In this document: positions 1 through 64,000 of the stretch, piece after piece
Layout of the letters: every line of letters starts with the position of its first letter
Position numbering within the stretch: the first letter of the stretch is position 1
Assembly (NCBI GenBank): GCA_003712055.1
Contig: RHLJ01000003.1
Span: forward strand, 248,001 to 312,000
Reading direction: 5' to 3'
Length of the DNA stretch: 64,000 bases
From: Balneola sp.
GTDB taxonomy: Bacteria > Bacteroidota > Rhodothermia > Balneolales > Balneolaceae
Notes under the pieces: generated by a model
Databases searched by the model: none
What the model saw: only the letters and a program-made list of their open reading frames with translations
Told to the model about the DNA's origin: nothing
Program-made: the position numbers and the translations under genes

Positions 1-1
1 A

Positions 2-67
2 AGAATTGGATTGAAAAAACTTTTGACCATCTTGCAAATAACTCATTTAGAAGAAGTCCAATTATGA
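2..67 (+). CDS. Possible 3' end of an upstream gene (partial)
   Basis: Frame 2 is open from the window edge to a TGA at 65-67. That stop overlaps the ATG of the next gene as ATGA, the overlap used by many gene pairs in this window. The 21 visible residues (start RIGLKKLLTILQ) are too few to identify. The frame of the downstream gene is also open to the window edge, so the alternative is that this segment is leader. The call rests only on the ATGA overlap. Confidence 0.3.
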   Translation, partial: RIGLKKLLTILQITHLEEVQL

Positions 68-1014
68 ACAGATATAATATCGGCATGTTTACTTTTCTAT
101 TACTTTCCTGCCAACAGCTTCCTGAACCTGCCTATCTTGCCATACCCGAAAGCAGTTCTGTTCAGACTGTTTCTTTATTAGGGGATTCGCTTAGAGCTGC
201 TGTACTTGGTGATAGTATCAAAACAGTATTTACTAAAAACCTTGATGAAGCAGAGCGGGATTACAATGCTGATGACACAAGTATTGAGAATATCATTTGG
301 TATGGAAGAAGACTTGCCTACTTAGGAGAGTACCAACAAGCTGTGGAGGTATTTTCCAAAGGAATTGAATTACATCCTGTAGAACCTCAACTACTTCGTC
401 ATCGCGCTCACCGATATATTACATTGCGCGCTTTTGATCACGCAATCCAGGATTTTGAAGAAGCAGGAGAGCTTATTAAAGGAACCGAAGACATTGTAGA
501 GCCTGACGGCCTTCCAAATGCTCTAAACATGCCTCGAAGCTCTTTACATACTAATATCTGGTACCACCTTGGTTTAGCTTATTATCTGGAGAGTGACTTT
601 GAAAACGCTCAAAAAGCTTATGAAAAATGTATCATGGCCAGCACCAATGATGATATGCTGGTAGCAGCTGTGTACTGGTATTATATGTCGCTTAAAAGAA
701 GCGGGAAGGACGAACTTGCCGGACAAATCATTGAGCCGATTCATTCGGATATGGACATCATTGAAAATGACAGCTATTTAAAGCTTCTTCTTGTATTCAA
801 ATCTGAATTCGAACCCGATCTTCTTCTGGACGGAAGCTCCGATGCGTTAAGTAATGCTACTATTGGTTACGGTATTGGCAACTGGCATTATATGAACGGA
901 CGAAGCGCCCGAGCTTATGAAATCTGGAACCAGGTAGTTAAAGGCAATAGCTGGGCTTCCTTTGGGTTTATAGCCAGCGAGGTGGAATTATCCAATGACT
1001 CAATTAAGAATTAA
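64..1014 (+). CDS. TPR-repeat lipoprotein
   Basis: A 316-aa protein with a short hydrophobic N-terminus ending in a lipobox-like LLLSC (Cys around residue 16), so probably a lipid-anchored envelope protein. Residues about 75-150 and 160-215 hold TPR-type helix pairs (for example GEYQQAVEVFSKGIELHP and LGLAYYLESDFENAQKAYEKC). Such repeats usually mediate protein-protein contacts. I see no enzymatic motif. The reading frame stays open upstream to the window edge, but the lipoprotein signal favours this ATG. It converges on the carboxypeptidase gene, with a strong stem-loop between them. The specific function is unknown. Confidence 0.8.
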   Translation: MNRYNIGMFTFLLLSCQQLPEPAYLAIPESSSVQTVSLLGDSLRAAVLGDSIKTVFTKNLDEAERDYNADDTSIENIIWYGRRLAYLGEYQQAVEVFSKGIELHPVEPQLLRHRAHRYITLRAFDHAIQDFEEAGELIKGTEDIVEPDGLPNALNMPRSSLHTNIWYHLGLAYYLESDFENAQKAYEKCIMASTNDDMLVAAVYWYYMSLKRSGKDELAGQIIEPIHSDMDIIENDSYLKLLLVFKSEFEPDLLLDGSSDALSNATIGYGIGNWHYMNGRSARAYEIWNQVVKGNSWASFGFIASEVELSNDSIKN

Positions 1015-1049
1015 CAATGGCTCCATTGTTCATTGAGCCATTGTTAATT
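1009..1049. repeat. Perfect 15-bp stem-loop between convergent genes
   Basis: Arms 1009-1023 (AATTAACAATGGCTC) and 1035-1049 are exact reverse complements with an 11-nt loop. The left arm overlaps the stop codon of the TPR gene. No T-tract follows on either strand, so it is not a textbook terminator. Its position between convergent genes fits a bidirectional transcript-end structure or a palindromic intergenic repeat. Confidence 0.7.
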
Positions 1050-1057
1050 GATCATTG

Positions 1058-3556
1058 CTAATTCCCAACAAAAAATACCGCATTCCCAATTAGTAGTTTT
1101 CCATTGTGCCAGAAGCCTCTGAAAAATGGATCATCTACCATATACACTACTGCACCAGCTCCCATATTTTGAACTCCAAAAGAAAGGGATTCTCCCATAA
1201 GTTCCTGTGCCCTATGGCCAACAAAGCCGCTCCTTGGAGCTCCATCTTTAGCAACCCCCACATTCCATCCATTTTCCAGGTACTCGTAAGAAGTAGAACC
1301 CAACTTTAACGACATATAGGTCTCGTCATATCCAAAGGCGAGTGGATGTGTATTGTCCATGCTAAGTTCATATACAGCTCCTACACTAAGATTTGGAATA
1401 AATGAGCGATCCGAATCTGAGTATTTTCTAAGCCTGTCTTCCATACTTTCTTCTCCATTATCGGAAGACTTGCGGGTTAAATTGAATCCTTCTTGTCGAG
1501 CCAGGAAACCATTTGCTCCGCCAACTGCAATTAGTGTTCCTCCGCTTCTGATCCAGTCCTGTAAATCACCAATTCCAGATTCTCCAAAAGTACCACCGTA
1601 GGAACCTGGCGGAAGGAGCATTACATCATAATCACTCCAATCTATATATCCCACATCATCACGATTGATAAGAGTAACGGGATATTCAATTACCTGATCA
1701 AAATAATGCCAAATATGCCCAACATTATTGCTTCCTGTTCCTTCTCCGGCAATTAGCCCAATCCTTGGAGCTTTAACCAGGTTAATGGAAGATGATCCAA
1801 AATCCTTTCCGGTAGTTACAAACCCGGTTGAAACGGGTGTCAGGTCACGGTTTAATAAATCAGCCGCGTCTTTCACGATATCATCAAAACCTTTAAGCCT
1901 TTCATTTCCGTTTCGTGTGATGACAAGCGTACCTGCAGGATATTGAGTTCCATCCATAGAAAAAGGCACTTCAGAGTACCGGGCCTTTACCCCTTTCTTG
2001 AGAATATGAGCTAGAAACTTCACATCGTCTAATGAATTCCATTTAGCTAAATAGGCATATGGTCGATCGACAGATGGAGATAATCTGGGTTCTGTTTCCA
2101 TTGAAACACCCGTTTCAGCTACTCTACTCGTCAACGCATACCCATCTACACCGAAAGCATAATGTGCCTCCCATGCCGTAATATCGTAAGTAAGTGAATC
2201 GGCTAATTCAGGTCTTGGTTCGAATAGTACCCGTACTAAGGTCCCTTGTGGTTGATAGGTGCTAATTACAAAATCGCCTGCTTCGATATTCACTCGCTCT
2301 GTCTGCCCATTTGCAAAATTATAGCCACTTACCGTACTCGCTCTTTCTGCAGCCCGAACTGAGATTTTCTGGTCTAACAGGTAGCGCATCATCCTTGCTA
2401 CGTTATCCGGGTTACTGCTCTTTTTAACAATAAAGGTTTTGTACTCACCTGATCCATTCTCGAGGGTATTACTGAAATAATCTCCAAATTCTTGAACTAC
2501 TCTCGAAGCATTTTGAGCGGTAATCTCTACTGTAGAAAGTCCGGTTGTACTGTGATGTATTAATCGATCTCTTAGAGTAAGTGTATCTCCCTGGTTAGTA
2601 ATAATAGCTAACCCTGCACGGCTATGACCAGCTTGCTCATAAGTCATCCCAATAGCGCCATTAAAGGTAGGCCATGTATCTCCATAACTTGGATAGAAGA
2701 GGTCAAAAATCTCACGAGTAAAATACAGCCAACCATTCTCATCAAAATATTGGGCATTGTTCTCTCCAATCATAGTTTGGTACTCCCGCTGCCAATCAGT
2801 AATGGCCTTGTGAAATGGCTCTGCCGCAGGAGCAAAATAGTAGGGGCTGTTATAGCCTTGTTCATGGTAATCCACATGCACATGAGGCATCCATTTCAAA
2901 TATGCCTGAGTACGTTGCTGGCTTTCAATTTGGGTTTGCCAGGCCCAATCCCTGTTTAAATCGAAATAATAATGATTAACCCTACCTCCTGGCCAGGGCT
3001 CATTGTGTTCGCGGGCTGTTGGATCGGGATCAGCTAATGCTCCAGTAATTGCCTTATTCCAATTTACGTATTTGTCCCGGCCATCCGGGTTTAACATTGG
3101 ATCAATGATCACTACCACATCATTCAACCAGGAAGAATTATTAGCTATCAATTCATAAATAGTATTCATGGCTGCTTCACTACACGAAGCCTCGTTGCCA
3201 TGCACGTTATAGCTCAGCCAAACAATAGCTTTAGTATTATCCGTAACCTCACCTGATTCAAACCCAACCAGCTTCAAGTTATTGAGTCGGATTTCTTCAA
3301 GGTTCGAATGATTTTGTCTTGAAGTAACTACCACATGAGTCAATTCCCTGCCTTCATAAGTGAATCCATAATCTTCAATGGCTACCATATCAGAATTTTT
3401 CGCTACATGATGGAAATAGTTGTACACCTTGTAGTGAGGAGTCCATTGTTCGCCTAGCTCATACCCTAAATACTCGGCAGGTGATTGCAGTTGAGCAAAG
3501 GCAACTGTGAATGCAAACAAGCTCATTAAAAAAATGGTAGAAAATCGTTTCATCAT
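1058..3556 (-). CDS. Secreted M14-family zinc carboxypeptidase
   Basis: An 832-aa protein with a clear signal peptide (residues 1-21, cleavage after AFAQ region), so exported. The M14 metallocarboxypeptidase domain spans about 25-340. The zinc ligands are the HGNE motif (H119, E122) and H231 in VDYHEQG. NPDG sits at 156-159, the substrate-binding LNRDW at 200-204, and a probable catalytic Glu at 307 in GMTYEQAG. The remaining 480 residues form a long C-terminal region, including a stretch around 590-690 (RIGLIAGEGTG, LLPPGSYGG, GGTLIAVGG) that resembles a glutamine-amidotransferase/Rossmann-like fold. This matches large M14 peptidases of Bacteroidota. It probably digests peptides in the periplasm or outside the cell. 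No sorting domain is visible at the C-terminus. Confidence 0.9.
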   Translation of the reverse strand: MMKRFSTIFLMSLFAFTVAFAQLQSPAEYLGYELGEQWTPHYKVYNYFHHVAKNSDMVAIEDYGFTYEGRELTHVVVTSRQNHSNLEEIRLNNLKLVGFESGEVTDNTKAIVWLSYNVHGNEASCSEAAMNTIYELIANNSSWLNDVVVIIDPMLNPDGRDKYVNWNKAITGALADPDPTAREHNEPWPGGRVNHYYFDLNRDWAWQTQIESQQRTQAYLKWMPHVHVDYHEQGYNSPYYFAPAAEPFHKAITDWQREYQTMIGENNAQYFDENGWLYFTREIFDLFYPSYGDTWPTFNGAIGMTYEQAGHSRAGLAIITNQGDTLTLRDRLIHHSTTGLSTVEITAQNASRVVQEFGDYFSNTLENGSGEYKTFIVKKSSNPDNVARMMRYLLDQKISVRAAERASTVSGYNFANGQTERVNIEAGDFVISTYQPQGTLVRVLFEPRPELADSLTYDITAWEAHYAFGVDGYALTSRVAETGVSMETEPRLSPSVDRPYAYLAKWNSLDDVKFLAHILKKGVKARYSEVPFSMDGTQYPAGTLVITRNGNERLKGFDDIVKDAADLLNRDLTPVSTGFVTTGKDFGSSSINLVKAPRIGLIAGEGTGSNNVGHIWHYFDQVIEYPVTLINRDDVGYIDWSDYDVMLLPPGSYGGTFGESGIGDLQDWIRSGGTLIAVGGANGFLARQEGFNLTRKSSDNGEESMEDRLRKYSDSDRSFIPNLSVGAVYELSMDNTHPLAFGYDETYMSLKLGSTSYEYLENGWNVGVAKDGAPRSGFVGHRAQELMGESLSFGVQNMGAGAVVYMVDDPFFRGFWHNGKLLIGNAVFFVGN

Positions 3557-3706
3557 GTTGAAAAATCTGATTTATATGGAAACATCAATTGTACTGTATC
3601 CTTTGGGAAGGGACAACCATTTTGTTGAAGTTTTTGAAAAAAGAGATTAATGCTTGAGGGCTTTAAGAGAGCTATGTACTTTCAGCTCAAATCTAATGCC
3701 AGAATT

Positions 3707-5464
3707 ATGCCCACCAACCAGGATGTAGCCGAACAACTCAGTCTAGTATTTCAGCTTATGCAGCTAGCCGGAGAAAACCGGTTCAAAGCCATCGCCTTTG
3801 ACAAAGCTTCTCAGACTATAAAAGGTTTAAGCGATGACATCAATGAATACATCGAAAACAAGAACCTTACTGATATTAAAGGCATTGGTAAATCTATCGC
3901 TGAGGATATCTATGTGTATGCAGAAACCGGAAGCATGCCGGTTCTTGAAGCTTTCAAGGAGAAAGTACCTCTAGGCCTAATTAAATGGTTGGATATTTCC
4001 GGGCTTGGACCAAAGAACATTCTTAAGATTCATCAGGAATTTGGTATTACTGAAATCGAGGAACTAAAAACCTTAATAGAAAGTGGTGAGCTGGCCAAGC
4101 TTCCGGGTTTGGGAGGTAAATCAGCAGAAAAGATTTCGAAATCTATTGAGTGGATGGAGAAGTTTGATGAGCGATGCCGACTAGATCAGGCAGCGAGCAT
4201 TGCCGAATCCATCATGGAAAGTTTGAAGGATTTAGAAGGCGTTCAGCAAATCGAAATAGCGGGGTCATTACGCCGATCCAAAGAAACCATAGGTGATATT
4301 GATATTCTTATTGCTGCCGATGAAGCACATATCCCAAATTTATTTGAGGTGTTTACTAATCATGAACGAGTTACCGAAGTTCTTGGAAAGGGAGATACTA
4401 AAAGCTCTGTTCGGACTAAAGAAGGTCGCCAAGTGGATCTGCGGATTGTAAAGCCTGAAAACTTTGCTGCTGCCCTTATGTACTTCACTGGAAGTAAGGA
4501 ACACAATGTGGTGATGCGATCTCGTGCTAGGGAGAGAAAAATGAGTTTAAATGAGTACGGATTGTATGACTTATTTGAAAACGGAGAAACTAATTGGGAG
4601 GCTCCGAATCCATTTAAAACAGAAACGGATATTTATAACATGCTTGGACTCAATTGGGTCCCACCGGAGCTAAGAGAAGACCGAGGCGAGTTCGAAATTT
4701 TTGAAGAGCAGGACGAACTTTCTCTTGTTACCGATGCAGATATCCGGGGAGTAATCCATGCCCATAGTACCTGGAGTGATGGAAAGTTCTCTATCCGGGA
4801 AATGGCAGAAGCCTGTATGGCACGTGGCTACGAATACCTGGGCATGACCGATCACTCCAAAACAGCAGCCTACGCTGGTGGACTTTCTGAAGATGAAGTA
4901 AAGCAACAATGGGAAGAAATTGATCAACTGAATGAAGAATTTAAAAGCTCTGGAAAAGATTTCGTCATCTTCAAAGGTATCGAATCAGATATTCTTGCAG
5001 ATGGCAGCCTGGATTATTCCGATGATATTTTAGGAGGCTTCGATTTCATTATTGCAAGTGTTCATCAAACCCTGGATATGCCTCGGGATAAAATGATGGA
5101 GCGTTTCCGCAATGCTATTAAAAACCCTTATACCCGTATGGTTGGTCACCCAACAGGAAGACTATTGCTTAAACGAAATGGAAGCGATATCGACTTGAAT
5201 GAACTGGTCGCTCTTGCTGCTGAGCATAATACCTCTATTGAAATAAACGCCAACCCTTTGCGCCTTGATTTAGACTGGAGCTTCGGTAACAAAGCCAGAG
5301 AAGTAGGCTTGATGACCTCCATCAACCCGGATGCGCACAATATTGATAACATTGATTTGATGAAGTATGGGGTTCGCATCGCCCGAAAAGGAAAATACGA
5401 AAAGGAGCGAGTACTGAATACTAAGAGTGCTGATGAAGTGATAAAGTTTTTTAAAGCCAGATAA
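3707..5464 (+). CDS. polX: DNA polymerase/3'-5' exonuclease PolX
   Basis: A family-X DNA polymerase fused to a PHP nuclease domain, a gap-filling enzyme of base excision and end repair. Numbered from the longest frame (ATG at 3650, 604 aa): helix-hairpin-helix region about 70-165 (IKGIGKSIAEDI, LPGLGGKSAEKI), and nucleotidyltransferase core with GSLRR (205-209) and catalytic Asp 216/218 in GDIDIL plus D263. The PHP domain begins near 365 with metal ligands H370-x-H372, D401-H402 and later VGHP and NPDAH. I prefer the ATG at 3707 (585 aa) because it gives the usual family N-terminus. ATGs at 3650 and 3674 are possible, since a purine-rich stretch precedes each. Confidence 0.93.
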   Translation: MPTNQDVAEQLSLVFQLMQLAGENRFKAIAFDKASQTIKGLSDDINEYIENKNLTDIKGIGKSIAEDIYVYAETGSMPVLEAFKEKVPLGLIKWLDISGLGPKNILKIHQEFGITEIEELKTLIESGELAKLPGLGGKSAEKISKSIEWMEKFDERCRLDQAASIAESIMESLKDLEGVQQIEIAGSLRRSKETIGDIDILIAADEAHIPNLFEVFTNHERVTEVLGKGDTKSSVRTKEGRQVDLRIVKPENFAAALMYFTGSKEHNVVMRSRARERKMSLNEYGLYDLFENGETNWEAPNPFKTETDIYNMLGLNWVPPELREDRGEFEIFEEQDELSLVTDADIRGVIHAHSTWSDGKFSIREMAEACMARGYEYLGMTDHSKTAAYAGGLSEDEVKQQWEEIDQLNEEFKSSGKDFVIFKGIESDILADGSLDYSDDILGGFDFIIASVHQTLDMPRDKMMERFRNAIKNPYTRMVGHPTGRLLLKRNGSDIDLNELVALAAEHNTSIEINANPLRLDLDWSFGNKAREVGLMTSINPDAHNIDNIDLMKYGVRIARKGKYEKERVLNTKSADEVIKFFKAR

Positions 5465-5527
5465 GCTATTTGATATCAATTCTATATAAGAAATCTCTTC
5501 GAACTAAATCTAACCCCTAAAAACCAA

Positions 5528-5601
5528 GTCATTCTGAGGCTACTGCCGAAGAATCTGACAAGCTATTCGATTAGATCCTTCGCAGGTTTGCTCAGGATGA
5601 C
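5528..5601. repeat. Intergenic palindromic repeat, family A
   Basis: GTCATTCTGAG (5528-5538) and its inverted counterpart CTCAGGATGAC (5591-5601) flank a core with GAAGAATCT and AGATCCTTC, also complementary. A second copy lies at 48016-48087 with a near-identical right half (ATTCGATTAGATCCTTCGCA). This REP-like sequence type is common between genes in Bacteroidota-like genomes. It fills most of the 177-bp gap between polX and the GH5 gene. Confidence 0.8.
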
Positions 5602-5641
5602 CGCAAAAAGTAAGTCGGGAGTATCAAAAGGCTATCCTGCC

Positions 5642-7594
5642 CTACTTCACCAATAGCATCTTCTGGGTTTGTACAAAATCTCCGGCTCTGAGTTCATACA
5701 GATAAACGCCTGAAGATAGAGCTGAAGCATCAAAGCGAACTTCGTGGTTACCGATACTTCTAACTTCATCAACCAATACCGAGACTTCTCTGCCAAGCAG
5801 ATCATATACTTTTAGCGAAGTATGTTGAGTACCAGCAAGTGTAAAGCTGATGGTCGTCGATGGATTAAATGGGTTTGGATAGTTTTGGTTTAAAGCAAAC
5901 TCCAGCGGAGTATCGCCAGGTTGTTCGTTGGAATTTATAAGTGCTGCATTTATTTGAATATCATCAAACCAGAATTTAGCAGCCCCATGGTTTCCAGTTT
6001 CAGCTACAATCTGGAACACATCTATCGCCGACCAATCAAAATCTCCCTGAGGTTCGTGCCATGCTCCATCATCCCAGCTACCCATTTCTGTAATCTCATT
6101 TAAACTAATAATTACTTCTTGCCAGGTTCCATCAAAGTTTATCCTGTTTTCATCAATTCTGATATTTGCACGCCAAGGGCGATCACCATCGGTATTGGTG
6201 TCCGTATCGATAAAACGTAAATCTACATCTGTTCCCGGAGTATCTCCTATCATTTGGAGATAGAGTGTATATCCTTCTTCTTGTAACCTGGATAAATCTT
6301 TATTTGGGCTAAAATCAAAGGTGATCGCGCTGTATTGAGTGGCCCCCGTCCAGGAGATACTAAACTCACCGTCATATACATTTTCTGTGTCATACAGATT
6401 GACCAAGCCTCCGGAACCTGAGCTTGATACTCCTTTTGCAGAAAAGTCCCTGTAAATATCGAAGCTCACAGAATCTGGTCTTATTACTAATTCGGTTTGC
6501 TCTGGTACGATAAAGCCCAGTGTATCTACCAATGGCACATTAATGTCGTGATCAAAGAGTTCTCCTGTACCCGCTTCAAAAATCCCAAAGCCTCCCTGGT
6601 AATCCCAGATGGTCCAACCAATGTTATTCTCTGATAAATACGGACCTACGGTTCCATACCAGTTCACACGAGATTCATTATCACTGTTTGGAATATATAC
6701 CCCAAACTCACCACAGAATACCGGTACTCCGCGGGTCTCGGCAAAATCAATAGCAATATCTAATAGCTCACGGACATCTTCCGGAGTTCCTTCATTAGCA
6801 TAGTTATTAAATGCTCCCTGAATCCATGTTCCTGCTAAGGAAGCTGGCAGACTTGGCATACTGGCTGCATCATAGGGAAATGGAACGCCTGATAAAGGCC
6901 CCATTGACGGATCTGTCCAGGTAGCCCCTTGATGGGTTAACACAAATGGATCATAAAAATGAAAGGTATAGATCAGGTTAGTATCAGCATACTCAGGCAT
7001 AAACTCGAGACTTCTAAAACTGTTGTAATCAGCCGGACCAACGATGATCGTGTGCTTGGTATTTACAAGCCTGATGGCATCAATTACGTCTCCTTGGATG
7101 TCATTCCAGGTTGAGTTAGCTATTCCATGTGGTTCATTTAGCACTTCGAACATGATGTACTCTGATCGGTCGCCGTAATGTGTAGCCATTTGCGTCCAAA
7201 CCGGAACAAGTACATCACCGATATTTGGATCGGTTGCATCAAGCGGATCGAAGGTGTGATTGTCAAGAATCAAATACATCTCCAGTTCTTCAGCCCAATC
7301 AACCGCCTGGTCCAGAAAAAAATAGAATAGGGAATCAATTTCATAATTCGGTGCTCCGGCAGTCATAGAATGGAGGTTGATAGGAAGGCGAATTACATCG
7401 GCACCTAAACTCTTTATGTTTTCAAAGTCTTCTTTAGAGTACTTGGAAAAATCAATTTCCTGAGGAGATCCTGCTTGGAACCAGTTGGTTAGATTCACTC
7501 CTTTCGAGAACGGAGTGGGTACAATTTGAGCATTAATGGGGCCAGCTAAAAATAGGATGCTGAGTAGACTGAGTGAAGTGAGAAACGATTTCAT
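5642..7594 (-). CDS. Secreted GH5-family glycoside hydrolase with T9SS sorting domain
   Basis: A 650-aa exported glycosidase. The signal peptide ends near residue 22 (INAQ). The GH5 (cellulase-like) barrel covers about 28-345, opening with KGVNLTNWF. The acid/base Glu is E154 in the VLNEP motif, substrate-site residues are H212/Y214 in TFHFYDPF, and the nucleophile is E296 in FCGEFG. Residues about 350-560 form a beta-rich module resembling carbohydrate-binding domains of the CBM11/CIA30 type. From about 572 comes a type A T9SS C-terminal sorting domain (NQNYPNPFNPST, then LSSGVYLYEL and a basic end). It probably cleaves beta-glucan or mannan at the cell surface; the substrate cannot be decided from sequence. 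Confidence 0.9.
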   Translation of the reverse strand: MKSFLTSLSLLSILFLAGPINAQIVPTPFSKGVNLTNWFQAGSPQEIDFSKYSKEDFENIKSLGADVIRLPINLHSMTAGAPNYEIDSLFYFFLDQAVDWAEELEMYLILDNHTFDPLDATDPNIGDVLVPVWTQMATHYGDRSEYIMFEVLNEPHGIANSTWNDIQGDVIDAIRLVNTKHTIIVGPADYNSFRSLEFMPEYADTNLIYTFHFYDPFVLTHQGATWTDPSMGPLSGVPFPYDAASMPSLPASLAGTWIQGAFNNYANEGTPEDVRELLDIAIDFAETRGVPVFCGEFGVYIPNSDNESRVNWYGTVGPYLSENNIGWTIWDYQGGFGIFEAGTGELFDHDINVPLVDTLGFIVPEQTELVIRPDSVSFDIYRDFSAKGVSSSGSGGLVNLYDTENVYDGEFSISWTGATQYSAITFDFSPNKDLSRLQEEGYTLYLQMIGDTPGTDVDLRFIDTDTNTDGDRPWRANIRIDENRINFDGTWQEVIISLNEITEMGSWDDGAWHEPQGDFDWSAIDVFQIVAETGNHGAAKFWFDDIQINAALINSNEQPGDTPLEFALNQNYPNPFNPSTTISFTLAGTQHTSLKVYDLLGREVSVLVDEVRSIGNHEVRFDASALSSGVYLYELRAGDFVQTQKMLLVK

Positions 7595-7620
7595 GAGAGA
7601 ATGTTGGTTAGACTATATAA

Positions 7621-7680
7621 TAGTTATTGGTTATTCGTTATTGGAGAGGTGATCCATCAATAACGAATAACCAATAACTA
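7621..7680. repeat. Perfect 23-bp inverted repeat, family C
   Basis: Left arm 7621-7643 (starts TAGTTATTGGTTATTCGTTA) and right arm 7658-7680 are exact reverse complements with a 14-nt spacer. It lies between the GH5 start and the permease stop. The motif GGTTATTCGTTATTGG, followed a few bases on by GGTGAT, recurs at 37407-37455, so this is a dispersed family, not a one-off terminator. Confidence 0.85.
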
Positions 7681-7716
7681 AAATTAGGAACACTGCAATA
7701 TCATTTGAACAAAGGG

Positions 7717-8793
7717 TCAATACTCTATTCTATTTCCAAGTAAATACCCATAGGGTTTGAGTTCTTCAATTTCTTCAAAAATCACTCTGAGTATTCCAAT
7801 CAGTGGTACAAATAGAATCATACCTGAAATGCCCCATACTTCCCCTCCGATGATTAAGGCAAGCATGGCTACAAATGGATTTATAGAGACTTTTGAACCT
7901 ACGATTCTTGGAGTGATAAAATTTCCTTCCAAAAACTGAACGACTCCGAAGACCGCTATTACAAGAACCGGCTGGAGTAAAGAATCGCCGAGTAGAAACG
8001 CAAATAACAAGGGTGGAAGAGCGCCGATTATGATTCCGATATAAGGAATAACGGCCATTAGTGAAGCAAAAACGGCAAAAAATATGGCGTGCTCCATCCC
8101 AATGATGAATAAACCTACAGTATTTAGCACCGCAAGAATCCCAATCACAGTAAGCATTCCAACCAGGTAGTTTTGAGTCACATCCTGAACATCAATTAAC
8201 ACCATGTCTATTCTTGAACTACCATCCTTATTTTCAAAGAGCTTTCTGAAAAAAGTCTGATACATCTCCCTATAGTACAGCATAAAAAAGATGAAAATGG
8301 GTATAAGCAAAATTAGTGTAAATGCACTTGTAGTAGCCCCAACAAAAGAACTTACAAATTGCCCGCTTCGGTCAACCAGGTTTCTCAAACCCTGACGCAA
8401 ATAATTGGTACGCTCTTCCTGGGACAAGCCTGCTGTTTCCTCAAGAAATTGTATCCCTTCATCAATGACATTTTTTAACCTCTCCGTTACTTCCGGTACC
8501 CGCTCTGAAAACTGGACAAATTGAGCGGAAATAAGAGAGATAATTCCAGCAAATACAACAATGACTAACAGAAGAGTTAGAACGATACTAAAGGCACGGC
8601 CTAACTTCCAACTCTCGAGTTTCCTGGTCACCGGACTTAATAGCATAGAAAGAAATGCGGCGAAAGCCAGCGGCATAAGGATAAATTTCCCATAGCTTAG
8701 AATTACAAAAAGTAGAGAAAGCCCTGCTAGCGTAACAGAGGCCTTCATCCAAAAGGGATATTCTCGTTTCATTTTAAGAGGGTGGTGGCTCAT
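7717..8793 (-). CDS. AI-2E family (UPF0118) membrane transporter
   Basis: A 358-aa polytopic inner-membrane protein with the AI-2E exporter/PerM layout. Paired N-terminal helices (about 15-75) are followed by an amphipathic soluble segment (85-140, with VPEVTERLKNVIDEG). Then come five or more helices and the conserved C-terminal glycine-rich block (MAVIPYIGIIIGALPP, then FLEGNFITPRIVG and GGEVWGISGMILFVPL). Members export diverse small solutes or support Na+/H+ exchange. The substrate is not predictable. It is followed by the kinase gene upstream on the same strand (33-bp gap), so co-transcription is possible. Confidence 0.88.
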   Translation of the reverse strand: MSHHPLKMKREYPFWMKASVTLAGLSLLFVILSYGKFILMPLAFAAFLSMLLSPVTRKLESWKLGRAFSIVLTLLLVIVVFAGIISLISAQFVQFSERVPEVTERLKNVIDEGIQFLEETAGLSQEERTNYLRQGLRNLVDRSGQFVSSFVGATTSAFTLILLIPIFIFFMLYYREMYQTFFRKLFENKDGSSRIDMVLIDVQDVTQNYLVGMLTVIGILAVLNTVGLFIIGMEHAIFFAVFASLMAVIPYIGIIIGALPPLLFAFLLGDSLLQPVLVIAVFGVVQFLEGNFITPRIVGSKVSINPFVAMLALIIGGEVWGISGMILFVPLIGILRVIFEEIEELKPYGYLLGNRIEY

Positions 8794-8826
8794 TGAACTA
8801 GGTTTATCTTAACTCAATATACAAGC

Positions 8827-10395
8827 TTATGAAGCCAGCTTCATAGTCAACTTAAATTGAGTACCACTTTCTTGCGAATTCATTTCAACTTCGCCCTGAA
8901 GTTGACGAGCTAAGGTCTTGATGATGGTCATACCAAGAGTTTTATTTCTCTCTCTGTTCTCATTTAACTCAAATCCAACTCCATTATCTCTGACTTTTAA
9001 CTCCAGTTTATCACCATTTTTTTCTAACCCGACGTTAATAGTACCTTTTTCTCGATTAGTAAATGCATGTTTATATGAATTCACCAGGAGTTCATTTAAT
9101 AGAAGACCCAGGGGGATTGCTTTACTCATTTCTAAACTATGCCCACTTGTATCGAGAATAATAGAAATATTCTTTCCCATCGGATTGAACGTGGTATTAA
9201 TGGATTTGCACAACCTATCCAGGTACTCTTGCAAATCTACTTTAGAGAAATTCTCAGTTTGGTAAAGTGTTTCATGGATATAGGCCATAGACTTAACCCT
9301 TGACTTGGAATCGCTCAATACATGTTTGACCTTCTCTTCATTCGTGTTCATATACTGCAGGTCTAAAAGCGCCGTAACAACGGCAAGATTATTTTTTACT
9401 CTGTGATGAATCTCTTTAAGCAAAACCTCTTTTTCCGAAAGAGATTGAATAAGCTCTTCCTCGATTTTTTTAAGAGAAAAGGTCTTTTCCTCGACTTTGG
9501 CTTTCAGTTCTCTGTTCCAGCTTCCAATTAAGAACACAGCACCAAATCCAACACATAGAATTATCCAAATAGATATCCACGTAATCACTTGAAATGATTC
9601 TAATGAACCAATAATCAACTCTAATGACTTTGACTCCATGGCCATTACCTCTTCAGCTACGCGCTGCTGGCCGAGGTATTTTCCTGAATAAATGAAAACA
9701 GAGATTACTATGGTAACAACAACAATAGTACTGTAAATCCAATTCAATGAAATCTCTCCCCGATCAGGAACTTCATATTGCCTGACTTTAAATTGTTCAA
9801 TTTTGGGAGAAAAAATGAACAAAAGAGGCCCTACAATAATAATTGACTGTAGGAATGACCCAGCCCACCAACCATTCCAAAGACTTTCCGTTTGCGAAAC
9901 GGTTAAGTCGTGAGACATACTCCAAATGAATGCTCCTAGTGAACTTGCTGTAGCAGAAATAAAAGAGGTAATGATATAAACTACCACGCTCATTATTCCC
10001 CTCAACTTATAGTCGACTGACAAGCTATGATAGACTATAGCATAAATTGATAATCCGAAAACGAAAGAAAGAGCAAATAAAATTGACCAGTAAAAAGGTA
10101 AGTGACTAAAAATCCCAATTATAAACATTGATAAAAAAATCGGGATAAAGGCCCATTCAAAACCCACCCAGAACAATAATAATAAACAAATGAGAAGAGG
10201 GGGATTTAAAATGAAGAAAGTAAGTAATTGACTCCTGTCGGAGCTTTGACTAATCCAGTCTTCAGGGAGGTTTATGAACGTTACAGCAATTGTACCTGAA
10301 ATGATTAAAATCCAGGAAATCAATGGTACAATTACCTTGGCACTTAAGGGTTCGTACTTAGAAAGGATGTAATCCAGGTGTAATGGTCTCCACAC
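8827..10395 (-). CDS. Membrane sensor histidine kinase, HisKA_2 type
   Basis: A 522-aa sensor kinase. The N-terminus (20-290) has about eight hydrophobic helices arranged like a MASE1-type integral sensor, with a 45-residue extracytoplasmic stretch before the last helix (239-272). A coiled coil (about 295-325) leads to a HisKA_2 dimerisation box with EIHHRVKNNL (phospho-acceptor H330 or H331). The HATPase domain has LLLNELLVNSYKHAF (N box) and DNGVGF (G1). This kinase class commonly signals through stand-alone receivers or atypical outputs. No response regulator is adjacent, so it is an orphan here. The signal is unknown. Confidence 0.88.
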   Translation of the reverse strand: MWRPLHLDYILSKYEPLSAKVIVPLISWILIISGTIAVTFINLPEDWISQSSDRSQLLTFFILNPPLLICLLLLFWVGFEWAFIPIFLSMFIIGIFSHLPFYWSILFALSFVFGLSIYAIVYHSLSVDYKLRGIMSVVVYIITSFISATASSLGAFIWSMSHDLTVSQTESLWNGWWAGSFLQSIIIVGPLLFIFSPKIEQFKVRQYEVPDRGEISLNWIYSTIVVVTIVISVFIYSGKYLGQQRVAEEVMAMESKSLELIIGSLESFQVITWISIWIILCVGFGAVFLIGSWNRELKAKVEEKTFSLKKIEEELIQSLSEKEVLLKEIHHRVKNNLAVVTALLDLQYMNTNEEKVKHVLSDSKSRVKSMAYIHETLYQTENFSKVDLQEYLDRLCKSINTTFNPMGKNISIILDTSGHSLEMSKAIPLGLLLNELLVNSYKHAFTNREKGTINVGLEKNGDKLELKVRDNGVGFELNENRERNKTLGMTIIKTLARQLQGEVEMNSQESGTQFKLTMKLAS

Positions 10396-10468
10396 AATAA
10401 CTCCTTAACTTCATTGAATTACTTCAAGAAAATTCCCCAGCTAATGGAAATTATCTTAATCCGTAATG

Positions 10469-11245
10469 TTATTGTTCGTAATCAACCTGACCAAGCACGT
10501 TACCTAACGAATCGTATTCTATCCAAGTTCCCGATTCCTTTCCATCCTTATAAGTACCAATGGCTTGTACCTGCCCATTGGGATGCCATCTTTTGACCAA
10601 TCCATTGATTGATCCATTATTTCCTATCGGAAAGACATACCTGGGAGAACCATCCGCATAATACTGAAGGAAAGCGGTGTCTGTACGCAACGTATAATGC
10701 AATAAATTTCCATCGTAGTCAAAAAAATAACTGATACTGTCACTATGCAGACTTTTTATCTTTCCTGTTAGCGTGTTTCTAAACTGAGTTTCTCCCTCTT
10801 CCCATGTAATAGCAAGCTTTCCTTCCGAGGTCCAAACGTTTCCATTTCCGGTTTGATAATCTCTATCCATAGCTAGCTGACGGTTTGGATGCCAATACCT
10901 TAGACGTTCTATACTTCCGTCTTTAAACACAGCTTCGATATTATATACTCCCCAATGGTATGTTCTTATAAAACCGGAATAAGCTTCTTTAGATTTGCGG
11001 TAAACCAGACTAAGTGTAAGATCCTGAATCTCATAAACCGACATCCCATTCTGGTTTTCATGCCGAATAAAGAATTCGGGGGGAATCGGGTTCCCCCTTA
11101 AATCTACAAACTGTAATTCAGGGTACCCATCCAGAAAAAAGTGCACCTGCTCCTGTTCTTCAGTACATGACATGCCGAATGCAGATACAAAGAAAATGAT
11201 TAATAGGAGCTTTTTTTTATGATTAGTTATCGTACGAATATCCAT
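10469..11245 (-). CDS. YwqK-like lipoprotein with MORN-type repeats
   Basis: A 258-aa lipoprotein. A basic N-terminus and hydrophobic stretch end in FGMSC (lipobox, Cys about 27). The body holds repeated WHPNGQ/YxDGSPR-type motifs (RYWHPNRQLAM, YYADGSPRYVF, KRWHPNGQVQAIGTYKDGKESGTWIEYDS split between strands), as in the MORN-related YwqK antitoxin-like family. Despite that family name there is no toxin partner here. The start overlaps the end of the cyclophilin gene by 23 bp on the same strand, so the two are probably co-transcribed. The function is unknown; an envelope beta-solenoid is likely. Confidence 0.75.
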   Translation of the reverse strand: MDIRTITNHKKKLLLIIFFVSAFGMSCTEEQEQVHFFLDGYPELQFVDLRGNPIPPEFFIRHENQNGMSVYEIQDLTLSLVYRKSKEAYSGFIRTYHWGVYNIEAVFKDGSIERLRYWHPNRQLAMDRDYQTGNGNVWTSEGKLAITWEEGETQFRNTLTGKIKSLHSDSISYFFDYDGNLLHYTLRTDTAFLQYYADGSPRYVFPIGNNGSINGLVKRWHPNGQVQAIGTYKDGKESGTWIEYDSLGNVLGQVDYEQ

Positions 11246-12101
11246 ATTCGGAAGTAATCTTTTCTCGGCTCATTTCTTCCACTCTTACGGTCATTACTAT
11301 ATCCTCAAAGGGTCGATCCGCCTGATTGGTATTCTGAACCGCGATAGAATCTACTACCGAAAGACCTCTGATTACCTCTCCATAAACTGTATAATTACCA
11401 TCAAGAAAAGGTGCACCACCCTCGGTGCTATATACAGCCCTTTGCTCTTCCGTATATATCTTTGGAATGAAGCCCTCTGTTGCTATAGGTTTAACACGAG
11501 TCAGTATAGCCTGCACGCTATCAAGCTGACCTGCCATTTGAAATTGCTGTAATGATTGAAGGAGCTCATTGTTTTCAGGTGCCTGTACATACTTTGCCAG
11601 CATTTGTTGTATCGCCTGGTTATTCAAGCTTTGAAGCATCTGGTTCAATTCCAAGCTAGATACCGTTCTTCCGTGAACGATATAAAACTGAGACCCACTA
11701 GATTTTTTCTCAGGATTTTGTTGATCCCCTAAACGGGCTGCAGCTAATGCCCCCTTTTTATGGTAAAATTTGTTGTTGAACTCGGCATTAATTGTATATC
11801 CAGGGCCTCCCTGACCATCATTAAATGGGATATCATCCTTTGAAAATGGATCTCCTCCCTGAATCATAAATTCATTCATTACCCTATGGAAAGTGGTACT
11901 ATCGTAAAAGCCCTCTTTGGCTAGCTTTAGGAAATTTTCTTTGTGCAACGGAGTCTCTTCATATAGTACTACATGTATATCTCCAAAATTTGTACTGATA
12001 ATTGCAATTTCATCTGTTGCAATTGCTCTACTAACTTCCTCTTTATCGGTACACGTTAGGCTTAGAATTACAAAAACTAATAGAATGGAAATTCTTTTCA
12101 T
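11223..12101 (-). CDS. Peptidyl-prolyl cis-trans isomerase, cyclophilin type (lipoprotein)
   Basis: A 292-aa secreted cyclophilin. From the ATG at 12101 it has a lipoprotein signal (MKRISILLVFVILSLTC, lipobox SLTC). A longer frame to 12200 adds 33 residues that break the signal and overlap the divergent epimerase gene, so I reject it. The cyclophilin core starts at the INTNFGDI-type strand (ISTNFGDIHVVLYEE) with the signature FHRVMNEFMIQGGDP and GSQFYIVHG. A roughly 80-residue Gln/Leu-rich insertion (SLELNQML to PIATEGF) interrupts the domain before the final block (FLDGNYTVYGEVIRGLSVVD). It catalyses proline isomerisation in the periplasm. Confidence 0.9.
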   Translation of the reverse strand: MKRISILLVFVILSLTCTDKEEVSRAIATDEIAIISTNFGDIHVVLYEETPLHKENFLKLAKEGFYDSTTFHRVMNEFMIQGGDPFSKDDIPFNDGQGGPGYTINAEFNNKFYHKKGALAAARLGDQQNPEKKSSGSQFYIVHGRTVSSLELNQMLQSLNNQAIQQMLAKYVQAPENNELLQSLQQFQMAGQLDSVQAILTRVKPIATEGFIPKIYTEEQRAVYSTEGGAPFLDGNYTVYGEVIRGLSVVDSIAVQNTNQADRPFEDIVMTVRVEEMSREKITSEYGYSYDN

Positions 12102-12185
12102 TTGTTTTTTTTGTTTTGAAGTATTTTCATTTGCGTTGATGGTACAAAATAAGAGGCTTTTTGTCCCCAAAAAAAATTTAAAACT

Positions 12186-12584
12186 ATGCACATAGACCAT
12201 ATTGGAATTGCAGTAAAAGACCTTGATGAGGCTATCAGGATTTACGAGAAAATTTTAAATAGCCCCTGCTATAAAAGAGAAACTGTTGAAAGCGAAAAAG
12301 TAGAAACTGCTTTTTTTCAAACTGGAGAGTCAAAAGTTGAGTTACTTGGGGCTACATCAGAAGATTCTGTTATTGCAAAGTATATAGAAAAGAAAGGGCA
12401 AGGCCTTCATCATGTAGCTTTTGAAGTAGATGATATCCATCTCGAACTTGAGCGGTTATCAAAGGAAGGGTTCATCGTTCTAAACGAAAAACCCAAAGAA
12501 GGTGCTGACAATAAATTAGTGGCTTTTCTTCACCCAAAAGGAAACACAGGAGTTCTTGTAGAACTTTGCCAATCTAAAGGATGA
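12186..12584 (+). CDS. mce: Methylmalonyl-CoA epimerase
   Basis: A 132-aa single vicinal-oxygen-chelate protein. It interconverts (R)- and (S)-methylmalonyl-CoA in propionate metabolism. The family pattern is clear: MHIDHIGIAVKDLDEAI at the start (metal-binding H5 region), FFQTGESKVELLG, the GLHHVAFEVDDI block with the second metal His pair, and the ending FLHPKGNTGVLVELCQ. Length is typical. Its stop overlaps the start of the LytTR gene (ATGA), so translation is coupled. No mutase subunits are in the window. Confidence 0.92.
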   Translation: MHIDHIGIAVKDLDEAIRIYEKILNSPCYKRETVESEKVETAFFQTGESKVELLGATSEDSVIAKYIEKKGQGLHHVAFEVDDIHLELERLSKEGFIVLNEKPKEGADNKLVAFLHPKGNTGVLVELCQSKG

Positions 12585-13384
12585 GCAGAGTAATTCCACA
12601 TATAGCAAGTAAGCTCAAAACTATCGGCATAGTTGTTTTTTTGGTGTGGATTGGGGTGTATATCTATATGCTTTCCAACCCGCATTATTCCGTAGTACTC
12701 ACTCTTTTGATTGCACTATGCTTCGGACTTATCTCAGGAGGGATAGTTCTTTTTTACGAAATACTGCTTTTTATTATTAATCAGCGTACTAAACGATCTG
12801 TTAATTCGACCATTGTTACTACCCTCATAATTACTACAATTGCGATAGCAAACTACATTTTCTATCTGGTTCTAAGTAATTCAGAAGCTACTGCTCAGGG
12901 GTTTCTCACTTTAACTGTGCTAACTTTGATAATTGCTATCCTGCCAATATTAGGAGCTTATCTTTTTGAAAAGAACCAGGCGCTATCAACACGACTTAAT
13001 GAAGTTACTCCGATTGTTGACCAGCTGGATGGAGATCTTCCTAAATCAGTTACACGTTGGACAATCAAACTAAATAAGTCAGATTCCCGAAATATCAATA
13101 TTGAAGCGTTATTGTATGTCGAGTCAAAAAAGAATTATCTGGTTTTCCATTGTGAAAGTAACCATACTTTTCAGTTACGATTTACTCTCAAACAACTGGA
13201 AGCCAGTCTTTCAAAATTTGACTATCTCATTCGCTGCCATCGAAGTTTTTTGGTGAATGCAAAAAAAATAAGAGAAGTCAAGCCTTCTGGAAACGGATAC
13301 ACTCTTACATTAGATTCAGGAGACTCGAAAATACCCGTATCAAAAACCTATGCGGATAATCTAAAATCCTGGGCATCAATCTAG
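12581..13384 (+). CDS. Membrane-anchored LytTR transcriptional regulator
   Basis: A 267-aa protein with four predicted membrane helices (about 12-32, 36-60, 75-98, 103-127) followed by a linker and a C-terminal LytTR DNA-binding domain (about 160-262). The domain shows ALLYVESKKNYLVFHC, FDYLIRCHRSFLVNAKKIREVKPSGNGY and the IPVSKTYAD end typical of the family. There is no receiver, so it probably senses through its membrane part. It is coupled to mce by an ATGA overlap. Directly downstream lie four CCC-centred repeats with 20-21 bp period, a plausible operator for itself or the next gene. Confidence 0.88.
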   Translation: MSRVIPHIASKLKTIGIVVFLVWIGVYIYMLSNPHYSVVLTLLIALCFGLISGGIVLFYEILLFIINQRTKRSVNSTIVTTLIITTIAIANYIFYLVLSNSEATAQGFLTLTVLTLIIAILPILGAYLFEKNQALSTRLNEVTPIVDQLDGDLPKSVTRWTIKLNKSDSRNINIEALLYVESKKNYLVFHCESNHTFQLRFTLKQLEASLSKFDYLIRCHRSFLVNAKKIREVKPSGNGYTLTLDSGDSKIPVSKTYADNLKSWASI

Positions 13385-13401
13385 CCATTGATCACCTCAT
13401 C

Positions 13402-13472
13402 TCGTCCCAGGTTATCACTCCTCGTCCCTTATTGATATTTTTATGTCCCTGAAATCGAGTCTAAATCCCTGA
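13402..13472. promoter_or_regulatory. Four phased direct repeats, putative LytTR operator
   Basis: TCGTCCCAG (13402), TCGTCCCTT (13422), ATGTCCCTGA (13443) and AATCCCTGA (13464) line up with their CCC triplets at 13406, 13426, 13447 and 13467. The spacings are 20, 21 and 20 bp, about two helical turns. LytTR proteins bind paired direct repeats roughly 21-22 bp apart. This array sits right after a LytTR gene and about 60 bp upstream of the next ATG. The link to that regulator is inference. Confidence 0.5.
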
Positions 13473-13531
13473 CGTAAATCACTTAAAGCATGCCAGCGTA
13501 GTTTGTGCAAACTCAATTAAAGCACTTGACT

Positions 13532-14227
13532 ATGCACGACATTCTACGATATACCCATGTACTTCTTGGAGCCCTTTGTTTGATCTCGGGTTTAATTCCT
13601 ATGTTTTCAAAAAAAGGAGGGAAACTCCATCGCTTAAGCGGTAAGCTTTTTTTCTGGACCATGTTTGGCATTTTTGCTACCGCCCTGCTTATGATCTTCT
13701 TTTATCGATTCAATTACTTTCTTCTTGTTATCGCCGTATTCAGTTTTTATATGTGTTTCACTGGGTATAGAGTGTTGTACCGCAAGAAACCTGGTGAACA
13801 AAATTGGATTGATTGGACTGGAGCGATAATTACCACACTTGCAGGGCTATCTTTCCTATATCTGGCAGTAACACGATATATTGATTCAGGAAGTATCAAG
13901 CCTCTAATTATTCTGCTAACCGTATTTGGATTTCTTACCAGCTGGAGCGCCATTGAAGACATGATCATATTCCGAAAGAAGAATGTTGATGACAAACTTT
14001 GGTGGTTTTACCATCATATGTCTGCGTTTTGTGGAGCCTATATCGCAGCCGTCACCGCCTTTGCCGTACAGATGTCCGGAACTCACCTAGCTCATCTTGA
14101 ATATGCATGGCTTTCCTGGATTCTTCCGGCTGCGCTAGGAACCCCGCTTATCTCCATTGCTAAGCGAAGATATATGAAGAAACATCAATCCAACAAACCC
14201 CCAATAAAAGCAAAAGCTGCTGGTTAA
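13532..14227 (+). CDS. DUF2306-like integral membrane protein
   Basis: A 231-aa membrane protein from the ATG at 13532. A GTG at 13505 would add nine residues ahead of the conserved opening MHDILRYTHVLLGALCLISG. I count about seven hydrophobic helices. Conserved features include HVLLGALCLISGLIPMFSKKGGKLHRLSGKLFF split around a loop, and late histidines in WWFYHHMSAFCGAYIAA, as in the DUF2306 family of heme- or quinone-like membrane proteins with unproven function. It follows the putative LytTR operator and may be its target. Confidence 0.75.
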   Translation: MHDILRYTHVLLGALCLISGLIPMFSKKGGKLHRLSGKLFFWTMFGIFATALLMIFFYRFNYFLLVIAVFSFYMCFTGYRVLYRKKPGEQNWIDWTGAIITTLAGLSFLYLAVTRYIDSGSIKPLIILLTVFGFLTSWSAIEDMIIFRKKNVDDKLWWFYHHMSAFCGAYIAAVTAFAVQMSGTHLAHLEYAWLSWILPAALGTPLISIAKRRYMKKHQSNKPPIKAKAAG

Positions 14228-14270
14228 ACTGGTTGAGTTTTCAGGAAAAGGATATGTATCTTTGAATATT

Positions 14271-14344
14271 CGAGGCGTGGCGTAGTCCGGTAGCGCACTC
14301 GGCTGGGGGCCGAGGGGTCGCAGGTTCAAATCCTGTCGCCTCGA
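14271..14344 (+). tRNA. tRNA-Pro (GGG)
   Basis: A full cloverleaf can be folded: acceptor CGAGGCG (14271-14277) pairs exactly with CGCCTCG (14337-14343), with discriminator A at 14344. The D-arm is GCGT/GCGC, the anticodon stem CTCGG/CCGAG with loop CTGGGGG and anticodon GGG at 14305-14307, the variable loop GGGTC, and the T-arm GCAGG-TTCAAAT-CCTGT. No CCA is encoded. Nothing nearby suggests an integrated element. Confidence 0.97.
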
Positions 14345-14418
14345 CAATTCATCAAATTAATTTGGAATATCGAAGGAGATAATGATAGATCTCCAAACCA
14401 ATCAGTTGATAGGCTTCC

Positions 14419-16116
14419 ATGAAACTATTCAAACCTTTCTTCGTTCTTTTTCTTTTTACAATAATTCTAAGCAGTACGAGCAGAGCGCAGATATCGCTGG
14501 TACCTGCCAATCACCCTGTCTATGAATGGTTGCATCATCAACGTGTTCTTGGAAACGCCCCCTCTTATAATTATGAAGTTCTCCCTCTTTCCAGGGGGGA
14601 GATATCAACCATCTTATCGGATATTGAAGAAGGAGAGCTTGGCTATTTTGATCGCAAACAATACGTAGCCTACTCGAAAGAATTTGATTTGGATTATCAA
14701 ATAGAGAATTCACCGAATGATTTGTTAAAAACAGACGACAGGTCTGTTTCTACAATCCTCAAAAAGAAAGTTTCTCATTACCTTAGTGATGAGGAATCAC
14801 ACTTGTTTAGCTATAATGATTCTATATCAAATGTGGTTTTGGACGCCTGGTGGGGATACGGAAATATTGTTAATGAATCAGGAGGAGTTACTACTCAAGG
14901 TATTCATGACTTTAAAGGCTTTAGAGGATACGGAAGTCTGTATAACCTCATAGGTCTACATCTCGAGTACCAAAACTTTACTGAACTAGGTAGTGAAAGA
15001 GCTGTACAATATCATCCAGTTTTTGGAGATACTTTCTTCATATTACAAGGGAAATCATCTGGTTCTTATACCCAAAGTTTTGCATCTCTTGCATATGGCA
15101 AGCTTCGTTTCGATATCGGAAGAGGATCACTTAAGTATGGGCTGGGAGTCGATCAATCCTTGATCCTTTCGAGGCAGGCACCTGATTTTGATTGGATGAG
15201 ACTCAATTGGAACTCCAAATATTTGAAAGTTTCATACATGCATGGTTCTATTCAAAGTCTGGGTACAGAAAATGAAACTATTACTGTAAATGATGAGGAC
15301 TTCTTATCAAGGGTAACAACTCCAAGATGGATAGTATTGCGAAGATTCGAATTATTACCGTTCAGTTGGATCAGTATGATATATACTCAAACAGTTATAT
15401 ATAGTAACAGAAGTTTAGATTTTAGCCATTTAAACCCTCTTTACCTTGTTGACGTAGCAGAAGAGAATAATCAGGATCGAGATAACCCCGGTATAAATTT
15501 TGAAGGAATTATTAGACCATTCAAATCAGTCGAGTTATATGCGGGATTAGGAATGGATGATATAAACAAGGTCTCAGATGTGTTTAAAAAAACTGGAAAT
15601 CGTTCTTCTGAAGATGCAGTTTTATCTTATCAGGCTGGGATTAGTACTTCTTATAAAACTGGTACCAGTGTTAATTTGGAATATTTCCGAATTGAACCCT
15701 ACTACTATACGCATATATTCAGGTTTAATACCTATGAGAATTTCAATCAATCCTTAGGACATGACCTTGGCCCTAATAGCGATCAGGCGATGATAAAAAT
15801 CCGGCAGTGGCTCCCAAAGCGTGCATGGGTAGAACTGGCCTTAAAAAGAATTCGAAAAGGGCTTAATGTGGTTGACGAAAACGGGGTATTAGTTCAAGAT
15901 GTTGGGGGAGATATCTTTGAACCTCAGGGAGGAGGAGACGTTGTTCGTTTTTTAAGCGGAGATGTACATCATATTAACGAAATAGAAGTCAAGGCTCAGT
16001 TCGAACCAGTTCGTGCATTTATCATTAATTTTGAATTCAATAAATCCGATATCTCAAAAGGATTACAACTAAGTGATAGAGATTATTTCTCCGTTGGAAT
16101 TCAAATTGGTTATTAA
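14419..16116 (+). CDS. Wzi-like capsule-assembly outer-membrane protein
   Basis: A 565-aa protein with a signal peptide (residues 1-23, ending SRAQ). The mature start (SLVPANHPVYEWLHHQRVLG) and following LPLSRGEI are typical of the capsule-assembly Wzi family. The rest is rich in alternating beta strands with aromatic residues, ending in IGIQIGY-like SVGIQIGY with a terminal aromatic, so an outer-membrane barrel of 16-18 strands is likely. In Enterobacteria Wzi anchors capsule to the cell surface. No polysaccharide genes are adjacent here, so the family call is supported but the role is inference. Confidence 0.75.
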   Translation: MKLFKPFFVLFLFTIILSSTSRAQISLVPANHPVYEWLHHQRVLGNAPSYNYEVLPLSRGEISTILSDIEEGELGYFDRKQYVAYSKEFDLDYQIENSPNDLLKTDDRSVSTILKKKVSHYLSDEESHLFSYNDSISNVVLDAWWGYGNIVNESGGVTTQGIHDFKGFRGYGSLYNLIGLHLEYQNFTELGSERAVQYHPVFGDTFFILQGKSSGSYTQSFASLAYGKLRFDIGRGSLKYGLGVDQSLILSRQAPDFDWMRLNWNSKYLKVSYMHGSIQSLGTENETITVNDEDFLSRVTTPRWIVLRRFELLPFSWISMIYTQTVIYSNRSLDFSHLNPLYLVDVAEENNQDRDNPGINFEGIIRPFKSVELYAGLGMDDINKVSDVFKKTGNRSSEDAVLSYQAGISTSYKTGTSVNLEYFRIEPYYYTHIFRFNTYENFNQSLGHDLGPNSDQAMIKIRQWLPKRAWVELALKRIRKGLNVVDENGVLVQDVGGDIFEPQGGGDVVRFLSGDVHHINEIEVKAQFEPVRAFIINFEFNKSDISKGLQLSDRDYFSVGIQIGY

Positions 16117-16522
16117 GTAATCGCATTATCTCTTAGTTCTTATCTGTAAAAATAGATAGACTACTATTCAAATTTCTCTTCCCGAGTTATCTATTCTCCC
16201 TTAATCTCAAAGGCATACATGGAGCTTTTGCAACAATTGTTAGTGGCGCTACTCTTGAAACTATCGAACCAATTACAATCAAACTAAATACTAATACAGA
16301 AACCTTTGGAAGATTTGAATTTGTAACGATCAAACATACTGTTACTCATATAGAAACTTCAGGCTGATTAGAATTAACCTTACTGCTGATTGTTTACTCA
16401 GATCCAAAAAAGGAAGGCATTCAGTAGACATAGAACTAAAAAATTAGACCCAACTTAAAAGGAATATTTACTGGTTCAATTACTACAATCATAACCTATT
16501 TATAGCTTTTATTCTGTACCCC
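16117..16522 (+). other. Gene-poor stretch with a possible decayed coding fragment
   Basis: This 400-bp stretch has no credible intact gene. One frame is open from about 16147 to a TGA near 16368 and reads like coding sequence (for example GAFATIVSGATLETIEPITI and ETFGRFEFV), but it has no plausible start. It may be a remnant of a secreted protein's beta-sandwich domain, or chance. A rho-independent terminator follows. Confidence 0.3.
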
Positions 16523-16557
16523 AAGCCTTAATCGGATGATACCATTGAGGCTTTTTT
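16523..16557 (+). terminator. Rho-independent terminator
   Basis: AAGCCT (16523-16528) pairs with AGGCTT (16548-16553), extended weakly inward by TAA/TTG, and a T-run follows (CTTTTTTATT). It closes the transcript from the Wzi-like gene or the decayed segment and insulates the VOC gene. Confidence 0.65.
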
Positions 16558-16600
16558 ATTTCCAGCCTACCTTTTTATTACCTTCTTGCAAAAAAGGATC

Positions 16601-16960
16601 ATGATTAAAGGACTGCGAACGGTTATATATCCAGCGCCAAATCTACTTGAAGCAAAAAAATGGTATAGCAAGATTACTAAGCAAGAACCATATTTCGATG
16701 AAGATTATTATGTGGGATTTGATATTGGCGGTTATGAGCTTGGGTTAATTCCCGACCGAAAACCTGGGACTCAGGGTAGTATTGTTTATTGGGGAGTAAG
16801 CGATATAAATGCAACCTGGGAAATGTTAATTTCAGAAGGAGCTACAGCTGATGAGGAAATTATGCACGTGGGTGGAGAGGTTTATGTAGCGACAGTAATT
16901 GACCCTTTTGGTAACTTATTCGGAATCATACAAAATCCTAATTTCAAAGCTACAAACTAA
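16601..16960 (+). CDS. VOC (glyoxalase/bleomycin-resistance fold) protein
   Basis: A 119-aa single-domain vicinal-oxygen-chelate protein. I take the ATG at 16601 because AAAAAAGGA stands just upstream; a TTG at 16586 would place the ribosome site inside the gene. Features are LRTVIYPAPNLLEAKKWYSK at the start, a central GGYELGLIPD strand and the C-terminal DPFGNLFGIIQNP typical of glyoxalase-like proteins. The specific metal-dependent reaction cannot be told. It ends 8 bp before the dehydrogenase gene, so an operon is likely. Confidence 0.85.
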   Translation: MIKGLRTVIYPAPNLLEAKKWYSKITKQEPYFDEDYYVGFDIGGYELGLIPDRKPGTQGSIVYWGVSDINATWEMLISEGATADEEIMHVGGEVYVATVIDPFGNLFGIIQNPNFKATN

Positions 16961-16968
16961 CTTGCTGT

Positions 16969-18363
16969 ATGTATAAAATTATTGGTCTGGCTAAGGAAAT
17001 CGAATCGCCAGAAAACCCTGGAGCTCTGGAAAAAAGAGTAGCACTTATCCCAAACGATGTAAAACAACTGATTGAGTACGGCTGCGAAGTTTTTGTAGAG
17101 TACGGAGCTGGAGAAGGGGTTGGCTTTTCTAATCAGGAATATGTAGATGCCGGAGCAAACCTGCAAAGCAATGCTGAGCTTTATCAAAACAAGGATCTCG
17201 TAATTAAATTCAAAGGTCCTGCTATGGAAAGTATTCCACTTATGAAGCCTGGGAGCACCTTGTTTTGTATGGCACATTTCAGTTCGTTTCCTGAGCGAGC
17301 AAAATTGTTAGAGAAACACCAGATTAATGTGGTAGCCATGGAATATGTGGTTCAGTCTCCGGAAAAACTCCCAAAGGAATTGGTACTGGGACTTATGGCG
17401 GCAGATAACTGCGTAGAAATGGATCTGCGAAGGGCCGGGGTTGATATGGATGAATTTCATGTAATCGGATATTCTGAACGAATGAGCGGGGTTATCCGGC
17501 GATTAATGAATCACTCTCCTTCCAAGCTTACACTTCATCCTTTGGATGTAGCTCCAGACGAGCTTGGCGATTTGCATAGCCACTCCGTCGTCGTTTTTGA
17601 TTCTGAAATCTTTGAAGAAGCAGATTCTCTCGTAAACAAACTCGAAGGGCTTAATGTACGCTATTATGATGTCCATCCTTTCGTTGAGAATTATGGAAAA
17701 GAGGCTCTAAAATATTATCGAAAGGTAAATCCGGCTCCTAAGTTTGGAAAACGTAAGATCGAGGCCTTGCACGAAACGGGTAGGGCAGGTGCTCGGTATG
17801 GATTAAAACTACTTCATGAAGTCAGTGAGAAAGGAATGGAAGCTTCAGCGGCAACTGCTGTTATTCTTGGATATGGAAATGTAGGAATGGGCGCCATTCA
17901 TGAGTGCTATGAAGCAGGAATTCGAACTATCAAAGTACTTGGTAAGGCTCATACCAAAACTGGTGAAATTGAATCCTATATTGAATCTGCTGATTTAATC
18001 GTCAATGGTGCTGAACAGCCTGCCCACCTTCGGGGGATAAATTATCTGGTGACCAGAGATCACACGAAAAGTTTGCTTGAAAAAGGAACAGTAGTCATCG
18101 ACTTAATTGGTGGAAGTCCCACAAATAGAAGTGCCGTAGAAAATGTAATCGAATGCACTTACCTCACCGATCCATATTTTGAAGAAGATGGGATTCTTTT
18201 TTCTGCATTATGGGGATGGCCAATGATGGGCTTTATGAGAGAAACAGCTATTAAATACAGTGGGCAGATAGCAGATATCCTCATAGGTGAGGATCAATTC
18301 ATTCAAGGTCTTGACCAATTGGCACCCGGAGTAGAGAAGGCGCTGGTTTGCGGTAAATTCTGA
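16969..18363 (+). CDS. Alanine dehydrogenase/PNT-like NAD(P)-dependent oxidoreductase
   Basis: A 464-aa two-domain protein. The N-terminal half follows the alanine-dehydrogenase/transhydrogenase (AlaDh/PNT) pattern: GLAKEIESPENPGALEKRVA, VFVEYGAGEGVGFSNQEY, LVIKFKGP. The C-terminal half holds a Rossmann nucleotide-binding motif VILGYGNVGMGA (about 298-309) and IVNGAEQP. The sequence is longer than ordinary alanine dehydrogenases (about 370 aa), with an extra block around 190-250. It resembles saccharopine-dehydrogenase/AlaDh relatives, so the substrate (alanine, lysine derivative or another amino acid) is open. Confidence 0.75.
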   Translation: MYKIIGLAKEIESPENPGALEKRVALIPNDVKQLIEYGCEVFVEYGAGEGVGFSNQEYVDAGANLQSNAELYQNKDLVIKFKGPAMESIPLMKPGSTLFCMAHFSSFPERAKLLEKHQINVVAMEYVVQSPEKLPKELVLGLMAADNCVEMDLRRAGVDMDEFHVIGYSERMSGVIRRLMNHSPSKLTLHPLDVAPDELGDLHSHSVVVFDSEIFEEADSLVNKLEGLNVRYYDVHPFVENYGKEALKYYRKVNPAPKFGKRKIEALHETGRAGARYGLKLLHEVSEKGMEASAATAVILGYGNVGMGAIHECYEAGIRTIKVLGKAHTKTGEIESYIESADLIVNGAEQPAHLRGINYLVTRDHTKSLLEKGTVVIDLIGGSPTNRSAVENVIECTYLTDPYFEEDGILFSALWGWPMMGFMRETAIKYSGQIADILIGEDQFIQGLDQLAPGVEKALVCGKF

Positions 18364-18508
18364 CCCACTATTTCTATCTAATTTTTCAGAGCACTTATCA
18401 TCAGATAGATTTGTATAAATACTACATAGTAGAGTTGTAATAATTCGTGCGACTTTGTGACTAATCATGTATTGTTGCACCTGATCATTCAAAACAAGTA
18501 TCAACCTT

Positions 18509-19405
18509 ATGAAACTGACTTTATCTAACATTTCGAAAACCTATAAAAATGGGGTAAGAGCCCTTGATAATGTTTCCGTGGAAATAGAAGCAGGAATGTT
18601 TGGATTACTTGGGCCAAATGGTGCAGGTAAATCTACCCTAATGAGAACGGTAGCTACTCTCCAGGAGCCAGATTCCGGCACTGCTTTTTTGGATGATTTG
18701 GATATCCTCAACAATCAGATTGAACTTCGTAAAGTACTAGGCTATTTACCTCAATCTTTTGGTGTCTATCCCAAGATGAGCGCTGAGGACTTATTGGACT
18801 ATTTTGCCAAACTGAAGGGAATTTCCAGTAAAGCTGAACGAAATAAAATTGTTCACGCAGCGCTTGAGGTAACCAATCTTTTTGAAGTAAGAAGAAAAAA
18901 TGTAGCGGGTTATTCCGGGGGGATGAAACAGCGCTTTGGAATCGCTCAACTCTTATTGAATAACCCAAAGCTCATTATCGTGGATGAACCTACCGCTGGT
19001 CTTGACCCCGCTGAACGAAATCGCTTTTTGAATGTACTCCGGGAAATTGGAACCAATAATATTGTGATTTTCTCTACCCATATTGTGGATGACGTGAAAG
19101 AACTCTGTACTGATATGGCCATTATGAACGGGGGTAAAATCCTGGCTCATCAAACGCCGGAAGAATCTACTAAACAACTGGAAGGTCAAATCTGGACAAA
19201 GAATATCCAACGGGAAGAACTGGAAACCCATGAAGCTTCTTTTAATGTGATCTCTTCCAACTTCAACCAGGATAACAGCCTTAACATCCGGGTACACAAC
19301 CTAACCAAACCTGACGAAAGCTTTTCTGCAAAAAAACCTGAGCTAGAAGATGTCTACTTTGTCACTCTTCACCAGGATCAACAAACCGTTGAAGCAGGAG
19401 CTTAA
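18509..19405 (+). CDS. ABC transporter ATP-binding protein
   Basis: A 298-aa ABC ATPase: Walker A GPNGAGKST (about 36-44), Q-loop in GYLPQSFGVYP, signature YSGGMKQR, Walker B LIIVDEPTAGLD, and H-loop FSTHIVDD. The C-terminal 70 residues form an accessory domain found in exporters of the ABC-2 kind. Two bases separate its stop from the permease-peptidase gene, so the two encode one transporter. A TAGATTTG at 18406-18413 fits the Bacteroidota -7 motif TAnnTTTG and could be a promoter, though no clear -33 box is seen. Confidence 0.93.
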   Translation: MKLTLSNISKTYKNGVRALDNVSVEIEAGMFGLLGPNGAGKSTLMRTVATLQEPDSGTAFLDDLDILNNQIELRKVLGYLPQSFGVYPKMSAEDLLDYFAKLKGISSKAERNKIVHAALEVTNLFEVRRKNVAGYSGGMKQRFGIAQLLLNNPKLIIVDEPTAGLDPAERNRFLNVLREIGTNNIVIFSTHIVDDVKELCTDMAIMNGGKILAHQTPEESTKQLEGQIWTKNIQREELETHEASFNVISSNFNQDNSLNIRVHNLTKPDESFSAKKPELEDVYFVTLHQDQQTVEAGA

Positions 19406-19407
19406 TC

Positions 19408-22400
19408 ATGTTCTTCAATATTTTTTGGTTTGAAATAAAGGCCTGGTTCAAGAAACCACTTTTCTACATTTATTCAGGAGTAATGTTCCTGCTTTCTGTA
19501 TTCATAATGGCGACCGCAGCGGGAATCTTTGAGGGTATTACAGCAAGCATTAACTCAGTAACTATTGTCAATTCTCCTATTGCCATAAATGGTATTCTTA
19601 ATGAGATGACCTTATTTATTTACTTCCTGCTTCCTTCGATTATTGGTGGGACTATTTATAAGGATTTCCAACATGAGATGTACTCCATAACTTTTTCCTA
19701 TCCATTTAGGAAGTGGGAGTACCTGTTTGCAAAGTTTTTAAGTGGGATGACTATTGCGCTCATCGTCGTTGTAATTACAGCCATAGGTATTATGCTTGGT
19801 TCGGTGATGCCTGGTACTAATCCAGACCTTTTAGGGCCATTCCGATTGATGAGCTATTTGCAGTCATTCATCATGTTTATCATCCCGAATATCTTCTTCT
19901 ATGGAGCTATTGTTTTTGCGGTAGTAACTTTTATGAGAAGCGTAAGTGTGGGCTTCCTGGCTGTGCTTGTTCTCATAATCGTTCAGACTGTAGCGAACCT
20001 ACTCAGTATAAGATTAGATAATGAACTACTTTCAGCAATGATTGACCCATTTGGAGCCCAGTCATTGAATTACTATACCCAATACTGGACGATCTATGAG
20101 CAAAATGAAAATATGCTTCCTTGGGAAAATATTATCATTTACAATCGGTTGCTTTGGTCTGGAATTGGTGTAATTATTTTTGGACTGGTTTACTACAGCT
20201 TTAGCTTCAGTCAGCAGGCATTTAGTTTTAGCTTCTTCAAAAAGCCTGGTGAGGTAGTAACAAAGAAAAACTTCGGAAGCATACTCGCTGTGCAACTCCC
20301 CAAAGTATCTTTCAATCATACATTTACTCAGCATCTGAAGCTTGCATGGAGCACTTCTAATACTGATTTAAAGTATATCATAAGAGGATGGCCGTTCATT
20401 ATCATTGCTATTATCGGAGTACTAATATCTTTATTAACTATTACTCTTGGTGGTGAAATCTATGGAACAGATACTCTTCCGGTTACCTGGCAAATGCTTG
20501 AACTACCCGGCACCTTTTTTGGTCTGTTCATCAACCTACTCACCTTTTTGTATGCTGGAATCTTACTACATCGAGCAAGGACGTATAAAGTAGATCAGCT
20601 GCTTCATTCCACTCCAATTCCCAATTGGTCGTTATTACTATCCAAATTTTTTGCATTGGTGAAAATGCAGGCCTTGCTTCTTGGAACCATAATGCTTGTT
20701 GGTATTGGAGTACAAATGTTTAATGGCTACTTCAAATTTGAGATCGGTCAATACCTTTTCAATCTGTATGGAATTGAACTTATTCATGTTGTCATTTGGG
20801 GCTTACTAGCCATTTTTATTCATACTTGGTTCAAAAATTATTACATAGGATTCTTCCTTCTACTATTAATCTCTATTGGTTTGACCTTTATTGATGGCAT
20901 CGGTATTGAACAGGATATATTTAAGTACAATAGTGGGCCTAATGCCAACTATTCCGATATGAACGGCTATGGTAGCTCCCTGGGGATTTATTTCGTGTAT
21001 AAAATCTACTGGCTATTACTTGGTATTAGTATGTACATCCTATCCATTCTTTTCCTGAACCGAGGATTAGCAGATCGATTCAAGGGGCGCTGGGTAAAGG
21101 CTAAAAAAGAATTCTCTCCGGTATTATCTTCCCTACTCGTATTCTCGTTTGGAGCTTTCCTCTTCATAGGCGGTTACATTTATTATGTCAATAACATTGA
21201 AAATGAGTACCTCACTTCTAAAGAATGGGAAGCCCGGCAAGCTCAGTGGGAAATTAATTATGGAAAATATGAACATATCCCTCAACCCAGAATTGTAAGT
21301 GCGAATATTGATCTTGATATCTATCCTGAAACGAGAGACTTCAAAGCAAAGGGAACCTATATCCTAAAGAATAAAACGCCTTTTGCCATCGATTCTATCC
21401 ATATAGATCACAGCAGCAGAGAAACCAACTTTGATTTCGAAGCCGACTATGAACTGGTTATGGAAGATGATTCCATGAACTATGACATCTTCCAACTGGC
21501 TGAGCCACTTCAGCCCGGAGACTCTCTTGTATTCAATTTCGAAGTATGGAATGCTCCAAATACCATTCTTAGAAATAACTCCCCGATTCTGAACAACGGA
21601 ACATTTATCAATAATGGGCTCTTCCCCAGAATTGGATATAACCCACAAAGTGAGTTGATTGGAGAAGATTCCCGGGAAAAGTTTGGACTTCCTCCTAAAG
21701 AACGAATGGCTCCGCAAACTGATAGTGCCTCCCTTCAGAATAACTACATCTCCTACGATGCAGACTGGATTGATTTCGAAACCACTATTAGTACCTCTCC
21801 CGACCAAATAGCAGTTGCTCCAGGGTATTTGCAAAAAGAATGGGAGGAAGATGGACGTCGCTATTTCCATTACAAAATGGATAGTAAGATGCTCAACTTC
21901 TACTCTTTCATGTCTGCTCGTTTTGAAGTAGCCCGTGATACATGGAATGGATTGCCTATTGAGATCTACTACCACAAGGATCACGACTATAATATCGACC
22001 GGATGATCAAAGGGGTACAACGAGGCCTGGACTATTTCACAGAAGAATTCAGTCCTTACCAACATAAGCAGGTTCGCATCCTGGAATTCCCTCGAACCAG
22101 TGGGGGCTTCGCTCAGTCCTTTGCCAATACCATTCCTTATTCAGAGGCTATTGGGTTCATCGCTAAAGTTGACGATGAAAATGAAGATGGCGTCGATTAT
22201 CCCTTTAGTATAACCGCACATGAAGTAGCTCACCAGTGGTGGGCACATCAGGTGATCGGAGCCAATGTTCAGGGAGCTACAGTAATGTCTGAAAGCATGT
22301 CGGAATACAGTTCCTTAAAAGTTTTGGAAAAGGAGTACGGTGAAAACCAGATGCGCATTTTCCTTAAAGATGCTCTTGATAGTTATCTCACTGGTCGTGC

Positions 22401-23064
22401 GTTGGAAGGAACAAGAGAGCGACCCCTGATTTACAATGAGAACCAACAATACATTCATTACAACAAAGGTTCATTAGTGCTTTATGCCTTAAGCGATTAC
22501 ATCGGAGAATCGGTAATGAATGAAGCCCTTAGCCGGTATATTGACGCTGTTGCTTTCCAGGACGCTCCATATACCACTGCCACCGAATTTACTGCCTTTT
22601 TAAAAGAAGCTACCCCTGATTCGTTGAAGTACTTGATTGATGATATGTTCAAAACTATCACCTTGTATGACAACGGAGTAAAAGAAAGCAATTTCTCAGA
22701 AACCGAAGATGGTAAATATGAGGTCGAACTTACGGTGCAAACAGTAAAGTACGCCAATAGTGAACGAGGGAAGCGTATTTATACAGATGCGAATGGAGAT
22801 AGCTTAAGCCTGGAAGTAGAAGGGAGATCCCGACCGGTGCTTTCTCTCCCACTGCAAGACTGGATTGATGTTGGCGTTTTTGCAACAGATGAAGATGGAA
22901 AAGAAAAAGTGCTTTACCTGAAAAAGCATAAGTTCGATTCAATTGAAACCACGCTTACTATTATTGTAGATGAAGAACCTATTTCAGCAGGTATAGATCC
23001 ATATAACAAGCTAATTGATACTGTTTCAGATGACAATCGAAGGCCAGTAAGGAAGGAAGATTAA
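19408..23064 (+). CDS. ABC-2 permease fused to M1-family aminopeptidase
   Basis: A 1218-aa polytopic fusion. Residues 1-290 and about 320-600 are two six-helix ABC-2 permease units. From about 625 to the end is a periplasmic M1 (gluzincin) aminopeptidase: an N-terminal beta domain (PQPRIVSANIDLDIYPETRD region) and then the zinc site HEVAHQWWAH (H938, E939, H942) with the third-ligand Glu E962 in VMSESMSEY. The exopeptidase recognition motif appears altered: an RTSGGFAQS segment stands where GAMEN is usual. The pair with the upstream ATPase is a known Bacteroidota arrangement of unknown substrate; peptide export or processing is plausible. Confidence 0.88.
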   Translation: MFFNIFWFEIKAWFKKPLFYIYSGVMFLLSVFIMATAAGIFEGITASINSVTIVNSPIAINGILNEMTLFIYFLLPSIIGGTIYKDFQHEMYSITFSYPFRKWEYLFAKFLSGMTIALIVVVITAIGIMLGSVMPGTNPDLLGPFRLMSYLQSFIMFIIPNIFFYGAIVFAVVTFMRSVSVGFLAVLVLIIVQTVANLLSIRLDNELLSAMIDPFGAQSLNYYTQYWTIYEQNENMLPWENIIIYNRLLWSGIGVIIFGLVYYSFSFSQQAFSFSFFKKPGEVVTKKNFGSILAVQLPKVSFNHTFTQHLKLAWSTSNTDLKYIIRGWPFIIIAIIGVLISLLTITLGGEIYGTDTLPVTWQMLELPGTFFGLFINLLTFLYAGILLHRARTYKVDQLLHSTPIPNWSLLLSKFFALVKMQALLLGTIMLVGIGVQMFNGYFKFEIGQYLFNLYGIELIHVVIWGLLAIFIHTWFKNYYIGFFLLLLISIGLTFIDGIGIEQDIFKYNSGPNANYSDMNGYGSSLGIYFVYKIYWLLLGISMYILSILFLNRGLADRFKGRWVKAKKEFSPVLSSLLVFSFGAFLFIGGYIYYVNNIENEYLTSKEWEARQAQWEINYGKYEHIPQPRIVSANIDLDIYPETRDFKAKGTYILKNKTPFAIDSIHIDHSSRETNFDFEADYELVMEDDSMNYDIFQLAEPLQPGDSLVFNFEVWNAPNTILRNNSPILNNGTFINNGLFPRIGYNPQSELIGEDSREKFGLPPKERMAPQTDSASLQNNYISYDADWIDFETTISTSPDQIAVAPGYLQKEWEEDGRRYFHYKMDSKMLNFYSFMSARFEVARDTWNGLPIEIYYHKDHDYNIDRMIKGVQRGLDYFTEEFSPYQHKQVRILEFPRTSGGFAQSFANTIPYSEAIGFIAKVDDENEDGVDYPFSITAHEVAHQWWAHQVIGANVQGATVMSESMSEYSSLKVLEKEYGENQMRIFLKDALDSYLTGRALEGTRERPLIYNENQQYIHYNKGSLVLYALSDYIGESVMNEALSRYIDAVAFQDAPYTTATEFTAFLKEATPDSLKYLIDDMFKTITLYDNGVKESNFSETEDGKYEVELTVQTVKYANSERGKRIYTDANGDSLSLEVEGRSRPVLSLPLQDWIDVGVFATDEDGKEKVLYLKKHKFDSIETTLTIIVDEEPISAGIDPYNKLIDTVSDDNRRPVRKED

Positions 23065-23070
23065 CTGGAC

Positions 23071-23907
23071 TCAGTCTTCCGTACCTTCAAGTAACTTTTG
23101 AAGATCATTACTAGTATTTTTGTCGATTACGTCGATTAGCTTATCGTTGTCAAAATTGTATAGCTTAATCACCGAAGGTTCATAGGCCTCATCATACCTA
23201 CCATCTTTATTATGATCTATGCCAAATTGTATTAACAGATCTGTGGTGTTCTCTACAAAATTGAAGTATTGAACATCTAAACCTTCAATAGAAATATTCC
23301 TGAGCTCTCCTTCTGAAAACGAATACAGGTACAGAGATTTCATATCTCTAAGATTTATAACACCATCTCTGAAAGTATCTTCCGAAGATGCCTTCATTAG
23401 AACTATGATATCTTCATTAATATAATTTGTATTAATCTCTCCGAAGTTCACCCGCTTATCAAAGAGCTTTGAAATTGTTTTATTCTTTTGGTCATAAATC
23501 AAGAGGTTATTGAAAGAACCATATATACTACTTGAATATCTCCTGTCAATTTTTCCCTGTGGATATCCAGCCATATCGAATAGTCCATATATATCCGGAT
23601 CAATGAATTCTGCAGCGTTTAGTGTCTTATGTTTTACTGGAATCAAGTACTTGAGATTTAGGGTATCTACCAGGCTGGGAAAATCATATGAAACAACCTG
23701 AAGGCGCTTATTTTCCTCCTGAAGTTCTTCAATCCGTTCTTCCGAAAGTATTCCAGGCTCGTCATCTCCCGAATCTAACATCCATTTTATCTCTGAAACC
23801 CCCATAATAATTACTAATATCAAAACTGCGAAAGCAATTAGGGTCATTATAGTACCAAGAAGGGCCAGTAACTTCTGATTGTAATTTTTAAGCTTTTCAT
23901 TACTCAT
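23071..23907 (-). CDS. Hypothetical single-pass membrane protein
   Basis: A 278-aa protein I do not recognise. A cytoplasmic basic start is followed by one membrane helix (about 13-37), an acidic segment and a short coiled coil (SEERIEELQEENKRLQ, about 55-70). An extracytoplasmic beta-rich domain contains paired strand motifs (NNLLIYDQKNKTISKLFD, KSLYLYSFSEGELRN, VIKLYNFDNDKLIDV split by loops) that resemble blades of a small propeller. One DHNKDGRYDEAYE segment looks like a calcium loop. It lies 10 bp from the DUF2911 gene on the same strand, so they are probably co-expressed. Confidence 0.7.
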   Translation of the reverse strand: MSNEKLKNYNQKLLALLGTIMTLIAFAVLILVIIMGVSEIKWMLDSGDDEPGILSEERIEELQEENKRLQVVSYDFPSLVDTLNLKYLIPVKHKTLNAAEFIDPDIYGLFDMAGYPQGKIDRRYSSSIYGSFNNLLIYDQKNKTISKLFDKRVNFGEINTNYINEDIIVLMKASSEDTFRDGVINLRDMKSLYLYSFSEGELRNISIEGLDVQYFNFVENTTDLLIQFGIDHNKDGRYDEAYEPSVIKLYNFDNDKLIDVIDKNTSNDLQKLLEGTED

Positions 23908-23917
23908 ATCAGTTTTG

Positions 23918-24439
23918 TTATAGTCTAATAACTAAAGGAATTACCGTGCTTCCCCAATGAAACCTCAATATCGCTGAATCTTCGGTTACTTCCGGAAAGT
24001 AAAAAGCCAGCACTTCCATATGAACTCCTTCTTCAGGAATAGCAGTAATTCTTAATTCGTCTTCACCTTCCGGGTATCTGCTGTGCCAGGCATCCCACTG
24101 ATTACTAAAGATCACCGTCCATTCGGTTTCTCCTGGGATAGTCCATACACTGTACTTTCCTTTCTTCAGTTCGCTTCCATTTATGGAAACATCTTCTGAA
24201 AACTCAATGGTAGTAGCTTCGTTAGCGCCGGGCATCCAAACCTTGTCATAGTTCACAATGCCTTCATCACCAAATAGTACTCTTCCTCGTGCTACCGGGC
24301 GGTGATACTCAATACTTATCATAGTTTGAGCAATTTGCTGAGAAACGGTTCCTTTCTGGCTTTTCCGCACTGATTGGGCATTAGCAAGATCAGTTACTAA
24401 TAGCCCTAGTAAAAGAGTAAAATAAATGGTGCCTTTCAT
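23918..24439 (-). CDS. DUF2911 domain secreted protein
   Basis: A 173-aa exported protein with a signal peptide ending at DLANAQS (about 22). The body matches the DUF2911 pattern: VSQQIAQTMISIEYHRPVARGR near the start (broken by loops), WMPGANEATTIEFS, LKKGKYSVWTIPG and WTVIFSNQWDAWHS. Length is close to the family norm. The family is common in Bacteroidota and has no established function. It is on the same strand as, and 10 bp upstream of, the single-pass membrane protein. Confidence 0.88.
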   Translation of the reverse strand: MKGTIYFTLLLGLLVTDLANAQSVRKSQKGTVSQQIAQTMISIEYHRPVARGRVLFGDEGIVNYDKVWMPGANEATTIEFSEDVSINGSELKKGKYSVWTIPGETEWTVIFSNQWDAWHSRYPEGEDELRITAIPEEGVHMEVLAFYFPEVTEDSAILRFHWGSTVIPLVIRL

Positions 24440-24638
24440 AGACAGGTTTTTTTGAATTGCGAATATGTTCGACGTTCAGAATATAGACTTCGCGGTTACA
24501 TAAGATCAATCCGCCTCAGCTATTAGTTGTAAAACCGTACCTTATTTTTTTAGGATAATATTTAGAAATAACAAGTCCTTGCATGTTATTATTTATTTGA
24601 TATATTCTTCCGTCAATACGAATAAATAAGGGTATATA

Positions 24639-24911
24639 ATGGCTTGGTTAACACGGGATGAGGTTAAGGATATAGTATGTGATTCCTTAAACGAAATTGG
24701 AAATTTTAATGGGGACTGTGAAGAGATTTTGATTGCAGAAATTGAGGATGTATATAAGCTTGATTTTTGTGATGCAATTCAGAATCGCATGGATGAAAGG
24801 GGTTTCGAAGTAGATCTATCCCTCAATGATGATACGTCTGGGATAAATAATATGAATAAGATTAGTTCTCTTATTGATTATGTCAGAGTAAATCAAATGA
24901 GAGCAATATGA
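24639..24911 (+). CDS. Small ACP-like helical protein lacking the carrier serine
   Basis: A 90-aa acidic protein of unknown function. Its layout resembles acyl carrier proteins: a first helix (TRDEVKDIVCDSLNEIG), an IEDVYKLDFCDAIQNRM block in the place of the ACP recognition helix, then GFEVDL, and a final helix KISSLIDYV matching the ACP end. The Ser of the DSL motif is replaced (Asp at the aligned site), so it should not carry phosphopantetheine. The stop overlaps the next start (ATGA), so it is coupled to the outer-membrane protein. The ACP resemblance is my reading by eye and could be wrong. Confidence 0.6.
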   Translation: MAWLTRDEVKDIVCDSLNEIGNFNGDCEEILIAEIEDVYKLDFCDAIQNRMDERGFEVDLSLNDDTSGINNMNKISSLIDYVRVNQMRAI

Positions 24912-26185
24912 AAGCTAAAATCTTATTTAATGTAATTCTTTTGGTGTTAGTTTTCATACCAGGGATTACATACGCCCAAAATGAAGTCATTTCATCGGAT
25001 CTAAGTTTTTCAACCGTTATTCGAACACCAGGTAAAAGTAGTAGTAGTGAACCTCCTTCATTTACCATCAAATTTACCATTAATGATATGCCTAATGATA
25101 GGTCTCTTAAAGATCCTAAAGATTATGACGAAGATGAACTGGATATGCTTGACCTGTATGCAAAAATTCAAGTCGAAAGAAAAAATTCTGAATTAGGAAC
25201 TCCATATGTTGCTCCCTCGTCTAAAGAGCGCTTAACCGTTGGACCAAACTCCTTCAATATAATCTATGAGGTTTCTTCGAAACAGGACGTTGAATGGTAT
25301 GCTCAAGACCCAAATTATATTAAGCCACATGCAAAAGAGGATATCGAACTTTTGCTTGATAATGATCAAATCCTAATAATCAAAAAAGAAGCCTTTAATA
25401 CTCTGGATTTCTCGTCCTTTGTACTATTAAATGATACTCAAAGAGAAGATTTGCTAGATGCACTTGGAGGGTTTAAATCCATCTACTATGATCGTTTTGA
25501 CGCTGGCTGGAGAGACTCTGGCTCTGACTCATTAAATGGCAATGGCTATATAGACTTTGCAAAGTCATTTAATCTATTCAATACGGAAAATCTCTTTCTC
25601 TTCCTAGAAGTAGAAGGTTTGCTATCGACAGATATTGATGATATTTCCTCATACTTGAAAATTTCTCCAGTCAGTTTTAACTATAAAAAAATTCACTTGG
25701 ATGCTTCTTATCAAACAAGTTTGGATTCAGATGAACAAAGAATACTTGGGAGAGTTTCTTTACGAGGCTTGATTAAAGACAATCCACTGGATAGTTATGT
25801 AAGTCAACTTTCGAAAGGTTATAACAGACTTCGTTTAAAACCTTACTTTAATGCAGGAGTTTCAGCGATATATTATACCCAATCGGATGATTCTGAGTTG
25901 AGTGAGGGTCAATTCTTGGAACCCTATTTTGATTTCTTATATATAGTTCCGATTTCAGAAAAGTATACAGCCCGATTTGATACGTATTTGTTCTGGCGAT
26001 CGGAGAGAAATAAACTTGACTTCATTTCTGATAACATTAAAGTTCAAGGCACTTTACAGCTCAGTTATGGAATAGGAACAGACGCCGAAATAGTAGGTAA
26101 ATATTCCTACGGAACCTTTGGATTAACTAATGAGATTGATAATAGACTTATGATCGGTTTCTTGATGGACATATTGAGTAATTAA
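24908..26185 (+). CDS. Hypothetical outer-membrane beta-barrel protein
   Basis: A 425-aa exported protein; the signal peptide ends near YAQNE (residue 24). An acidic N-terminal region (about 25-170) carries charged low-complexity runs (DPKDYDEDELDMLDLYAKI). The second half (200-425) shows regularly alternating strands with aromatic girdles (LSYGIGTDAEIVGKYSYG, NRLMIGFLMDIL), fitting a 12-14 strand barrel. I recognise no named family. It is translationally coupled to the ACP-like protein and converges (4-bp overlap) with the isomerase gene. Confidence 0.7.
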   Translation: MKAKILFNVILLVLVFIPGITYAQNEVISSDLSFSTVIRTPGKSSSSEPPSFTIKFTINDMPNDRSLKDPKDYDEDELDMLDLYAKIQVERKNSELGTPYVAPSSKERLTVGPNSFNIIYEVSSKQDVEWYAQDPNYIKPHAKEDIELLLDNDQILIIKKEAFNTLDFSSFVLLNDTQREDLLDALGGFKSIYYDRFDAGWRDSGSDSLNGNGYIDFAKSFNLFNTENLFLFLEVEGLLSTDIDDISSYLKISPVSFNYKKIHLDASYQTSLDSDEQRILGRVSLRGLIKDNPLDSYVSQLSKGYNRLRLKPYFNAGVSAIYYTQSDDSELSEGQFLEPYFDFLYIVPISEKYTARFDTYLFWRSERNKLDFISDNIKVQGTLQLSYGIGTDAEIVGKYSYGTFGLTNEIDNRLMIGFLMDILSN

Positions 26186-27237
26186 TCAATCCCCAAAATC
26201 TTACGATTTGTAGCTTCATCCACTTCGCCGCCAGCAAAATCATCAAAGGCTTTTTCGGTTACTTTAATAATATGGGCTTGAATGAATGGAGCTCCTTCTT
26301 CTGCTCCTTGCTCTGGTGATTTGATACAGCATTCCCATTCCATTACCGCCCAGCCGTCATACCCATACTGACTTAATTTGGAGAAAATGGCTGCGAAGTC
26401 AATTTGTCCATCTCCTAGCGAACGGAATCGGCCAGGCCGATCCGCCCATCCCTGATATCCCCCATACACTCCCGATTTACCTGTGGGATTGAACTCGGCA
26501 TCCTTAACGTGGAACATGCGGATGTACTCATGATAAAAGTCGATATGCTGGAGATAATCCAGTTGCTGAAGCACATAATGGCTCGGATCATACAACATCT
26601 TAACCGAACTATGATTTCCGGTAGCTTCCAGGAACCGCTCGAATGTCACGCCATCGTGCAAATCTTCTCCCGGATGAATTTCATAGCATACCTCTACACC
26701 TTCCTCCTTACAATGATCAAGAATTGGCATCCATCGTTTTGCTAATTCTTCAAAAGCATTTTCAACCAGACCAGCCGGGCGTTGTGGCCACGGATACACA
26801 AAGGGCCAGGCCAACGCTCCCGAAAAGCTCGCCATTACATTTATACCAAGATGTTTACTTGCAGTTGCGGCGTACTTCACTTGCTGCTTTGCCCATTCAG
26901 TTCGCTCATTGGGTTTCCCCTGAAGATTGTCGGGAGCAAAGGCATCAAACATGGTATCAAAGGCGGGATGAACAGCTACTAATTGCCCCTGTAAATGCGT
27001 AGAAAGTTCGGAGATTTCCAGCCCTGCTTCATTTACAACACCTTTTATTTCATCGCAATAATCTTTACTGGTTCCGGCTTTTTCAAGATCGATTACCCGA
27101 CCGTCCCAACTTGGAATTTGAACCGCTTTATATCCCAACCCTGCTGCCCATTCACATATGCTTTTTAAATTATTGAAGGGCTCAACGTCATCCATGAATT
27201 GCGCCAAAAAAATTGCTGGTCCTTTGATTGTCTTCAT
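26182..27237 (-). CDS. Sugar phosphate isomerase/epimerase (AP endonuclease 2 fold)
   Basis: A 351-aa TIM-barrel protein of the xylose-isomerase-like family. Metal-site residues can be recognised in VCYEIHPGEDLHDG, MLYDPSHYVLQ, MFHVKDAEF and AVMEWECC. A segment VYGGYQGWADRPGRFRSLGDG follows the typical HVKD. Members isomerise or epimerise sugars or inositol derivatives. The oxidoreductase gene upstream on the same strand (200-bp gap) suggests a shared sugar-catabolic step. No signal peptide, so cytoplasmic. The substrate is undetermined. Confidence 0.88.
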   Translation of the reverse strand: MKTIKGPAIFLAQFMDDVEPFNNLKSICEWAAGLGYKAVQIPSWDGRVIDLEKAGTSKDYCDEIKGVVNEAGLEISELSTHLQGQLVAVHPAFDTMFDAFAPDNLQGKPNERTEWAKQQVKYAATASKHLGINVMASFSGALAWPFVYPWPQRPAGLVENAFEELAKRWMPILDHCKEEGVEVCYEIHPGEDLHDGVTFERFLEATGNHSSVKMLYDPSHYVLQQLDYLQHIDFYHEYIRMFHVKDAEFNPTGKSGVYGGYQGWADRPGRFRSLGDGQIDFAAIFSKLSQYGYDGWAVMEWECCIKSPEQGAEEGAPFIQAHIIKVTEKAFDDFAGGEVDEATNRKILGID

Positions 27238-27312
27238 CTCATTTATCTCCTAAAATTTGTTTCAATACTTTTATTCTACTTCGTCTAATGAAAAATTTAA
27301 AATGTCTAACAT

Positions 27313-27397
27313 TTGCGAGGAGTGAATACGACGAAGCAATCTCAGTATTTAAACATTAACCGGAGATTGCTTCTCCCGACATTCGTCGGGATCGCAA
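27313..27397. repeat. Intergenic palindromic repeat, family D
   Basis: TTGCGA (27313-27318) and GAAGCAATCTC (27333-27343) are mirrored by GAGATTGCTTC (27363-27373) and TCGCAA (27392-27397). Inside the right half, CCCGAC-ATTC-GTCGGG (27375-27390) makes its own hairpin. This GCGAGGAG...GAAGCAATCTC type is a widespread intergenic repeat in Bacteroidota-like genomes. It occupies the gap between the isomerase and oxidoreductase genes. Confidence 0.75.
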
Positions 27398-27436
27398 AGG
27401 TTCTATTTAAATCTTTCATTTTGAATTTTTAATTCA

Positions 27437-28597
27437 TTAGTGTTCTACGTTGATCCAAACATTACCTTTTTCGGTAGATTCTACTATCGCATCTACCATA
27501 CTCATTCCATGAACTCCTTCATCAATCTCGGGATAATCATACACTTCCATATCGTGATTTTCTCCTGCATTATGAGCTCGAACATGCATGGCAAAATTTC
27601 TATAAATGTTCGCGAAAGCTTCTAAATATCCCTCTGGATGACCCGCTGGAGTTCTTGAATTCGCCTGAGCTGCTTCAGATACATAACCTGTTCCGGCTCG
27701 ATATTCTTCAGCAGGTTTGTCCGTCCAGCTAACCAATAATGTATTTGGATCGCGTTGTGTCCAGGTCACTCCTCCTTTCTCACCATACACCCGGACTTTA
27801 ATTGCATTTTCTTCTCCAGCAGAAATTTGAGAAACGGATAATACTCCGGGAATTCCACCTTCAAATTCTAACAGAGCATTTGCGTCATCGTCCAGCAACC
27901 TCCCGGGAACTACTTTTGAAAGCTGGGACAACACTTTTGTAATGTTTAATCCGGACACATACTCAGCCATATTAGCTGCATGTGTACCAATATCCCCATA
28001 GGCTCCACTCTTTCCGGAACGGGAAGGATCTGTTCTCCATGCAGCCTGCTTTTGATCAGAATCTTCCAGTTTTTCAGATAGCCATCCTTGCGGATACTCG
28101 ACAGAAATTTTTCTTACTGCTCCAAATTTTCCGGACTTCACCAATTGCCTGGCCTCTTTCACCATTGGGTAACCTGTATAAGTGTGAGTAAGTGCAAAGG
28201 GCAAACCTGTTTCCTTAACCTTATCACGAATAGCGAAAGCTTCTTCCATATTGAAGCAAAGGGGTTTATCAATGATAACGGGAAAGCCATGATCAAGAGC
28301 CATAATCGCAGGATCTGCGTGAACATGGTTAGGAGTAACAATCGACACAATATCCATTCGTACATCTTCAGGAAGTGCTGCTTCTTTTTCGATCATTTCT
28401 TTATACGAACCATATACCCGAGATGGATCCAGAAACAATTCCTCTCCGGTCTTTTTTGATTTTTCAGGACTACTGCTGAAGGCACCACATACTAACTCAA
28501 TTTGCCCATCCAGGTTTGCTGCAAGTCGGTGTACTGCTCCAATAAAAGCACCTACACCGCCACCTATCATCCCCATTCTCAACTTACGATTATTCAT
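27437..28597 (-). CDS. Gfo/Idh/MocA family oxidoreductase
   Basis: A 386-aa NAD(P)-dependent dehydrogenase. The N-terminal Rossmann fold has MGMIGGGVGAFIGAVHR (about 8-24), and the catalytic Lys lies in the IDKPL motif (the EKP position). C-terminal features include GKSGAYGDIGTHAAN, the usual GDxGxH substrate-site motif, and EGYLEAFANIYRNF. It oxidises or reduces a sugar or cyclitol, probably with the neighbouring isomerase. No Tat or Sec signal, so cytoplasmic. The substrate cannot be assigned. Confidence 0.9.
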   Translation of the reverse strand: MNNRKLRMGMIGGGVGAFIGAVHRLAANLDGQIELVCGAFSSSPEKSKKTGEELFLDPSRVYGSYKEMIEKEAALPEDVRMDIVSIVTPNHVHADPAIMALDHGFPVIIDKPLCFNMEEAFAIRDKVKETGLPFALTHTYTGYPMVKEARQLVKSGKFGAVRKISVEYPQGWLSEKLEDSDQKQAAWRTDPSRSGKSGAYGDIGTHAANMAEYVSGLNITKVLSQLSKVVPGRLLDDDANALLEFEGGIPGVLSVSQISAGEENAIKVRVYGEKGGVTWTQRDPNTLLVSWTDKPAEEYRAGTGYVSEAAQANSRTPAGHPEGYLEAFANIYRNFAMHVRAHNAGENHDMEVYDYPEIDEGVHGMSMVDAIVESTEKGNVWINVEH

Positions 28598-28777
28598 TCC
28601 GATCTAATTCAGGTTTTAGGTTTATCAATTAGGGCGAGCAAGTAATGAAGAAAGACACAATTTTAAAAGCAGAGAATTTTTTTCTTGAGCAGTATTTCTT
28701 CACAAAAGATAATGATGGAGCATTTCTAACCTTTTTCAATTCGAAACGTAGTTGTCCGAATTCATTCATGCTCATTT

Positions 28778-29545
28778 ATGTTAAAGAAAAGCTTACGAAA
28801 AAGAATCCGGTATTTTCTGTTCATCTTTTGGACTGCAGTGGTTATATGGATGTTTTTTCAAATGCAGGCCACGGGTTATGACGACTCAATCCTTCAATCA
28901 AACTCGTCGGTGATGGTTGAAAACTCTTCGGAGTACATTAAGTTTATTCCGGTTTCAGCTTCAGTAAACTCCGGATATTCTAGTGCTTTACTTTTTTATC
29001 CCGGAGCTTTGGTTCAGGCTGAGGCATATGCACCCTATGCAAGACAATTAGCAGAGAAGGGATATCCGGTAATTATTCAGAAGATTCCTTTCCGACTAGC
29101 CTTTACAGAAAAGTTGAAAACATCGGTGTTCGAAAAGACGGTAGAGCTTTTTTCAAGCTATCCTGATTCCGTTAAATGGGTTCTGGCAGGACACTCAAAA
29201 GGTGGAGCTATGGCTTCCGATTTCTCGAGCATTCATCCTGAAGAAATTTCCGGACTCCTGCTCATCGGCACATCACATCCCAGAGAAGTAGATTTGACTA
29301 GCTTAGACATTCCAATTACGAAAGTTTATGGAAGTGAAGATGGCCTGTCATCGGTTAAAGAAGTTGAAGATTTCTCAGTGAATCTTCCTGAGCATACTTC
29401 GTTTGTTTTAGTTGAAGGGGGAAACCACTCTCAGTTTGGCTATTATGGAATACAACTTGGCTCAGGCACCGCCTCCATTTCTCAGGAGAATCAGCAACGT
29501 CAATTGCTCGATGCATCTCTAGAATTACTCTTGAACTTGAATTAA
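28778..29545 (+). CDS. Membrane-anchored alpha/beta hydrolase
   Basis: A 255-aa protein with a basic N-terminus and one membrane anchor (about 12-28), then an alpha/beta-hydrolase fold. Nucleophile S140 lies in AGHSKGG, the acid is D188 in YGSEDGL, and H217 lies in GGNHSQFG. The YPGALVQAEAYAPYA block supplies the oxyanion region. It resembles the alpha/beta-hydrolase_5 type (carboxylic ester or dienelactone-hydrolase relatives). The active domain should face the periplasm. A 78-codon frame at 28645-28881 overlaps its start and is probably not a gene. Confidence 0.85.
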   Translation: MLKKSLRKRIRYFLFIFWTAVVIWMFFQMQATGYDDSILQSNSSVMVENSSEYIKFIPVSASVNSGYSSALLFYPGALVQAEAYAPYARQLAEKGYPVIIQKIPFRLAFTEKLKTSVFEKTVELFSSYPDSVKWVLAGHSKGGAMASDFSSIHPEEISGLLLIGTSHPREVDLTSLDIPITKVYGSEDGLSSVKEVEDFSVNLPEHTSFVLVEGGNHSQFGYYGIQLGSGTASISQENQQRQLLDASLELLLNLN

Positions 29546-29582
29546 ATAGATCATACTCTGCTTGGAGAAACCCAACCTGAGT

Positions 29583-30212
29583 ATGTCAAATCCCTTATTC
29601 AAAAAATTACAGCTCAAAGATGATTATTCAGTGCTTTTGATGAACTCGAACCCGGGCGTTCATCCTCTGTTTGATGGAATTCGCATTGAGTTTTCATCCG
29701 CTGATGATGAGCATTTTGACTCCGTAATTCTCTTCACTAAAAATGAATCTGAGCTCAGAGAATGGATTCCCAAGGCTGCCGATAGACAAAAGAAGGAAGG
29801 CCAGCTGTGGCTTTCTTACCCCAAGAAATCCGGGAGTATTGATACAGACTTAAGCCGTGATAATACCTGGGGAGCGGTAAAGGCATTTGGACTTGAACCA
29901 GTAAGGTTAATCTCTCTGGATGAAGATTGGTCAAGTATGAGGCTGGTCAGCAAAGCTGGCCGGAAAACACCTTCAAAATTTGGACAAGACCCACCTGGAG
30001 TAGACCGAAAAACCAAAACGGTTATTCCTCCCGAAGACCTTGCCAAAGCACTTGAAGTAAATCCCGAGGCAAAGGCCTTTTTTGAATCAATAGCTTACAC
30101 CCATAAACGCGAATATGTGGCCTGGATTTATGAGGCCAAAAAAGAAGAAACCCGACAACGCCGGATCGCAAAAACCATTGAGCTACTAACAGAAGGCAAA
30201 AAGACCCGGTAA
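29583..30212 (+). CDS. YdeI/OmdA-like protein with DUF3052-like N-terminus
   Basis: A 209-aa cytoplasmic protein from the ATG at 29583; a TTG at 29562 would add seven residues. The N-terminal half (about 10-120) includes SVILFTKNESELREWIPKA and GQLWLSYPKKSG, as in DUF3052-type proteins. The C-terminal 60 residues match the YdeI/OmpD-associated (bacteriocin-protection) family: PPEDLAKALEVNPEAKAFFE and the basic helix IYEAKKEETRQRRIAKTIELL broken by a turn. The biochemical function is not established. Confidence 0.8.
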   Translation: MSNPLFKKLQLKDDYSVLLMNSNPGVHPLFDGIRIEFSSADDEHFDSVILFTKNESELREWIPKAADRQKKEGQLWLSYPKKSGSIDTDLSRDNTWGAVKAFGLEPVRLISLDEDWSSMRLVSKAGRKTPSKFGQDPPGVDRKTKTVIPPEDLAKALEVNPEAKAFFESIAYTHKREYVAWIYEAKKEETRQRRIAKTIELLTEGKKTR

Positions 30213-30283
30213 TCCCAAAACCAACCTGCCTATACCTTAGATTTTAGGCTTTCGAACACATTTTAGATCTTAGAGAAAAAAAT

Positions 30284-30955
30284 ATGGAAAGCATACGACC
30301 CGGTACCTATCAATTTCTATCTGAGTTAAAAGAGAACAATAACCGCGAGTGGTTTACCGAGAACAAGCCTCAATACCAACAAGCGCATGCGAATATTGCT
30401 AATTTCCTGGAAGGGCTTATTGATGAGATGAAAAAGATAGATAACATTGAAAATGAGTCTGGAAAAAAATCGATGTTCAGGATTTATCGGGATGTGCGTT
30501 TTTCGAAAGATAAATCTCCCTATAAAACTCACCTGGCTGGTTTTCTTAAACGATCGACCAAATGGTTGAGGGGAGGATATTATATCCATTTCACTCCCGG
30601 AGGTACTTTTGTGGGATGCGGGTTTTGGCAACCGAATAAGGACGATTTAAAATTAATTAGAGAAGAGCTAGCCCACGACGCTCAACCGCTGCGATCTATC
30701 ATGGAGGAAACCACCTTTAAACAAACATTTGGGGAGCTTAAAGGAGATACCGTTGCTACAGCGCCAAGAGGCTATGATAAAGATCACCTAAATATCGACT
30801 TAATTCGATATAAGTCGTTTTATTTTGAGCACAAGTTCACTGATGAAGAAGTGTTTTCTGAAGATTTTGTTTACGAAGTTACCAAGACCTATCTCACAGT
30901 TCGACCTTTCTTTGACTATATGAGTGAGGTATTAACAAGACATTATGAGGAATAA
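30284..30955 (+). CDS. DUF2461 (TIGR02453) family protein
   Basis: A 223-aa protein fitting the DUF2461 pattern from end to end: FLSELKENNNREWFTENKP at the start, the central FRIYRDVRFSKDKSPYKTH, GGYYIHFTPGG, then APRGYDKDH and the closing TVRPFFDYM. The family is widespread in Bacteroidota and has no assigned activity. No signal peptide. It ends 8 bp from the end of the converging secreted-protein operon. Confidence 0.9.
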   Translation: MESIRPGTYQFLSELKENNNREWFTENKPQYQQAHANIANFLEGLIDEMKKIDNIENESGKKSMFRIYRDVRFSKDKSPYKTHLAGFLKRSTKWLRGGYYIHFTPGGTFVGCGFWQPNKDDLKLIREELAHDAQPLRSIMEETTFKQTFGELKGDTVATAPRGYDKDHLNIDLIRYKSFYFEHKFTDEEVFSEDFVYEVTKTYLTVRPFFDYMSEVLTRHYEE

Positions 30956-30962
30956 GCTACTC

Positions 30963-32978
30963 CTACTTAATCAAGGTTAATTTTCTGGTAAATACTTGTC
31001 CGGCAACTTCAAGACGGTATATGTAAATCCCACTTGAAAGACTACCTGCGTCAAATTGAACAGAGTGTATCCCGGCATTATAATTTTGATCTGAAATCAG
31101 AGTCTGAACTTTTCTTCCTGTGATGTCAAGTACTTCCAGTGTTACTGCGCCTGATCTGGAAAGACTAAACTCAATGTTGGTAGTTGGGTTAAACGGGTTT
31201 GGGTAGTTTTGAGATAGAGATATTTCGGTTGGTACTACCTGAGGACCATCTTCTTCTGAGTTAGTTAGGAACATGGATTGTCCATAATCACTTTCATAAA
31301 TGGCCTTTGCTTGCTCAACTTTTACAAATAATTCCTCTTCCGTGGCGGCAAAAACTAAAGCTGTTATGAAATACATACTTGAATTTACTTTCAATTCAAT
31401 GGGACCTGTTCCAAAGATTACAAACGGTTCGTCGTTTTGCGGGCCCGGTACTATAAACCTGTTTGAAAGTTGATTCTCATAAATCTGATTGAACAACCAT
31501 GTATCATCCCTCAAATTATTACCTGACTCAAAAAAAGGACGTGTATCTACATCAAAAAAAGATATGTCGCGATTCTCTGACTCTAACATATCCAACTCAC
31601 CAAAATTTGGCTCTCCCTTAGTTGGTATCCCATCTGCCTCACCTTCATCCGGTCCCGGATAATTTTCATCTGTTGGACCCAAGCCATCACGACCAACATC
31701 ATCTTGCAGTGGTTCATCAGAGTCTTGTACGCCGTTCTTATTCAAATCATCATAGGCAATCCAATCCATATCTTCATCTCCTGTCCACCAACGCTCATTC
31801 CTATATGCAGGAAACTCATCCAAATCAATGTGAAGCTGGTTAAAGCGCTCCATATTGTAGTTTTGATTCAAATATGTATCGATAGCAGATTTCCCAACCA
31901 AATATTCACCAGGGTCATTAAACTTGGATTCATCTATGATCCCGTCATTGTCATCATCGATACCATTACTCTCATCTAAGGAATGCTCAAGAAGCAAAAT
32001 TCCTACTACACCCAGATCATAACTCTGTCCGTATGTACTAATACCTAATCCGTCATCATCCTTCAAAATTATCAGATTTTCCTCTTCAATCAGTTCTATA
32101 TCATCATCATTTTCTTCATTGCCTAATCCCACATCAACGATTTGAGCAGTCCACACCTCCTTCAAATCTTTCTCACTAACATTAGTTGTTCGATAATGTG
32201 TAAACAACATATCCTTAGCAATTTGGTCAGCAAACTGGAACGTTCTTACCTCTGTTTGAATACCTAATCCACCTATTGTTGAATCACTTGGAATTGGATA
32301 ATATACTCCAAGTTCACTATGAGGTCCATCCGTCTCTAAGCCAAACAAGTATTCATAATCAGAAAGGTCATCCATTACATAAAAAGTCTCCTGAGCCCCA
32401 TTCACTATTCCTTTACCGCGATATCCGTTCCAAACTCCTTCCCATCCTGAATCTGTTTGATCTAATCGATCTGGCCAAAATGTTGGCCAGGAACTTTTAT
32501 CCGTAGATGTTGCAGGTATTGGATTAGGTGTTAAAGTAGTTGGGTCTAATCGATTTGGATTATGGAACCCATTCAATGGCGTCCAGGCCCACAAATTTCC
32601 ATTATATGGGCTAATTCGTTTTCCAAATTCCTTGTAATTAATAATTACAGGTGTAAGTGTGGTATCAGTTGCTCCTTCTCCAAAATAAGCTTCCCATTTT
32701 GCTCTTTCTCCGGGAACCCTGCCAGCTATAATGAAACCCATTCCATCTATATGCTTACTCCCACCATCTGGCCAAAACCCCCAGGGGAAATCTCCCCACC
32801 TGGAATGTTCCCCATGATTGCGGAAATTAGTAGAAATTTCATTTCCATATAAAACACCACGAGCTTGATTCTCCCAAGCTCCCCGATACTCTGGTGGTAT
32901 GGATGACTGAGCAAATATTGAAAAAGAAACACCAAACAGAAATAGGCTGGCAAATACTATAGGCTTAAAAAATATCAT
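30963..32978 (-). CDS. Secreted protein with T9SS sorting domain (paralog 2)
   Basis: A 671-aa exported protein (signal peptide ending SIFAQSS, about 23). It starts with EYRGAWENQARGVLYGNE and NFRNHGEHSRWGD, has a calcium-loop-like acidic segment SNGIDDDNDGIIDESKFN, then EDMDWIAYDDLNKNGVQDSD, and ends in a type A T9SS sorting domain (SQNYPNPFNPTTNIEFSLS, GIYIYRLEV). It is a near full-length paralog of the adjacent upstream gene, one base away, so both are products of a tandem duplication in one operon. I do not recognise an enzymatic family; a surface structural or binding role is likely. Confidence 0.85.
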   Translation of the reverse strand: MIFFKPIVFASLFLFGVSFSIFAQSSIPPEYRGAWENQARGVLYGNEISTNFRNHGEHSRWGDFPWGFWPDGGSKHIDGMGFIIAGRVPGERAKWEAYFGEGATDTTLTPVIINYKEFGKRISPYNGNLWAWTPLNGFHNPNRLDPTTLTPNPIPATSTDKSSWPTFWPDRLDQTDSGWEGVWNGYRGKGIVNGAQETFYVMDDLSDYEYLFGLETDGPHSELGVYYPIPSDSTIGGLGIQTEVRTFQFADQIAKDMLFTHYRTTNVSEKDLKEVWTAQIVDVGLGNEENDDDIELIEEENLIILKDDDGLGISTYGQSYDLGVVGILLLEHSLDESNGIDDDNDGIIDESKFNDPGEYLVGKSAIDTYLNQNYNMERFNQLHIDLDEFPAYRNERWWTGDEDMDWIAYDDLNKNGVQDSDEPLQDDVGRDGLGPTDENYPGPDEGEADGIPTKGEPNFGELDMLESENRDISFFDVDTRPFFESGNNLRDDTWLFNQIYENQLSNRFIVPGPQNDEPFVIFGTGPIELKVNSSMYFITALVFAATEEELFVKVEQAKAIYESDYGQSMFLTNSEEDGPQVVPTEISLSQNYPNPFNPTTNIEFSLSRSGAVTLEVLDITGRKVQTLISDQNYNAGIHSVQFDAGSLSSGIYIYRLEVAGQVFTRKLTLIK

Positions 32979-32979
32979 C

Positions 32980-35046
32980 TTATTTGATTAGCATCATTTT
33001 CTTTGTTTGAATAAACCTACCAATTTTTAACTGGTAAAAATATATCCCACTTGATAAACCGGATGCATCAAAATTTATGCTATGGCTTCCGGCACTATAG
33101 TTTTGCCCAGAAATCAATCGGCTTACCTCTCTCCCCATTACATCATATACAGCCAAGTTCACACTAGCTGTAGTATTCAGACTAAACTCAATGTTGGTAG
33201 TTGGGTTAAATGGGTTGGGATAGTTTTGAGAAAGAGATATTTCGGTTGGTACTACTTGAGAACCATCTTCTTCTGAATTGGTAAGAAATATGGATTGTCC
33301 ATAATCACTCTCATAAATAGCTAAGATTTGCTCCCTTTTCTTGAAAAGCTCCGTACTGTCTTCAGCAAAAAATAGTGCCGTTATAAAGTAAGAACTGGAA
33401 TTTACCGGAAGCTCAAATGGACCAACTCCCATAATTACCATTGGCTCATCTGAAACTATTGTGCCTGGCATTACAAAATCAGGATTGGAAATCTGTGAGT
33501 TAAAAATCCGATCAAACATCCATGTATCGTCTCTTAGATTATTTCCGCTTTCATAGTAGGGGCGAGTGTTCAGATCATAAACCGTTAAGTCTCCATTCTC
33601 CGCTTCAAGCATATCCAATTCTCCAAAATTAGGTTCTCCTTGGGTTGGAATGCCATCGGCTTCGCCTTCATCAGGGCCCATATAATTCTCATTTCCAGGA
33701 CCAATCCCATCTCTTCCTACATCATCAATCAATTCTTCCCCTAAATCCGGTTCATATATTCCATTTTCGTTCCAATCTTCGAAAGGAACCCAATCAAGAT
33801 CTTCATCACCTGTCCACCATGATCCGAATTGATAGGCTGGAAATTCGTCAAGAGGGATAAAAACATTATCAAATCGGTCTCGATTGTAATTAGCATTTAA
33901 GTACGCCTCAATAGCAGTCTGACCCTCAATAAGTTCCCCTGGGCCATTAAACTTGGATTCATCTATTATCCCATCATTGTCATCGTCAATACCATTAGTC
34001 TCATCTAAAGAGTGCTCAAGCAGCATAAAACCAACATACCCTAAATCATATGTATCACTGCCGACCTGAGTAGGTTCGCCAACACCATCACTATCCCATA
34101 ACATGATCATATTGTGCTCAGGAAATAACTGTGCATTGTCGTCATCTTCTTCAACACCTAACCCACTTTCAAGAAGTATGGAAGTCCAGACTTCTTCAAG
34201 ATCTTTTTCGCTTACATTAGTCATGCGATAATGTGTGAATAACATATCCTTTCCAATTCCATCATTAAATTGAAAAGTCCTTACTTCTGTTTGAATCCCA
34301 AGCCCCCCCATTGATGAATCAGAGGGGGAAGGTTGGTATACTCCAAAAGTACTATGGGGGCCTTCGACCTCCTGACCAAATGAATATTCGTGGTCTGAAA
34401 AATCATCCATCACATAAAAAGTCTCCTGGTTCCCGGTAGCGAGACCTTTGCCTCTAAATCCATTCCAGCTTCCTGGCCACCCGGCATCTGTAGTCTCGCT
34501 TAGTCGATCCGGCCATGAATTAGGCCAGGAAGTATTGTCATCAGAAGTTGCCGGAACAGGGCTGGCTGAAAAAGTAATTGGGTCTACTCTGGAAATATTA
34601 TGAAACCCGTTTAGCGGTAGCCACCCCCAAATATTACTTGAATATGGGCTTACTCGTATCCCTGCAGCCTTATAGTTAATAATTACAGGATTAAGTGTGG
34701 TATCTCGAGCACCCTCGCCATAATAATACGACCATTTTGCTTGCTCACCCACTACTTTTGCTGCTACAATAAATCCAACTCCATCAATGTGCCTGCCACC
34801 ACCACCAGTACAGGTAGGATCAAATCTATCACAAGTTAGGTTTGGCCATATCCCCCAGGGCAAATCTCCCCACCTGGAATGTTCTCCATGATTGCGAAAA
34901 TTAGTTTGGATAGCATTGCCTTCCAATATCCCACGAGCAATCATCTCCTGAGTGCCACGGTATTCATCTATCGAAACCCTGGATTGACCGATTGCCGTTT
35001 GGGATATAAAAAAAAGGCATACACTAAAGAGAGCAATATTTTTCAT
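32980..35046 (-). CDS. Secreted protein with T9SS sorting domain (paralog 1)
   Basis: A 688-aa exported protein, first gene of the pair. The signal peptide ends near IGQSR (about 21). It shares with its downstream paralog the NFRNHGEHSRWGD opening, the ETFYVMDDFSDHEY block, the acidic TNGIDDDNDGIIDESKFNG loop, the GEADGIPTQGEPNFGELDML segment and the NYPNPFNPTT sorting domain with GIYFYQLKI. It has a short insert near residue 75 (WPNLTCDRFDPTCTGGGG) with a Cys pair absent from the paralog. T9SS export to the surface is expected. The function is unknown. Confidence 0.85.
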   Translation of the reverse strand: MKNIALFSVCLFFISQTAIGQSRVSIDEYRGTQEMIARGILEGNAIQTNFRNHGEHSRWGDLPWGIWPNLTCDRFDPTCTGGGGRHIDGVGFIVAAKVVGEQAKWSYYYGEGARDTTLNPVIINYKAAGIRVSPYSSNIWGWLPLNGFHNISRVDPITFSASPVPATSDDNTSWPNSWPDRLSETTDAGWPGSWNGFRGKGLATGNQETFYVMDDFSDHEYSFGQEVEGPHSTFGVYQPSPSDSSMGGLGIQTEVRTFQFNDGIGKDMLFTHYRMTNVSEKDLEEVWTSILLESGLGVEEDDDNAQLFPEHNMIMLWDSDGVGEPTQVGSDTYDLGYVGFMLLEHSLDETNGIDDDNDGIIDESKFNGPGELIEGQTAIEAYLNANYNRDRFDNVFIPLDEFPAYQFGSWWTGDEDLDWVPFEDWNENGIYEPDLGEELIDDVGRDGIGPGNENYMGPDEGEADGIPTQGEPNFGELDMLEAENGDLTVYDLNTRPYYESGNNLRDDTWMFDRIFNSQISNPDFVMPGTIVSDEPMVIMGVGPFELPVNSSSYFITALFFAEDSTELFKKREQILAIYESDYGQSIFLTNSEEDGSQVVPTEISLSQNYPNPFNPTTNIEFSLNTTASVNLAVYDVMGREVSRLISGQNYSAGSHSINFDASGLSSGIYFYQLKIGRFIQTKKMMLIK

Positions 35047-35110
35047 TGACCGAATAGGTTAATTAGTAAACAGGGTATTGATTTTCTATCTCCTTAGCAA
35101 CAAAGTTCCA

Positions 35111-35953
35111 TTAACTATCGACTACCGATTCACTATACTCCCAAAGTTTTTCCGCGTACTTTTTATTCCGGGCTATTTTTGAAGGGGTGGTGACTTTGCT
35201 GTTTTTGAAATACGCACCGTTTACTTCTTCTACTTCATCTGATGTTGCCAGATATATGGTGGTCTCTGCTCCCTGGCGGTTTGATTTCATAAAAGGCCCA
35301 CACATTTTCCAGAAAAGCTTGAACACACCGGAGCCATTATTCCCAAAATTAGAACGAATCACTCCGGGGTGGAGGCAGTTAACTGTTACATTGGTTTCTT
35401 TAAGCCTGTCAGCTAATCCTACCGTGAACAGGATATTGTACAGTTTAGAATTTCCATACGCTGTCCAGTTACTGTATCCATCTTTTAGCTGAATGTTATC
35501 TGGATCAAAACGCCCTCCTTTATGTGCATCTGAAGCCACATTAATAATCCGGGCTCTTTCTGCTGCTTTTAAATGATCTAGCAGGAGGTTGGTAAATAGG
35601 AAATATCCAATATGATTTACTGCAAAGGTATACTCTAAACCATCAACGGTTTCCTGGTACTTAGCTGACACCAGACCATGATTATTGATCAGCATGTCGA
35701 TGGTTTGATATGTTGACTTAATTTTTTCTGCAGCACTTCGAATCTCAGATTGAATGGAGAAATCACAAAGAATGATTTCCATACCTCCACCATGCACTTC
35801 TTCCTGGATTTTTCGTTTAGCTGCTTCTGCCTTGTCTTCATTTCGGCAAACCATGACAACAAAAGCCCCTCTTTTTACTAGTTCTTTTGTGGTTTCGAAA
35901 CCAATTCCTGAATTAGCTCCTGTTACTACGCATAGTTTATTATTTAAATCCAT
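35111..35953 (-). CDS. Short-chain dehydrogenase/reductase
   Basis: A 280-aa SDR. From the ATG at 35953 it starts MDLNNKLCVVTGANSGIG, with the cofactor motif TGANSGIG at 11-18, NNHG at 90-93, and the catalytic triad S141, Y166, K170 (YGNSK). The sequence pattern (VNCLHPGVIRSNFG, KSNRQGAETTIYLATS) is that of the retinol-dehydrogenase-like SDR group. A longer frame to 36013 adds 20 residues into the divergent promoter region and is unlikely. The substrate is unknown; cytoplasmic. Confidence 0.9.
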   Translation of the reverse strand: MDLNNKLCVVTGANSGIGFETTKELVKRGAFVVMVCRNEDKAEAAKRKIQEEVHGGGMEIILCDFSIQSEIRSAAEKIKSTYQTIDMLINNHGLVSAKYQETVDGLEYTFAVNHIGYFLFTNLLLDHLKAAERARIINVASDAHKGGRFDPDNIQLKDGYSNWTAYGNSKLYNILFTVGLADRLKETNVTVNCLHPGVIRSNFGNNGSGVFKLFWKMCGPFMKSNRQGAETTIYLATSDEVEEVNGAYFKNSKVTTPSKIARNKKYAEKLWEYSESVVDS

Positions 35954-36041
35954 AATCGAAATGGTTAGATCGTTGATCTTGTTAACATACTCGAACACAC
36001 AAAAGGTTCGCAATGTGTATCTTTGACGAAAAATATTCAGA

Positions 36042-36413
36042 ATGATTCAGGAATATCTTAATTCTATCGACAAATTTGTTGTTGTTGGTGATCGGGTGCT
36101 TATCAAACCCCGGGATATGGAAACGCATACCCGTAGCGGCCTGGTTCTACCAGCATCTGTAAAAGAGAAAGAAGAAATTCAAAGTGGATATATCTTAAAA
36201 ACAGGTCCCGGATATCCCATCCCAAATCATGATGTAGAAGAAGTGTGGAAGGCTACTGAGGACACCCGTTATATTGGTATGCAAGCCAGCGAAGGTGATT
36301 TGGCTATTTTTTTGAAGAGCAGGTCATTCGAAATTGAATTCGAAAACGAGAAATACCTGATTGTCCCTCACTCAGCAATTTTGCTACTCATCAGAGATGA
36401 AATCGAGGGGTAA
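36042..36413 (+). CDS. GroES-like co-chaperone family protein
   Basis: A 123-aa protein with a chaperonin-10-like core: VVGDRVLIKPRDMETHTRSG, LVLPASVKEKEEIQSGYILK and the end YLIVPHSAILLLI. It is longer than true GroES (about 95 aa), with an insert around 60-85 (HDVEEVWKATEDTRY), and no groEL lies beside it. Bacteroidota genomes often carry this as a second GroES-family member. Whether it caps GroEL is unknown. It is transcribed divergently from the SDR gene. Confidence 0.85.
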   Translation: MIQEYLNSIDKFVVVGDRVLIKPRDMETHTRSGLVLPASVKEKEEIQSGYILKTGPGYPIPNHDVEEVWKATEDTRYIGMQASEGDLAIFLKSRSFEIEFENEKYLIVPHSAILLLIRDEIEG

Positions 36414-36495
36414 ATAAGACCTCAAATCTGGTAAACGTTCTTGCTTTTCTTTCGGTTGTTTGCTTGTTTCAAACTCCACTTAACTAATACTATTT

Positions 36496-37404
36496 ATGAA
36501 ACGACGTGATTTCCTCTTCAATTCTGCTTTAGTTGGAGCAGGTGCTTTTCTTCCTCTTAATATTTTTTCAAATACTTTTTTTAGGCGTGATTTTTCCCTC
36601 ATTCGGAGAAATGTGGGAGTATATACAGAGCGCGGAGGTACTATTGGGTGGCTATTAAATGATAATGCTCTTGTTGCTGTGGATTCACAGTTTCCGAATT
36701 CGGCAGCCAATTGCATTGCCGGTTTAAAAGAGCGTACCAGCAGGAAAATGGACTATTTAATCAACACACATCACCACGGAGACCACACAGCTGGTAACTC
36801 AGCTTTCAAAGATTTTACTACTCATATTGTTGCTCATGAAAATGTACCCGGGTATCAGTTAGCTGCTGCAGAGAGGAGAGGGCAGGAAGTAGTCGACGCC
36901 CAGGTCACGGCAGATCTTACTTTTTCTGACAAATGGAGTCAAGAAGTTGGCGACGAAACTGTTCACGCAACCTATTATGGGCGTGCTCATACAGGTGGAG
37001 ATTCAGTTATCTATTTTGAAAATGCGAATATAGCCCACATGGGAGATTTAGTTTTCAATAGAGCCTACCCTTTTATCGATCCGGGAGCGGGTGCTTGGAT
37101 TAAAAACTGGGTTGAAGTTTTACGAACTACAGTTAATGAGCTACCAGCAGATGCCATTTATATTTGTGGTCATGGAAATGCCAACTATGGAATCCAGGCT
37201 TCAAAAGGAGATGTGCTCAGAAAAAGTGATTTCCTTGAAGAACTTTTGATGTTTACTCAAAAAGGAATAGATGAAGGAAAATCAAAAGAGGAAATTGCCA
37301 GCGCAGAGGTGATACCGGGTTTTGAAGACTTCCAGGCTCCGGGTTGGGGGCTAACCCTTGAGTTCAATATCAATACAGCGTATGACGAACTCACCTCAAA
37401 CTGA
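36496..37404 (+). CDS. Tat-exported MBL-fold metallo-hydrolase
   Basis: A 302-aa protein with a Tat-type start (MKRRDFLFNSALVGAGAFLP, twin Arg at 3-4), then a metallo-beta-lactamase domain. The zinc-binding motif is THHHGDHTAGN (H92, H94, D96, H97), with a later ligand region in GRAHTGGDSVIYF and a GDLVFNRAYP block, and the final His in CGHGN. Members include quinoprotein relay and sulfur hydrolases; the substrate is not clear. Export folded to the periplasm is predicted. It is followed by a palindromic repeat. Confidence 0.88.
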   Translation: MKRRDFLFNSALVGAGAFLPLNIFSNTFFRRDFSLIRRNVGVYTERGGTIGWLLNDNALVAVDSQFPNSAANCIAGLKERTSRKMDYLINTHHHGDHTAGNSAFKDFTTHIVAHENVPGYQLAAAERRGQEVVDAQVTADLTFSDKWSQEVGDETVHATYYGRAHTGGDSVIYFENANIAHMGDLVFNRAYPFIDPGAGAWIKNWVEVLRTTVNELPADAIYICGHGNANYGIQASKGDVLRKSDFLEELLMFTQKGIDEGKSKEEIASAEVIPGFEDFQAPGWGLTLEFNINTAYDELTSN

Positions 37405-37406
37405 TG

Positions 37407-37455
37407 ATGGTTATTCGTTATTGGTAAGGTGATTTCACCAAAAACGAATAACCAT
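37407..37455. repeat. Inverted repeat, family C second copy
   Basis: ATGGTTATTCGTT (37407-37419) pairs with AACGAATAACCAT (37443-37455). After one mismatch the pairing continues inward (TTGGT/ACCAA). GGTTATTCGTTATTGG and the nearby AAGGTGAT match the copy at 7621-7680. It sits just after the MBL stop between convergent genes. Confidence 0.75.
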
Positions 37456-37465
37456 TAACAAATAA

Positions 37466-40400
37466 TCAATAATCGAACTGATATCTAAGATCAATACCAT
37501 TTCGTGTATCCGAACTTTGAGTAACAATTAAGTCCAGATACTTAGAAAGAATGTATTCCAATTGGAACAAGGTTTTTGGAGTTGAACCTGAAAGTTCGTT
37601 TATGATTGCAAAGAAGGTTCTCTCGTTTAGGTACCATCCCGTTTTTATGGAAGTTGTTCCGGTTGTACTTGTGTTGTCTATCTGAACTATATCTACTCCC
37701 AGTTCTCGGGTAGCAAGAGCTTCTACTTCATCCAATAACACGTCTGTTAATATATTTCTTGTTGAGGTATTGCTGTTTACCGCAAGTATTTGCTGCCAGG
37801 ATTCTACACATGGATTCGCAAATAAAGTGTAGCAAATAATTTCCTGTTCTTCCATCTCTGGGTTACTTTCAAAACGGAACTTCGGATCTTTTTGAGTTCC
37901 CTCGCTGATATAAAATAATTCTATGGATTCTCCCTTTTGGCGAGTAGGAGGAATATACTTTCCACGCACAAAAAGTTCGGGGTCATCCACAGGACCACTA
38001 AAGATAAATCTCGCTTCTTCGGTAGTAAACAACTTACCCAGGGGTCTTATGTAGCCTTTGGTTCCTTCTAAAGTACCAAATAAGGAAAATTCTTCATTCG
38101 TAGTTTTATGAGCATCCAGATTCCCCCTAACTTCTATTTCCATATCTGGATAATTAGCATTGCGCACGTAGAAATCTCTTTCTATTTCAATTACCATATC
38201 AATGCTCAGTGAGTCATATGGACTAAATGATGAAGCTTCTTCTCCTTCAAGTATTACTTCTTCTACCGAGTTTTCACCAAAGCCTTGTAGCCTAAAAAAC
38301 CCATTCTTCACCGTTATTTCTCCACTGGCAACCGGGTTAGTAGCTTTACCAGTAAGCTCACTACTCAAATCAATAATCATATTATAATTACTTGTATTAG
38401 CCAGTTTCAATCGAGTTGCACTAATGTTCAGATCCAGAGCCTCCGGGTAAATACCTTCTAGTGAAATAATACCATCAGCACTAAGATTCCCTCCTCCGCT
38501 TTTCATCTGGAACTCGTTTACTACTAACCCATTTTGAGCAAATTCTAAATTGGAACGGATATCGGTTAGTGTGATACCTGCTTTTGGTACATCTACTTCA
38601 GAATTCGATAGTCTGAGATATCCTGAAGGAAGCAAATTTTCTCTGGTACCCTGTAAGCTAATGTCTGCATCTAACCTTCCGGTTAAATCCCTTAAGTACC
38701 TTTTATCGAGAAAGTCATTAAATACGGCCAGATTAAAAGCATCGGTTTTAGCGTATACCTGGATATTCTCGCTCTCATCAGGTAAAACGACTTCAAAGTT
38801 TCTGAAGTCATACTCAATGGGGTAAATCACATCAATATCAGCAGCTCGTTGGTTTGCTGTCATAACAGATGCTTCAAGCTGCAGCCCTCCTTGTTGGATA
38901 TCATAAGTAAAACTCGCCAGCACCGAATCAACAGCAATACCTGATAAAGTTGGATCATCTAATTCAAAATCCCCCTGGAAATTTGGATCACTTGCCGTAC
39001 CACTCATTGTTCCATCAAAACTCAGGACTCCATCGGTATCGGTAATTCCGAACTCAGTAAGAAAGGCTTTAAAGCGAGATAATTCAGAAGGTTTTACCGT
39101 TAACGAACCTTCCACGGGCTGCTCAAAAAAGGTCTCTTCTTTTTCATCTGGTCTACCCAAAACAAAAGGTACATCCAGATTTCCTACTACCCGGTCTTCT
39201 CCATCCCAGTTTATGATTCCGTTTGCCTCCAGACGCTCTCTTATAATATCAAACTGAAGTGTTAACAGATCCGCTTCTATTTCTCCATACTTTAGCCCTT
39301 CCAGACTAAGAGCTCCACTTCCAGTTGTTTCCTCTACCGATTTATTCACAACCAATTCACCTGAAAGGACTCCATCTACAAAGCGCTCCCCAAAAATTAC
39401 TTCGAGTAACAAACCCACATCAAAATTCTGCCCTTCTACCCAGCCATATTGTTCAAGACTATCGGCATAGGGAATAGAAAGAGCAAGAAAAGCGCCCCCT
39501 TGCGAAGCCAGATCCAATGTATCCGTAGTGACGGAGTATTCCAGGATTTCAACATGAAATGGCCTTGTTATCGATAGCTCAGATTGATTAGTAATAAAAT
39601 CAAAACGATCAAAGCGCATGTTGATCCTCTCTTCAGATACATCTGCTACAATAGCACCTTCTTGTATTAGCTTACCACGATCACTACCTACAATTTCGAG
39701 TTCAAATCCGGCGCCAAGTGTATCATCACTTGCGAAACCCTGAGAAATTAGTTGTATATCCTGAAAGGTAATCCCACTAACAACTGGTGATTGTACGTCT
39801 ACATTAAGATCGAAATACTCATAGTCGGTAAGCCTGACAATTATATCTCCATCAATTTTAGACGAGGTAAATAAACTGTCAACCCTTATATCTTCAAGAT
39901 CAAGAGCCATGGTTCCTGTTAATACCCCACTCGTATCCTGAGTGACCCTCCCTTTAAAAATTCCATTGGCTTTTAATACTTCTACCCCCGCTAAAGGTGC
40001 AAGGGGCTGGATATTCTTCACATTTAAATCTGCATTCAGCCAATTCTCAGGATCGGTTTCATCTGTTACATTTTTCCTTCCCGTAAATGATCCATCTGCT
40101 ATATCACTTTTTAATATTCCTTCATCAATATTGAGTACACCTTCAGAGAACGTTAGTGATGCTGTAGCTTCCTCCATCTCTGCTCCATTGATAATACTAG
40201 AGGAAATATTTACTACTGCGGAAATGGTGCATTCTTCCAAATTTAAACCCTGCCCTAGTCCACTAACATCAATATTGATGTGGGTAGGAAATTCACTCAA
40301 TTCCTCAATTGAACTTATATCAAAACCTTCTGAAGATAAGTTATAAGTAAATCCTGGTTGTTCAGTAACGAAATCAGTAAGTGTACTACTAAGCTCAACT

Positions 40401-42004
40401 TTACTTTCTTCTATCTCTACAGAGCCTTCGATTGTTACTTCATCTTCAGTAATACCTCCTTCGAGATTAAATACTACTTCCTGACCATTAACCTTGCTAT
40501 ACCAGGGCTTTAGATCCCAATTAAATACTTGGTTCCCGCTCTTTTTTGCTTCTTCGACCATCTTTCTGAATTCTGATGACGTTGGAGGCGCCTTTGGAGT
40601 ATTAATTCTAAAATCTATTGGGCTATCCGATAGCTTATATCCCCTTCCTTCAAATGATCCACTCAAAAATAATTCTGTATCAAGGTATTGATTGTTTGTC
40701 CAGTACCCTGCGTTTAATTGCTCAATCAAAAACCCCACTCTCCAACTGGCGGTATCGCTTGTCACATCATAAATATAAGGGCTCGCATTAAGACGCTCAG
40801 CCTGATGTGTATTAATCCCGAAATGAGCGATTAGATCATCATCTTTATAGGTTCCGCTGGCAATAATGCGATCAAGGTAATAATCCTCTATCCATACCTC
40901 GGTGAATGTAAATCCCCAAATCACATCTGATTGAACTAAATCAGGAAGCATTTCACCGGAAAAACTCATCCTAAATTCTCCCAACTTAGCTTTAATTGAA
41001 TCCCGGGTAAGCATGGCGATATTTATTCCGTCACCTGCTATGCCAAATCTATGGATAGTTAATTCATTTGAGGCATTCAGGTTTGTCCTCAACTCGAAGT
41101 TTGGAACATACTGATGATCAAGCAGCATCACTATTTCTAAGCTATCCAGTGCCCCGGACACTTCCAGGTTCATAGATAGATCTTCATCAATGAGTTGGGC
41201 ATCCAATATATCTCCCAGATCCACTAAAGCCAGAGGACTGCTCGATGCGCTTGCTGTCATCGTAGAATCTTTTGTATCAACTCCTGCTTGTGCTGTTAGT
41301 ACTGACTTTCCGGTTTCTATGACCAGACTCTCCAGAGAAATCTGTTCCTCTTCGGCAGAGGCGGAGGCCTTCACTCTTACAGGTTCCGGAAGCCTTCCCT
41401 GGTTAATGTAAAAATCGAGTGAAGACAAAGAAGCACTGAACGTGTCCGTGCTTTTATAAGAAGCCATAAGGTTCAACGCTCTTATTGATAATACGGTATC
41501 GGGTAAATAGGTAGCCGAATGCACATTAATATCAAATGAAGACAATTCAATACTTTGAATTTCGAACTTTGTGCTTTTTTCTTCTCCTTTTCTGCCTTCA
41601 CTTGACTGATTTTCCTTTGCGAGCTTCTGTACATTAAATACAGAATCTGCATGTTCATACATATTTAAAAAAGAACCCTCACTCTTGATGCTTTTGATCT
41701 CGTAAACATCACCCAAAAAGCTCCAGATATTATAGCTTGCATACACTGTTTGTGAACTAAATATGGTATCCGTATCCATGATCATGATGCCAGAAAGTTC
41801 AATTTCTTTCCACAAGTCTCCTTCAACATCTTCTATTGTAAGAGTACCATGCAGCTGCTCACTTGCTATCGAATAAATCTTATTCTTAACGAATTCATGG
41901 GCTAACTGAGTAGTAAGCATAAAGCGGCCAAGCAGAAGTATTGCAAAGAGCACCCCTACTGAAATCAAGAGTCTTCGGATTATATGTTTGTCTTCACCGC
42001 TCAA
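37466..42004 (-). CDS. tamB: TamB-like translocation and assembly module protein
   Basis: A 1512-aa protein with one N-terminal membrane anchor (about 11-31) followed by a very long beta-rich periplasmic region and the C-terminal DUF490/TamB domain (about 1150-1500, with DISLQGTRENLLPSG, GTLEGTKGYIRPLG and GVDIVQIDN). TamB proteins bridge the inner membrane to a TamA/Omp85 barrel and help insert outer-membrane proteins or move phospholipid. The gene overlaps the stop of the TamA-like gene by ATGA, so the two are translated together, which strongly supports the call. The length is large but within the family's range. Confidence 0.88.
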   Translation of the reverse strand: MSGEDKHIIRRLLISVGVLFAILLLGRFMLTTQLAHEFVKNKIYSIASEQLHGTLTIEDVEGDLWKEIELSGIMIMDTDTIFSSQTVYASYNIWSFLGDVYEIKSIKSEGSFLNMYEHADSVFNVQKLAKENQSSEGRKGEEKSTKFEIQSIELSSFDINVHSATYLPDTVLSIRALNLMASYKSTDTFSASLSSLDFYINQGRLPEPVRVKASASAEEEQISLESLVIETGKSVLTAQAGVDTKDSTMTASASSSPLALVDLGDILDAQLIDEDLSMNLEVSGALDSLEIVMLLDHQYVPNFELRTNLNASNELTIHRFGIAGDGINIAMLTRDSIKAKLGEFRMSFSGEMLPDLVQSDVIWGFTFTEVWIEDYYLDRIIASGTYKDDDLIAHFGINTHQAERLNASPYIYDVTSDTASWRVGFLIEQLNAGYWTNNQYLDTELFLSGSFEGRGYKLSDSPIDFRINTPKAPPTSSEFRKMVEEAKKSGNQVFNWDLKPWYSKVNGQEVVFNLEGGITEDEVTIEGSVEIEESKVELSSTLTDFVTEQPGFTYNLSSEGFDISSIEELSEFPTHINIDVSGLGQGLNLEECTISAVVNISSSIINGAEMEEATASLTFSEGVLNIDEGILKSDIADGSFTGRKNVTDETDPENWLNADLNVKNIQPLAPLAGVEVLKANGIFKGRVTQDTSGVLTGTMALDLEDIRVDSLFTSSKIDGDIIVRLTDYEYFDLNVDVQSPVVSGITFQDIQLISQGFASDDTLGAGFELEIVGSDRGKLIQEGAIVADVSEERINMRFDRFDFITNQSELSITRPFHVEILEYSVTTDTLDLASQGGAFLALSIPYADSLEQYGWVEGQNFDVGLLLEVIFGERFVDGVLSGELVVNKSVEETTGSGALSLEGLKYGEIEADLLTLQFDIIRERLEANGIINWDGEDRVVGNLDVPFVLGRPDEKEETFFEQPVEGSLTVKPSELSRFKAFLTEFGITDTDGVLSFDGTMSGTASDPNFQGDFELDDPTLSGIAVDSVLASFTYDIQQGGLQLEASVMTANQRAADIDVIYPIEYDFRNFEVVLPDESENIQVYAKTDAFNLAVFNDFLDKRYLRDLTGRLDADISLQGTRENLLPSGYLRLSNSEVDVPKAGITLTDIRSNLEFAQNGLVVNEFQMKSGGGNLSADGIISLEGIYPEALDLNISATRLKLANTSNYNMIIDLSSELTGKATNPVASGEITVKNGFFRLQGFGENSVEEVILEGEEASSFSPYDSLSIDMVIEIERDFYVRNANYPDMEIEVRGNLDAHKTTNEEFSLFGTLEGTKGYIRPLGKLFTTEEARFIFSGPVDDPELFVRGKYIPPTRQKGESIELFYISEGTQKDPKFRFESNPEMEEQEIICYTLFANPCVESWQQILAVNSNTSTRNILTDVLLDEVEALATRELGVDIVQIDNTSTTGTTSIKTGWYLNERTFFAIINELSGSTPKTLFQLEYILSKYLDLIVTQSSDTRNGIDLRYQFDY

Positions 42005-43971
42005 AAAGCCTGTCCTATGCTAAAATGGATAGCCCATCGATCTGTCCAGTTACCTTCATCAATACCCCCATCAAACCGATTTAAATCAGCCCGACTCGGA
42101 TTTATCTTATATCCTACATCTATCCTTATTGGTCCAATTGGGGATTGATACCTGAGCCCTCCTCCAACTCCAAATTGGAGACCGGAAAAATCTATATCTC
42201 CCAATTCTGACCAGACTTGTCCTCCATCAAGAAATGCCGCCATTCCAAAGCCTTTTAGAATCCCGTTTAAATCCTGCCGAAGTTCCACATTAAAGTTAAA
42301 TACAGCCCTTCCACCTTCAGGGACATAAGAAAGCCCCGTTACCGGAGAAGTTTGAGAAGTATCGGTAGTTGATACCACCCTCTTCGGACCCAATTGCTGA
42401 GTTCCCCAACCTCTTACTGAGTTTGTTCCCCCTGCATAAAACCTGATATCACTCGGTAAAGAATCCTGTTTAGCATAATAAATGGCTCCTCCTCTGGCGC
42501 GAGCAGCTAACACAAGTGTAGGATTGAGTTCCGTATACTTTCTAACGTCTATCGAAGTTTTTTGGAAACTGAATGTAGATTCCCCGAATACGCCTGATAA
42601 CTCCAAAAATGGTTGTACCACTACACCTTCTCTATCTCTCCTCACGTGATTTGTGTAGAACAAACTTCCGGTAATAGAAGAAATATTATAAGAAAGAAGA
42701 CTATCCGTTTGTACTTCAAGTTCTGTAAACTCGCTGGCGCTTCTCACATTGGATTCATCATTAATGGCGTATTCATAAGAGAATGTGCCGGTCAAATTCC
42801 GACTGTATTCGTAGCCAAAAGTATTAATGATACCAGCCGATAAGATGTCATAACTCCGCTCGTCTCTGAATTGATAGAATGGGTTTATAATCACACTACT
42901 TTTTGTATTGTATATATACGGGAAAACATATTCCCCGCTTATCCTTCGATTGTAATGAGAATACCTTCCTGATATTGTAAACTTTTCCCCTTTTCCTCGA
43001 ACATTTCTGTACGTCCAGCTGGCCTGCGTTCTAAACAGCTTATAGAAGTTATCCAATGCTAAGCGTTCATCTAACCGATCAAAATCACCGGCTCCGAATC
43101 GAAACTGTAGTGAGCGCAATGGGAGCTCTTTTACTCTAAGTAATAAATTAATGGTGGTATCCATTGGCTGTTCCGGAATAGATACTAAGGCAAGCCGAAA
43201 GAGATGATGTTTAAACACTTCTCTTTGCGCCTCTCTCAAACTCCGTTCGCTAAAAAAATTGCCTGACTCTAACCCACTCTCCCGAATAATATATTCTTCA
43301 GCAAGCGTTGTTTCTCCTTCAACGTGAATCGTATCAATTCGTGCTCTTGGGCCTGTTTGAGTAGCTACCACCAGGTCAGCAGCTTTAGCTGTTGTATCAA
43401 TATATGCCTGAACTCTAGTTTCAGAATATGGAAATCCTAACTCACGAAGACCTTGTTCAATGCTCGCAATTACTGCAGGCTCTCTTATAGGTTCATAAAT
43501 TCTGCCCTTTCTGTAAGGAAGCCTTCGAACAGCCCTCGCGAAACTCCCGTCTTCTGAAATAAGCACACTATCTTTTTTACTTGATACTAATTGAATCTCA
43601 ATCGAATCAGTGCGGATGGGTAAGTTTTCTGTTACAGAAAAAATAAGATGCTTTTTCCAGCTCCTGTTCAGAGTTTCAATTCTATACTCAACTTCCACAT
43701 CATTAAACCCTCTTCTTTGATAGAATCTTTGAATTCTAATGGCGTCTCTTCGAACTTCAGTCTCAGAAACCTCAAACCCTTTTTGCCGAAAAAAAGTGAG
43801 CTTTTTCCATGCAGAGGGCTGCTTATTGGCGATATATCGTTTTAGTACTATATCTTCGAATCTTTTATTTCCATCTATGCTAACTCTCCAAACCCGATCT
43901 GGTTTCTCATTGGATTCTTGGGCTAGCAGTAACGCCTCCTCACCTGGGATCGACCAAATAATCAACCCCAA
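42001..43971 (-). CDS. tamA: TamA-like Omp85 outer-membrane assembly protein
   Basis: A 656-aa Omp85 protein. POTRA-type domains occupy about 25-280 (VSIDGNKRFEDIVLKRYI, IDTIHVEGETTLAEEYII). A 16-strand barrel follows, with the conserved loop GGTNSVRGWGTQQLG carrying the VRGW motif, and the end YQSPIGPIRIDVGYKIN and terminal Phe. It pairs with the downstream TamB. The start is odd: only TTG at 43971 is available, and it cuts the signal peptide, losing its basic part. In-frame codons continue upstream (YKAIHIIFL...) to a stop at 44017-44019, with GGAAGG at 44005-44010 ahead of an ATT codon at 43998. An ATT start is therefore possible. Confidence 0.87.
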   Translation of the reverse strand: MGLIIWSIPGEEALLLAQESNEKPDRVWRVSIDGNKRFEDIVLKRYIANKQPSAWKKLTFFRQKGFEVSETEVRRDAIRIQRFYQRRGFNDVEVEYRIETLNRSWKKHLIFSVTENLPIRTDSIEIQLVSSKKDSVLISEDGSFARAVRRLPYRKGRIYEPIREPAVIASIEQGLRELGFPYSETRVQAYIDTTAKAADLVVATQTGPRARIDTIHVEGETTLAEEYIIRESGLESGNFFSERSLREAQREVFKHHLFRLALVSIPEQPMDTTINLLLRVKELPLRSLQFRFGAGDFDRLDERLALDNFYKLFRTQASWTYRNVRGKGEKFTISGRYSHYNRRISGEYVFPYIYNTKSSVIINPFYQFRDERSYDILSAGIINTFGYEYSRNLTGTFSYEYAINDESNVRSASEFTELEVQTDSLLSYNISSITGSLFYTNHVRRDREGVVVQPFLELSGVFGESTFSFQKTSIDVRKYTELNPTLVLAARARGGAIYYAKQDSLPSDIRFYAGGTNSVRGWGTQQLGPKRVVSTTDTSQTSPVTGLSYVPEGGRAVFNFNVELRQDLNGILKGFGMAAFLDGGQVWSELGDIDFSGLQFGVGGGLRYQSPIGPIRIDVGYKINPSRADLNRFDGGIDEGNWTDRWAIHFSIGQAF

Positions 43972-44119
43972 AAAAATGATATGTATAGCCTTGTAAATGA
44001 TAGACCTTCCGTAATCTTAGAGTGACAAAGTATAACCCGAAGTTTTATTATTTAAAATTGATGAAAAAGTTTGTGGCTATTCATTACTATTCATGCAACT
44101 ACTACGGGGCACATATTCT

Positions 44120-45379
44120 ATGAATAAATTACTCATACTTACGATTGTTCCTATTATTGCATTGGGTTGTAAGTCATCGGAAAATTTTACCGGCTTTTCT
44201 TACGATCCTCCTGGGGTAACCAACACCACAGGTGTTACAACCAAACAGCAAGCTAAGCGTGTTATTGGTGTTGGAACTCCGAAAGTTTGGGTAGGCAATG
44301 AATTTGAAGGCGCCAGAGCAAATGATTTTGTGCAGCTAAATGAAGATACCTACCAGGTTACGATTTACCCTGAAAATGCACCCATAAATAACAGCCCATG
44401 GTTTGCTTTTTCAATATGGAGTGACTCTTCAAGAGCAATAAATCTCAAATTACTTTACAAATCCGGAAAGCACCGTTACAAGCCTAAAATTACTGGGAAA
44501 ACTCAAGGCGTTACCTACACACATATTATTGAACAGATAGAGTACGATACTACCGACGGGAGTGTAACTTTCGCTTTGCATGTCGACTCTGCTAAGAAAA
44601 CGGTGTCGGCTCATTTCATGAATGGGATATTATTTTCTGACCTTCAAAAGAGCCATCAATCACTCCCTGATTTTGTAACGGTTGATACCGTAGGTTTTTC
44701 GCATATGGGCTTCCCTATCCTTGAATATACTTCTGATGCTCCTGAGCCTGGTTTAGGGGCTAATCCTGTATTGGTTTTACTAAGCCGACAACATCCTCCT
44801 GAAGTTGCTGGTTATCGTGCTTTTCAGTCACTTTGGAGGGAGTTAATTTCTGATTCGGAGCTAGCTAAATCCTTCAGGAATCATGTTACTATTAAAGCCT
44901 ACCCCATGGTAAACCCTGATGGAGTAGTAAACGGACACTGGCGTCATAATTTCAAAGGAGTTGATCTAAATCGGGATTGGGAAAATTTCAATCAACCCGA
45001 AACTAAGGCTATCAGAGATGCATTAGTGAGCCTCGTTTCTGAATCGGAATACCGGGTGTTTTATGGAATAGATTTTCACTCCACCAACGAGAATATACTT
45101 TATCCCATTTTGGAGGAAGTTGTTACCACTCCGGATAATTTTACTCAGCGCTGGGCTTCAATCATTAAAGAGGAACATCCCGATCTCTATTTCAGAACTG
45201 AGGAATTTGACACCAATTCTCCAATTGCTAAAAACTGGATTTACCATAGTTTTGGAGCCGATGCAGTGACTTTTGAAGTAGAAGATGAACTAGACCAGGG
45301 ACAAATTCATTTACTTGGTGTTCAATCTGCACAATCGTTAATGACCTTGCTTCTGAAAGAGTTGGAAAATACCAAATAA
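44120..45379 (+). CDS. M14-family zinc carboxypeptidase, lipoprotein
   Basis: A 419-aa lipoprotein from the ATG at 44120 (MNKLLILTIVPIIALGC, lipobox ALGC). An ATG nine codons earlier would put extra residues before the signal. The N-terminal half (30-190) is a beta domain. The M14 domain follows: zinc ligands H225 and E228 in RQHPPEV, NPDG (265-268), LNRDW (283-287), H320 in GIDFHST, and a probable catalytic Glu in AVTFEVED (about 386). The layout is that of cytosolic-carboxypeptidase-like (M14D) relatives. A second, unrelated M14 enzyme lies at 1058-3556. Confidence 0.88.
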   Translation: MNKLLILTIVPIIALGCKSSENFTGFSYDPPGVTNTTGVTTKQQAKRVIGVGTPKVWVGNEFEGARANDFVQLNEDTYQVTIYPENAPINNSPWFAFSIWSDSSRAINLKLLYKSGKHRYKPKITGKTQGVTYTHIIEQIEYDTTDGSVTFALHVDSAKKTVSAHFMNGILFSDLQKSHQSLPDFVTVDTVGFSHMGFPILEYTSDAPEPGLGANPVLVLLSRQHPPEVAGYRAFQSLWRELISDSELAKSFRNHVTIKAYPMVNPDGVVNGHWRHNFKGVDLNRDWENFNQPETKAIRDALVSLVSESEYRVFYGIDFHSTNENILYPILEEVVTTPDNFTQRWASIIKEEHPDLYFRTEEFDTNSPIAKNWIYHSFGADAVTFEVEDELDQGQIHLLGVQSAQSLMTLLLKELENTK

Positions 45380-45451
45380 TAGCGCTGTATATAGCTATCT
45401 GAGCATCGATTTCTAGTATTTTCTTAAAAGTGGCTGTACCTTTCTTTCGTT

Positions 45452-46372
45452 ATGGCTCACGATCATAAACACCATCATCATCACCATTTTAATGATTCGT
45501 CTATATGGAAATTGTGGGTTTCCATATTCCTGAATCTGGTAATAACAATCGCTCAATTTATCGGTGGCATACTATCAAACAGCCTGGCTTTACTTTCCGA
45601 TGCTGTCCATAATTTAAATGATACCTTGTCTCTGGTTATTAGTCTTGTAGCTCGTAAGATTTCAAAAAAAGGGGTTAATCAAAGCAAAACCTTTGGGTAT
45701 AAAAGAGCCGAGATCATTGGAGCCTTTATTAATCTTATCACCCTGTTGATAGTCGCTCTATTTTTGATTAAGGAAGGCCTTGAACGATTTTTTTATCCTC
45801 AGCCTATCGATGGCTTCACTATGTTTTGGGTAGCCATTATAGGATTGATTGGCAACTTTGTAACCGCGGCTCTTCTATTCAAGGAATCGAAAGAAAACCT
45901 CAATCTTAAGAGTGCTTACATCCATATTCTTTCTGATGGGCTTTCATCCGTCGGGGTAATTATTGGTGGATGGCTCATCTACACCTACAACTGGTACATT
46001 GTAGATACCATCCTTACTGTAGCTATTGGAGCCTATATTTTATTCCACTCCTATCACATGCTTCGGGAGACTATTGAAATTTTGATGCAGGCCAAGCCCG
46101 GTGAGCTGGATTTGGAAAAACTTAGTTCAGAAATGCTTCAGGTTAAAGGGGTTTGTGATGTACACCATCTTCATGTTTGGAGCCTGGACGAAAGCCAGGT
46201 GATGCTGGAATGTCATGTTGTAATAGAGAAAGAAGATCTGAAGCATATGGAAGAGATCAAGTCTTCGTTAAAAAAACTTCTGCACGACTCTTTCAATATT
46301 TCCCATTCAACCATGGAGTTTGAATTTGAACCTTGTACCGCTCATTATCACGAAGCTGGGCACTCGCATTAA
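45452..46372 (+). CDS. Cation diffusion facilitator metal exporter
   Basis: A 306-aa CDF transporter (ZitB/CzcD type) with six membrane helices, a metal-sensing His-rich N-terminus (HDHKHHHHHH) and the helix-2 and helix-5 metal sites (LLSDAVHNLNDTLSL; YIHILSDGLSSVGV, H and D ligands). The cytoplasmic C-terminal domain (220-290) has VKGVCDVHHLHVWSLDE. It exports Zn2+ or similar divalent cations by H+ exchange. It heads a run of metal-related genes to 49.8 kb, each separated by short gaps on the same strand. Confidence 0.93.
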   Translation: MAHDHKHHHHHHFNDSSIWKLWVSIFLNLVITIAQFIGGILSNSLALLSDAVHNLNDTLSLVISLVARKISKKGVNQSKTFGYKRAEIIGAFINLITLLIVALFLIKEGLERFFYPQPIDGFTMFWVAIIGLIGNFVTAALLFKESKENLNLKSAYIHILSDGLSSVGVIIGGWLIYTYNWYIVDTILTVAIGAYILFHSYHMLRETIEILMQAKPGELDLEKLSSEMLQVKGVCDVHHLHVWSLDESQVMLECHVVIEKEDLKHMEEIKSSLKKLLHDSFNISHSTMEFEFEPCTAHYHEAGHSH

Positions 46373-46442
46373 AAGCTGTAAATCATTCTTTCAGAGAAAA
46401 CATGTCAGAGATTTTTTATGAGAAGTAAAGTACCTTCGCAAT

Positions 46443-46826
46443 GTGAAGAGAGCAGGATCCATATTATTACTTTCCCTTTATATATTTTCGATGGTACACA
46501 CCTTAGTACCCGTACTAAGTTTCTATGTTAACCATGAGTATATCAAAACGCATTTGTGCCGATCTCTTACACAACCCGAGTTTAACGACTGTGATGGCTT
46601 CTGTTTCTTGAAAAAAGAGATTGAAGAGCATCACCATCATCACGACATGGATGATCATGGTGCGGCAGTTTATGTGCCTAAAGTGCCTTACCTGTACTTA
46701 CCGGAAATTCATCCTGTTTATTCAAATGGAATATTAGCTTCGGAAAAGGATCTTAAAGCACGTCATGATGATCGCTTGCCCGATCAAATTTATCCGGATA
46801 TACTCTCACCACCTCCCCAAGGTTAA
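46443..46826 (+). CDS. Small Cys/His-rich secreted or anchored protein
   Basis: A 127-aa protein starting at GTG 46443. A hydrophobic N-terminus (5-28) is followed by VNHEYIKTHLCRSL, a Pro-Glu segment and DCDGFCFLKKEI, then a His run EEHHHHHDMDDH. The pattern N-x-x-YI...LC...C-x-G-x-CxLKK is one I associate with small Bacteroidota proteins near heavy-metal genes; this is recall without a search. The Cys and His residues could bind metal. It lies between the CDF and the Met-rich barrel genes, which supports a metal role. Confidence 0.7.
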   Translation: MKRAGSILLLSLYIFSMVHTLVPVLSFYVNHEYIKTHLCRSLTQPEFNDCDGFCFLKKEIEEHHHHHDMDDHGAAVYVPKVPYLYLPEIHPVYSNGILASEKDLKARHDDRLPDQIYPDILSPPPQG

Positions 46827-46980
46827 CTCTGCCTTAGATTTATTAATAGTTCATCTATATGCCATTGGGCATTATCGATGTATGCCTTGTAATTGCTTTA
46901 GATGACAAGGGAAGATTCCTATTTATTCATAGGCCTTTCCGATTTTTCAAACAAAGAAATTCTAATTCAAAGTTAACCCA

Positions 46981-48006
46981 ATGAAAAAATTAACTCTATT
47001 GGTGGTAACGGTACTTTCTTTTACCACCCTTGTAAGCGCTCAATGGAGCTCCGGAAGACCTGATGGTCATGCACCTATCAATGTGATGGGAGATCATACC
47101 CACAAAAAAGGGGAGATCATGTTCTCATACCGATTTATGTGGATGAATATGGATGGTAATGGTGATGGAACTGACGAAGTTTCAAACTCCGGCTTACTCC
47201 GTCCAAACGGCGGAGCCTATATGGTTGCTCCGGTTACTATGCCTATGCAAATGCACATGCTTGGTGCCATGTATGCTGTAACAGATGACCTCACACTAAT
47301 GCTGATGCTTCCATACCAAAGCATGGAAATGGATCACATTACTGCAATGGGAGGGGAATTCGTTACGGAATCTTCTGGTCTCGGAGATATCAAGCTTTCA
47401 GGGATGTACAATATCTATGCAGGTGGCAGATCTAAATCACATGTACAGCTAGGCGTTAGTTTTCCAACAGGTACCATAGATAATAAAGATGAAAACCCAA
47501 TGAGCGACGGTGAAGATGTCACACTACCTTATCCTATGCAAATTGGATCAGGTACCTTCGATCTTCTTCCGGCTATAACCTACCTTGCTCAAACCGATCA
47601 ATTTTCTTTTGGTTCTCAACTCAAAGGAGTGATCAGGCTTGGCGAGAATGACCAAGATTACACGTTTGGAGACCGGTTGAGCTTTGTGAATTGGATAGGA
47701 TATAAACTCTCAGATATTTTTAGCCCACAATTAAGCCTCAACCTTTCTACCTGGGGTGACATTAGTGGCGAAAGTCCTGACTTGGCCATGGCTAATTCAG
47801 ATGTGGTTGTACACACTGTTGATCCCGACTTAAAGGCGGGAACCCGTCTGGATTTAGGGATTGGTTTGAATATCCAGGGGCCTGGAGATTTACATGACTT
47901 ACGTTTTGGAGCTATGTATGAGCTCCCTGTTTACCAAAACTTGGATGGACCCCAAATGTGGAATGCAGGAATCCTTACCTTAGGGTTGCAATACGCTTTA
48001 GATTAA
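46981..48006 (+). CDS. Met-rich outer-membrane transporter-like protein
   Basis: A 341-aa exported protein (signal peptide ends VSAQ, about 21), with a beta-barrel-like C-terminal two thirds and the phenol-MetA/transporter-family style end (GILTLGLQYALD). Residues 28-115 are unusually rich in Met and His: HAPINVMGDHTHKKGE, FMWMNMDGNGDG, TMPMQMHMLGAMYA, SMEMDH. Such clusters bind Cu(I) in copper-handling proteins. Related proteins occur in copper operons (recalled, unsearched). It lies directly upstream of SCO and PCu(A)C. Confidence 0.78.
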   Translation: MKKLTLLVVTVLSFTTLVSAQWSSGRPDGHAPINVMGDHTHKKGEIMFSYRFMWMNMDGNGDGTDEVSNSGLLRPNGGAYMVAPVTMPMQMHMLGAMYAVTDDLTLMLMLPYQSMEMDHITAMGGEFVTESSGLGDIKLSGMYNIYAGGRSKSHVQLGVSFPTGTIDNKDENPMSDGEDVTLPYPMQIGSGTFDLLPAITYLAQTDQFSFGSQLKGVIRLGENDQDYTFGDRLSFVNWIGYKLSDIFSPQLSLNLSTWGDISGESPDLAMANSDVVVHTVDPDLKAGTRLDLGIGLNIQGPGDLHDLRFGAMYELPVYQNLDGPQMWNAGILTLGLQYALD

Positions 48007-48015
48007 AAAAGGAAA

Positions 48016-48087
48016 GTCATTCTGAGCGAGAGCGAAGAATCTAATTGGGTATTCGATTAGATCCTTCGCAGGTATGCTCAGGATGAC
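48016..48087. repeat. Intergenic palindromic repeat, family A second copy
   Basis: GTCATTCTGAGC begins at 48016, and the inverted end GCTCAGGATGAC closes at 48087. The inner parts GAAGAATCT and AGATCCTTC are complementary. It matches the repeat at 5528-5601, with an identical ATTCGATTAGATCCTTCGCA block. It sits between the Met-rich barrel and SCO genes and could form an mRNA hairpin between them. Confidence 0.8.
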
Positions 48088-48100
48088 TGTTTAAATAACT

Positions 48101-48679
48101 ATGAAACAGTTCATTTACTTCACTCTCATTCTTGTCCTTGCTTCAGCCTGTAACCCGGGCCCGGAAATTATCGATGATCTAGGCGATAAATCCTTCCAGC
48201 TTCTTAACCAGGATAGTGTTTTAGTCACATTTCCTGATGATTTTCAGGACAAATATGTAGTAATGGGATTTGTATATACTAATTGCCCGGATATCTGTCC
48301 TCTAATTACTCAGAACCTAATTAAGATCCAGAAGGATCTTGGCTACCCGGAAAACGTACATTTTCTGGGAGTAAGCTTTGACCCAGAGCGAGATACTCCA
48401 TCGGTGCTATCCAGGTATAAAGAAGTATTCAATCTGGATAAAAACTTCGACTTCCTAACGGGGAATCCTGAAGTAGTCTCCGAGTTAATGGATAGTGTGA
48501 GGGTTCGTTCCCAGGTTTCTATGTCAACTACTACCGAAGATGGACGCGAGCTTTACTTCTTAAACCACTCGGATAAGATTATGGTCTTGGATAAAAAATC
48601 GAGGATCATTATTGAGTATGGTGGGAGTATGCCTTCCGTTCCGACTCTAATCGTGGAGGACTTTAAGGCACTTCGATGA
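48101..48679 (+). CDS. SCO1/SenC family copper chaperone
   Basis: A 192-aa lipoprotein (lipobox ASAC, Cys 17) with a thioredoxin-like SCO fold. Copper ligands are C62 and C66 in TNCPDICPL and H156 in FLNHSDKI. VSFDPERDTP is the conserved strand-loop. SCO proteins deliver copper to the CuA site of cytochrome c oxidase or act as thiol reductants. Its stop overlaps the PCu(A)C start (ATGA), so they are made together, matching the usual SCO-PCuAC partnership in oxidase assembly. Confidence 0.93.
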   Translation: MKQFIYFTLILVLASACNPGPEIIDDLGDKSFQLLNQDSVLVTFPDDFQDKYVVMGFVYTNCPDICPLITQNLIKIQKDLGYPENVHFLGVSFDPERDTPSVLSRYKEVFNLDKNFDFLTGNPEVVSELMDSVRVRSQVSMSTTTEDGRELYFLNHSDKIMVLDKKSRIIIEYGGSMPSVPTLIVEDFKALR

Positions 48680-49125
48680 AGAAACTTTTGATTTTATCTA
48701 CCGCACTATTCCTTTTTTCATGTTCAGAACGAGAAAAAGAAACTGTTACCGAAACTGGTTCTATAACTATTGAACAAGGATGGGCCCGGCCTACTGCCCA
48801 AGGATTAATGAGCGCTGCTTATTTTGACCTGGTTAATACCACCAACTTAACAGACACTTTGATTTCTGCTCAAAGTTCTGTCTCTGACAATGTTCAAGTT
48901 CATGAGACCTATGAAACGGAAGATGGCCTTATGGGAATGCGACAACAGCCTTCTGTTGCCTTAGCCAAAGAGTCCACAACTTCATTTAAACAAGGTGGAT
49001 TACATATCATGATTATCCAACCAAAAGTGGACTTGATAGAAGGAGACAGCCTCTCCATTACATTGAGTTTTTCTTCGGGTCTGGAATTAGAAGCCAGGCT
49101 TCCAATTGGGAGCCAGCCAAACTAG
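48676..49125 (+). CDS. PCu(A)C-type periplasmic copper chaperone
   Basis: A 149-aa lipoprotein (lipobox LFSC, Cys 16). The Cu(I)-binding signature is present: H76, M86/M88, then 21 residues from M88 to H110, x, M112 (VHETYETEDGLMGM ... GGLHIM). GWARPT and AAYFDLVN are family hallmarks. It hands Cu(I) to SCO or directly to the CuA subunit. It is coupled to the SCO gene by a 4-bp overlap. Confidence 0.93.
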   Translation: MKKLLILSTALFLFSCSEREKETVTETGSITIEQGWARPTAQGLMSAAYFDLVNTTNLTDTLISAQSSVSDNVQVHETYETEDGLMGMRQQPSVALAKESTTSFKQGGLHIMIIQPKVDLIEGDSLSITLSFSSGLELEARLPIGSQPN

Positions 49126-49178
49126 GAGTTTTTGAGTATGAGCTTAAATAAGAAGCATTCTCTAAATACTATATGAAG

Positions 49179-49254
49179 GTCATTCCGCGGTGGAGGCCGG
49201 AATCTGTATTGATATTAAAAGCTTAATTAAGATTCCTGCCTTCGCAGGAATGAC
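49179..49254. repeat. Intergenic palindromic repeat, family B
   Basis: GTCATTCCGCGG (49179 on) is mirrored by the GGAATGAC end (to 49254). The inner parts GGAATCT and AGATTCCTGCCTTCGCAGGAATGAC form nested stems (ATTCCTGC/GCAGGAAT is itself a hairpin). A second copy lies at 59977-60072. It fills the gap between the convergent PCu(A)C and DUF411 genes. Confidence 0.8.
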
Positions 49255-49296
49255 TAATAATCTTTGAGATAGTATCAGGTAGTAGTCTTAGACTAA

Positions 49297-49779
49297 TTAA
49301 TGAGAAGCGTAAATAGTTGTTGTTCCATCTTTTGCAATCAATAGCACATCATAATTGTCTGCTTCGCGACCAGGAACTTCCATACCTGGTGAACCAATAG
49401 GCATTCCGGGAACAGTCAATCCAATAGCATCAGGGCGCTCCTTCAATAATCGTTGTACATCTTCGATAGGAACATGACCTTCAACAATATAGCCATCTAC
49501 AAAAGCAGTATGGCAAGAAGCTAACTCTCTGGTAATTCCATTTTCTTCCTTGATCTCATAGAGATTCGGAACTGGCTTTTCAATTACGGCAAATTCCTGT
49601 TCGTTCATTTTATCAGCCCATTTTGTACAGCACATACACCCTTCATTTTTGTACATCACAACTTCAAGCTTTTCGGGTTCAACGCTGATTTCAGTTGCCT
49701 CGTTTTTAGGCATAAAAAGCACGATAGCAAACACGATGGTAAACAAAGTACCACCCAATAATATTTTTGAATTTGACAT
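49297..49779 (-). CDS. DUF411 metal-binding protein
   Basis: A 160-aa protein from the ATG at 49779, which gives the start MSNSKILLGGTLFTIVFAIV, a membrane anchor; a longer frame to 49821 places 14 residues before it. The DUF411 domain has YKNEGCMCCTKW (C48, C50, C51), ASCHTA (C89, H90), EGHVP, and GMPIGSPGME. DUF411 proteins are linked to copper or other metal tolerance. It faces the SCO/PCu(A)C operon convergently and completes a metal-handling cluster. Confidence 0.88.
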   Translation of the reverse strand: MSNSKILLGGTLFTIVFAIVLFMPKNEATEISVEPEKLEVVMYKNEGCMCCTKWADKMNEQEFAVIEKPVPNLYEIKEENGITRELASCHTAFVDGYIVEGHVPIEDVQRLLKERPDAIGLTVPGMPIGSPGMEVPGREADNYDVLLIAKDGTTTIYASH

Positions 49780-49943
49780 GGGATTAGAATTCTCTTTGGT
49801 TTGGAATTTGAAAGATAACAATCAAAAGCCTTCAAACCTTCCATTTTTTTTCAACTAGTTAATAGTTGCTTTAGAAGATGCATTTGTAGTATATACTTAT
49901 AGACTAAGGATCTAATTCAATGTAAAAATTTAACATCGTAATC

Positions 49944-50825
49944 TTGAAAAAATACTCACTCTTTTTATACATCATCTTTCTTTTCTCCGCTTCTTGTTCT
50001 GTATTAAAAAAAGCTCAAAAGGACGATTCTACGTTGAGATTTAATTTTGAAGTTGGCGATACTTTCATAATGAACACAGACGCCGAGATAATAGCAGATC
50101 AACTTATGATGGGTCAGGAAATTAAAACCATTCAAAAGATTACTAGCTCGGAGAAATATGAAGTTCTTAATGCTTCCAGTGATCTATATACAATCAAAAT
50201 GACTTACCTAAAAACTACCTCTGATACTGAGAGCCCTATGGCTTCTGTGAAATTAGATTCTGAAAGAGGCGATCCTACTGACATAATTCTATCATCTCAA
50301 ATGGGAAACTCATTCATTTTTACAATAGACAAGAAAGGAAATTTAGGTGAAATTACAGGGTTAGAAGAAATAAAAAGTACAGTTACTGAAAAGCTTAAAG
50401 GAACTATTTATGAGACAGCAACGGAGGAAGCTATTAAGATGTACTCACAGGAAAGCATAAAAACCTTACTTGAAAACATGTTTCTGTTTTATCCACAGGA
50501 AGAAACCGATCAATGGTCAATAAGTCGTAACGGGAGCTTTAATAATATGCCTGCCCAAATTGAAACCGATTACTCTCTTTTAGAGGAGACTCAAATTCTC
50601 GCTCAAAGTAATGTGGTGATTGAAGGTATTGGGAATTTTAATGGTTTTGATATGGATATGGATATTTCTGGACAACAAAATTCTACTATTACATTAAATC
50701 CCCAAAATGGTCTTCCTATTTCCATTGTAACAAGCAATAGTCTGGAAGGAACATTAGTGGCTCAAGGATTAAATATAGCTACCGAGATAAATTCTCAGTT
50801 TAGTATCACTATAACCCAACAATAA
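49944..50825 (+). CDS. DUF6263-like lipoprotein
   Basis: A 293-aa lipoprotein (lipobox FSASC, Cys 18). The start is TTG at 49944, since no ATG or GTG in frame keeps the signal peptide. The body is a beta-rich domain with NFEVGDTFIMNTDAEI near the start and SQFSITITQQ at the end, in the pattern of the DUF6263 family as I recall it. The function is unknown. It lies 6 bp from the CDGSH gene, so the two are probably co-transcribed. Confidence 0.75.
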   Translation: MKKYSLFLYIIFLFSASCSVLKKAQKDDSTLRFNFEVGDTFIMNTDAEIIADQLMMGQEIKTIQKITSSEKYEVLNASSDLYTIKMTYLKTTSDTESPMASVKLDSERGDPTDIILSSQMGNSFIFTIDKKGNLGEITGLEEIKSTVTEKLKGTIYETATEEAIKMYSQESIKTLLENMFLFYPQEETDQWSISRNGSFNNMPAQIETDYSLLEETQILAQSNVVIEGIGNFNGFDMDMDISGQQNSTITLNPQNGLPISIVTSNSLEGTLVAQGLNIATEINSQFSITITQQ

Positions 50826-50831
50826 TTCGCT

Positions 50832-51482
50832 ATGGAATCGAACATCTATTCTTATGAAAATGAAGAAATCAAAGTAACCTGGGACAAGAAACGATGCATT
50901 CATGCCAAAGAATGTGTACATGGCTTACCAGAGGTGTTTGATATAGAACAAAAACCTTGGATACAACCTGGTAAATCCAGCACAGATTCTGTTGCAGAAA
51001 CAGTTATGCGTTGTCCTACCGGGGCTTTACAGTTTGAACGTAAAGATGGTGGGCAAAGTGAGTTGGCTCCCGAAAAAAATTCGCTGAAAATTGAGGGGGA
51101 TGGTCCATTATATATTCACGGCGCTATGAAAATTGAAGGAGTGGATGGCACTACCTTCACAGAAACAAGGGCTGCTTTTTGCCGTTGCGGACAATCCCAG
51201 AACAAACCTTATTGCGATAACTCACACATAAAGGCGGAATTCAAAGCTGATACTTCTTTTAGTGATGAACGATTGAAGCTTGAAGAAACCGAGGAAACAG
51301 GAGGAGAATTATCAATCAGAGTTCTTCCGAATGCTCCATTTGTTATTGAGGGCACCTATTCACTCCAGGGAGAAGAACAGACGATTAATACGAAGAAGAA
51401 AATGAGTTTCTGCCGCTGTGGAGCTTCCAGAAATAAACCTTTCTGCGACGGAGCTCATAAAGTTATAGGGTTTGAAGGCTGA
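50832..51482 (+). CDS. Mono-cluster Fer4 plus tandem CDGSH iron-sulfur protein
   Basis: A 216-aa cytoplasmic protein with three predicted Fe-S modules. Residues 10-70 are a divergent mono-cluster ferredoxin-like domain (Cys 22, 28 and 61 in CIHAKEC and MRCPTGAL). Next are two CDGSH-type domains: C117, C119, C128, H132 (CRCG ... YCDNSH) and C194, C196, C205, H209 (CRCG ... FCDGAH). The first has Asn in place of the usual Gly of the CDG motif, but all three Cys and the His are kept, so both could carry a 2Fe-2S cluster. It may be an electron or cluster carrier. Its stop overlaps the next start by one base. Confidence 0.88.
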   Translation: MESNIYSYENEEIKVTWDKKRCIHAKECVHGLPEVFDIEQKPWIQPGKSSTDSVAETVMRCPTGALQFERKDGGQSELAPEKNSLKIEGDGPLYIHGAMKIEGVDGTTFTETRAAFCRCGQSQNKPYCDNSHIKAEFKADTSFSDERLKLEETEETGGELSIRVLPNAPFVIEGTYSLQGEEQTINTKKKMSFCRCGASRNKPFCDGAHKVIGFEG

Positions 51483-51862
51483 TGAGCCCGAGCAGAACTA
51501 TAGCTTTAGCTGGTTTTCTTATGATGCTTGCTATCGCACTTGGGGCATTTGGTGCTCATGCACTTGAGGGGCGCCTAACACTAGAAAGACTAGATACCTG
51601 GCAAATAGCCGTTCGCTATCAGGTTTGGAATTCCCTGGGCATTATTGCCATGGTGTTGGTAGGAAAACACTTTATGGTTGATACCAAAGCTATGGGGCTT
51701 TCATTAATCTTCGGAATTGTCATCTTCTCAGGAAGCCTGTACACCCTCTGCCTTACTAATATTGGAATTTTTGGAGCCATTACCCCCATTGGTGGACTTC
51801 TTATGATTATTGCCTGGGGACTTTTTGCATGGAAATTATTTATTAATACATCAGAATCATGA
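51482..51862 (+). CDS. DUF423 (YgdD-like) membrane protein
   Basis: A 126-aa four-helix membrane protein with the DUF423 opening LAGFLMMLAIALGAFGAHAL and the middle segment WQIAVRYQVWNSLGIIAM. Length is typical. No known function. It is tightly packed: one base overlaps the CDGSH gene and four bases overlap the DUF427 gene, forming a three- or four-gene operon. Confidence 0.9.
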   Translation: MSPSRTIALAGFLMMLAIALGAFGAHALEGRLTLERLDTWQIAVRYQVWNSLGIIAMVLVGKHFMVDTKAMGLSLIFGIVIFSGSLYTLCLTNIGIFGAITPIGGLLMIIAWGLFAWKLFINTSES

Positions 51863-52140
51863 AAGCTATTTGGAATGGCCAGGTCCTGGCCGAAAGTGAC
51901 GACATTATTACTATTGAAAACAATCATTACTTCCCACCGGAATCTATAAACGAGAAATTCTTTACGAATAGTGATATGAACACTACATGTCCCTGGAAAG
52001 GAGTAGCTAGTTATTATACCATCGAGGTTGACGGAAAGACCAATCCTGATGCAGCCTGGTATTACCCTGAACCCTCAAGCGCTGCTAAGGGAATTGAAGG
52101 GCGTATTGCCTTTTGGAGAGGTGTAGAATTCATTAAATAA
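51859..52140 (+). CDS. DUF427 domain protein
   Basis: A 93-aa small cytoplasmic protein fitting the DUF427 pattern: MKAIWNGQVLAESDDIITIE, then HYFPPESI, TCPWKGVASYYTI and the end IAFWRGVEF. The family is widespread and uncharacterised. ATGA overlap with DUF423. It ends 40 bp before the Fur-like control region of the heme locus. Confidence 0.9.
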   Translation: MKAIWNGQVLAESDDIITIENNHYFPPESINEKFFTNSDMNTTCPWKGVASYYTIEVDGKTNPDAAWYYPEPSSAAKGIEGRIAFWRGVEFIK

Positions 52141-52153
52141 TACTTAAGCTTAT

Positions 52154-52206
52154 CTTCACACTTTCTTCATAATCCGACTCTTTATTTAGAATAATTCTAA
52201 ATAAAG
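52154..52206 (+). promoter_or_regulatory. Composite control region: CTTCAYA pair plus iron-type inverted repeat
   Basis: CTTCACA (52154-52160) and CTTCATA (52165-52171) are direct repeats 11 bp apart. Then comes a perfect 13-bp inverted repeat (52180-52206, TTTATTTAGAAT-A-ATTCTAAATAAA with a flanking C and G), which ends 2 bp before the ATG at 52209. The core ATTTAGA-N5-TCTAAAT recurs at the TonB and hmuS genes. The form resembles Fur/Irr-type operators, so iron control is inferred. The repeats resemble OmpR/PhoB-type half sites. Confidence 0.6.
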
Positions 52207-52208
52207 TA

Positions 52209-52529
52209 ATGGAAAACTCAATCTTATTAGCTGAAGCAGATTGCTTCCAAATCATACAATTCAAATCATGTGGTCGTGTTGGGGTCAGATGTAACAATAC
52301 ACTCCTCAGCTTTACCCAAATCGAATACGAAAAATTTGTTGAGTCTTATCAGAAAATTAGATTCGAGAGACATTCAATCCTGTTCCCAGACAATGTTACT
52401 AGATTGATAATGAATACGCCTGCTCATTGTATTCAACTTTGCTTTAATGAAGAAGAGTACACTGCTTTTAAACAGATTCTAACTGAGGCTATAATAGTTT
52501 TAAGGGCCAAAACAATTATCAATTCATAG
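52209..52529 (+). CDS. Small Cys-rich protein of the heme locus
   Basis: A 106-aa cytoplasmic-looking protein (no signal or membrane segment) with five Cys residues at 12, 21, 28, 74 and 78 (KSCGRVGVRC and HCIQLC). It resembles, by recall, the small DUF6686-type Bacteroidota proteins; I am not certain. The strongest of the three iron-type operators lies directly upstream, so it should be co-regulated with heme uptake. Possible roles include heme or iron sensing, cluster binding or heme trafficking, none shown. Confidence 0.7.
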   Translation: MENSILLAEADCFQIIQFKSCGRVGVRCNNTLLSFTQIEYEKFVESYQKIRFERHSILFPDNVTRLIMNTPAHCIQLCFNEEEYTAFKQILTEAIIVLRAKTIINS

Positions 52530-52532
52530 TGT

Positions 52533-52584
52533 CTTCACAAAATCTTCACATTTCTCCGGTTTATTTGGATCAATTCTAAATAGC
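52533..52584 (+). promoter_or_regulatory. Composite control region, second copy
   Basis: CTTCACA (52533-52539) and CTTCACA (52544-52550) are followed by a degenerate inverted repeat TTTATTTGGATC-A-ATTCTAAATAGC (52560-52584). The repeats start 27 bp before the box here and also at the 52154 copy, so the whole module looks duplicated. It lies directly upstream of the TonB receptor start. Confidence 0.55.
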
Positions 52585-52597
52585 TTTGATTCGAATC

Positions 52598-54874
52598 GTG
52601 AAGTTTTACAAAAATTTCTTCCTAAGAAATTTTCTTTTTCTACTCATCTCCATTCCTGTTTTAGGCCAAGATTCATCTATTGAAGGGGTTATACTTTCAA
52701 AAGATGATCGAGCACCTATTCCCAATGCAAACATAACTTTATCTATCGATAAGGGCACTATATCCGATTTAAAAGGAGAGTTTGAGTTCGTGAACTTAGA
52801 ACCGGGTACTTACACTGTTAATGTCTCAAGCATAGGTTTCGAAGATTATAACACCACCATTGAAGCCCCTGGAATTAAACCACTAAGAATCTTACTGGTA
52901 CCTAAAGTTTATAAAAGTGATGTAGCTGTAATAACGGCTACTCGCACCGAAAAATCATTAGCTGATGTCACTGTTCCGGTAACAGTGATTGGAAAAGAAG
53001 AAATAGAAAGAACTGGTAGCATTCGCTTAAGTGATATTCTTGACGAACAGATTGGGATGAGTATTGTTAATGATCATGGTACCGGAATCCAGGTGCAGGG
53101 ATTTGATCCGGATTACACCCTAATCATGATTGATAATCAGCCGGTTATTGGTAGAACTGCTGGTACCCTCGATTTAACCAGATTGGCAATTGGTAATGTT
53201 GAACAAATTGAAATTGTAAAGGGCCCTTCATCTGCACTCTGGGGAAGCGATGCACTAGCCGGAGTAATCAATATCATAACAGAAAAAGGAAATGCTCCTT
53301 TATCGGCGGAATTAACCTCGCGTTATGGATCAAATGAATCTTATGATGGATCAGGAAACATCAAATTTAAAAGCGAAAAGTTAAGCGGGAATCTATTTGG
53401 TAATTATACCCGATCTTCTGGTTTTGACTTAGACAATACTACTGTTACACCAACCATTCCTCAGTACGATAACATTACATTGATGGGAGGAGTCGATTAC
53501 CGCCTCAATGAGACGTTCAATCTTGGAATAGATGCTCGTTTTTATGAAGAATCGCAGAGTTATCAAACTGAAGTTGATAACCTTCTTTTAAATGGAGATG
53601 AAAGCCAAAAGGATTACAGTTTTTCTCCAGGTATTTCTGCAAATATCGGAGAGCGATTTCTTATTGAGGCGAATGCATTTTTAAGTCGTTTTGAAAGCGA
53701 AACAGTTTTAGATGAAGATGAAAGCGGAGACAATTTTTCATTATCTACTTTCGACCAAACCTTGAATAGGTTTGAATTAAAAAACTCGGCGTTTTGGAAT
53801 CCTAAAAATGTATCTGTATTCGGATTAGGAATGAACCGGGAAGATCTTGTAGCAGAAATTTATGCGGATGTCCCCTTTTTCGATAGCTATTTCCTATTCG
53901 GGCAACATGAGTGGAAACCTATCACGGAAATATCACTTGTTGGAGGTTTTCGTTTTGACTCACACAGCGAGTATAGTTCACAGCTTACGCCAAAATTCTC
54001 CGCCTTATATAAGGCAAGTGATATTGTTAGTGTGAAAGCATCATTGGGGGGTGGTTTTAAAGCTCCTGCATTCCGTCAATTGTTTCTAAATTTTACCAAC
54101 TCAACGGTAGGATACAGTGTATTTGGCACCTCTACAGTTATCGAGGGCGTGGAAGATCTTCAAACAAGGGGAGAAATACAGGAGCTGTTCTACGACCCTG
54201 TAGAATTTACTGATATAACTCCTGAGCGTTCTTTTTCTTTCAATACCGGTTTTGATATTAAGCCAGCTGTTGGCTTGAAAATGACCATTAACGCATTCAG
54301 GAATAACGTACGTGATCTGATTGAAACAGAAAGAATCGCTTTAAAAACAAACGGTCAATCCGTTTTCTCTTATATCAATCTGAATAGAATTTATACTCAA
54401 GGGTCTGAATTCCAAATTACCTATACACCTAGCTTTCTTGAAGCATTTACCTTTAGCATGGGGTATCAATATCTGGATGCACGCCGAAAAATTACCCGTA
54501 CTTTTGATGATGTAGTTAATGGAGAGGTAGTAACCATTACCGAGCAAGAGTATGTCTCTATGTTCAATCGGTCAAAGCATACCTGGAACTTCAAGACTTT
54601 TTACCGAATCCAACCTTGGGACGTAGAGACAAGCTTGCGATTGAGGTACAGGGGAGAATATGGATTCGCAGATTTCAACAGCAATCAGCTTTTGGACGAT
54701 AACGAATATGCAGAGGCGCATGCTATTGTAAATGCCACTATTGCAAAAACCTTTAAAGATCGATATGAGCTAATGGTTGGTGCTAACAACCTCCTCGATT
54801 ACAATCATCCGCTTTACCTACCCTCTGATCCGGGTACCACTTTCTTTGTACAACTGAATATTAACCTATACTAA
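52598..54874 (+). CDS. hmuR: TonB-dependent heme receptor
   Basis: A 758-aa outer-membrane receptor. The signal peptide ends at PVLGQ (about 24 from the GTG at 52598); a TTG at 52586 is an alternative start. A carboxypeptidase-regulatory-like beta-sandwich (about 27-105) precedes the plug (about 112-230, with RLSDILDEQIGMSI, VKGPSSALWGSDALAGVINIIT broken by a loop) and the 22-strand barrel, including a GFKAPAFRQLFLNF segment like the FRAP region of heme receptors. It precedes a double-domain HmuY gene by 21 bp, which makes heme the likely ligand. Iron control is expected from the operator upstream. Confidence 0.88.
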   Translation: MKFYKNFFLRNFLFLLISIPVLGQDSSIEGVILSKDDRAPIPNANITLSIDKGTISDLKGEFEFVNLEPGTYTVNVSSIGFEDYNTTIEAPGIKPLRILLVPKVYKSDVAVITATRTEKSLADVTVPVTVIGKEEIERTGSIRLSDILDEQIGMSIVNDHGTGIQVQGFDPDYTLIMIDNQPVIGRTAGTLDLTRLAIGNVEQIEIVKGPSSALWGSDALAGVINIITEKGNAPLSAELTSRYGSNESYDGSGNIKFKSEKLSGNLFGNYTRSSGFDLDNTTVTPTIPQYDNITLMGGVDYRLNETFNLGIDARFYEESQSYQTEVDNLLLNGDESQKDYSFSPGISANIGERFLIEANAFLSRFESETVLDEDESGDNFSLSTFDQTLNRFELKNSAFWNPKNVSVFGLGMNREDLVAEIYADVPFFDSYFLFGQHEWKPITEISLVGGFRFDSHSEYSSQLTPKFSALYKASDIVSVKASLGGGFKAPAFRQLFLNFTNSTVGYSVFGTSTVIEGVEDLQTRGEIQELFYDPVEFTDITPERSFSFNTGFDIKPAVGLKMTINAFRNNVRDLIETERIALKTNGQSVFSYINLNRIYTQGSEFQITYTPSFLEAFTFSMGYQYLDARRKITRTFDDVVNGEVVTITEQEYVSMFNRSKHTWNFKTFYRIQPWDVETSLRLRYRGEYGFADFNSNQLLDDNEYAEAHAIVNATIAKTFKDRYELMVGANNLLDYNHPLYLPSDPGTTFFVQLNINLY

Positions 54875-54895
54875 AAATAATCCTCATAATTAACC

Positions 54896-55969
54896 ATGAA
54901 GTACTTATCACAAAAAACTCCATTGCTTCTAATCCTTATGGCTACCACTTTTGTAGCTTGTAAATCATCTGGAAATGATGGTCCAGCAGATGTTAATGCA
55001 ATAACAGTAAATGACCTTGCTGCTAATGTAGTAACAATTTTTTCTCCATCAGGCCCTGCTACTGATGTTGCAGGTGATACTGCAGAAACAGAAACCTATG
55101 TGTATTACGATCTTGATACCGGCTCAACTGTAGCTGATGCAGCTTCCTCCGCTTGGGATATAGCATTTGGAGGAACTACCATACTTGCCAATAGCGCTAA
55201 TGGTGGTGGTATCCAACTTGTAGATGCAGATTACGCTTCTACCCAAACTGCTCCTGAAGCTGGTTATGCTAATGACAATGCATCTTGGTACTTATACACT
55301 GCTGAAATACCAAACCTACCTCCTCATGCTATTCTTCCACTTGAAGACAAGACATTGGTAGTAAGAACTGCAGATAACCGTTATGCTAAAGTGCAGATAG
55401 TTAGCTATTACGAAGGAAATCCCGATACCAGCACGGAAGAATTTGCGAGCTTTTTTACTCGCCCAGCAGGCCGATACTTCACGTTTAACTACACCATCCA
55501 GAATGATGGAAGTACACAGTTATATCACGAGGATACATTCACTTATTATGACCTGGATGAAAATGAAATCGTAGAAGATGAAGCTTCTTCTCAATGGGAT
55601 ATAGCTTTTAGCGGAACTACCATTATGGCCAATAGTGAACAAAATGGTGGCTTGCAGCTTCTTAACATTGAGTACACTAATCTTGATGAAGCTCCAACAA
55701 GTGGATATACTGGAACTACTTCAGCGTGGTATACTTATACAGGTGAAGCCCCTACTGGGCCCACCCATGCTATTTTGCCTAATGATGGGCAAACATTGGT
55801 AGTACTTACTCCGGAAGGAAAATATGCTAAAGTTCAAATTCTGAGCTACTACCAAGGCAATCCTGATGTTAGCTCAGAAGCTTTCATCAACTTATTTACT
55901 CGGCCTGCAGCAAGATACTATACCTTTAACTTTGGTATCCAAACTGATGGGTCAACGCTTTTTGAATAA
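54896..55969 (+). CDS. hmuY: HmuY-like lipoprotein with two HmuY domains
   Basis: A 357-aa lipoprotein (lipobox FVAC, Cys 22) with two copies of the HmuY fold: about 60-200 and 210-357. Matching pieces are VYYDLDTG / TYYDLDEN, SSAWDIAFGGTTILANS / SSQWDIAFSGTTIMANS, and PHAILP (H144) / THAILP (H291), followed by YAKVQI and SYY. HmuY proteins capture heme at the surface and pass it to the TonB receptor. Single-domain HmuY has one heme site; two domains could hold two. The conserved His pair is a candidate heme ligand; HmuY itself uses two His. It ends at a strong terminator. Confidence 0.88.
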   Translation: MKYLSQKTPLLLILMATTFVACKSSGNDGPADVNAITVNDLAANVVTIFSPSGPATDVAGDTAETETYVYYDLDTGSTVADAASSAWDIAFGGTTILANSANGGGIQLVDADYASTQTAPEAGYANDNASWYLYTAEIPNLPPHAILPLEDKTLVVRTADNRYAKVQIVSYYEGNPDTSTEEFASFFTRPAGRYFTFNYTIQNDGSTQLYHEDTFTYYDLDENEIVEDEASSQWDIAFSGTTIMANSEQNGGLQLLNIEYTNLDEAPTSGYTGTTSAWYTYTGEAPTGPTHAILPNDGQTLVVLTPEGKYAKVQILSYYQGNPDVSSEAFINLFTRPAARYYTFNFGIQTDGSTLFE

Positions 55970-55987
55970 TTAATTTCAGATAACATC

Positions 55988-56019
55988 AAAAAGCCGAGCA
56001 TGAAAACTCGGCTTTTTTT
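55988..56019 (+). terminator. Rho-independent terminator after hmuY
   Basis: AAAAAGCCGAG (55988-55998) pairs with CTCGGCTTTTT (56007-56017), loop 8 nt, and the T-run continues to 56019. It separates the receptor/HmuY transcript from the hmuSTUV operon, which has its own operator. Confidence 0.9.
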
Positions 56020-56033
56020 ATGCCCAAAAGTTC

Positions 56034-56058
56034 TTAATTTAGAAACAGTCTAAATTAA
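56034..56058 (+). promoter_or_regulatory. Iron-type inverted repeat upstream of hmuS
   Basis: TTAATTTAGA (56034-56043) and TCTAAATTAA (56049-56058) are exact reverse complements with a 5-nt spacer (AACAG). The core ATTTAGA-N5-TCTAAAT is the same as in the two boxes upstream. It ends 23 bp before the hmuS ATG. A Fur-family operator is inferred. Confidence 0.65.
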
Positions 56059-56081
56059 CATAATCCTGTTTCTCCATTCTT

Positions 56082-57131
56082 ATGACTAAAAATGAACTTC
56101 GGACAAAAGCTGCTGAGCTTAAAAAAGAACAACCAAAACTTAGAGCAGTAAATCTTGCGGAACAATTAGGAGTTAGCGAAGCGGAACTCGTTTCTACCAA
56201 TGAAAAGGCAACCCGCCTTACTGAAGACTGGGAAGGTATTTTTAAAGCGGTAGAGACTCTGGGCTATGTAATGGCACTCACCCGTAATAAATCAGTAGTC
56301 CATGAACGAAAAGGGGAATACCATAATATCAGCTTTGAAGGTCATGTTGGACTGGTGCTCGATCCAAACATTGATCTAAGAATTTTCCAGAACCGTTTTG
56401 GCTTTGTGTTTGCTGTACCTGTTGAAAGCCCCAGAGGTACATTACGCAGTATCCAGTTCTTTGATAAAAAAGGCGTTGCTGCCCATAAGATTTATCTTAT
56501 GAATGAAGAACATATTTCAGATTATGATGCTTTAGTTCAAAGCTTTGCTCATCCTGACCAGGAATCTGAATTGGAATTTTCCAACTCTGCGGGTCGCCCT
56601 CCTCAAGCTAACGGAAACGTAGAACATGAATTTAATGCGGAAGCTTTTCTGTCTGACTGGTCTGAATTAAAGGACACTCATGACTTTTACCCATTGCTCA
56701 TGAAGCATAAGGTGGAACGTACAAAAGCGCTTGAAGTAGCAGAAGGTAGATTTACACTCAAAGTAGATAATTCAGCTACCGAAATGATGCTGAATAAAGC
56801 ATCCGAAGAGCAGGTTTCTATTATGGTGTTTGTAAGCAGTGGTCCTGTTATTCAAATCCACACGGGTGAGGTAGAAAAGATCAAGAAAATGGATAACTGG
56901 CTAAATGTACTCGACTCGGAGTTCAACCTGCATCTTCGTGAAGATCATATCGCACATTCATGGGTGGTTGAAAAACCAACAGAAGATGGAATCGTTACCT
57001 CCCTGGAAATCTTTGACGAAGACCGAAACAACATCGCCACTTTCTTCGGTGCTCGTAAACCAGGTAAACCTGAGTTGGAAACATGGAGAAGCCTCATTGC
57101 TGAAATTAGGGAAGAAGGGGTACTGGCGTGA
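56082..57131 (+). CDS. hmuS: Heme-degrading/trafficking factor HmuS (HemS/ChuS family)
   Basis: A 349-aa cytoplasmic protein with the HemS/ChuS two-repeat organisation: 1-170 and 190-349. The first half has ALTRNKSVVHERKGEYHNIS and HVGLVLDPNIDLRIF, and the second ISIMVFVSSGPVIQIH-like SIMVFVSSGPVIQIHTGEVE, with DLFLREDHI-like NLHLREDHIAHSWVV. Members bind heme and release iron from it, or pass it to a heme oxygenase. It overlaps hmuT (ATGA-like, 4 bp) and begins the hmuSTUV operon behind its own operator. Confidence 0.92.
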   Translation: MTKNELRTKAAELKKEQPKLRAVNLAEQLGVSEAELVSTNEKATRLTEDWEGIFKAVETLGYVMALTRNKSVVHERKGEYHNISFEGHVGLVLDPNIDLRIFQNRFGFVFAVPVESPRGTLRSIQFFDKKGVAAHKIYLMNEEHISDYDALVQSFAHPDQESELEFSNSAGRPPQANGNVEHEFNAEAFLSDWSELKDTHDFYPLLMKHKVERTKALEVAEGRFTLKVDNSATEMMLNKASEEQVSIMVFVSSGPVIQIHTGEVEKIKKMDNWLNVLDSEFNLHLREDHIAHSWVVEKPTEDGIVTSLEIFDEDRNNIATFFGARKPGKPELETWRSLIAEIREEGVLA

Positions 57132-58018
57132 AAAAACTGATTGTAAGTTTACTGCTTCTTTTTGGAGTATCATTCACAGCTCAAACTCAAACCACTATTG
57201 AGGGAGCAGATGGGGTAAATGTTGAAATAGACAATTTATCCAGGATTATTACGGTTGGGGGATCTATTTCGGAAACTGTTTGGGCGCTTGGCGGAGGACC
57301 GCAAGTAATTGCAACAGATGAATCTACCACTTTCCCTCCTGAAGTTTTTCGTATGCCTCGAGTGCCTTATGTAAGAAACCTGACCTCTGAGGGTATCCTT
57401 TCACTTGGTCCAACCTTGATATTGGCAAGTGATGATGCAAGCCCACAGGCAGCAGTAGACCAAATACGTTCTGCTGGAACAGACCTTCTTCTTATTAAAG
57501 AGGAAGAGTCGATGGAAGGAGTGATACACAAAATTAAGATCATTGGCGAAGTACTTGGTAAAACTGATGAAGCTCAGGAGCTTATTCGTGAAAACCAGGA
57601 ACTCTATGATAAAGCTGCTGAATACAGGAAAGAGCTTACTTCAGAACCTAGCGTATTATTTGTCTTAAGTGTGAACAACGGGAGCACTTTTATGGCAGCA
57701 GGAACTAATACTGGAGCTGAGAAAATAATCGCTCTGGCTGGCGGTAAAAATGCAATGGAATCGTTTCAGGGATACAAACCTGTATCTAATGAAGCCATCT
57801 TAGCAGCTAATCCCGATTATATTCTGGTAATGGAATCCCGTCTTGAAGAAGTTACCAATGCAGTAAAAAATACTGACGGTATAAACCTAATTACTGCTTC
57901 TCAAAAAAATCAGATTGTTGGAATGGATGGAAATAAGCTACTTGGATTTGGCCCTCGATTTGGTTCAGCAATATTAGAATTAATATCGCTCTTACATCCT
58001 GAAGAATCTGACCTCTGA
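57128..58018 (+). CDS. hmuT: Heme ABC transporter substrate-binding protein
   Basis: A 296-aa periplasmic binding protein starting at GTG 57128, signal peptide ending about residue 20 (FTAQT). The fold is the class III binding protein type. A Tyr in the VPYVRNLTSEGILSL block (Y81) is at the position used for heme ligation in HmuT/ShuT relatives. TVGGSISETVWALG is the conserved opening and AANPDYILVME a later strand. It hands heme to HmuUV. Two bases separate its stop from hmuU. Confidence 0.92.
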   Translation: MKKLIVSLLLLFGVSFTAQTQTTIEGADGVNVEIDNLSRIITVGGSISETVWALGGGPQVIATDESTTFPPEVFRMPRVPYVRNLTSEGILSLGPTLILASDDASPQAAVDQIRSAGTDLLLIKEEESMEGVIHKIKIIGEVLGKTDEAQELIRENQELYDKAAEYRKELTSEPSVLFVLSVNNGSTFMAAGTNTGAEKIIALAGGKNAMESFQGYKPVSNEAILAANPDYILVMESRLEEVTNAVKNTDGINLITASQKNQIVGMDGNKLLGFGPRFGSAILELISLLHPEESDL

Positions 58019-58020
58019 TT

Positions 58021-59100
58021 TTGAGTTCTTTTTCGTATCACTGGTTTAATTCATACAAAAAGCAGGTTTCTACTCTTTTTGTACTATTTCTTGCCCTCAT
58101 CTTTGTAAGCTTGCTATCTATCGGGATTGGACCAGTATCCATTGGAGTAAAAGATGTAGTCTTAATTCTGTTAGATGGGATGGGTATCCTTGACCCAGAT
58201 GAATCAAAACTCCAATATTCGGCTATTATTCTCGGCATTAGAGTTCCACGAGTAATTATGGCCATTGCAGTTGGTGCTACGCTAGCTATCTCAGGGGCTG
58301 CTTTACAAGGCCTTTTTCGAAATCCTCTTGCCGACCCAACGCTTATTGGAGTTTCCAGTGGATCTGCCTTTGCTGCTGCTGCAGTCATAATTCTAGGTGG
58401 CGGTTTAGTAGCTATACTACCGGCATTTATATATTCAGCATTACTTCCTATCGCTGCTTTTTTTGGTGGTCTGGCAGCCACCTGGCTAGTATATCTTATT
58501 TCTACCAAGGCGGGGAAAACGAACGTGGCTACTATGTTACTCGCAGGAATAGCCATTAATGCCTTAGCTGCTGCTGGCATAGGATTCCTAATTTTTACAG
58601 CTGATGATTTACAAATCCGGGATTTAACCTTTTGGACACTAGGAAGTCTGGGAAGTTCAGTATGGAATAACGTGTATCGAGCTGTCCCTTTTATGATGAT
58701 TGCGATTATTGGATTGCCGCTCCTTTCAAAAGCTATGAATATTTTGTTGTTGGGAGAAAGTGAAGCCCGGCATCTTGGAATACGAACGGAAAGAATTAAG
58801 AAAGTAGTCATTACCCTTTCTGCTTTGGGTATAGGCTCTGCAGTGGCTGTAAGTGGAATTATTGGATTTGTAGGGTTGGTAGTACCCCATTTGCTTCGTC
58901 TTATTATTGGGCCTGACCACCGTTTCTTAATGCCTGCTTCCATTTTATTGGGAGCACTTTTGATGCTTGCTTCAGACCTTTTTGCACGAATGGTGGTAAT
59001 TCCAGCTGAGTTACCTATTGGTATCGTTACCTCAGCAATTGGAGCTCCTTTCTTTTTATGGCTACTAATGCGTAATCGTACATTGAGTTCCTATCTATGA
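58021..59100 (+). CDS. hmuU: Heme ABC transporter permease (FecCD family)
   Basis: A 359-aa FecCD-type permease with about ten membrane helices. Conserved parts include RVPRVIMAIAVGATLAISGAALQG (split by loops), NPLADPTLIGVSSG, and the ATPase-contact motif in FVGLVVPHLLR, plus the GGxIGAP-type end SAIGAPFFLWLLMR. The start is TTG at 58021, directly after the hmuT stop. Heme or cobalamin-like import by the HmuTUV complex follows from its neighbours. Confidence 0.92.
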   Translation: MSSFSYHWFNSYKKQVSTLFVLFLALIFVSLLSIGIGPVSIGVKDVVLILLDGMGILDPDESKLQYSAIILGIRVPRVIMAIAVGATLAISGAALQGLFRNPLADPTLIGVSSGSAFAAAAVIILGGGLVAILPAFIYSALLPIAAFFGGLAATWLVYLISTKAGKTNVATMLLAGIAINALAAAGIGFLIFTADDLQIRDLTFWTLGSLGSSVWNNVYRAVPFMMIAIIGLPLLSKAMNILLLGESEARHLGIRTERIKKVVITLSALGIGSAVAVSGIIGFVGLVVPHLLRLIIGPDHRFLMPASILLGALLMLASDLFARMVVIPAELPIGIVTSAIGAPFFLWLLMRNRTLSSYL

Positions 59101-59894
59101 TTGTTGCTGAACATATTAATGTTGTAGTATCTGGTAAGAAGAAACTGGTAGAAGAATTTTCTGTTAAAATTCAGCCTGGTGTTCTTACTGCCGTTATCGG
59201 AAAGAATGGAGCTGGAAAATCTACTTCTTTAAAGGCTATTACCGGAGATATCGCCCATCAATCAGGAACTATCTACCTCGAAGAAACACCCATTCAAAAA
59301 GTCCCGATCCAAGAGTTAGCCCGCAAACGTGCTGTCGTTCATCAGAAATCCTCCCTGCAATTTTCGTTTTCTGTCCAGGATGTAGTAGGGCTTGGAAGAT
59401 CTCCCTATGGAGGCACTTTTTTATCTGGCAAAGACTTTGAAATTGTCGAAGAGTGCCTTCAAAAAGTGGATGCGACCCATCTTATGGAGAGGACCTATAC
59501 CACACTTTCTGGAGGAGAGCAGCAACGGGTGCAATTTGCGCGGTCTTTGGCCCAGATATGGGATGCTATTGAATCTAATTCTCCTTCTTACTTATTGCTT
59601 GACGAACCTCTAGCCAGCCTGGATGTGGCGCATCAGCATGAGATGATGCATGTGTTAAAGCAATTATGTGCCTCCAATGTGGGAGTTTTTATCATTATTC
59701 ATGATTTGAATCTGGCCGCACAATACTCCGATTATATCATCATTCTTAAAGACGGAAAAACAGTGGCTGAAGGAACCGCCAAAGAAGTATTTAACGAAGA
59801 GATTATTGGTTCCGCTTTTGATTTCCCGGTTAGCATTATTCCTCACCCTAAAATTGACTGTCCGCTTATCGTAGCCAGTGGATTAATTGATTAG
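59097..59894 (+). CDS. hmuV: Heme ABC transporter ATP-binding protein
   Basis: A 265-aa ABC ATPase with GKNGAGKST (Walker A), the Q-loop VHQKSS, signature LSGGEQQRVQFARSL and Walker B YLLLDEPLASLD, then the HDL motif IIHDLNLAAQYSD. This is the HmuV/FecE type. ATGA overlap with hmuU. It completes the hmuSTUV operon. An inverted-repeat element follows. Confidence 0.93.
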   Translation: MIVAEHINVVVSGKKKLVEEFSVKIQPGVLTAVIGKNGAGKSTSLKAITGDIAHQSGTIYLEETPIQKVPIQELARKRAVVHQKSSLQFSFSVQDVVGLGRSPYGGTFLSGKDFEIVEECLQKVDATHLMERTYTTLSGGEQQRVQFARSLAQIWDAIESNSPSYLLLDEPLASLDVAHQHEMMHVLKQLCASNVGVFIIIHDLNLAAQYSDYIIILKDGKTVAEGTAKEVFNEEIIGSAFDFPVSIIPHPKIDCPLIVASGLID

Positions 59895-59937
59895 TACTGT
59901 TGAAGTAAAGCAAAGATTACCCGTTATTATTTAGTAT

Positions 59938-60117
59938 GAATTCGGGATAGCAAATGAGATCTAAATACTAAAGAGGGTCATTCCGCGGCGAAAGCCAGAA
60001 TCTGAAAATAGATTAGAACCAAGGTTCTGTTTTTAAAAGCAAAATCTAGATTCCTGCCTTCGCAGGAATGACTAAAAAGCTATTAGGTACTTTATTTAAA
60101 GTTTCTATCCCGAATTC
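59938..60117. repeat. Nested inverted-repeat element (MITE-like), family B
   Basis: A 180-bp element. Outer arms are exact: GAATTCGGGATAG (59938-59950) and CTATCCCGAATTC (60105-60117). Inside lies a family B repeat, GTCATTCCGCGG... to GGAATGAC (59977-60072), whose core matches 49179-49254. ATTATTTA occurs just outside each end (59926-59933 and 60120-60127) at unequal distances, and may be a target duplication or chance. No gene is seen in this gap. Confidence 0.7.
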
Positions 60118-60146
60118 GCATTATTTAAGAACGAACTGCCAGTATT

Positions 60147-60647
60147 ATGAAATGCTTCTCAGCCATTGTCTTTCTTTTATTTTTTTCTGTCCAATTAAGT
60201 TATGCTCAAAATGAAATTGCAAGAGAACGCAGCTCTCTAACGGGTATTAAGGAAATGGGCGTGGTAGTGAATATTGAGAAGCCTATTGGATTGGTTAATC
60301 CTTCTTTGGATGTCACATGGGTAAGGCAACAGATTGTAGAAAGTTTTGAAGACTTACCGGTAAGAATCCTGGATGATAAGATACTTAAGCAGTCGGATGA
60401 ATTTCCGATTTTGCATGTTCATGTAAATATTATGAGAGCTTCTAATCTAACCCTTCCCTTCTCCATTGAGTTAAACTTCTACCAACCAGTTAAGTTAGTG
60501 CTAAACAGAGACCTCAAAACAATGGCGATAACATGGAATAAAGGACAGGTGGGTTTAGTCTCAGAGAATATGATTCCTATTATTGTTGAAGAAGCGGTTG
60601 CACTTTCATCACTGTTTAAGGATGCATTTGAAGAGGTTAATTTATGA
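60147..60647 (+). CDS. Hypothetical secreted protein
   Basis: A 166-aa exported protein with a signal peptide ending near SYAQNE (21). After it comes a mixed alpha/beta domain, with KEMGVVVNIEKP, VTWVRQQIVESFEDLPVRILDDK (broken by a loop) and FPILHVHVNIMRA strands and a helical end. I recognise no family. The pattern of strand-helix-strand near the start suggests a small periplasmic fold. Its stop overlaps the YjbR gene start (ATGA). Confidence 0.7.
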   Translation: MKCFSAIVFLLFFSVQLSYAQNEIARERSSLTGIKEMGVVVNIEKPIGLVNPSLDVTWVRQQIVESFEDLPVRILDDKILKQSDEFPILHVHVNIMRASNLTLPFSIELNFYQPVKLVLNRDLKTMAITWNKGQVGLVSENMIPIIVEEAVALSSLFKDAFEEVNL

Positions 60648-61000
60648 ATATAGAAGAGTACAGAGAGTTCTGCCTCTCCTTTGATGGAGTTACAGAGGGT
60701 TTCCCATTTGATGAAAAAGTATTGGTGTTTAAGGTAATGGGAAAGATGTTCGCCCTTACAGATATTGAAGAATTTGAGGGTATTAACTTAAAATGCGAAC
60801 CCGAACGAGCTGTAATGCTTCGGGAAGAGTTTGAGGAAATTAAACCTGGGTATCATATGAATAAAGTGCACTGGAATACCGTTAGTGTGACTGGAAGTCT
60901 GGATGATCAATTCATCCGGCAGCTTATTACCGAATCCTACAATCTCATTGTTGCCAAGCTTCCTAAAAAAGAGAAAGAAAAACTAGAAGCTATGAAGTAA
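60644..61000 (+). CDS. MmcQ/YjbR family DNA-binding-like protein
   Basis: A 118-aa protein with the MmcQ/YjbR pattern: MNIEEYREFCLSFDGVTEGF at the start, FDEKVLVFKVMGKMFALTDI, LKCEPERAVMLRE and the HMNKVHWNTVSVTG block. Members have a double-wing fold related to DNA-binding domains, with function unproven. It is coupled to the secreted-protein gene upstream and converges with the DUF6787-like gene (11-bp overlap). Confidence 0.9.
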   Translation: MNIEEYREFCLSFDGVTEGFPFDEKVLVFKVMGKMFALTDIEEFEGINLKCEPERAVMLREEFEEIKPGYHMNKVHWNTVSVTGSLDDQFIRQLITESYNLIVAKLPKKEKEKLEAMK

Positions 61001-61310
61001 CTTTTTCCTGTTTTTTAGGAATAAAGCGACTGAATGATTTTTTGAGGAACCACCAGAAGAATCTTCTTTGACCAAATATGGTCCCATATATGATGAGCAG
61101 GAAATTATAAATAGGCAATATGGTTAGCAGCCAAACAAGCGCTCTAAACCAGAATGGCATATCACTTGTAATTCCTAGCATTTCGAAAACGAACTTTTTT
61201 GCAAAAACAGCACTAAAACCGGTACAGGAAAATACAACAAGGATTACAACGATTTGCCAGTTGCTTTCAATATTCCATCGAAGCTTAAGTTTTTCGAAAA
61301 GTTTCTTCAT
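60990..61310 (-). CDS. DUF6787-like small membrane protein
   Basis: A 106-aa protein with two hydrophobic helices (about 19-38 and 55-76) and a basic C-terminus (FFWWFLKKSFSRFIPKKQEK). The opening LKLRWNIESNWQIVVILVV resembles, by recall, DUF6787-type proteins of Bacteroidota. The function is unknown. Convergent with the YjbR-like gene. Confidence 0.75.
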   Translation of the reverse strand: MKKLFEKLKLRWNIESNWQIVVILVVFSCTGFSAVFAKKFVFEMLGITSDMPFWFRALVWLLTILPIYNFLLIIYGTIFGQRRFFWWFLKKSFSRFIPKKQEKVTS

Positions 61311-61429
61311 ATAAATTTAAAACTTTGAAAATAGCAGAATAATAGCTTTAATGAAGTCAAATAGTTATAAAGTTTCTCCTTTACGCACAGGGGTAATAAA
61401 CAAAAATATGTTGCAATTCCTGCTTGGTG

Positions 61430-61455
61430 GGAGTAGCTTCACTCCAATTTTGGAG
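61430..61455 (+). other. Two mutually exclusive hairpins ahead of the aquaporin gene
   Basis: GGAGT (61430-61434) can pair with ACTCC (61441-61445), while CTCCAA (61442-61447) can pair with TTGGAG (61450-61455). The two stems share bases, so only one can form. They lie about 33 bp ahead of the ATG in a 177-bp leader and may be chance. Confidence 0.25.
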
Positions 61456-61487
61456 GACATTTTAAAAATAGAACTAGCGGGTTAGGA

Positions 61488-62126
61488 ATGCGCAAGTACT
61501 TAGTTGAAGCAGTCGGTACATTCTTTCTGGCCTTATCAATGGGTCTTACTACTAATCCATTAGCCATAGGCCTACTACTAGCGGGGCTTATTTATGGCGG
61601 TATGCATGTCTCTGGCGCTCATTTTAACCCAGCAATTTCTTTTGCTTATCTGCTCAAAAAAAGAATCTCCTTCGGTACTTTTAGCAGTTACTTTGTGAGC
61701 CAATGTTTGGGCGTTTTTGCAGCAGGTGGACTTATCCTCTTTTTTTCGAATGAGGTTTTCTATGTTGAACCCCCTGCTTCCACCGACTTGTACCAACAAG
61801 CTGGTATGGAGCTCCTTCTTACATTTGTATTAGCACTTACTTACCTGAGTGTTGCTACTGACAAAGTGCTGGCATCAAATAAAGCCTATGGACTTGCGAT
61901 AGGTCTTGTACTTTCAGGCTTGATTATGCTTGGTGATTCAATATCAGGAGCAGTGCTAAATCCTGCTATATCTATAGGTCTTTCGGCCATCGATTTCCTG
62001 GCAATCAGAGGAGCTTCTTATGAATTTATTCCGCTTTATCTCGTTAGCCCAATAGCTGGCGCTACCCTGGCCGCCTTATTCCATCAGTATATCAACAACG
62101 ACTACTCTTCTGTTACATCAAGATAG
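61488..62126 (+). CDS. Aquaporin (MIP family)
   Basis: A 212-aa six-helix channel. The two conserved half-helix motifs are HFNPAIS (NPA at 47-49) and VLNPAIS (NPA at 158-160). The opening YLVEAVGTFFLAL is typical. Water or small neutral solutes are the likely substrates. The residues flanking the NPA motifs do not obviously mark a glycerol channel. TTAGGA precedes the ATG. The end overlaps the converging kinase gene by 25 bp. Confidence 0.9.
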   Translation: MRKYLVEAVGTFFLALSMGLTTNPLAIGLLLAGLIYGGMHVSGAHFNPAISFAYLLKKRISFGTFSSYFVSQCLGVFAAGGLILFFSNEVFYVEPPASTDLYQQAGMELLLTFVLALTYLSVATDKVLASNKAYGLAIGLVLSGLIMLGDSISGAVLNPAISIGLSAIDFLAIRGASYEFIPLYLVSPIAGATLAALFHQYINNDYSSVTSR

Positions 62127-63511
62127 AAATAGAAGGTAGACCCTTCACCTGATGTGCTATCCACAAAGATATCCTTTTGGTGAGCATTAAGAATTCCTTT
62201 TACGACAGCCAATCCTAAGCCTGTACCTCCTTTATCTCTGGATCGTGCTTTATCAGTTCTGTAAAACCTGTCGAATAACCTATCCAGATGCTTTTGGTCA
62301 ATTCCTATTCCAGTATCCTTAACCGATATCTTGCCAAGCTCATTATTTAATTTGACCAATTCGATTGTGATCTCACCTTCGTTTGTATACTTCACTGCGT
62401 TTGAAACCAAATTATCCAGTACTTGTTCAATCTTATCCCGATCAGCCAGTACTGAAATACCTGTATCCATTTTTGTAGATAATTCGATACCCTTTTCTTT
62501 AGCTATCAATGAATAGGTTTTAGATACCTCTTTGATGAGTTGGTTTATATTAAACACCGATTTTTGGATATAGCTTTCATCATAATCGTATCGCTGTAAT
62601 GATTTAATGTCTTCGAAAAGGCGAACTACCCGTTCAACTTGTTTTTGCGCGGTTCCTAAATATTGATTCTTTTTAGGTTCATCAAGCGAAGGCATTTGTA
62701 ACATTTCGAGCGCCCCTGAAATCGTATGCAATGGATTCCTAACCTCGTGGGTAATATCCGCAAAGAATTGGTTCTGCTTCTCATTTAGCAATTTCAGTTT
62801 TTCATTGTCTGCCTTAAGAGTTCCAGCCATTTGGTTGAGCGAATCAGCAAGCATACCAAATTCGTCCTCACGTTCAAGGTGTAACTCTCTGTCTAAATCC
62901 CCGGCTGCAATATCCAGCGCTGCGTCGTTGAGCTGTTTAATGGGCTTTGCGAGATATCTTGCAAAAAGCAGACTCACAAAAAATACAACAAGGATCGAAC
63001 CAATCATTGCTCCGTAAATCAAATGCCTGATACTGGCTTCTGCGGCATAAAGGTCGTCTTTATTCTGGCTAATCCTTAAATACCTGGCTTCAAAATCATT
63101 CTCTGCAAAACTATGGAAGGAGATTAAGTTCTCCAGTTCTTCTTCATTAATGATTACCTGGTCTTCTGTTTCATCAAGAATACTTTTAAGAGAGTCGGTC
63201 AAAAACTCTCTTGAGTCTGTAAAGCCGGATACGTTGTTAGAAGCACTAACCAGTACGGTTCCCAATGAGTCGAATAATGCGATCTCATAACCCGTCAACT
63301 CCGACATAAAATTAACCTGTACAACTACCTCGCTAATACTTGGCTTGCTTTCAAGGGATTGAGCGAGTGTATTGGCATCGCTTTCAAACTTCTGTATGGT
63401 TTCTTCCAGCAGAAAAGAGCGAATACTGAGAATGGCATAGGAGCTAATCACCACTACCCCTATAGACAGGAGAACGATATAAACTGCCGCTAGTTTAGTT
63501 TGAATGTTCAT
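62102..63511 (-). CDS. HAMP-domain sensor histidine kinase
   Basis: A 469-aa two-component kinase. Two membrane helices (about 8-32 and 165-184) flank a periplasmic sensor domain. HAMP follows (185-240), then HisKA with phospho-acceptor H255 in ITHEVRNPLH, and HATPase_c with NLVSNAVKYTNEG, DTGIGID and GGTGLGL. Its start overlaps the response regulator stop by ATGA, so regulator and kinase are co-translated. The signal is unknown. Confidence 0.93.
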   Translation of the reverse strand: MNIQTKLAAVYIVLLSIGVVVISSYAILSIRSFLLEETIQKFESDANTLAQSLESKPSISEVVVQVNFMSELTGYEIALFDSLGTVLVSASNNVSGFTDSREFLTDSLKSILDETEDQVIINEEELENLISFHSFAENDFEARYLRISQNKDDLYAAEASIRHLIYGAMIGSILVVFFVSLLFARYLAKPIKQLNDAALDIAAGDLDRELHLEREDEFGMLADSLNQMAGTLKADNEKLKLLNEKQNQFFADITHEVRNPLHTISGALEMLQMPSLDEPKKNQYLGTAQKQVERVVRLFEDIKSLQRYDYDESYIQKSVFNINQLIKEVSKTYSLIAKEKGIELSTKMDTGISVLADRDKIEQVLDNLVSNAVKYTNEGEITIELVKLNNELGKISVKDTGIGIDQKHLDRLFDRFYRTDKARSRDKGGTGLGLAVVKGILNAHQKDIFVDSTSGEGSTFYFYLDVTEE

Positions 63512-64000
63512 AAGGTCAAAAACTCACGGTTAAACCCGTAACCAACTCCTCTATAAGTTTTAATGAGTTTCCCTTCGTCTTTCATTTTGAGCCTTAGGTT
63601 CTTGATATGTACATCCACCGTGCGATCGAATATATATTTTTCTTCATCGCTGATATGTTCAAGGATCTCTTGTCGGCTATATACCCTTTTTGGGTGCTGA
63701 AAGAACAACTCTGCAATGATATATTCTGTATGTGTAAGATCAATTTTTTCCTCACTGATATACATCTCATTCGTTTCTGTATCCAGATATACATGATCAT
63801 ACTTTAACCAGTTACTTCTCTCCGGACTTTTTCTCCTTAACTGACTTTCAATATGAGCCTTAATCAATTTCAGACCTGCTGGTTTTTTGATATAATCATC
63901 TGCACCTAATTCGAGGCCTTCGATTTCATCTTTTTCCTCATCTCTGGCTGTTAGAAACAGAACCGGAATATCATTTATCACCGGATGCTTGCGAATATGA
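63508..64000 (-). CDS. OmpR/PhoB-type response regulator (cut by window edge)
   Basis: The 3' part of a response regulator, running off the window end. The visible part starts within the receiver domain (IPVLFLTARDEEKDEIEGLE and GADDYIKKP, with the conserved Lys before Pro), followed by a winged-helix trans_reg_C domain (LTHTEYIIAELFF, DRTVDVHIKNLRLKM, TYRGVGYGF). It pairs with the kinase downstream. The phospho-acceptor Asp lies beyond the edge, so the protein cannot be checked in full. Confidence 0.93.
   Translation of the reverse strand, partial: HIRKHPVINDIPVLFLTARDEEKDEIEGLELGADDYIKKPAGLKLIKAHIESQLRRKSPERSNWLKYDHVYLDTETNEMYISEEKIDLTHTEYIIAELFFQHPKRVYSRQEILEHISDEEKYIFDRTVDVHIKNLRLKMKDEGKLIKTYRGVGYGFNREFLTL

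Follow-up and report, generated by a model that had tools for sequence, protein, structure and literature searches.

Duplicated composite promoters at a heme-uptake locus suggest joint control of heme supply by a two-component system and Fur in Balneolaceae

Results

Organization of the heme-uptake locus

The source genome belongs to the Balneolaceae, and the window (the whole stretch of 64,000 nucleotides that was analyzed) contains a heme-uptake locus in which the genes for a DUF6686-like small protein, a TonB-dependent receptor, an HmuY-like protein, a HemS/ChuX protein, a FecB/C/D-type importer, an aquaporin and a two-component system follow in this order (Table 1). The small Cys-rich protein has homologues in other genera (L030, L032 and L037), where the gene contexts are different and some include Fur-type boxes close by. 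No ferrochelatase (PF00762) was found in the source genome (G000) or in its two congeners, and the enzyme is present in 69 of the 92 family genomes. The absence of ferrochelatase from all three genomes predicts that the species depends on imported heme. Ferrochelatase is also missing from several other genera despite close relatives that have one. For the ferrochelatase-less genomes as a group, heme auxotrophy is predicted, perhaps as the outcome of several independent losses.

The control regions of the small gene and of the receptor gene share one composite sequence, CTTCAYA-N4-CTTCAYA-N9-TTTATTTRGA-N5-TCTAAATA. We refer to the direct repeat CTTCAYA-N4-CTTCAYA as DR and to the inverted repeat downstream of it in the composite as IR. 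Read directly, the window holds two copies, with N4, N9, N5 and the 27-bp offset identical, and 37 of the 50 aligned bases agree between them. The preliminary description of this DNA had reported the same arrangement with the correct start positions, and the ends that it gave (52206 and 52584) are two to three bases too long. Two elements absent from it are the third half-site, upstream of copy 2, and a third IR, which stands without a DR upstream of hemS.

We scanned genomes by pattern search with the reversed pattern as a control. The string CTTCAYA-N4-CTTCAYA-N9-TTTATTTRGA has exactly two matches in the 3.63-Mb genome, both at the heme locus, and its reversed control has none; under an independent-base model, about 7e-11 copies of the composite are expected by chance. 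The composite is confirmed as exact and far beyond chance, with no further copy in the genome. The DR alone has three exact matches in the whole genome.

Table 1. Positions of genes and control elements in the window.
Feature	Position	Strand	Remarks
DR copy 1, CTTCACA-N4-CTTCATA	52154..52171	+	Predicted response-regulator site of the DUF6686-like small gene; half-sites CTTCACA 52154-52160 and CTTCATA 52165-52171; same spacing in G040
IR copy 1, putative Fur-type box	52181..52205	+	Perfect 25-bp palindrome without mismatch (TTTATTTAGAATAATTCTAAATAAA); arms TTTATTTAGA 52181-52190 and TCTAAATA 52196-52203; left arm TTTATTTAG is the predicted -7 box
Small Cys-rich gene, distant DUF6686 relative	52209..52529	+	106 aa; PF20391 E 0.0028, below cut-off; G040 orthologue above cut-off
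DR copy 2 with upstream half-site	52522..52550	+	Extra half-site ATTCATA 52522-52528, then CTTCACA 52533-52539 and CTTCACA 52544-52550; same 11-bp period throughout
IR copy 2, putative Fur-type box	52560..52582	+	Arms TTTATTTGGA 52560-52569 and TCTAAATA 52575-52582; overlies the receptor gene's predicted -7 box TTTATTTG; kept in ten receptor promoters of this architecture
TonB-dependent receptor of heme-uptake locus	52586..54874	+	Start TTG 52586 or, more likely, GTG 52598
HmuY-like heme-binding lipoprotein	54896..55969	+	PF14064
Third IR, TTAATTTAGAAACAGTCTAAATTAA	56034..56058	+	Without DR, upstream of hemS; perfect 10-5-10 palindrome TTAATTTAGA-AACAG-TCTAAATTAA
HemS/ChuX heme-handling protein	56082..57131	+	
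FecB/C/D-type heme or iron ABC importer	57128..59894	+	Binding protein, permease, ATPase
Sensor histidine kinase of linked two-component system	62102..63511	-	Predicted periplasmic alpha/beta sensor domain, HAMP, HisKA, HATPase
PhoB-subfamily response regulator, proposed DR binder	63508..64000	-	Gene runs on to 64209, past the window

Conservation and duplication of the composite

The order DR-N9-IR and its spacing are kept at the heme receptors of all 10 genomes inspected (G000, G001, G003, G006, G032, G033, G034, G036, G039 and G040), so that the search of relatives proposed in the preliminary description finds the 27-bp spacing conserved in 10 of 10 receptor promoters. At the receptor of genus g19 the DR is retained and the IR is not. 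The DR and the IR are separate conserved elements.

G040 has one composite at the small gene and another at the receptor, and the 40-bp stretch before the first is the same, base for base, as the one before the second; in G039, the small gene is missing and a homologue of this stretch lies upstream of the receptor. These observations indicate that the two control regions are duplicates and support the earlier suggestion that the small gene and the receptor share one evolved promoter, in which case the small gene's promoter would be a duplicate of the receptor's. In the source genome, the control regions have diverged outside the motifs, with an alignment score of 51 against a shuffle maximum of 37. 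At the receptor, where the extra half-site of the source genome is in phase with the DR, both G040 and G039 carry a full additional DR some 54 bp upstream.

The direct repeat marks a family-wide set of genes

In family-wide pattern scans, the DR exceeded its reversed control in the Balneolaceae. The family has two types of ferrochelatase, about 25% identical and found in different genera (loci L081-L102 versus L172-L220), and a DR precedes the genes for both. For type-1 hemH, a DR lies within 250 bp upstream in 46 of 46 promoters (45 with one mismatch and one with two). Type-2 hemH, which sits at a separate locus and not next to the two-component system, has a DR with at most two mismatches in 18 of 20 promoters, with the start codon 50-58 nt past the DR. 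Combined, 64 of the 66 ferrochelatase promoters tested carry a DR at up to two mismatches, and an exact DR was found in 13 of 13 heme receptor promoters. The DR can stand before a ferrochelatase gene of either of these dissimilar types or, where ferrochelatase is absent, before the heme receptor.

Further genes with a DR are hemA, cydA (cytochrome bd), and those for cytochrome c assembly, azurin, ScdA/RIC, FeoA, YceI, DoxX, bacilliredoxin and a PD40 lipoprotein; these other sites come from scans allowing two mismatches, and some, for example those at xerC-like genes, may be chance matches. The third exact DR of the source genome lies 43 bp upstream of a gene for a 234-aa membrane protein (L005 754-1458; G000 C5). 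This protein has no Pfam match, its homologues in six relatives carry an exact DR, and a cydB-like gene is close by in one of them; it is possibly an undescribed heme- or respiration-related protein. As controls, the upstream regions of the AQP, SDR, RR, HmuY and CDGSH genes by the two-component system never gave a DR match better than three mismatches. A near match (one or two mismatches) occurs upstream of DUF423 genes in 6 of 26 cases in relatives.

In a phylum sample of 394 genomes, the motif was essentially limited to the Balneolaceae, and about 349 other Bacteroidota genomes showed it only at control level. The presence of one box before heme-making, heme-importing and respiratory genes throughout the family suggests that it marks an unrecognized control circuit for heme and respiration. 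Our literature search found no paper on the DR box or on heme or respiration control in Balneolaceae, and the DR regulon appears to be undescribed, with parts of known kinds.

Position of the repeats within the promoter

In the hemH and receptor sites, for whose location only the DR was used, T is found almost without exception at positions 27-28 and 31-32 past the start of the DR, which yields T(T/A)nnTTT at N9. Several DR-only sites read literally TAnnTTT, and TAnnTTTG is the -7 box of Bacteroidota (PMC7366714). A -7 box at this fixed distance implies that the DR extends from about -38 to -21 and takes the position of the -33 element, an arrangement known from class II activators of the PhoB type. 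At type-2 hemH sites, the distance from the DR to the start is kept, the -7 box is less clear, and the fit to this geometry is poorer. The DR has two properties of an OmpR/PhoB-type activator site: head-to-tail repeats with an 11-bp period, and a fixed -33/-35 position relative to the predicted core promoter. Within each composite, the predicted -7 box coincides with the left IR arm, which suggests that a protein bound to the IR would block the polymerase.

A linked two-component system is the most likely binder of the direct repeat

Most genomes of the family contain a single clear orthologue of the kinase gene at the end of the locus. In 46 genomes, orthologues of the two-component system adjoin hemH, and in other genomes they adjoin the heme-uptake locus: the order response regulator, kinase, (aquaporin), hemH is found in g3, g7 and g10-g17, and the order response regulator, kinase, (aquaporin), heme uptake in g1, part of g2, g6, g8 and g19. 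The order response regulator, kinase, hemH is retained in two genomes of a sister family, and no DR was found at the hemH next to the two-component system in these two genomes. Six of the 7 kinase-less genomes had no match to the DR composite, against 2 of the 85 others (Fisher p 3e-7), a co-occurrence that is confounded because the kinase-less genomes are small or incomplete. No DR was found upstream of the response-regulator gene itself, and autoregulation is therefore not indicated.

The response regulator is of the PhoB subfamily. Its recognition helix, DRTVDVH[IV]KN, does not vary within the family, is of a form generic to the PhoB subfamily, and occurs as well in members of the order that have no DR. 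A comparison of this helix as a possible reason for the missing DR at the sister-family hemH was uninformative, since the helix is identical. An AlphaFold model of the sensor (pTM 0.45) shows an alpha/beta periplasmic domain, and a Foldseek search with this model returned matches mainly to the kinase core, with no hint of a ligand.

On the basis of linkage and co-occurrence, the two-component system encoded at 62102-64209 is the most likely binder of the DR. Together, these two observations are good circumstantial evidence, not proof. An alternative that we consider unlikely, yet the strongest of those weighed here, is that the DR is a real activator site of a heme and respiration regulon bound by another OmpR-family regulator or by an AraC-type protein. 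AraC-type proteins also contact two repeats spaced by 11 bp, about 15 kinase paralogues occur in the source genome, and every genome has many OmpR-type systems. The generic recognition helix and the missing DR at the sister-family hemH fit this alternative too, and the linkage may partly reflect shared ancestry, as the two-component system and the heme genes lie in a broadly conserved neighborhood. Against another binder, the two-component system is linked in many genera to both of the main DR targets, which are mutually alternative, and the system and the DR are jointly absent.

The inverted repeat is consistent with a Fur-type box

The best IR matches in the source genome precede both composite genes, hemS, feoA1A2B and a multiheme cytochrome c operon. 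Two Fur-family genes are present in this genome, with scores of 98 and 44 bits, and such a gene together with a palindromic operator at the receptor, hemS and feoA1A2B agrees with a Fur regulon. Genome-wide, the IR pattern was not over-represented, with counts equal to or below the reversed control. Its interpretation as a general genome-wide motif was rejected, and the support for the IR comes from its placement and conservation. At type-1 hemH, an IR with at most three mismatches lies upstream of the DR in 36 of 46 promoters, compared with 4 of 46 for the reversed pattern, and its offsets form two clusters, at -35 and -25, which differ by roughly one turn of the helix. The box order at type-1 hemH, IR then DR, is the reverse of that at the receptors.

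These data are consistent with the IR being a Fur-type box, to which Fur is predicted to bind. The hemS promoter, with an IR and no DR, is accordingly a candidate for iron control only, as judged from its sequence. Binding of the IR by an Irr- or PerR-like member of the Fur family that senses heme or peroxide, in place of Fur, seems to us somewhat less probable than the idea of a different DR binder. The form TTTAGAA-N3-TTCTAAA resembles the Irr ICE box, the genome has a second Fur-family gene, and the IR at hemH lies upstream of the DR and not over the promoter; in favor of Fur, an IR is found before feoA1A2B as well, and these genes are typical targets of Fur.

Discussion

A two-input model for heme supply

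Taken as a whole, the observations are probably best explained by two-input promoters of a heme and respiration regulon, with the linked response regulator on the DR and Fur on the IR. The response regulator, being of the OmpR/PhoB type, would occupy the -33 region by binding the DR in head-to-tail fashion, with a period of 11 bp, and would activate transcription from the -7 box located 9 nt downstream. Iron-loaded Fur on the IR, whose position over the -7 box is seen directly, would block the promoter when iron is plentiful. The response regulator may in this way raise heme supply and heme-dependent respiration together: heme import would be raised in ferrochelatase-less species, and ferrochelatase and hemA in heme makers, with Fur adding an iron veto at the import genes.

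The preliminary description had proposed that the locus integrates two signals, iron and another such as phosphate or envelope stress. The Fur-type IR and the OmpR/PhoB-type site are indeed separate, and two inputs remain in our model; phosphate and envelope stress do not, as the regulon consists of heme supply and respiration and the regulator scores below the curated PhoB cut-offs. To judge from the regulon, the second signal is probably heme or the respiratory state, not phosphate. That the DR is a Pho box through which the locus integrates phosphate and iron is very improbable: in its favor are the PhoB-like direct repeats of 11-bp period and the PhoB-subfamily membership of the linked regulator, but this regulator scores 195 and 186.7 bits against curated PhoB cut-offs of 296.2 and 270, and no phosphate gene is among the DR targets identified, with no pst or pho gene at any of the DR sites inspected. 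Equally remote is the reading of the DR as an ordinary core-promoter element, an objection that had been raised at the outset and that its place in the -33 region at a fixed spacing to the -7 box would fit; we rejected it on rarity and gene coherence, since the 3.6-Mb genome holds only three exact DRs and two composites, the targets are coherent, neighboring genes lack a DR, and other Bacteroidota show the motif at control level.

For the control of heme and respiration in Balneolaceae, the two-input model with the linked response regulator and Fur names a candidate regulator together with its site and its target genes. Ferrochelatase-less species that carry the same box on the receptor offer a natural comparison, in which the regulon would follow the function from synthesis to import. 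A more far-reaching version, which we put forward tentatively, is that across the family heme supply is matched to respiration by a single PhoB-subfamily two-component system, whichever source of heme the cell uses, and that the Fur box upstream of the DR at hemH, with its offsets about a helical turn apart, may make iron a co-activator of heme synthesis; both proteins would be the same as at the import genes, where iron represses, the sign of the iron effect being set by the order of the boxes. The swap in Fur-box position between import and synthesis genes predicts opposite effects of iron.

Comparison with known systems

In the HssRS/HrtAB systems of Gram-positive bacteria, a heme-sensing two-component system, whose regulator acts through a direct repeat, controls heme efflux under heme excess (PMC3968170, PMC6305404). 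The likeness is that the regulator of a heme-related two-component system uses a direct repeat; the difference is that HssRS turns on heme efflux, whereas the DR targets in Balneolaceae supply and use heme. The repeat of S. aureus HssR is GTTCATATT-N2-GTTCATATT, and a core TTCATA-N5-TTCATA is common to it and the DR. No hrtAB efflux genes were found among the identified DR targets.

Classical Fur repression is similar in that a palindromic A/T-rich operator lies over the promoter of the heme receptor, hemS and feoAB. It differs in that the box in Balneolaceae stands at a fixed distance from a response-regulator-type site and, at the ferrochelatase genes, is moved upstream of the DR.

The HrrSA system of Corynebacterium glutamicum controls hemA, hemE, hemH, heme utilization and cytochrome oxidases including cydAB, and overlaps with DtxR (PMC7337898). 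As proposed here, a two-component system acts jointly on heme synthesis, heme use and cytochromes with an overlapping iron regulator. However, HrrSA represses hemH, whereas we infer activation in Balneolaceae, and the phylum is a different one. HrrA is a NarL/LuxR-type regulator and not of the OmpR/PhoB type.

SrrAB is an OmpR-type system in which SrrB has extra sensor domains. In Staphylococcus aureus, this system of the ResDE type has a regulon that includes cydAB, hemABCX and scdA (PMC4956065). This regulon is very like the DR gene set, although the box is another one. To our knowledge, no composite of the SrrAB site with a Fur box at a heme receptor is known. The content of the DR regulon, namely heme synthesis and import, cytochromes and iron-sulphur repair, resembles those of SrrAB and HrrSA, and the proposed circuit would adjust heme supply and heme-dependent respiration to heme or the respiratory state.
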